A stretch of DNA of 20,045 nucleotides from a virus. The translations under genes and the position numbers were made by a program. The stretch is from IMG/VR virus record IMGVR_UViG_3300032238_000242, positions 1 to 20,045 of that record. One strand, given 5' to 3'. How positions within the stretch are numbered: the first letter of the stretch is position 1; each line of letters begins with the position of its first letter. Positions 1 through 20,045 of this stretch are shown piece after piece. Below the pieces are notes generated by a model, which saw only the letters and a program-made list of their open reading frames with translations, made no database searches and was not told where the DNA came from.

Positions 1-467
1 GCAATACGTCCAATGTCACGAAGTTGTTCTACTGTGTAGCCTTCTGTCTTGAGTGTTTCGTAATGTGCTTTCACACAAAAGTGACACTTGCCAACAATAC
101 TAGCTGCCAGGCTAAATGCTTCGAAGTTTGACTTGGTAGTTCCGCCATGACTTGCAATAGCATTCATGCGTAACTGTGCTGGCAGGCCTTTAAGAGCAGG
201 GTCATCGGCCATTTCGACATAGGGATACCACACATTGTTTTGTGCCATAATACTGGCCGCTGTCATTGCTGACTCGGCATGCACTGGTGCGTCGGCCAAA
301 ATCAAACTGACCAGTTTGCCGTTGCCTGTTGCGGCTAATGCGGCTACAGCACAACCCATAGCTACATCAGCATCTAGTGTACTACGCAAAAGAACAGCAT
401 CAAGATTTAACTTGGTGTCCTTTGCGTAGTCTGGCAACGCTTCTTTGATAGCGTCGTTGAAAGCCAT
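1..467 (-). CDS. ahpD: AhpD-like alkylhydroperoxidase, 3' end cut by window
   Basis: Read directly from the sequence: an open frame starts at an ATG at 467 and gives 155 complete codons before the window edge (the family is about 175 aa), so only the last part is missing. AhpD is a small all-helical protein with a CxxC pair; in Mycobacterium it reduces AhpC using dihydrolipoamide from the 2-oxoacid dehydrogenase machinery and has weak peroxidase activity itself. The redox centre is present: C128 and C131 in KCHFCVKAH, with H135 and E116 at the spacing of the known Glu-Cys-Cys-His proton relay. The start overlaps the ahpC stop by one base (TAATG), so the two are translationally coupled. The protein looks functional and would probably draw reducing power from host lipoamide. 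Its presence in a phage is unusual. Confidence 0.9.
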   Translation of the reverse strand, partial: MAFNDAIKEALPDYAKDTKLNLDAVLLRSTLDADVAMGCAVAALAATGNGKLVSLILADAPVHAESAMTAASIMAQNNVWYPYVEMADDPALKGLPAQLRMNAIASHGGTTKSNFEAFSLAASIVGKCHFCVKAHYETLKTEGYTVEQLRDIGRI

Positions 468-1006
468 TATAGTGTTTCTCCGCCTACTGTACGATTACAT
501 GCACACAATTCGCCAGTTTGTAATGCGTCTAATACACGCAATGTTTCTTCTGGTGAGCGTCCAACGTTCAAGTTGTTGACAGTGACATGTTGAATTTCAT
601 TGTTGGGATCAACAATAAATGTGGCACGAAGTGCAGCACCTGCTGGCGCATAAAATACACCAAGTTGCTCAATCAAGCTCAACTCACCACGCTGTGTATC
701 AGCAAACTGTGTGTGAGTAATCTTTTTCAAATCCGCATGTGCGTTTTGCCAACTAACTTTACAGAACTCATTGTCTGTTGAACCTGTTAGCAATACTGCA
801 TCACGATCTGCAAAATCGCCAGCTAGTTTATCGTATGCAACAATTTCTGTTGGGCATACGAATGTGAAGTCTTTTGGATAGTAAACGATTACTTTCCACT
901 TGCCTTCAAATGATTTTTCTGTAATATCAAAGAAAGCGTCTTCTGGTTGTCCTGGCTTGACGCCTGTTACTACAAAAGGATCTAATTTTTGACCTACTGT
1001 TTTCAT
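467..1006 (-). CDS. ahpC: AhpC-type 2-Cys peroxiredoxin
   Basis: This 179-aa protein is a full-length peroxiredoxin of the AhpC/Prx1 class, which reduces hydrogen peroxide, organic peroxides and peroxynitrite in the cytoplasm. The peroxidatic cysteine C51 lies in DFTFVCPTEI. The resolving region near the C-terminus is ELCACNR (C168, C170), the CxC form also seen in the Mycobacterium AhpC that works with AhpD rather than AhpF. An extra cysteine sits at C82. A strong Shine-Dalgarno sequence AAAGGAG (1013-1019) lies 6 nt before the ATG. ahpD follows with a one-base overlap, and two tRNA genes lie upstream behind a strong promoter. The VGG-x-TL tail and general sequence recall proteobacterial AhpC, so recent capture from a host is likely, but this was not tested by a search. 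Confidence 0.93.
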   Translation of the reverse strand: MKTVGQKLDPFVVTGVKPGQPEDAFFDITEKSFEGKWKVIVYYPKDFTFVCPTEIVAYDKLAGDFADRDAVLLTGSTDNEFCKVSWQNAHADLKKITHTQFADTQRGELSLIEQLGVFYAPAGAALRATFIVDPNNEIQHVTVNNLNVGRSPEETLRVLDALQTGELCACNRTVGGETL

Positions 1007-1043
1007 GTGCTTCTCCTTTAAGTTAATATGAAATTATTTTGAT

Positions 1044-1128
1044 TGGTGCCCAGAAAGAGACTCGAACTCTTAAGCCTTGCGGCACTGGCTTCTAAGACCA
1101 GCGTGTATACCAATTCCACCATCTGGGC
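1044..1128 (-). tRNA. tRNA-Leu (anticodon TAG)
   Basis: The minus strand folds as a complete class II tRNA. The acceptor stem is GCCCAGA/TCTGGGC, the discriminator is A, and CCA is encoded. The anticodon stem-loop has CTGGT and GCCAG arms around the loop CTTAGAA, so the anticodon is TAG (reads CUA). A long variable arm (near TGCCGCAAGGCT) fits leucine, and the T-arm is AAGAG-TTCGAGT-CTCTT. A phage copy may support CUA/CUN codons in late expression. Confidence 0.93.
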
Positions 1129-1145
1129 GATACTTTACTTAATAC

Positions 1146-1224
1146 TGGTGGGCCTTCTGTGAGTCGAACACAGTACCTACCGGTTATGAGCCGGGTGCTC
1201 TAACCAAGCGTGAGCTAAAGGCCC
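1146..1224 (-). tRNA. tRNA with CAT anticodon (Met elongator or Ile2)
   Basis: The minus strand folds as a class I tRNA with acceptor stem GGGCCTT/AAGGCCC, discriminator A and encoded CCA. The D-arm has GCTC/GAGC, the T-arm is CTGTG-TTCGACT-CACAG, and the anticodon loop is CTCATAA (CAT). The outermost pair of the anticodon stem is a C-U mismatch. TTGGTTAGAGCAC in the D-arm resembles elongator tRNA-Met, but a lysidine-modified Ile2 tRNA cannot be excluded by eye. It begins about 3 nt after the predicted transcription start of the promoter at 1234-1262. Confidence 0.9.
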
Positions 1225-1233
1225 TATGCTTGT

Positions 1234-1262
1234 ATTATATACTAATTGTGTTTAAAGGTCAA
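1234..1262 (-). promoter_or_regulatory. Near-consensus sigma70 promoter for tRNA-ahpC-ahpD
   Basis: On the minus strand the -35 box TTGACC (1257-1262) is followed after exactly 17 bp by a perfect -10 box TATAAT (1234-1239). The predicted start near 1227 is only about 3 nt before the first tRNA. Only about 37 nt separate the ahpC ATG from the tRNA-Leu CCA end and no other promoter is visible there, so it probably drives both tRNAs and ahpCD as one transcript. Confidence 0.85.
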
Positions 1263-1267
1263 ACGAT

Positions 1268-2509
1268 TTAACGACGTTGTCTAACCGGTTGGGAAGCAGT
1301 ACGTCGAGCACGTGGGTTTGCTTGCGCCGGTGCTATTGTTGTTGATTGTGCAGGCTGATTAAGCCCACCACGTAGTACATTACCATTTTTGTCAACCAAC
1401 ACAACGTCTTTGGTGCCCTTCATACCAAGAGCACGTACTAGTGTCAGTGCTTGCGGGCGAAGACCACGATAACCAATTGCTTTTCCTGGACGTGTTTTGG
1501 AATTACCGATACGCCAAACCATTAAATGGCTTTCTGGAATATCTGCTTTAGTTTTAATAACGGTATAGCATTCAATGGTAACATTGTTATCTTGTTGTAC
1601 AAAGTGATGCGGTTTAAAATCTTGAATAACAATGCCACCCTCTGGGTTAATATCTGTACCAAAAATAGCCTTTATGGATTCTTCTTCAGTTGGCTCAACC
1701 ACAATATCTTTGTTTAACTGGTAGTAATCTCTTCCAAGATCGTCTTTTAATTTATCTAATCGGATAGCACCTTGTTTTACTAAATTATCAATAATAACTC
1801 TAGCTTTAGCACCAAATGATCCTTCGGCGCTTTCCCAACTGGCTGCACTTAGTTCTTTAATACTAATTGGTAATCGGTGTGTAGGACTCGATAATACTAC
1901 GTCAGCTTTTTTAATGCCGCCAGTACTTTGCCGTCCCGGGTTTCGTCCCGATGCGTCAACGCCAGTTGCGCCTTGTATAGAAATACTTTTTCCGCGACCA
2001 TCAACAAATGTAGCATTAATTGATCCATATTGTTGAATCATACTTTGCATCATACTGGCCAACTCTAATTCATTACCTACTCCAGCACTTTTATCCGCTT
2101 GTTTACCCTCATCCTTAACAGAAATGTTTATGGGTGTATCGTTAAATACTATTACACCTGCACTACTAATTTCTGGGATCACAATAACACGTGGTTTTTC
2201 TTTGGGGAATTTTGCCTGGAAAACTTTTAAAATATTATTTAAAACCAGTTGACGATATTTTATTTTTGCTTGTCCGGCGGGAATTTGTACTATTGCGTGT
2301 ATACGATTTCCATTGACTTTAATCTGTTCGTATCCGGCTTGTGCTAGTATTTGCTGTACTATTTGTTTGTTTATGCTGTTAGATGCTGGATCTTTTGCAG
2401 TGGCCGGTTTAACCGGAGCAGATTTTGCCTTAGGAGCTGTTTTAACAGGTGGCTTAGCCGCGGCGACCGGGGCTTCGTTAAGTAAGTTGATTAGTTCACG
2501 CATTCTCAT
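1268..2509 (-). CDS. Phage protein of unknown function with head-targeting-like N-terminus
   Basis: The function is not recognised. The frame opens at 2533, but I place the start at the ATG at 2509 (413 aa) because a GATAAATA late-promoter-like box (2517-2524) lies 7 nt before it and inside the longer form. The N-terminus reads MRMRELINLLNEA, a short amphipathic stretch ending in L-x-E-A; this resembles T4 capsid-targeting peptides cleaved by the gp21 protease. A linker rich in Ala, Pro and Lys follows (about residues 13-40). The middle has a conserved-looking block KKADVVLSS...PISIKEL that faintly recalls PD-(D/E)XK nuclease cores, though the second acidic residue is replaced. The C-terminal 20 residues are strongly basic (RARR, RQRR). 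It may be an internal head protein, possibly DNA-binding; this is inference. Confidence 0.8.
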   Translation of the reverse strand: MRMRELINLLNEAPVAAAKPPVKTAPKAKSAPVKPATAKDPASNSINKQIVQQILAQAGYEQIKVNGNRIHAIVQIPAGQAKIKYRQLVLNNILKVFQAKFPKEKPRVIVIPEISSAGVIVFNDTPINISVKDEGKQADKSAGVGNELELASMMQSMIQQYGSINATFVDGRGKSISIQGATGVDASGRNPGRQSTGGIKKADVVLSSPTHRLPISIKELSAASWESAEGSFGAKARVIIDNLVKQGAIRLDKLKDDLGRDYYQLNKDIVVEPTEEESIKAIFGTDINPEGGIVIQDFKPHHFVQQDNNVTIECYTVIKTKADIPESHLMVWRIGNSKTRPGKAIGYRGLRPQALTLVRALGMKGTKDVVLVDKNGNVLRGGLNQPAQSTTIAPAQANPRARRTASQPVRQRR

Positions 2510-2516
2510 AGTAAAG

Positions 2517-2524
2517 TATTTATC
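2517..2524 (-). promoter_or_regulatory. Late-promoter-like GATAAATA box
   Basis: The minus strand reads GATAAATA, one base off the T4 late consensus TATAAATA, 7 nt before the ATG at 2509. It overlaps the stop codon (TAA) of the gene upstream. No Shine-Dalgarno sequence lies between box and start. If it works like a T4 late promoter, transcription would begin at or very near the start codon. Confidence 0.5.
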
Positions 2525-3257
2525 GGCGTTCAATATCTTCTTCTACACAGCAACTACCAAACTGCACTTCTACCAGTTTGCAGGGTGTTTTAAACGGGTT
2601 ACTTAGCTGGTGCCATTCGCCTACAGTAATATGTACAGTTTCGTGCTGACGCAAAAACATAGCCGCATATTCTTTTTCTACCTTGCACTCACCTTCTGTG
2701 ACCATCCAGTATTCTGCACGTTGTTGATGACGTTGCATACTTAGGCTTTGCCCGGGCTCTACTGTAAGTTCCTTGACTTTGGTGCCTGCAACCTCATGTA
2801 GCACACGATAATAGCCCCAGGGGCGGATGGTCTTGGGTGCTTTCCACTCCTCAAGGATCCAGCTACTGCTGTTGGCCTTGTCTTCTCCGCCTACACCAAA
2901 CGCAAACTCCACATCATCAAACACCATTTCAGGAATGTTATCTCGAGTACGGTCGCCACCATTGGCAAATACTAAGGTTGCCCAGGGAAACATTGTTTTA
3001 ACTGTTCGGATAGCATCAATAGCTGTTCCATCATCATCATTGAACTCTATCACACGATCCACCGAACGTAAATTGCCCACAATGTTGGCACGTTCTGACC
3101 AGGGCATAAATGCTCGGCCTTTTTTACGATCTAGCCAAGCATCTGAATTTAATCCCACAATAAGATGGTCGCCAAGATTACGGGCTGCTTTAAAATAAGC
3201 AATGTGCCCAGAGTGTACAGGATCAAATCCGCCAGTGGCAATTACAATTTTTGTCAT
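2520..3257 (-). CDS. Cytidylyltransferase-like domain fused to mannose-6-P isomerase-type cupin
   Basis: This is a two-domain protein of 245 aa. Residues 1-135 form a HIGH-superfamily nucleotidyltransferase: GGFDPVHSGH at 9-18 (with the HxGH signature) and, late in the domain, SSS near 130-132 where the family has ISSTxxR. Relatives are TagD, RfaE-C and other CDP/ADP-sugar or polyol activating enzymes. Residues 143-245 match the cupin of type II phosphomannose isomerases (the C-terminal domain of ManC): RPWGYY, PGQSLSMQRHQQRAEYW with H177 and E182, WHQLSNP with H216, and the end VQFGS...EEDIER. The start overlaps the methyltransferase stop by one base (TGATG). A role in making an activated sugar or alditol for a surface glycan is plausible. 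The exact substrate is not visible. Confidence 0.85.
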   Translation of the reverse strand: MTKIVIATGGFDPVHSGHIAYFKAARNLGDHLIVGLNSDAWLDRKKGRAFMPWSERANIVGNLRSVDRVIEFNDDDGTAIDAIRTVKTMFPWATLVFANGGDRTRDNIPEMVFDDVEFAFGVGGEDKANSSSWILEEWKAPKTIRPWGYYRVLHEVAGTKVKELTVEPGQSLSMQRHQQRAEYWMVTEGECKVEKEYAAMFLRQHETVHITVGEWHQLSNPFKTPCKLVEVQFGSCCVEEDIERR

Positions 3258-4012
3258 CAGTCTGTGATCTTGTAGTAATCTTTATCTAGCCAAGTCACAA
3301 CTAAATCTTCTAGTCTGGCATGTCCGTGTTGATTTACGCTGTTAATTATGCTGTCGTTGACAAGATTGCGTTCGGCCAAATCGTACCAGGTGGCTTGTTG
3401 CGTCAACGGTTCGTGTCCGCTGGCATATACTGCAGCATACAACCAAGGCGTACTACGTTTACGATAAAAATACGCATCTCTGCAGTCAAACCCTGAGATA
3501 GCCAGCATGTAGATTAGATTTAAGATATTGTAATTGTAATATTGATGGTCGTGTTGTTCTACTACCAAACTACTATTTTTCACATAGGTGCCCTGCGGAA
3601 TGGTCAATATCAACATGCCATTTTCTTGTAGGGTTTCTTTCCAAACACGCAAACATTTGAAAGGGTCTAGGGCATACTGAAACGTATCATGAGCCCAGAT
3701 TAAATCCACTTGTCTGGGTACTGCTCGTTCTTCAAAGTTTCGCTCAATTGGTATTAGATTTGGATTACGGGCCAGTATGTCCGGGTCAATCCTGCTCAAG
3801 TCTTGATCTACGGCATAGACTGTGTAATTCCTAGGTTCAACGGGCTCATCTCTGGTCATAAGGCTTGCCCACCACTCGGCATCCAATCCGGCGCCGCAAC
3901 CCATATCGGCTATATATGTTAAACTGTCAAGAAAACTGTCATATCCGTACAACAGGTTTAATACTTCTAAACTGTGTTCATGACTCAGGTAGGGATTTTT
4001 AAACAGGGCCAT
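3257..4012 (-). CDS. Class I SAM-dependent methyltransferase
   Basis: This 251-aa protein has a Rossmann-fold methyltransferase core. Motif I is DMGCGAG (residues 36-42), the acidic end of strand 2 is AVDQD (67-71), and motif IV-like DLIWAHDTFQY (103-113) is followed by the usual GMLILTIP strand. The motif IV region lacks the DPPY or NPPF signature of adenine/cytosine-N4 DNA methylases, so a small-molecule, sugar or lipid substrate is more likely than DNA. The C-terminal third (from about 150) is not recognised. It sits between an 84-aa gene (start overlap of 14 nt) and the nucleotidyltransferase-cupin, in line with a glycan or lipid-modifying role. Confidence 0.85.
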   Translation of the reverse strand: MALFKNPYLSHEHSLEVLNLLYGYDSFLDSLTYIADMGCGAGLDAEWWASLMTRDEPVEPRNYTVYAVDQDLSRIDPDILARNPNLIPIERNFEERAVPRQVDLIWAHDTFQYALDPFKCLRVWKETLQENGMLILTIPQGTYVKNSSLVVEQHDHQYYNYNILNLIYMLAISGFDCRDAYFYRKRSTPWLYAAVYASGHEPLTQQATWYDLAERNLVNDSIINSVNQHGHARLEDLVVTWLDKDYYKITD

Positions 4013-4253
4013 TGGTCAATATTTCCATCACTAGTTTTTCTTTTAATTGTTTAAGTCTAAATTCAAGTTGATGGCATGCTTCGGCCACTTCGGCATCTGT
4101 GCCCCAACCTCGCTGTGTGTTTAAGTGATATGCAAATTTTGCCACTGTGTCTTTTTCTAGCTGTATGTTTACAGCATCATGTCGAGGTTTGGCTTGGCAA
4201 CACAGCTCAAACTCTTGTAACAATTCGTCAGCACGTTGACGCCAATCCATCAT
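3999..4253 (-). CDS. Small helical protein of unknown function (84 aa)
   Basis: The function is not recognised. The protein is charged, predicted mainly helical, with heptad-like leucines at the C-terminal end (LEFRLKQLKEKL) that could form a short coiled coil. Two cysteines (CC at about 18-19) occur near the N-terminus. The start ATGATG overlaps the stop of the uvsY-like gene, with GGAAGA about 10 nt upstream as ribosome binding site; either ATG could be used. The tight overlaps on both sides support it as a real gene. Position right after a uvsY-like gene might suggest a replication/recombination accessory role, but this is only context. Confidence 0.75.
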   Translation of the reverse strand: MMDWRQRADELLQEFELCCQAKPRHDAVNIQLEKDTVAKFAYHLNTQRGWGTDAEVAEACHQLEFRLKQLKEKLVMEILTNGPV

Positions 4254-4702
4254 ACTACAATATCTTCCATTCCGGCTGTGCGTAGTCTAACCACGTGTCC
4301 CAACATAAAGTTCTTTGATTCAATGCCTTTCATAACACCCAGCCAGCGATTGCGTAGTAATGCCACTTCGTTGATGATTGTTTCCATGTCAACAACTTCA
4401 TCCTCGGCTTCAGCATATTTTTCAGCATCTCTTGATGTCAGTGCTCTAGCATAGGCTTCTAGGTACTTTTTATAATGTCGTTGTCTAATTTTGCGTAGTT
4501 GTATGTTAAGAAACTCTAGCACAGCTTCAATTTCTTGCAGTTGATTAAAACGGTGCTCAGTCATGCCCGGCAAGTCCGACAGCTCTTTTTCTACACGGCC
4601 ACGTATTTTAATTTCTGTTTTGGCTGACGTCATTTCGCCTTCATAGTATTCAATGAATTCAGGAATAACGCTTAGGTCTGCTACAATTCGATTATAAAAC
4701 AT
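4250..4702 (-). CDS. uvsY: Probable UvsY-like recombination mediator
   Basis: This 150-aa protein is rich in helices and charge. UvsY of T4 (137 aa, hexameric) loads UvsX onto gp32-covered single strands. The C-terminal part here, with a W-x-x-x-M-x-x-I-x-S-x-x-F pattern (NRWLGVMKGIESKNFML) and then a short tail, resembles the UvsY C-terminus where a tryptophan-containing helix leads to IKSRGFAIKH. The YKKYLEAYARAL block at about 78-89 corresponds to the K/R-rich helix and Y-x-x-x-A segment of marine UvsY proteins. The start is the ATG at 4702 with CGGAG 6 nt before it; a TTG lies directly upstream. gp32 and uvsX in the same gene chain support the call, but the similarity is weak by eye. The alternative is an unrelated helical phage protein. 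Confidence 0.5.
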   Translation of the reverse strand: MFYNRIVADLSVIPEFIEYYEGEMTSAKTEIKIRGRVEKELSDLPGMTEHRFNQLQEIEAVLEFLNIQLRKIRQRHYKKYLEAYARALTSRDAEKYAEAEDEVVDMETIINEVALLRNRWLGVMKGIESKNFMLGHVVRLRTAGMEDIVV

Positions 4703-5939
4703 CAAGTACTCCGGTTAGCCAAGGAAAAGTTTCACGCCAGTTGGTGTTGCGTCTACGATCAAGCTCATCAAGATAAGTACGCAACTTGTTGATTTCGGTA
4801 GGATTTTTTTTGGTACTGGCAATCTGTTGTCTAACACCTTGCATGTACTTACGTGCTTCTTGTTGTTGCCAAGTGTCCACAGGCATAGCTTCCAGCACCT
4901 GTGCAAAGTACGGCTCCAGTAAGTCAGCATCAAAAATGTCTGGGTTCATGTAGGTTGGTGTATTTGCGATTATCAAATGATGCCCTATTTCTCTATGTGG
5001 TCTAAATGTATTCACGTAATTGATCAATGCTGGCATGGTAGGCACGGCCAGAGCTGTGACCACTTGGTTTATGTTTAAAGTTATCCAACGTTGGTTGACC
5101 AAATATTCAAAATTTTCTTTCCATTTTGTTAAATCTAAACCCGATCTAATGTACTCTTGTTCCGGCCCCCAGCAATCTATACTGGCAGTTACTTCAAAAC
5201 GTTTGATCTTGCGTTCAGCAACCAAATGTTTGATGCGTTCTACGTGATCTCGTAAACGCCCATTATCAATCATCAGATTGCTTACCACATTAAATTCCAA
5301 ATCTTTGTTACTATGATTATACAGGAAATCCAAGCAGGTGTCAAATTGTGCTTGATAAAAAGGTTCTCCGCCCAGCACATGAAATCTACGCACACTGGAA
5401 TAGTTGGCATCTAGCCAGGACCATAATTGTTCAGTCAGCCGGGCTTTTTCTGGATGTGGCTGATATTGGTTGTCTATTACTACTCCCGAAGATTCAAATC
5501 TACCGTGTTGATCATTTTCATGTTTGATGCGACTGCTAAAACCATCGTGGCAATATATACATCGTAGGTTGCAGGTATTGTCAAAATACACTTCTACAAT
5601 TCTGGGGGTTACCATAACTGCTTCAGGGTCCGCATCTAACTCAGGTGGTGTTAGATCTGGTATTGCTAGGTGTAGCATACGATCGCTCGATCCACCAGCA
5701 CGTTCTATTTTTTCACAGTAGTCACAGCCACCCGTGGGCCAGGCACCAGACAGCATGGTCTGACGGTCTTGCAATTTTTTAGCAGTATTGTGAAAAAGTT
5801 CAAATGCATCCACTGACAGTGGGCTTTTTTCTACTCTATGGCAACTGTTGGTGGTTCCTTCGTACAGGTAGATACTGCTCCAGGTCCATTTAAGTTGGCA
5901 TGCTGTAGCTGTTTGTATTGGAAAATACTTGTGCTTCAT
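4692..5939 (-). CDS. Radical SAM protein with N-terminal cysteine module (rSAM 1)
   Basis: At 415 aa this is the longest of the four radical SAM proteins here. The SAM-binding [4Fe-4S] motif is CNLRCIYC (C123, C127, C130), followed by HVLGGEP (GGEP at 190-193), the usual SAM-contact motif. Before the radical SAM domain is a separate cysteine set: C14, C33, and C72-x-x-C75 followed by an E. The other three radical SAM proteins have the same set. In known SPASM/twitch enzymes such cysteines bind an auxiliary Fe-S cluster, but there they are C-terminal. The start overlaps the 77-aa gene stop (TAATG), and the end overlaps the uvsY-like start by 11 nt. The reaction and substrate are unknown. Confidence 0.9.
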   Translation of the reverse strand: MKHKYFPIQTATACQLKWTWSSIYLYEGTTNSCHRVEKSPLSVDAFELFHNTAKKLQDRQTMLSGAWPTGGCDYCEKIERAGGSSDRMLHLAIPDLTPPELDADPEAVMVTPRIVEVYFDNTCNLRCIYCHDGFSSRIKHENDQHGRFESSGVVIDNQYQPHPEKARLTEQLWSWLDANYSSVRRFHVLGGEPFYQAQFDTCLDFLYNHSNKDLEFNVVSNLMIDNGRLRDHVERIKHLVAERKIKRFEVTASIDCWGPEQEYIRSGLDLTKWKENFEYLVNQRWITLNINQVVTALAVPTMPALINYVNTFRPHREIGHHLIIANTPTYMNPDIFDADLLEPYFAQVLEAMPVDTWQQQEARKYMQGVRQQIASTKKNPTEINKLRTYLDELDRRRNTNWRETFPWLTGVLDVL

Positions 5940-6172
5940 TACCAGTCGGAATCGTCACCTTCGTCATCATCTTGTTCGTCATCGTCGGTGTATTCTTTGA
6001 GAGCACGTTTTAATGTGTTATCGGTTCCGCCAAACTCTTTGAGTTCTTGGTCTCCCAACATGTCTACCATGACACTCATAAGATTGTCGGCACACTCTTG
6101 ACGATCCTTTGCAGGAACATACTGTTTCATAATTGTGTATAGTTCGCTTATAACTTCTGCATCAATGGTCAT
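5939..6172 (-). CDS. Small protein with highly acidic tail (77 aa)
   Basis: The function is not recognised. The first 60 residues look like a compact helical domain (ISELYTIMKQYVPAKDRQE, then GGTDNTLKRAL). The last 17 residues are nearly all Asp/Glu and end in W. Such tails are common on phage DNA mimics and on proteins that bind single-strand-binding proteins or polymerase. It lies between two radical SAM genes, overlapping the upstream one by 4 nt (ATGA) and the downstream one by 1 nt, with a good Shine-Dalgarno AGAGGAAAAA. It could be a replication or transcription accessory protein, or, speculatively, a substrate or partner of the neighbouring radical SAM enzymes. Confidence 0.8.
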   Translation of the reverse strand: MTIDAEVISELYTIMKQYVPAKDRQECADNLMSVMVDMLGDQELKEFGGTDNTLKRALKEYTDDDEQDDDEGDDSDW

Positions 6173-7305
6173 ACTTTTTCCTCTTTGTTAATCCAACTTA
6201 TAAAATTTTCCGGGAATATCGACAACGATAAATTTCTACGTTGTGCAAACTCCAGTAGGTACTTCTTTAATTGTGCTTGTTGCGTATCTGTACTTGCAAT
6301 GTTTAATGTTTGCTTAATTATTTGATCATGGTATTTATATTGTGTTTGCATCAATTGTGTTTTAGTTTCAGTATCTAACACACTAGCACTCAAATACTCA
6401 GGATCGTTACAAGGATTGAGTAAATCTCTATCGGTACTGTACTCCTGCTGAAACTTGTCAAATCCATGCACAGTTAAATTGCTTAATACACTACAAAATC
6501 TATATTCAAAGCGACTGGCAATTATGTCTAGGTTACGTCTAAATTGATCCCATGTGTTACCATAACGATTAAATTCATATAGTATATCTGTGTTTTCTGC
6601 ACTTACTGTAAATGTTGTACTGGTTGGCAATTGATCTAATATACGTTGTAGTCTTTCTGTTTTAACTCCCAATCCAGTAAATATGTCAACTGGTGCAGAT
6701 AATTTACCAACTAGCTCAGCTAGTCCATTATACAAAAATGGCTCGCCACCGGTTATTTCAATTTGGGTGGCTGTTTTTAACTTGGCAACTTCTTGAATAA
6801 TAGTTTGATAACTATCACTTTGTTTAATAACAGGTTGTCCTAGTTTTAATACAATACGATCGTTGGCTGTAATTTGATATCTTGTTTCATCAGTATAAGC
6901 ACCATGTTGTTCAATATCACGCAACCAAGCAGTACTGTACTGTTTACAACAATAACTACAAGTTAGATTACAGTCGCTACCAACATTGATATGTAGTACA
7001 CGAGGACTTGAATACACATCTGTGTGTGTTCTGGTACCAGACTCCATTATGGTTCTACGACTTGGTAATCCGCGACGCTCAGCGGACCAGCAGGTATCTT
7101 CGCAACTGTCCACAGGCTCATTGTTTAACATACTGGTACGTTCTGCCAGTAGTTCTGGTGTGTTGAACAACTGTCCCGGATTGCGTTTAAGCCAGGACAA
7201 ATCAATTTTAGTGGCTGTAGCAGCACAGCACGAATTCATAGTTCGTCGTTCAGGCTCTACAGTCAACCACCAAAATTTTTGCGAGCAATAATTACTCTGC
7301 GACAT
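6169..7305 (-). CDS. Radical SAM protein with N-terminal cysteine module (rSAM 2)
   Basis: This is 378 aa from the ATG at 7305; an in-frame TTG lies directly upstream, but the ATG with AGAGG just before it is preferred. The radical SAM cluster motif is CNLTCSYC (C112, C116, C119), followed by ITGGEP (GGEP at 186-189). The N-terminal cysteine set is C7, C26 and C68-x-x-x-C72, matching the other three except for one extra residue in the CxxC. A second cysteine (C27) stands next to C26, and another (C120) next to the cluster motif. The start lies inside the last codons of uvsX, so expression is coupled to the recombinase. The substrate is unknown. Confidence 0.9.
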   Translation of the reverse strand: MSQSNYCSQKFWWLTVEPERRTMNSCCAATATKIDLSWLKRNPGQLFNTPELLAERTSMLNNEPVDSCEDTCWSAERRGLPSRRTIMESGTRTHTDVYSSPRVLHINVGSDCNLTCSYCCKQYSTAWLRDIEQHGAYTDETRYQITANDRIVLKLGQPVIKQSDSYQTIIQEVAKLKTATQIEITGGEPFLYNGLAELVGKLSAPVDIFTGLGVKTERLQRILDQLPTSTTFTVSAENTDILYEFNRYGNTWDQFRRNLDIIASRFEYRFCSVLSNLTVHGFDKFQQEYSTDRDLLNPCNDPEYLSASVLDTETKTQLMQTQYKYHDQIIKQTLNIASTDTQQAQLKKYLLEFAQRRNLSLSIFPENFISWINKEEKV

Positions 7306-8413
7306 CAACCTCTTTTTTAGACTTCTTTGGCTTGTCTTCGATTACTGCTTCGACTTCGGCTTCTAGTTCTTCAATGTCCACTGACTTCTGGTGTGGGTTG
7401 GCAACAAAGTCTACCATGGCTTTGTCCAAGCATGAATCTTCGTTGCGTTCCCATGCCTTGCGGAACTTCTTGATGATTTCACCTGTGGCCAATGTGTAGA
7501 CTAAACTATTACCTTCTTTTTTAAGCAGGTCTTTGCCTTCAAACAAGTCAACTAAACCAGAATAAGGGTTCATGCCTTCTTCGTATGGAATCTTAACTTG
7601 CACCGATTCAAATGGCTTGGCGTAACGTGTTTTCATAATCTTACAGGCGGCACGGATACCTTTTACTTCTGAAATCTTGTTGCCATCCTCATCTTCTTTT
7701 AGTTTTAACTTACGCATAGCTACAACGATACTACTCGCATAGATAAAACCTTGTCCTCCTGATATTTTGTCGTCTGGATCAAACATATCTTGACTAGCGT
7801 ATGTGTGTGCGGTGGTTACTAGGCCAATATTTAAGCTACCAAACATGTTTACGCAATTACGTACCAGGGCGGCTAGTGCTTTGGGCTTACGACCCATGTC
7901 ACCTTTCATGTCCCCTGCTTCGAATTGATTTACATCCGTTGGAGTAAGTAGCATACCCAACGAATCTACTACGAACAAGACTTTGGGTCTTTCTAACTCT
8001 GGTAATGTTTTGTATTCTTTAACAAACTCCGAGATCATCTTGCCCACATCGTCAATCATGGCCATGTTGAGTTTGAGTAGTTTATCTTCACTGGTGTCTA
8101 CGTTGAGTGCGTGTAACCACTTTTCGTCAAGTGCGTTTTCACTGTCAACTAGAATAACATAGATGCCTTGCTTTTGTGCGTTAGCAACCAAGTTACCCGA
8201 ACAGATGAATGATTTACCTGCGCCGGACTCTCCGGCAAACACAGTAACTTTGCCCAGTGGAACACCTTTGTTAAAGTCTCCTGAGATTAGATAGTTGAGA
8301 GCGTAGTTGTTGGTTGATATCCAGTCTGTAGGATCTGTAAAACCCACGCTGATGCCGTCAATGCTCTTGGTGATACTTTTGCGAAATTTTGATACGTCAA
8401 ATGGTTTAGCCAT
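7292..8413 (-). CDS. uvsX: UvsX-type RecA-family recombinase
   Basis: At 373 aa it is close to T4 UvsX (391 aa). It forms filaments on single-stranded DNA, carries out strand invasion and starts recombination-dependent replication. The Walker A motif is GESGAGKS (61-68), the catalytic acidic segment is LVDSEN (88-93), and Walker B is VLFVVD (145-150). The DNA-binding loop region follows (MKGDMGRKPKAL). The C-terminus is charged, with an acidic stretch then KKSKKE. AAGGAAA provides the ribosome binding site, inside the end of the upstream radical SAM gene, which it overlaps by 8 nt. The gene lies between two radical SAM genes, whereas in typical T4-like phages it lies among replication genes. 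Confidence 0.95.
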   Translation of the reverse strand: MAKPFDVSKFRKSITKSIDGISVGFTDPTDWISTNNYALNYLISGDFNKGVPLGKVTVFAGESGAGKSFICSGNLVANAQKQGIYVILVDSENALDEKWLHALNVDTSEDKLLKLNMAMIDDVGKMISEFVKEYKTLPELERPKVLFVVDSLGMLLTPTDVNQFEAGDMKGDMGRKPKALAALVRNCVNMFGSLNIGLVTTAHTYASQDMFDPDDKISGGQGFIYASSIVVAMRKLKLKEDEDGNKISEVKGIRAACKIMKTRYAKPFESVQVKIPYEEGMNPYSGLVDLFEGKDLLKKEGNSLVYTLATGEIIKKFRKAWERNEDSCLDKAMVDFVANPHQKSVDIEELEAEVEAVIEDKPKKSKKEVDVAE

Positions 8414-9560
8414 GATAGTTTTCCTTGATGTTATATAAATCTTTAAATATTTTACTGCTGTCTACTTTACGTCTTTGATCCAATGTATGTATCTCATTCA
8501 TTGAACCTAAAAAATCTTTTTTGAATGGTTGCTCAATATAATGTAGCATGTTGCGGTAACTGTCTTCTAATAGGTAACCCGGAGCTTCATTGATCCTTGC
8601 TTCCAAAATACTCTTAACTGATTGTAGCACAGAGTCCGGTAAATGTCTAATATTTAGGTATTCAGGCTCAAGCAACGCACCGATCACAAATGCATTATTA
8701 TGGAATCCTTGTGCTTTTAGAAAATCTACACACCCAAATATGCTTTGGTAGTTTAATAAGAAGTGTAGCATATTAAACGTAATTTTATGATCCAGTGTTT
8801 TTATGTGCTTTAGATTGTCTTGAAAATCTTGCCACTGGCCGCCGTGTCTGATGTACTCAAACTCGTCCCCAATGGTTTCTACACTCACAGTCCAGTGTAC
8901 ATTTTTAAATTGACATATCCGTTCAAATACTTGTGTGTCCACTTTGCTTAGATTTGTGTTGATACGTAGGTTTACATTGGGATCCAGTAGATCCAATAAC
9001 TCTAAATTTTCACGCATCAACAATGGCTCACCACCGGCCAGATAAACATGTTCAAGTTGCGTGGCATGTTCAAATATATACTGTTTAAAATTGGCACGTT
9101 GTTTGTCTGTGGGACTTTGTTGCTTGATGTCTAGTTCGTCGGCCCAACGACTGCTAAACTCTGGATTACAATATACACAAGCAAAGTTACACAGGTTGGT
9201 CCAGCGTACATCGATGGTTTTTAGATTGAAGTTTCCGGCACGGTATGTATCCAAGCTGACATTTTTTAGTTCTCGTATGTAGAATTTACGGTCGCTGATA
9301 ATGTCAAATCCTTTTTTACCATGCTCTAAGTCATAGCATGTGCGACACGAAGGTACTGCAATATCAGATACAATTTTATTTTGTATCAGTACGTTGGTGT
9401 TGCCATGTATCACTCGTTCTATAGGAGCATCTTTGATATTTCCGATGGTGCCGGCACTACGGATACAATTTTTGATTGTGCCGTCAAAGCCGTTGTACAT
9501 AAGTCCGGTCCACGGTATAGGACAAAATGTAGAATTAGTTAAGACTTCTTTAGGCGTCAT
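8406..9560 (-). CDS. Radical SAM protein with N-terminal cysteine module (rSAM 3)
   Basis: This 384-aa protein has the cluster motif CNFACVYC (C124, C128, C131), followed by EFSSRW, and YLAGGEP (GGEP at 176-179). The N-terminal set is C13 (in FCPIPW), C32, and C72-x-x-C75 followed by a D-x-E. The spacing is almost identical to rSAM 1 (14, 33, 72, 75 and 123, 127, 130). The FCPIPW...DGTIKNC form is the one most like the twitch/SPASM-associated radical SAM proteins often annotated in marine phages, as I recall. Its start overlaps the SDR stop by 11 nt and its stop overlaps the uvsX start by 8 nt. The function is unknown; substrates of relatives range from peptides to small metabolites. Confidence 0.9.
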   Translation of the reverse strand: MTPKEVLTNSTFCPIPWTGLMYNGFDGTIKNCIRSAGTIGNIKDAPIERVIHGNTNVLIQNKIVSDIAVPSCRTCYDLEHGKKGFDIISDRKFYIRELKNVSLDTYRAGNFNLKTIDVRWTNLCNFACVYCNPEFSSRWADELDIKQQSPTDKQRANFKQYIFEHATQLEHVYLAGGEPLLMRENLELLDLLDPNVNLRINTNLSKVDTQVFERICQFKNVHWTVSVETIGDEFEYIRHGGQWQDFQDNLKHIKTLDHKITFNMLHFLLNYQSIFGCVDFLKAQGFHNNAFVIGALLEPEYLNIRHLPDSVLQSVKSILEARINEAPGYLLEDSYRNMLHYIEQPFKKDFLGSMNEIHTLDQRRKVDSSKIFKDLYNIKENYHG

Positions 9561-10089
9561 ATTTAGGTCCTAGACTAATATCTGCAATGGTTAACACAGG
9601 GTCTGCTTGTTCTAGCATATTGACCAAGGTCATGGCCCAAGGCATGGTAGGTGCCGAAGGAGGCGAAGTTTTTTCTGGTTGTGTAGCAATATCACCCGGT
9701 TTAACTAAAACCAATCTAGGAAACGGATGCAGGTAACGCAGCTGTACATGTGCTTGATCTAATGTACTTTTTTGTAACCAATATTCTTCAAGACCTTCAA
9801 TGGTTGTACAAGGATAGTTGGTAATTTGACTGCCAATACTTATAATGGTCTTGTCTTGGCCTTTCCAACGACGAAACATTTCAAACAGCAATTCTGTTTG
9901 TGCGAAACCCGCTTGTGCATTGTTAACAAACATATCGCAGGACTCAATCGCATCAGCACATTTTGGTATACTTTTTATGTTGTAACCATTGGTGCGGCTT
10001 AGACCAACAATTTCATGGCCACGGGACTGGTACACATCTGCCAGTGCCTGGCCAATACCTTTGCTGTGGCCTGTGATTGCTATTTTCAT
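9550..10089 (-). CDS. Short-chain dehydrogenase/reductase (SDR), short form
   Basis: This 179-aa NAD(P)-dependent oxidoreductase is shorter than classical SDRs (about 250 aa). All core motifs are visible: TGHSKGIG (6-13) for dinucleotide binding, R32 after strand 2 favouring NADP, NNAQ (56-59), a serine at 84 or 87 in SIGS, the catalytic Y103-x-x-x-K107 (YWLQK), and KPGDIAT (130-136). The C-terminal substrate loop is trimmed. The start overlaps the upstream radical SAM stop with ATGA, and AGAGG provides the ribosome site. It is sandwiched between two radical SAM genes, so it may act in the same pathway, for example reducing a keto group on a sugar. The substrate is not visible. Confidence 0.9.
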   Translation of the reverse strand: MKIAITGHSKGIGQALADVYQSRGHEIVGLSRTNGYNIKSIPKCADAIESCDMFVNNAQAGFAQTELLFEMFRRWKGQDKTIISIGSQITNYPCTTIEGLEEYWLQKSTLDQAHVQLRYLHPFPRLVLVKPGDIATQPEKTSPPSAPTMPWAMTLVNMLEQADPVLTIADISLGPKYDA

Positions 10090-10970
10090 TCAATGCCTCT
10101 TAATTGTTTTTGTCGTTGTATATATGCTTGTACTTCGTCTTGATTCTTATTATTGACATCTAATTCTTTGGGCTCTTTTAAATAAGCATAGCCGTGATCG
10201 ATACCGTGTTCTTCTGCAAACTTTTGTATGTTAGGCAAATCGTGTAAGTTCAATACACTAACTGTGGTCCACAAGTTTAGCGTTACTGGCATGGTTTTAT
10301 ATGTCATTAAGTTTTGATAAAATGTGTTCCACTTGATAGGCCAACGCACATACTCAAACACCGAACCAATGCCATCACAACTGGCTGTTACTGTGACTTC
10401 GACGCCGCGGCTGGCAATCTCCGTTAGTTCTTCTAATATCACGTTACAGTTTGTATTGAGTCTAAGTGTACGCAAATTGGGCGGAAGATTGGCCAGTAAT
10501 CTTCGATAATTTTTGCTATAGCTAGGTTCGCCGCCATTGATATCCAAATGTCTAATACGTTCTTGTGGCAAGTCCCAAAAGCGATTGCTGTTATCGATTA
10601 CAGGAAAAGTCTTGCTGGTCAATGCACCGATCCTTGTGCTACATTCTGGGCTACAAGTTTGACAGGCGGCATTACATACGTTATCTAATACCCCGCCCAC
10701 TTGTAAATAATCTCTTTGAGTTTCTAGGGCATCTACAGCGATGGCGTGTATCCTTATACTACTGGGAGATTCCCGTTCAACTTCTTCGCAACGTCGACAT
10801 TCCACTGGCCACTCACCTTGTTCAAACTGTTCACGTATTTTACGCAACCAACGACTGTTGTCCATTTCTTCAAGGCTATCAAACTGTGCTGGATCGATCA
10901 TATGACCACAGCGGCTAACCGTACCATTGGGATTAAAGCGAACAAAATGATCTAGTCTAGGGCATTGCAT
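10086..10970 (-). CDS. Radical SAM protein with N-terminal cysteine module (rSAM 4)
   Basis: At 294 aa it is the shortest of the four. The radical SAM motif is CNAACQTC (C99, C103, C106), followed by an extra cysteine C110, and DINGGEP (GGEP at 146-149). The N-terminal module has C3, C21, and C58-x-x-C61 followed by E-x-x-E, within a characteristic stretch with PNGTVSRCG and EWPVECRRCE. The C-terminal half lacks other cysteines in a SPASM pattern. The start overlaps the sulfotransferase-like gene by 19 nt, with CGGAG as ribosome site. The reaction is unknown. Confidence 0.9.
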   Translation of the reverse strand: MQCPRLDHFVRFNPNGTVSRCGHMIDPAQFDSLEEMDNSRWLRKIREQFEQGEWPVECRRCEEVERESPSSIRIHAIAVDALETQRDYLQVGGVLDNVCNAACQTCSPECSTRIGALTSKTFPVIDNSNRFWDLPQERIRHLDINGGEPSYSKNYRRLLANLPPNLRTLRLNTNCNVILEELTEIASRGVEVTVTASCDGIGSVFEYVRWPIKWNTFYQNLMTYKTMPVTLNLWTTVSVLNLHDLPNIQKFAEEHGIDHGYAYLKEPKELDVNNKNQDEVQAYIQRQKQLRGIE

Positions 10971-11563
10971 ATTTGAATGCTCCGGTCAATAACTTCACTG
11001 TACAAAGCATGATGATTGGTTTGAATAAATCTAACAATTTGCTTGAGAGGAACTGTTTGTCCCATAAAATCTTCGTACAAGATTTTATCTAACTGTAGAT
11101 AATAATTTAGTTTTTGATTGGTGCCAAAGTAGTTAACCAAGGTTTCGTCTCGGGCCAACATATTCCAGGTGTGGTCTGTGGCTGTGTGTAATTCTTCTAT
11201 GGGCCTAAAGTACATCCAAGCATCGGTAAACTTTTGTAGATTAACAATCCAATGGAACTGCAAACTAAAATGACTATTTAGAAACAAATACTGGTCGATC
11301 ATGGTCAATGCTGTGGCACGATCAAGGTGTGGATTGTGTCGTAGGTATGTTTGCACTCCGCTGACATAGCGTTCAAACGGTTCACGTAAAAACACTTCAA
11401 CTGTACGCAATTCTCGAATTTCAAAGTAGTTGAGTTTTCTAGGATTGGCAGCAAGTAAACTACTGCTACCATTTTTAAAAATAGGATAGACATAGCGATT
11501 GGTCCCTACTTCAAGGATCTCGCACTGGTCTGGGAAGAGTATGGGGTCTAGATAAGACAGCAT
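10952..11563 (-). CDS. Sulfotransferase-like protein
   Basis: This is 203 aa from the ATG at 11563. The same frame opens at 11599, but that longer form would translate through a strong GC hairpin and gives an odd N-terminus, so the shorter start is preferred. Two motifs fit PAPS-dependent carbohydrate-type sulfotransferases: YPIFKNGSSSL (residues 26-36) as the 5'-phosphosulfate loop with K30 and the serines, and VFLREPFERYVSG (57-69) as the 3'-phosphate motif with R60 and S68. The rest is not diagnostic. It would transfer sulfate from host PAPS to a glycan or small molecule. It is the first gene after gp32 in the long overlapping chain. Moderate confidence: other P-loop-like transferases look similar. 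Confidence 0.7.
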   Translation of the reverse strand: MLSYLDPILFPDQCEILEVGTNRYVYPIFKNGSSSLLAANPRKLNYFEIRELRTVEVFLREPFERYVSGVQTYLRHNPHLDRATALTMIDQYLFLNSHFSLQFHWIVNLQKFTDAWMYFRPIEELHTATDHTWNMLARDETLVNYFGTNQKLNYYLQLDKILYEDFMGQTVPLKQIVRFIQTNHHALYSEVIDRSIQICNALD

Positions 11564-11570
11564 AGGAAAT

Positions 11571-11591
11571 GTGGGGGACCGTCTCCCCCAC
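11571..11591 (-). terminator. GC-rich hairpin after the gp32 stop
   Basis: The minus strand forms a perfect 8-bp stem, GTGGGGGA/TCCCCCAC, with a 5-nt loop GACGG, 14 nt after the gp32 stop codon and 7 nt before the preferred start of the next gene. The following bases (ATTTCC) have only a short U run, so termination may be partial. It could separate high gp32 expression from lower expression of the radical SAM operon, or protect the gp32 mRNA 3' end. Confidence 0.7.
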
Positions 11592-11605
11592 TGACACAAG
11601 CAATA

Positions 11606-12580
11606 TTACTGTTTCTGACGGTTACGAATCATTGCCAAAATATCTTCAGCACGTTGGCTGGATGGTTTGGCTTCTGCGGCCGGAGTTGCTACCGGGGCAG
11701 TTGGAGCAGGTACATCATCTTCTTCTACTGGTTCTGCCACTGCAGCTGGTGCCGGAGCACTTTCTGCAACAGGAGCAGCGTTAGGAACATCTAAGCCATA
11801 TGGCTTGTAGTAAGCACCCCAACGATCTGGATCGTATGGTTGGCCGTCTACTGATGCTTCAAACATTTCTTTGAGAACCTTGAGTTCAACGTCGCTTGGC
11901 TTCTTAGGCAAGAAGTCTGACAAGTTAAACAAACCGTGTTCATCAATTGCAGCTTGTTCTTCTGCTGTCAATGCTGACTCTTTGCGTGACCACTTACTAG
12001 TACTGTAGTCTGCATAGCCGCCTTTACTTGTTTTAACGATTTGGAAATCCAAACCACGTTGCAAATCTGTTGGCAACTCTTCCATTTCTGGATCCATCAG
12101 TGCAGCTTTGATGATGTTAAAAATCTGTGGGCTAATAGTAAAGCGACGGATTGGGTTAGCTGGAACCTTGTCGTCACTAAGTGCGTTCTCGCGAACAAAG
12201 CCTTGGAACACATAAGATTTTTTCTTCCAGTACTTACGACCCATTTCCTCTAGGCTAGGATCTTTAAACCAAGGACGTACCTCAGCCAGGATTGGGCAAG
12301 CTTCGCCGTACATTTCCATACATGGAACTTGTACAACCACAGGCTTTGAATCTGCTTGACCTTTGACACCAGCAAATGGTAGTCGGATCATTGCACGTTC
12401 AGCCCAAAAGAAGCTGTTCTTGGTGTTGCCGTCTGGTAGGAATCTAATGCGTGTTGTGGAACCTTCTGCGATGTTCCAATGTGGATAGATAGCGTTGTCG
12501 CCACCTGATTGTCTGTTACCGCCTTTACCGCCTTCTGATGCTTGGAGCTTTGCTCTGATTTCTGCTAATGTTGTAGCCAT
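11606..12580 (-). CDS. 32: gp32-type single-stranded DNA-binding protein
   Basis: This 324-aa protein matches T4-like gp32 in layout. The basic N-terminus could provide cooperative binding. The OB-fold region contains RFLPDGN...FFWAERAMIRLPFAG (46-71), VPCMEMYGEACPI (86-97) and the K/Y-rich KYWKKKSYVFQGFV (116-129) that contacts DNA. The tail from about 265 is rich in Ala, Pro and acidic residues (EPVEEDDVP), as expected for the partner-binding acidic domain. Only two cysteines (C87, C95) lie where T4 gp32 has a His plus three Cys zinc site, so zinc binding may be lost or changed. A Shine-Dalgarno AAAGGAAA and its own sigma70 promoter precede it. It coats single strands and works with UvsX and UvsY. 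Confidence 0.92.
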   Translation of the reverse strand: MATTLAEIRAKLQASEGGKGGNRQSGGDNAIYPHWNIAEGSTTRIRFLPDGNTKNSFFWAERAMIRLPFAGVKGQADSKPVVVQVPCMEMYGEACPILAEVRPWFKDPSLEEMGRKYWKKKSYVFQGFVRENALSDDKVPANPIRRFTISPQIFNIIKAALMDPEMEELPTDLQRGLDFQIVKTSKGGYADYSTSKWSRKESALTAEEQAAIDEHGLFNLSDFLPKKPSDVELKVLKEMFEASVDGQPYDPDRWGAYYKPYGLDVPNAAPVAESAPAPAAVAEPVEEDDVPAPTAPVATPAAEAKPSSQRAEDILAMIRNRQKQ

Positions 12581-12599
12581 GATAATTTCCTTTTATAAA

Positions 12600-12639
12600 A
12601 TGTGCCATAATATTTTTACTGCTTTGCCATGTTGCACAT
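12600..12639 (-). promoter_or_regulatory. Possible 5' leader stem-loop of gp32 mRNA
   Basis: In the gp32 leader, ATGTGC-AA-CAT (12629-12639) can pair with ATG-GCACAT (12600-12608): nine pairs with a two-base bulge around a 20-nt A-rich loop. The structure would sit at the very 5' end of the transcript predicted from the promoter. The loop and arm also contain a four-codon reading frame (ATG GCA AAG CAG, stop). T4 gp32 represses its own translation through a structured leader followed by an unstructured stretch, so this is a candidate operator. Confidence 0.4.
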
Positions 12640-12644
12640 ACCAC

Positions 12645-12674
12645 AGTATATGCTAATATATTTAGTCCTGTCAA
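12645..12674 (-). promoter_or_regulatory. Near-consensus sigma70 promoter for gp32
   Basis: On the minus strand a perfect -35 box TTGACA (12669-12674) and a -10 box TATACT (12645-12650) are separated by 18 bp of AT-rich DNA. The expected start near 12638 gives a leader of about 57 nt to the gp32 ATG. It lies in a 100-bp gap, the largest non-tRNA gap in the window. Confidence 0.8.
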
Positions 12675-12681
12675 ATGTTTT

Positions 12682-13656
12682 TTAAGACTTTTTTACAGTT
12701 TGGATATATTTGTTGTAGAGTTCACAATTTTTGGATGCCAATTGATACAAGTTATCCATTTGTTGTTGCCTACTAGAACTAGTATACAGTACTTGTAGAC
12801 TGTCTGTCAACCTTTTTATTCGATCATGCGGGTGCGTGGCCAAATCGTATGACTCGTCAATCACAGAATCAAATGTTTGGAAGCCCATGTCCTGTAGTCT
12901 AGCCAAACTGCCTTGACCTCCGACCAATACAAATGGTTTTCCGGTTGCCAAACAGTTGGCTGTTTTCTCGGTAAACCAAAAGTTGCTGATGCTGTCTGTT
13001 TCGCTCACAACTTCAATTTGATATCGATTCCAAACATTGTTGTAATTGCGACAAGCATCATACCAATCAATCATGCCCATGTAATGCCCGCTGGTTAGGT
13101 CTTGATCAAATGTTTTTTGTTCAAGCCATGCCAGTTCCTTGGTATACTGACTACTAAAATGTTTCAATGATTCTTGGATAAAACTAACTTTGGGCTGAAA
13201 TGTTATGTAGGTATCGTTGGGGAAAGCAGTATCTAATTCATAAGCCAAACGAAATCTATTTAAATTATATCTGCCAAGCAAACTACCCACAAACTTTGCA
13301 TTGTTGATGTCTCGATCAATGTCTTTGGGCAGGTATTGATTAACACTGACAAAAATACCCAGAGACAAACAATTGGTTTTAAAATTGCTGTTGGGATCAG
13401 GATTGTGTGTTTCTATTGTTACATTGGTGTATGGTATTCGAACTGTGTCACATAAAAATTTTACATAATGATCAAAGCCGCTAAAATCAAAATTTTCTCC
13501 ATCCCACAATCTAATTAAGATTTGTTGCCCTGTGTACTGTTTACCTAAAATGTCCAACAGTATGTCTTTTCTGGTTATAGAATAGTCCTTGTGTACAAAA
13601 AATTGCCCAAGTATTAAAATGTCTGTATCGGTTATGGTAACTGCTTGTTCTATCAT
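12682..13656 (-). CDS. Glycosyltransferase-like protein (GT10-like C-terminal motif), copy 2
   Basis: This is 324 aa from the ATG at 13656, which overlaps the SGNH stop as ATGA. A longer frame to 13740 would lie inside the SGNH gene and is rejected. The C-terminal half has VVSETDSISNFWFTEKT (216-232), KPFVLVGG (240-247) and an L-x-x-L-x-x-x-GF-x-TF...ESYD block (251-271). This resembles the E...TEKi...PFv.G nucleotide-sugar region of fucosyltransferase-type (GT10) GT-B enzymes and related phage proteins. The same motif set occurs in the gene at 14407-15435, so the two are probably paralogues. No signal peptide or membrane segment is seen. The likely role is transfer of a sugar to a phage or host glycan; donor and acceptor are unknown. 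Confidence 0.65.
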   Translation of the reverse strand: MIEQAVTITDTDILILGQFFVHKDYSITRKDILLDILGKQYTGQQILIRLWDGENFDFSGFDHYVKFLCDTVRIPYTNVTIETHNPDPNSNFKTNCLSLGIFVSVNQYLPKDIDRDINNAKFVGSLLGRYNLNRFRLAYELDTAFPNDTYITFQPKVSFIQESLKHFSSQYTKELAWLEQKTFDQDLTSGHYMGMIDWYDACRNYNNVWNRYQIEVVSETDSISNFWFTEKTANCLATGKPFVLVGGQGSLARLQDMGFQTFDSVIDESYDLATHPHDRIKRLTDSLQVLYTSSSRQQQMDNLYQLASKNCELYNKYIQTVKKS

Positions 13657-14414
13657 ATTTGGCTCAACAAGTAGTTGGCCCAAAGTTCGTGACCATACTC
13701 TGTGGGATGACGACTGTCTTCTTTGTAAGTGTATTTGCAAGCGTCTAGAATATCCACTCTGTGTAATGCTTGATCAATTACCGTGGGGGTATCTGGATAG
13801 GTATAATTGTAGTTTAGTTGTTCAATATGCTCACTGACTACTATATGTGTGTCATTTTGTATGTGAGAATTGGTCATGACTTCTAGCCAATTGCGATCGC
13901 ACATGGTTAATTTTGTTGGGCGGCTGTCAGTAAAGTTATGTGCCAAAACAAATTTTATACCAGTATACTTTTTTTGCAGTTGCTCAATGTCATTGTAGGT
14001 GCGATCCAACATTGCAACCAAATTGTTTTGTAGTGTATTTAAATTTGGGTTTAGCCAATTTATTTCTTCGTGACGACCCGATTCGGTTAAAGTAATAACG
14101 CACACAGTATCTTTGCCGTGTACATGTCTCGATAACAGTTGTGCTAACCAGGTGCACATCATATTATTACTAATACCTGGCAAAGCCAAATTAATCCAAT
14201 CCGACTTGATTTCTTCTGCTATTAAACTACCGTACACATGAGATAATCTATGCTCTGGATCATCGCAACCATCACGTACTCGTGTTTGTCCCAAGCTATC
14301 ACCATAGGTCCAACTATCACCCACAGTTATAAGTAATTGTTCGCTGTTAACAGAACGATAATAGCAAGGATTATTAACTTGCGACCATTTGGGAATATCA
14401 ATTATATCAAGCAT
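13653..14414 (-). CDS. SGNH/GDSL-family hydrolase
   Basis: This 253-aa protein has the blocks of the SGNH fold. Block I is TVGDSWTYGD with nucleophile S34. Block II/III-like LPGISNN (78-84) supplies G80 and N83 or N84 for the oxyanion hole. Block V is DSRHPTEYG with D233 and H236. Such enzymes are usually esterases that remove acetyl or other acyl groups from sugars or lipids. There is no signal peptide, so it acts in the cytoplasm or as part of a virion. It is flanked by two glycosyltransferase-like genes, overlapping by 8 nt on one side and 4 nt on the other, so a shared glycan substrate is likely. Confidence 0.85.
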   Translation of the reverse strand: MLDIIDIPKWSQVNNPCYYRSVNSEQLLITVGDSWTYGDSLGQTRVRDGCDDPEHRLSHVYGSLIAEEIKSDWINLALPGISNNMMCTWLAQLLSRHVHGKDTVCVITLTESGRHEEINWLNPNLNTLQNNLVAMLDRTYNDIEQLQKKYTGIKFVLAHNFTDSRPTKLTMCDRNWLEVMTNSHIQNDTHIVVSEHIEQLNYNYTYPDTPTVIDQALHRVDILDACKYTYKEDSRHPTEYGHELWANYLLSQI

Positions 14415-15435
14415 ACGCAGTTAAATCTAAATCATACAAACGTTTCCATTGGTCGTATGCATATTTTCTAAAGTGATTTTTATTGTACTGGCAACGACCA
14501 AAATATTTTTGTTGATATTCTTGGGCAGGGTTTTTAACAGCATTTATAGCAGCAATAGCCGCTTGAGCATATTGATATTGTCTACGTGGATCTCCAGTGT
14601 TTTCATCAATGCCGGCATAATTGAATACGTCATCAAACACATCAAACCCTTGTTGTTTGAGATGCTCACGCAGGGGTGCTTGACCGTAGACAAAAAATGG
14701 TCTCATGCCAAGTATAGGCTTGAATGTTTTTTCGCTGGCAAAAAAATTCTTAGGATAATAATTGTTAAATTCTGTTTCTGTAACCAAACACAACAAACTG
14801 TTTTGCCAGATATTCATGTCACCTAGGCTAAAAATATCATTGCGTATTTTATGGCTAACCCAAGTTTCGTCGGCACCAAGTTGCCCGTATTCGTCATGAA
14901 TGCCCTGTGCGCCATCAAACGTTTCATCCAATACTATAGCACGATCTCCCGGGAGTCCAAGACTTACAAATCCTTGTTCTTGTAAACCGGCTGCTAGTAA
15001 TTCATTTACCAGTGACACTCTATGCGGATGTGGTTTACGATTTAGGCATATAAACTTACGGGCGGTGTCCATTACAGGCACATGATATTCTTCGTAATTT
15101 TGAAAATACAAATCACATACCATGGCCCAAAAATCCAAGCGATATTGATCAGCATTGCCTAGAATAAGATAAGGACGGCCCGACTGTTCAATGGTTCTAA
15201 AGATTTTTGGCACAGCAGGATCTACAAAATTATGACAGATAATAAAATCTGGATCGGCTGTTTCAATTTTTTTGGCTATGTCATCTTCGTGTAGCCAGGT
15301 GGGATTGATAAACAATACACGTTCACAGGCAAGCTGTTGTTGTGCTTTGTTTTCTAATATGTTACGTATTAATTGTTCAACTCGGCCGGCTTTCCATGCA
15401 TAGGGAAACCCGTTGGTATCTTTGATAATTTGCAT
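14407..15435 (-). CDS. Glycosyltransferase-like protein (GT10-like C-terminal motif), copy 1
   Basis: This 342-aa protein has RKFICLNRKPHPHR (126-139) in the middle, a pattern I recall from phage proteins of the exostosin/glycosyltransferase type. Its C-terminal block has LVTETEF (217-223), FFASEKTFKPI (231-241), RPFFVYG (245-251) and LKQQGFDVFDD (259-269). The block matches the E...SEK-f-KP...PF...GF..F arrangement in the 324-aa protein at 12682-13656. The N-terminal third (VLFINPTWLHEDD, then DFIICHNF and RPYLILGN) fits the first Rossmann domain of a GT-B fold. It starts 20 nt after the 489-aa gene, with an inverted repeat between them. A sugar-transfer role is likely, but the specificity is unknown. 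Confidence 0.65.
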   Translation of the reverse strand: MQIIKDTNGFPYAWKAGRVEQLIRNILENKAQQQLACERVLFINPTWLHEDDIAKKIETADPDFIICHNFVDPAVPKIFRTIEQSGRPYLILGNADQYRLDFWAMVCDLYFQNYEEYHVPVMDTARKFICLNRKPHPHRVSLVNELLAAGLQEQGFVSLGLPGDRAIVLDETFDGAQGIHDEYGQLGADETWVSHKIRNDIFSLGDMNIWQNSLLCLVTETEFNNYYPKNFFASEKTFKPILGMRPFFVYGQAPLREHLKQQGFDVFDDVFNYAGIDENTGDPRRQYQYAQAAIAAINAVKNPAQEYQQKYFGRCQYNKNHFRKYAYDQWKRLYDLDLTAYA

Positions 15436-15440
15436 TTTGG

Positions 15441-15461
15441 ATAACTTGTTTAATAAGTTAT
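15441..15461. repeat. Short perfect inverted repeat between genes
   Basis: ATAACTT and AAGTTAT form a perfect 7-bp inverted repeat around a 7-nt AT-rich spacer, overlapping the stop codon of the 489-aa gene and ending 5 nt before the next start. It is too AT-rich for a strong terminator and lacks a U run. It could be a protein-binding site or an RNA-processing site. Chance is possible in AT-rich DNA. Confidence 0.4.
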
Positions 15462-16927
15462 TTACGAATTCCTGCCAGACTACGAATAAAATCTAGGTCG
15501 GTGTTTTCCATGGTCATGTTACTGATGTTTGGATGGTCGGGTTGTGATCCGTATTGATCTTGAGGATCAGCTTGACTTGGACTTACTGGTAGTGTTTGAG
15601 ATGTTTGTGTGTCGTCTGCGTTGTTGCGACCAAATTCAATTTGATTTAACAATGCGGGCATGTTGTCATTGATCCAAGTTTTAATCAATGGTCTGGCATC
15701 AGCATCAGGGCCTTGACTGTCTGCCAAATGATATATGGCATCGTGTAAGTCATCATCACCAATGAGTGGTTGTAATGCAGATACTGCATCAACTCCATCT
15801 ATACCAACTGGCACACTGGATTGCAACAATGCTTTTAGTGCTAGAACTTTATCTTTGTTATCGGGAGTGGCCCATGTGCCTTCTGTGACTGTGTCGGCCC
15901 ATTCTTCAAGTTCTGCACCCAATTGCTCAGCTGATTCTGATTTGTATTTTTTGTAGGCTTTAAACACAATAGGGAGTGCTTCAGTAAAACGATCATCGTA
16001 AACTTTTTTAACAAAGCGTTCACGCAAGGCATCTACGTCTACTTCATCTTCAATTATGGTGTTGTCTGCTTGCCAGTTTTCAAAGTAGCTACGATAGCCG
16101 CGAGCTCCACGCATTTGGCGTAGTGTACGTTTTAATTCATCGTAATGATGTACAGCACTACGAGTCATGTCAGCTGTTTCTGCATCTTCAAATTGACGAT
16201 GCTTGGTACTACGAACAAAATGACGCATGTCGGCCATTTCTTTTACAATACTGTTGATGTGTTCGGCTATTTCATCGTGCATGGTGCCGCCAGCATTTAA
16301 GTGCTCTGCCAAGGCATAGGCACCATGTAGGTTTGTATGATTTAGTAAGAAGCGTTCGCCGCGGTCAGTTTCTAAAAAGATTTCTTGTATGCGTCGTGCC
16401 CGGGCACCATGAATGTCGTCGTTTACTTTGTCTTTGTGACGAATTAAAATTTTAGTGTTGCCTTTGTCAGCAAAGCTGTTATAAGGGCGGCCTGGTGTGC
16501 CGTATAGTCGACTTTCTGTTACTGTAACATCGTTGCTTGAGAATGTATCGTCTGCTTTGCTTTGTTGTTTAACGTCTTTAAGGTCTAGATTTGATTTGTT
16601 GATATCACGTGTGTCAAATGTCAACAAGTTACGCTTGGCAAACTTGCGTAAGCCACGTAAAAATTCATACCATTCTTTGCGTTGTTCTCTATCCATTTCG
16701 CCTGAAATGTTTTGGCCAAAATATACTTTTAATGTGTTTTCATCAATGAGACTGATTGTCACTGTGCCAAATTCTGCACCATCTTCGCCGGTGTATGTAA
16801 AGTTAAAAAAACGAGCCTTAGAGGGGTCTGACGATGCCTTGGCTTTTTCATCGCCCAGCGTTACATTGCTGAAGCGGGAGCGAATTTTGTCAAATAGTGC
16901 AGAGGAGATTGATTCAATTTCTTTCAT
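15458..16927 (-). CDS. Phage protein of unknown function (489 aa), probably late
   Basis: The function is not recognised. The N-terminal 110 residues look like a mixed alpha/beta domain (FFNFTYTG, GTVTISLIDENTLKVYF, then WYEFLRGLRKFAKRNLLTFD). The middle is helical and charged, with many His and Arg (ADMRHFVRSTKHRQFED). The C-terminal 60 residues are low-complexity (Q, S, P, D) and end in DLDFIRSLAGIRK. A very similar motif (IKRLAGI) lies in the 131-aa protein at 19039-19434. The gene follows the terminase, with GATAAATA 5 nt before its ATG and no Shine-Dalgarno sequence, so it is probably late and possibly structural. I recall similar proteins in other marine T4-like phages, also without a function. 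Confidence 0.8.
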   Translation of the reverse strand: MKEIESISSALFDKIRSRFSNVTLGDEKAKASSDPSKARFFNFTYTGEDGAEFGTVTISLIDENTLKVYFGQNISGEMDREQRKEWYEFLRGLRKFAKRNLLTFDTRDINKSNLDLKDVKQQSKADDTFSSNDVTVTESRLYGTPGRPYNSFADKGNTKILIRHKDKVNDDIHGARARRIQEIFLETDRGERFLLNHTNLHGAYALAEHLNAGGTMHDEIAEHINSIVKEMADMRHFVRSTKHRQFEDAETADMTRSAVHHYDELKRTLRQMRGARGYRSYFENWQADNTIIEDEVDVDALRERFVKKVYDDRFTEALPIVFKAYKKYKSESAEQLGAELEEWADTVTEGTWATPDNKDKVLALKALLQSSVPVGIDGVDAVSALQPLIGDDDLHDAIYHLADSQGPDADARPLIKTWINDNMPALLNQIEFGRNNADDTQTSQTLPVSPSQADPQDQYGSQPDHPNISNMTMENTDLDFIRSLAGIRK

Positions 16928-16932
16928 AGTTA

Positions 16933-16940
16933 TATTTATC
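16933..16940 (-). promoter_or_regulatory. Late-promoter-like GATAAATA box
   Basis: GATAAATA on the minus strand ends 5 nt before the ATG at 16927 and begins inside the terminase stop codon. There is no Shine-Dalgarno sequence. It is identical to the box before the gene at 2509. Confidence 0.5.
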
Positions 16941-18501
16941 AGATCATTATAAACGGCATGGGTTCTATAAACTCACCTGCATCTTTGATTTCAGCATCCA
17001 AGTTAGCATCATAGTTTTGTAAGGTTTGCATCATGCGTAAGGCCAGTAAGGTTGACATAACTAAGTCGTCGGTTTCGCCTATTTTGGCTGCAAAACTATT
17101 GCCATGTGCCACAAATGTTTTGAGTTCTGTTATTAGAGCCTTGCTGGCTACGATCATGCGACGAGTTTCTATTAGACTTTTGAGTTTGCTACAAGCAGTT
17201 AATTTTGATTTGTTTGTAGTGTTAAATCCTTTGCGGAATCTGCGTACATTGCCGGCTCGGGCTACTTCACTTAGGAATACTCCACGTATGTTTTCTTCTC
17301 CAATTTCCTCAATCGCAACCAGTGCGGCTTCTCCCAGTGTGTTATTTTCTACGCTGTAATAAACATTGTTTGGAGATCCACTGGCGTCAGAAATATATTG
17401 ACAAATTTCTTGCAAGATACGTACCTGACGTTGTATGGGTGTTTTGTTATCGCGCCACTCGGCCACTTGTTTAAGTCCAGGCATTTCAAATACTTGTAAG
17501 GCAGCCGGGTCGCCTCCAGTGCCTAGACTAGGGTCCAATGCTACAAAGTAAGTATGGTCACGCTCAGGACGTTTGTACCAGCGTACCTGTCCTTGTCGTT
17601 CAAATGGATCAATACCTGACATTTCGGCCAGATGTAACGGATTAATCAGCGTCTCATCAAAGATAATAAATTCACATTCCATCTCGCGACGAAAACGTTC
17701 TTCACCCAGTTGTGCTCGCATGTTTGCAGCCCAAGCTTCATCACGCTCAGGATGTTCTTCCCATTTACTACGGAATGCTTTGAACCCGTTGACACCCACT
17801 TCAGTTTCATTGCCATTGATGTCTATACACTTGTTGGCTCCTCGCCAAATTTGTGCAAATTGATCTTCGTCTGAGTTTGGTGTTGAAGTAATAATACACT
17901 TACCGCCAGTGGCTAGGGTGGGAGTAATGGAGGTCCAAAAGTCTGTGGCTATGGTGGGTCGCACGAATGCAAACTCGTCACAGTACAATAAGGATATACT
18001 CATACCACGACCGGTGTTTTCTGTTGTGGTTTGACTTACTATGCGGCTACCATTTTCAAAGTCCAACGATCCTTTATTATAACTTGTTACACCTGCTCTA
18101 ATATGATCTGGACAGTTCTCATACGCATAACGAACACGTTGCATGATCTCTTGAGCACCTAGATACTTGTGTGCGGCCACAAGGATAGTTGAGTCTGGTA
18201 CAAACATGGCATACCATAGCAAGTAGCCGGCGGCTGTGGTCGATTTGCCCGTTTGTCTTGGCATTAGGCTTATAGAGAATCTATAATGATGATAAGATTC
18301 AATCAATCGTTCTTGGTATTCGAAAGGATGATATTGTATGGCGCCGCGGGTGGGGTGCTGTATAAAGAAATAGTTCTTCATAAAGTAATCTGGGCCTGAC
18401 ACAGGATCAGCACAGCGGGCCAACTCTAAGATTTGTTGCTCAGTGTAAGACATCCGTTTGTACGGCGCCTTGATAATTGCAGTCTCTAACTCTTTACTCA
18501 T
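16939..18501 (-). CDS. 17: Terminase large subunit (gp17-type packaging ATPase/nuclease)
   Basis: This is 520 aa from the ATG at 18501. The frame extends to 18537, but that form would overlap the divergent HNH gene and cover the promoter-like box. The N-terminal ATPase has the Q-like HPFEYQERLI (58-67), Walker A MPRQTGKST (80-88), Walker B LLYCDE (171-176) with catalytic E176, and the coupling motif ITSTPN (204-209). The RNase H-like nuclease domain has D323 in ALDPSLG, E385 in SVENN and D478/D479 in GETDDL. The length is somewhat below T4 gp17 (610 aa). It translocates DNA into the prohead and cuts concatemers. No small terminase gene is visible here. Confidence 0.96.
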   Translation of the reverse strand: MSKELETAIIKAPYKRMSYTEQQILELARCADPVSGPDYFMKNYFFIQHPTRGAIQYHPFEYQERLIESYHHYRFSISLMPRQTGKSTTAAGYLLWYAMFVPDSTILVAAHKYLGAQEIMQRVRYAYENCPDHIRAGVTSYNKGSLDFENGSRIVSQTTTENTGRGMSISLLYCDEFAFVRPTIATDFWTSITPTLATGGKCIITSTPNSDEDQFAQIWRGANKCIDINGNETEVGVNGFKAFRSKWEEHPERDEAWAANMRAQLGEERFRREMECEFIIFDETLINPLHLAEMSGIDPFERQGQVRWYKRPERDHTYFVALDPSLGTGGDPAALQVFEMPGLKQVAEWRDNKTPIQRQVRILQEICQYISDASGSPNNVYYSVENNTLGEAALVAIEEIGEENIRGVFLSEVARAGNVRRFRKGFNTTNKSKLTACSKLKSLIETRRMIVASKALITELKTFVAHGNSFAAKIGETDDLVMSTLLALRMMQTLQNYDANLDAEIKDAGEFIEPMPFIMI

Positions 18502-18516
18502 ATAAGTATATTTAAT
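18501..18516. promoter_or_regulatory. Two divergent late-promoter-like boxes in a 13-bp gap
   Basis: Between the terminase ATG (minus, 18499-18501) and the HNH ATG (plus, 18515-18517) there are only 13 bp. The minus strand has ATTAAATA (18509-18516) 7 nt before the terminase ATG. The plus strand has TATAAGTA (18501-18508) 6 nt before the HNH ATG. Each is close to the T4 late consensus TATAAATA. Neither gene has a Shine-Dalgarno sequence. Confidence 0.45.
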
Positions 18517-19042
18517 GTCAGATACATTGTTACTCAATCAAAATTACCAACCAATTAGTGTGCTACCCCTGAGTGTTATCAATTGGCAACACGCAATCAA
18601 ACTCATGTACCTGGGTCGTGTTCATGTGCTGGAAACCTACCCAAATTGGATAGTACACTCGGAACGCCTAGCTCTAAATGTGCCCAGTGTCTGTGTGACC
18701 AAGGACTACTTTCACTACAAACAAGCTGTCAAATTCAGCAGATACAATCTTTACATGCGAGATCTATTTAAGTGTCAATACTGTGATGATGTGTTTGACT
18801 ATGAAGATTTAACTATCGATCATGTCAAACCCCGTAGCCTAGGTGGCAAGACTGTGTGGGAAAATTGTGTTACCAGTTGTAAAACTTGCAATCATGCCAA
18901 AGGTAGCCATTTGCTGTTGCCCAAAGTAAAGCCTTATCGTCCTGACTACTACAGTCTTGTCAACCAATGGCGTAAAATGCCATTTACTGTTAAACAGACG
19001 TCTTGGAATCAATACCTAGGATTAGACAAGCAAGTTGCTTAG
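18515..19042 (+). CDS. HNH endonuclease
   Basis: This 175-aa protein is the only plus-strand gene in the window. The HNH domain spans about 85-130: C87-x-x-C90 and C122-x-x-C125 bind a structural zinc, and the catalytic core has D102-H103 (TIDHVKPRS), W115-E116-N117 and N126-x-x-K129-G130. The N-terminal 80 residues (LLLNQNYQPISVLPLSVIN) are typical of phage and bacterial HNH proteins of this size. HNH proteins next to terminases help packaging cleavage in some phages (for example HK97-like), and others are homing nucleases; both are possible here. The last four bases overlap the stop of the convergent gene at 19039. Start codons of HNH and terminase face away from each other with 13 bp between. 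Confidence 0.92.
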   Translation: MSDTLLLNQNYQPISVLPLSVINWQHAIKLMYLGRVHVLETYPNWIVHSERLALNVPSVCVTKDYFHYKQAVKFSRYNLYMRDLFKCQYCDDVFDYEDLTIDHVKPRSLGGKTVWENCVTSCKTCNHAKGSHLLLPKVKPYRPDYYSLVNQWRKMPFTVKQTSWNQYLGLDKQVA

Positions 19043-19434
19043 TTGTTGTTGGGGAAACTGCGAGGACGATATTCAGGATGTTTGATCAAGTATTCTTCTA
19101 CCTTGTCACGCAAACTGCCTGTCATATAAGGCAAACTGAAATTGATCAGGAACCATAGATCAGTTCCAGGCATGACATGATATTCTTTCAATAGGTCGTT
19201 GCGTTCTTTGGCAGTATAACTGATATTGCTACCCACTGGACTTTGTATGCCTGTTTCAGCGGCTTGTGGTACTGTGTTGTGTCCTGTATACACGCCAGCT
19301 TCGGCTTCCAACAAGCCGGTTATTCCAGCCAGGCGTTTGATTTCTGCCAAGTCCGTAGCATCCATAACTGCATCAGCATCACCTGACTCGCCGGGTAGCA
19401 CAAAGTCTGCTTGTGTTATACGATACTGTTTCAT
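19039..19434 (-). CDS. Small phage protein of unknown function (131 aa) with LAGI motif
   Basis: The function is not recognised. Near residues 29-38 it carries DLAEIKRLAGI, almost the same as the C-terminal end of the 489-aa protein (DLDFIRSLAGI). The middle is low in complexity, and the C-terminal half (DLLKEYHVMPGTDLWFLINF, then a charged helix KVEEYLIKHPEYRP) is probably helical. The start overlaps the upstream gene stop as ATGA. It may belong to the virion or head-assembly group together with its two upstream neighbours; this is inference from context. Confidence 0.75.
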   Translation of the reverse strand: MKQYRITQADFVLPGESGDADAVMDATDLAEIKRLAGITGLLEAEAGVYTGHNTVPQAAETGIQSPVGSNISYTAKERNDLLKEYHVMPGTDLWFLINFSLPYMTGSLRDKVEEYLIKHPEYRPRSFPNNN

Positions 19435-19778
19435 TTTAATTTACGGATAGGTCCACGTGCTAACACAGGACTTTGATTGTTAACAACATCTAATTCTGTT
19501 GATTCTTTACCGGTGTTGTTTCTACTGGTATAGCCCATGTTTTTAGCGGCGCCTTGGATTATTTCACGCTCGGCATCTGTGTAGGCTACAGTCACTAACT
19601 CTGGGCCAGTTGGGCCCTCGGTATCACTATCAACTCGTGGTTGTGCTGCCATGCTCAGGCCAAATCTATAAGCGGCATAAGGATTGTTATTGGTTTCGGG
19701 CCAGCTGGATAAATCAGGAATTGCATTTACCGCAGATTTACGAAATTTACTTTCTTGAACAATCTCAACAATTTTCAT
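19431..19778 (-). CDS. Small phage protein, paralogue 2 of a tandem pair (115 aa)
   Basis: The function is not recognised. The protein begins MKIVEIVQES, a short peptide of the type seen at the N-termini of head-targeted T4-like proteins. It then has NNNPYAAYRFGLSMAAQP, a GPTGPE segment, a helical block (YTDAEREIIQGAAKNMGY) and the ending SPVLARGPIRKLK. The neighbouring protein at 19775 has the same order of elements: NNNAYAAYRYGVALAGAP, GPIGG, SKADNDKIKAAQNYLGI, SPVKSCGPIRKPK. The two are therefore tandem paralogues. Start and stop overlap the neighbours as ATGA on both sides. Confidence 0.8.
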   Translation of the reverse strand: MKIVEIVQESKFRKSAVNAIPDLSSWPETNNNPYAAYRFGLSMAAQPRVDSDTEGPTGPELVTVAYTDAEREIIQGAAKNMGYTSRNNTGKESTELDVVNNQSPVLARGPIRKLK

Positions 19779-20045
19779 TTTGGTTTACGTATAGGACCAC
19801 AAGACTTGACAGGGCTCTTGATGTTGATCAAGTCTGTTTCAAATGATCCATCTCCAGTTTCATTGTTGGGTGTTATGCCCAGATAATTTTGTGCGGCCTT
19901 GATTTTGTCATTATCGGCTTTGCTATAACCAATAGTGGTAAATCTTCCACCAATGGGTCCATATGGTTTCATTGGCAAGTCTGGTGCACCTGCTAGTGCA
20001 ACACCATAACGATAGGCAGCATAAGCATTGTTATTGTTATCTAGC
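19775..20045 (-). CDS. Small phage protein, paralogue 1 of a tandem pair, 5' end cut by window
   Basis: The frame is open to the window edge. Reading back from 20045 it gives LDNNNNAYAAYRYGVALAGA and then continues to the stop at 19775. The N-terminus, and probably a start near 20150 by comparison with the 115-aa paralogue downstream, lies outside the window. An internal TTG at 19978 is not a likely start because the conserved YAAYR segment lies upstream of it. One cysteine (KSCGPIRK) near the end is absent from the paralogue. The function is unknown. Confidence 0.75.
   Translation of the reverse strand, partial: LDNNNNAYAAYRYGVALAGAPDLPMKPYGPIGGRFTTIGYSKADNDKIKAAQNYLGITPNNETGDGSFETDLINIKSPVKSCGPIRKPK

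Follow-up and report, generated by a model that had tools for sequence, protein, structure and literature searches.

The two adjacent genes at the right-hand end of a viral contig of 20,045 bases (the whole of IMG/VR record IMGVR_UViG_3300032238_000242, referred to here as the window) encode small proteins, A and B, that belong to a large family undescribed in the libraries searched. These proteins are probably small internal (prohead-core) head proteins of a T4-type giant phage, and the probability of this assignment was estimated at about 0.65. The evidence, which is all drawn from sequence, consists of a capsid-targeting-like N-terminus, the distribution of protease-type sites, the presence of gp21- and gp23-type genes in four of five relatives' records, and the structural neighbourhood of the genes. 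A sequence-only reading of the window had raised the possibility of an internal head protein, and these findings give it indirect support.

The gene pair in the window

The features of the window that are discussed below, together with one from a related genome, were as follows.

19775 to 20045, minus strand: copy A, the first of the two genes, with 89 visible residues and the N-terminus past the contig end
19778 to 19816, minus strand: candidate C-terminal tag of copy A, its last 13 residues, beginning with SPV and of the type seen in copy B
19431 to 19778, minus strand: copy B, the second of the two genes, complete at 115 aa and with an ATGA overlap with copy A
19752 to 19778, minus strand: residues 1-9 of copy B, capsid-targeting-like N-terminus, with Glu9 last and then Ser10
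19434 to 19472, minus strand: candidate C-terminal tag of copy B, from SPV to the end, 13 residues
19039 to 19434, minus strand: neighbour of 131 aa with LAGI motif, with an ATGA overlap with copy B
16939 to 18537, minus strand: T4-type terminase large subunit, a context gene
15458 to 16927, minus strand: homologue (489 aa) of a virion structural protein (PHROG 13484; PA5oct gp278), with the LAGI motif at its end
Genome G002, 265310 to 266428: scaffold-like protein with C-terminal [RK]xLAG[IL]

The ATGA overlap of A and B was present as originally described, and copy B overlaps the next gene (19039-19434) in the same way. Copy A was likewise confirmed to run off the window, its reading frame being open at the contig edge. 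The genes that follow A and B are, in order, the 131-residue gene, an HNH gene on the opposite strand, the T4-type terminase gene and the 489-residue gene. Elsewhere in the window, an AhpC/TSA-family peroxiredoxin gene adjoins a CMD-family (AhpD-like) gene that is open at the contig edge (3-1006), and three radical-SAM genes were noted (4692-5939, 6169-7308 and 8406-9560), one of them clearly above the Pfam cut-off and two just under it.

A and B were identical at 37 of 88 residues (42%) in a BLASTP alignment with an E value of 3e-24. The comparison was repeated with the middle of the proteins alone, the residues through YAAYR and those from SPV on being excluded, and this gave a score of 105, whereas 5000 shuffles reached 52 at most. 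As the middle outscored all 5000 shuffles, the resemblance outside the YAAYR and GPIRK segments, which had been set beforehand as the test of paralogy, is better than chance, and both results bear out the proposed tandem paralogue pair.

The further proposal that the pair is part of a longer array was not borne out. The absence of further copies, named beforehand as the other outcome that would count against the reading, was observed: the record is the whole contig and ends at position 20045, and in relatives the region upstream of A holds other genes and not a third copy. In the nearest relatives (L003, L004 and L005), copy B is 88-92% identical to that of the window and copy A has 124 aa when complete; upstream of A, L003 and L004 have genes of 167, about 600, 194, 160 and 144 residues. 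An extra reading frame, SGNH-type hydrolase-like by eye, is present in L005 between the 167-aa gene and A, and is absent there in L003 and L004. Ten whole records were searched and yielded one or two strong matches apiece, exactly two in each of the three nearest relatives, and in G008 one further weak and distant match (E 0.02). Among 162 stretches examined, some of which derive from one contig, the family was present in 142, as a single copy in 96 and as a double copy in 46. With at most two copies in any of the 142 stretches, and two in the three nearest relatives, a longer array was rejected.

Extent and history of the family

Iterated profile searches converged at 188 hits. In the first-round set the E value was 3.9e-8 for the weakest member and 0.14 for the next frame. 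A pattern scan of IMG/VR gave 214 stretches with a confirmed relative, and the best 80 of them were retained. A readable N-terminus was available for 135 distinct sequences; one of these (L159), whose C-terminal end is cut by the contig end, was kept among the 135 and in the pair-by-pair tail count, and was left out of the dereplicated end statistics. The carriers of the family are T4-type phages, several of them larger than 200 kb.

Searches with 67 members gave no match at E 0.001 or better in PHROGs (the best, at 0.002, was to an unnamed family) and only weak single hits in Pfam. Four members (window copy B, L079, L084 and L075) gave only chance-level tblastn hits among 50,697 phage records, so that no isolate or cultured phage member was found in these records, and a single NRxMM-type alignment scanned against GTDB genomes likewise gave no relative and only chance-level hits. 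The family profile had no match near the terminase genes of PA5oct, Atu_ph07, Phosso, GAP32, BF and Vibrio phage 2.275 (best E 0.6), about 0.6 kb upstream being covered in the last. Membership of a known family was rejected, as the PHROGs, Pfam, tblastn and GTDB searches were all without a relative.

Two deep clades were resolved in a tree of the family (support 100/96), a YRFG type with 53 rows and an NRxMM type with 82 rows, and window copy A, being partial, was left out. Of 40 two-copy stretches classified by a motif rule, 29 had one YRFG and one NRxMM copy; five had two YRFG copies, three had two NRxMM copies, and three had a YRFG copy and an unclassified one, which the tree placed in the NRxMM clade. 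Both copies in the window's relatives are of the YRFG type, and they group with L006 in one clade of eight rows (96/85). Since these two copies join in one group, the pair stems from a separate duplication; a short alignment and an unsettled bootstrap make finer branching uncertain. In three stretches a longer reading frame lies upstream of the member and in frame with it (L163:4941-6137, L173:6423-7727 and L182:4950-8321), and in L163 and L173 this reading frame is nucleotidyltransferase-like by eye. Small genes that by eye are Dps/ferritin-like directly adjoin family members at L176:2578-3030 and L182:8740-9183.

Genomic neighbourhood

A homologue of the structural/packaging block was recognised in 64 of 78 family-selected stretches, a count that includes small genes without an assigned role, p131 among them; none was recognised in the remaining 14. 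The terminase gene was located 145-1,814 bases downstream of the family in 49 of the 78 stretches, and the next recognised gene downstream was a homologue of the 131-aa gene in 44. In a few phages the family gene is found between neck-protein and dNMP-kinase homologues, next to the tail sheath gene. Four of the five relatives' records had matches above the Pfam cut-off both to PF03420, for a gp21-type protease, and to PF07068, for a gp23-type capsid protein; neither gene was present in the fifth record (201,732 bases). A scaffold-like gene was located between the protease and capsid genes in the three genomes that were read.

N-terminal segment and protease-type sites

In T4, a capsid-targeting segment directs a protein to the core and is removed by gp21 (PMC9026906). 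The A/B family begins with a segment whose basic, acidic and hydrophobic pattern matches the T4 type, and T4 IPII and IPIII (as given in the T4 record) begin with a similar segment that is one residue longer. Glu occupied position 9 in 125 of 135 members, a uniformity that is favoured by the choice of the start codon nearest to the profile start.

Protease-type sites were counted with a strict pattern, [LI]xE[AGSN], and with a looser one that also allows Val. The strict site was present within the first 14 residues in 65 of 135 members, against 2.4 expected, and was absent from the member bodies, for which 19.8 were expected; as the bodies are related in sequence, this zero does not amount to 135 independent observations. 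After dereplication, the N-terminal site was present in 19 of 48 sequences (0.93 expected) and the bodies had none (8.0 expected, with a minimum of two in 100 shuffles). When Val was allowed, 89 of 135 members had an N-terminal site, and the bodies had one against 34.4 expected. Counted against the pattern, 70 of 135 members, window copy B included, have no strict site in their first 14 residues, and 46 have none even when Val is allowed. Copy B has Val, and not Leu or Ile, as the third-last residue of the segment, and matches the site pattern only in its looser form. All genes of three genomes were used as a control, in which no depletion of the sites was seen (243, 225 and 223 sites against 205.5, 198.3 and 198.0 expected).

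Strict sites also cluster in the capsid propeptide and the scaffold of these phages. In each of three genomes the capsid protein had four [LI]xE[AGSN] sites up to residue 60, against about 0.3 expected; after residue 60 there were none, which with about 0.7 expected is not significant alone. The scaffold had nine, eight and seven such sites in three genomes, for 1.6-1.7 expected. The mature part of the family proteins is mostly basic, with a pI over 8 in 66% of the 135 sequences.

Among other genes, N-terminal sites were found in 11 of 20 representatives of p194 (0.58 expected), in 5 of 25 of p489 (0.61 expected) and in 1 of 4 of p167 (0.13 expected). p194 matches a PHROG virion structural protein and PA5oct gp282, and p489 matches PA5oct gp278; both PA5oct proteins are MS-flagged. 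No N-terminal sites were found in p602 (0 of 14) or p131 (0 of 13), nor in the tail tube, gp4, p160, terminase, SSB, UvsX, dNMP kinase, sheath and two other genes, with one to five dereplicated representatives each. Genome-wide, a stricter N-terminal motif was carried by six, seven and five genes in G002, G006 and G004, against 0.43, 0.5 and 0.77 expected, and the family itself accounts for two, two and one of these. Among the remaining carriers are a ParB-like gene and others without an assigned role, which counts against the internal-head reading. Separately, p602 (G002 222459-224267 and homologues) contained 51 protease-type sites against 23.7 expected in 14 representatives, and may be a core protein that is cut into pieces.

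The proteomics of PA5oct was considered as proof of the N-terminal signal and was rejected as such, the result not being significant. Among 89 MS-flagged ORFs the strict N-terminal motif was present in 2, and among 417 others also in 2 (P 0.14); a looser motif, with 4 and 17 carriers in these two groups (P 0.52), was not enriched; four of the 93 MS-flagged coding sequences were unmatched by ORF calling, and the flagged list also includes enzymes. PA5oct gp333 (L254, 82921-83142), an MS-flagged protein of 73 aa whose gene adjoins the portal gene, has a start that is almost the family consensus.

Predicted structure

A model of copy B built from 132 sequences had a pLDDT of 85.4 and a pTM of 0.56, with predicted helices at residues 14-19, 33-45 and 68-81 and with both ends extended. 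For the NRxMM clade only a poor model was obtained (pLDDT 65). Comparison of the copy B fold with the PDB gave nothing at E 0.001. In a viral library (BFVD) there was one significant match, A0A6J5KNQ7, an uncharacterized protein of an uncultured Caudovirales phage (E 2.6e-4, TM 0.54/0.52, 123 residues, 24% identity). This protein is probably a member of the A/B family; its entry gives neither function nor context.

Matched ends of the two copies

In two-copy genomes the copies tend to end alike, though they are mostly from different deep clades. For 15 dereplicated pairs, 4.8 of the last eight residues were identical, versus 1.78 with shuffled partners (0 of 20,000 shuffles), and residues 2-9 had 5.2 identities versus 3.73 (2 of 20,000). 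When the window clade was removed (11 pairs), the corresponding values were 4.73 versus 1.88 (0 of 20,000) and 4.91 versus 3.66 (43 of 20,000), and the body was less alike within genomes than between them (0.20 versus 0.26). Exceptions are the pairs of L039, L062, L125 and L127, which share zero to two of the last eight residues. A KYGV tail was found on 46 members and a GYPR tail on 27, neither of them occurring on other frames of at least 40 residues; a looser GPI tail was found on 55 members, on eight other frames, which look like chance occurrences, and on one other G004 gene. A generic SPV tail was rejected as a virion tag, as the loose pattern was not enriched in G002 (7 versus 6.6 expected). 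The strict basic SPV tail occurred four times in G002 (0.7 expected), twice in G006 (0.53 expected), both times on family members, and once in G004 (0.6 expected).

The matched N- and C-terminal ends suggest genome-specific docking tags. No description of a genome-matched C-terminal tag was found in a limited, non-exhaustive search of the literature. For the matched ends, and for this point only, gene conversion between neighbouring copies would be another explanation in place of a common docking partner, and it was judged rather unlikely. It is favoured by L083, in which nine of nine scored tail codons are identical, and by the 60 of 108 shared-residue tail codons that match, against a background of 41%. 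However, residues are shared with few codons in L160 (2 of 9), L084 (2 of 8) and L038 (3 of 9), so that most pairs need a constraint at the protein level. The overall codon match indicates that protein constraint explains most of the likeness and that some gene conversion is possible.

Proposed role of A and B

If A and B are internal head proteins, the N-terminal segment would serve to dock them on the prohead core, and the gp21-type protease would cut after Glu9. The body of 11-13 kDa that is left would stay with the DNA inside the head, and its ejection into the host is possible. A second docking sequence could then be provided by the family-specific C-terminal tag, which would have to match a phage-specific partner used by both copies, and the bodies of the two copies may do different jobs. 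Put more specifically, each phage would have one N-terminal and one C-terminal address fitting its own prohead, carried by both paralogues, with the bodies free to diverge; this version is tentative, and its chances are put at appreciably less than even. If it were true, the C-terminal tag would represent a type of head-packaging signal for which T4 offers no described counterpart, and tag swaps should redirect cargo between phages.

The position of the genes within the structural/packaging block would also be expected if A and B were structural proteins of the virion and not core cargo, that is, neck, portal-vertex or decoration proteins that are added while the head assembles or later, and whose ends serve as binding tails to neighbouring structural proteins. 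The phages in which the genes lie between the neck-protein and dNMP-kinase homologues next to the sheath fit this explanation, which by itself gives no account of protease-type sites confined to the N-terminus; moreover, the tail tube, sheath and gp4 are without N-terminal sites (three to four representatives each), and it was considered unlikely. A and B might instead act outside the virion, as late-expressed assembly helpers or regulators encoded among head genes by happenstance. That the proteins are known here from sequence, that the PA5oct motif check was not significant and that 14 of the 78 stretches are without a recognised structural/packaging homologue are all compatible with such a role, but the capsid-targeting-like N-terminus and the protease-site pattern argue against it, and it is distinctly improbable.

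On the best reading, A and B would thus work like the internal head proteins of T4 without belonging to the T4 IP families. Like A and B, T4 IPI, IPII and IPIII have a short N-terminal segment and a small, mostly basic mature part, and come from a phage with a gp21-type protease, a scaffold and a gp23-type capsid protein. Unlike the T4 proteins, whose bodies have no recognisable similarity to those of A and B (67 members, PHROGs, E 0.001), A and B have a C-terminal tag common to the paralogues and are encoded in the structural block. The nearest precedent found, by analogy of description, is that of gp53 and gp54 of the Salmonella giant phage SPN3US, which in the consulted parts of the reports are paralogous internal head (ejection) proteins with identical N-termini and 34% identity in the rest, and whose N-terminal propeptides are cut off by the prohead protease (PMC5694885, PMC10052503). 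Their propeptides, as given there, have about 125 and 137 residues, compared with about nine in A and B, and those parts of the reports make no mention of a matched C-terminal tag.

The proposed role would give a testable function to a family that is carried by many uncultured large phages and is absent from the libraries searched. Matched ends on diverged paralogues might also offer a sequence-only route to a phage's own head-loading signals, and such signals could reveal other unknown proteins that the head carries and that reach the host along with the DNA.

A motif shared by neighbouring genes

A further motif, [RK]xLAG[IL], was observed in the 131-aa neighbour of the pair and at the C-termini of the 489-aa protein and of the scaffold-like protein. 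It may be a scaffold-docking motif. Genome-wide, it was present in four, one and two genes of G002, G006 and G004, respectively, against about 0.5 expected in each.
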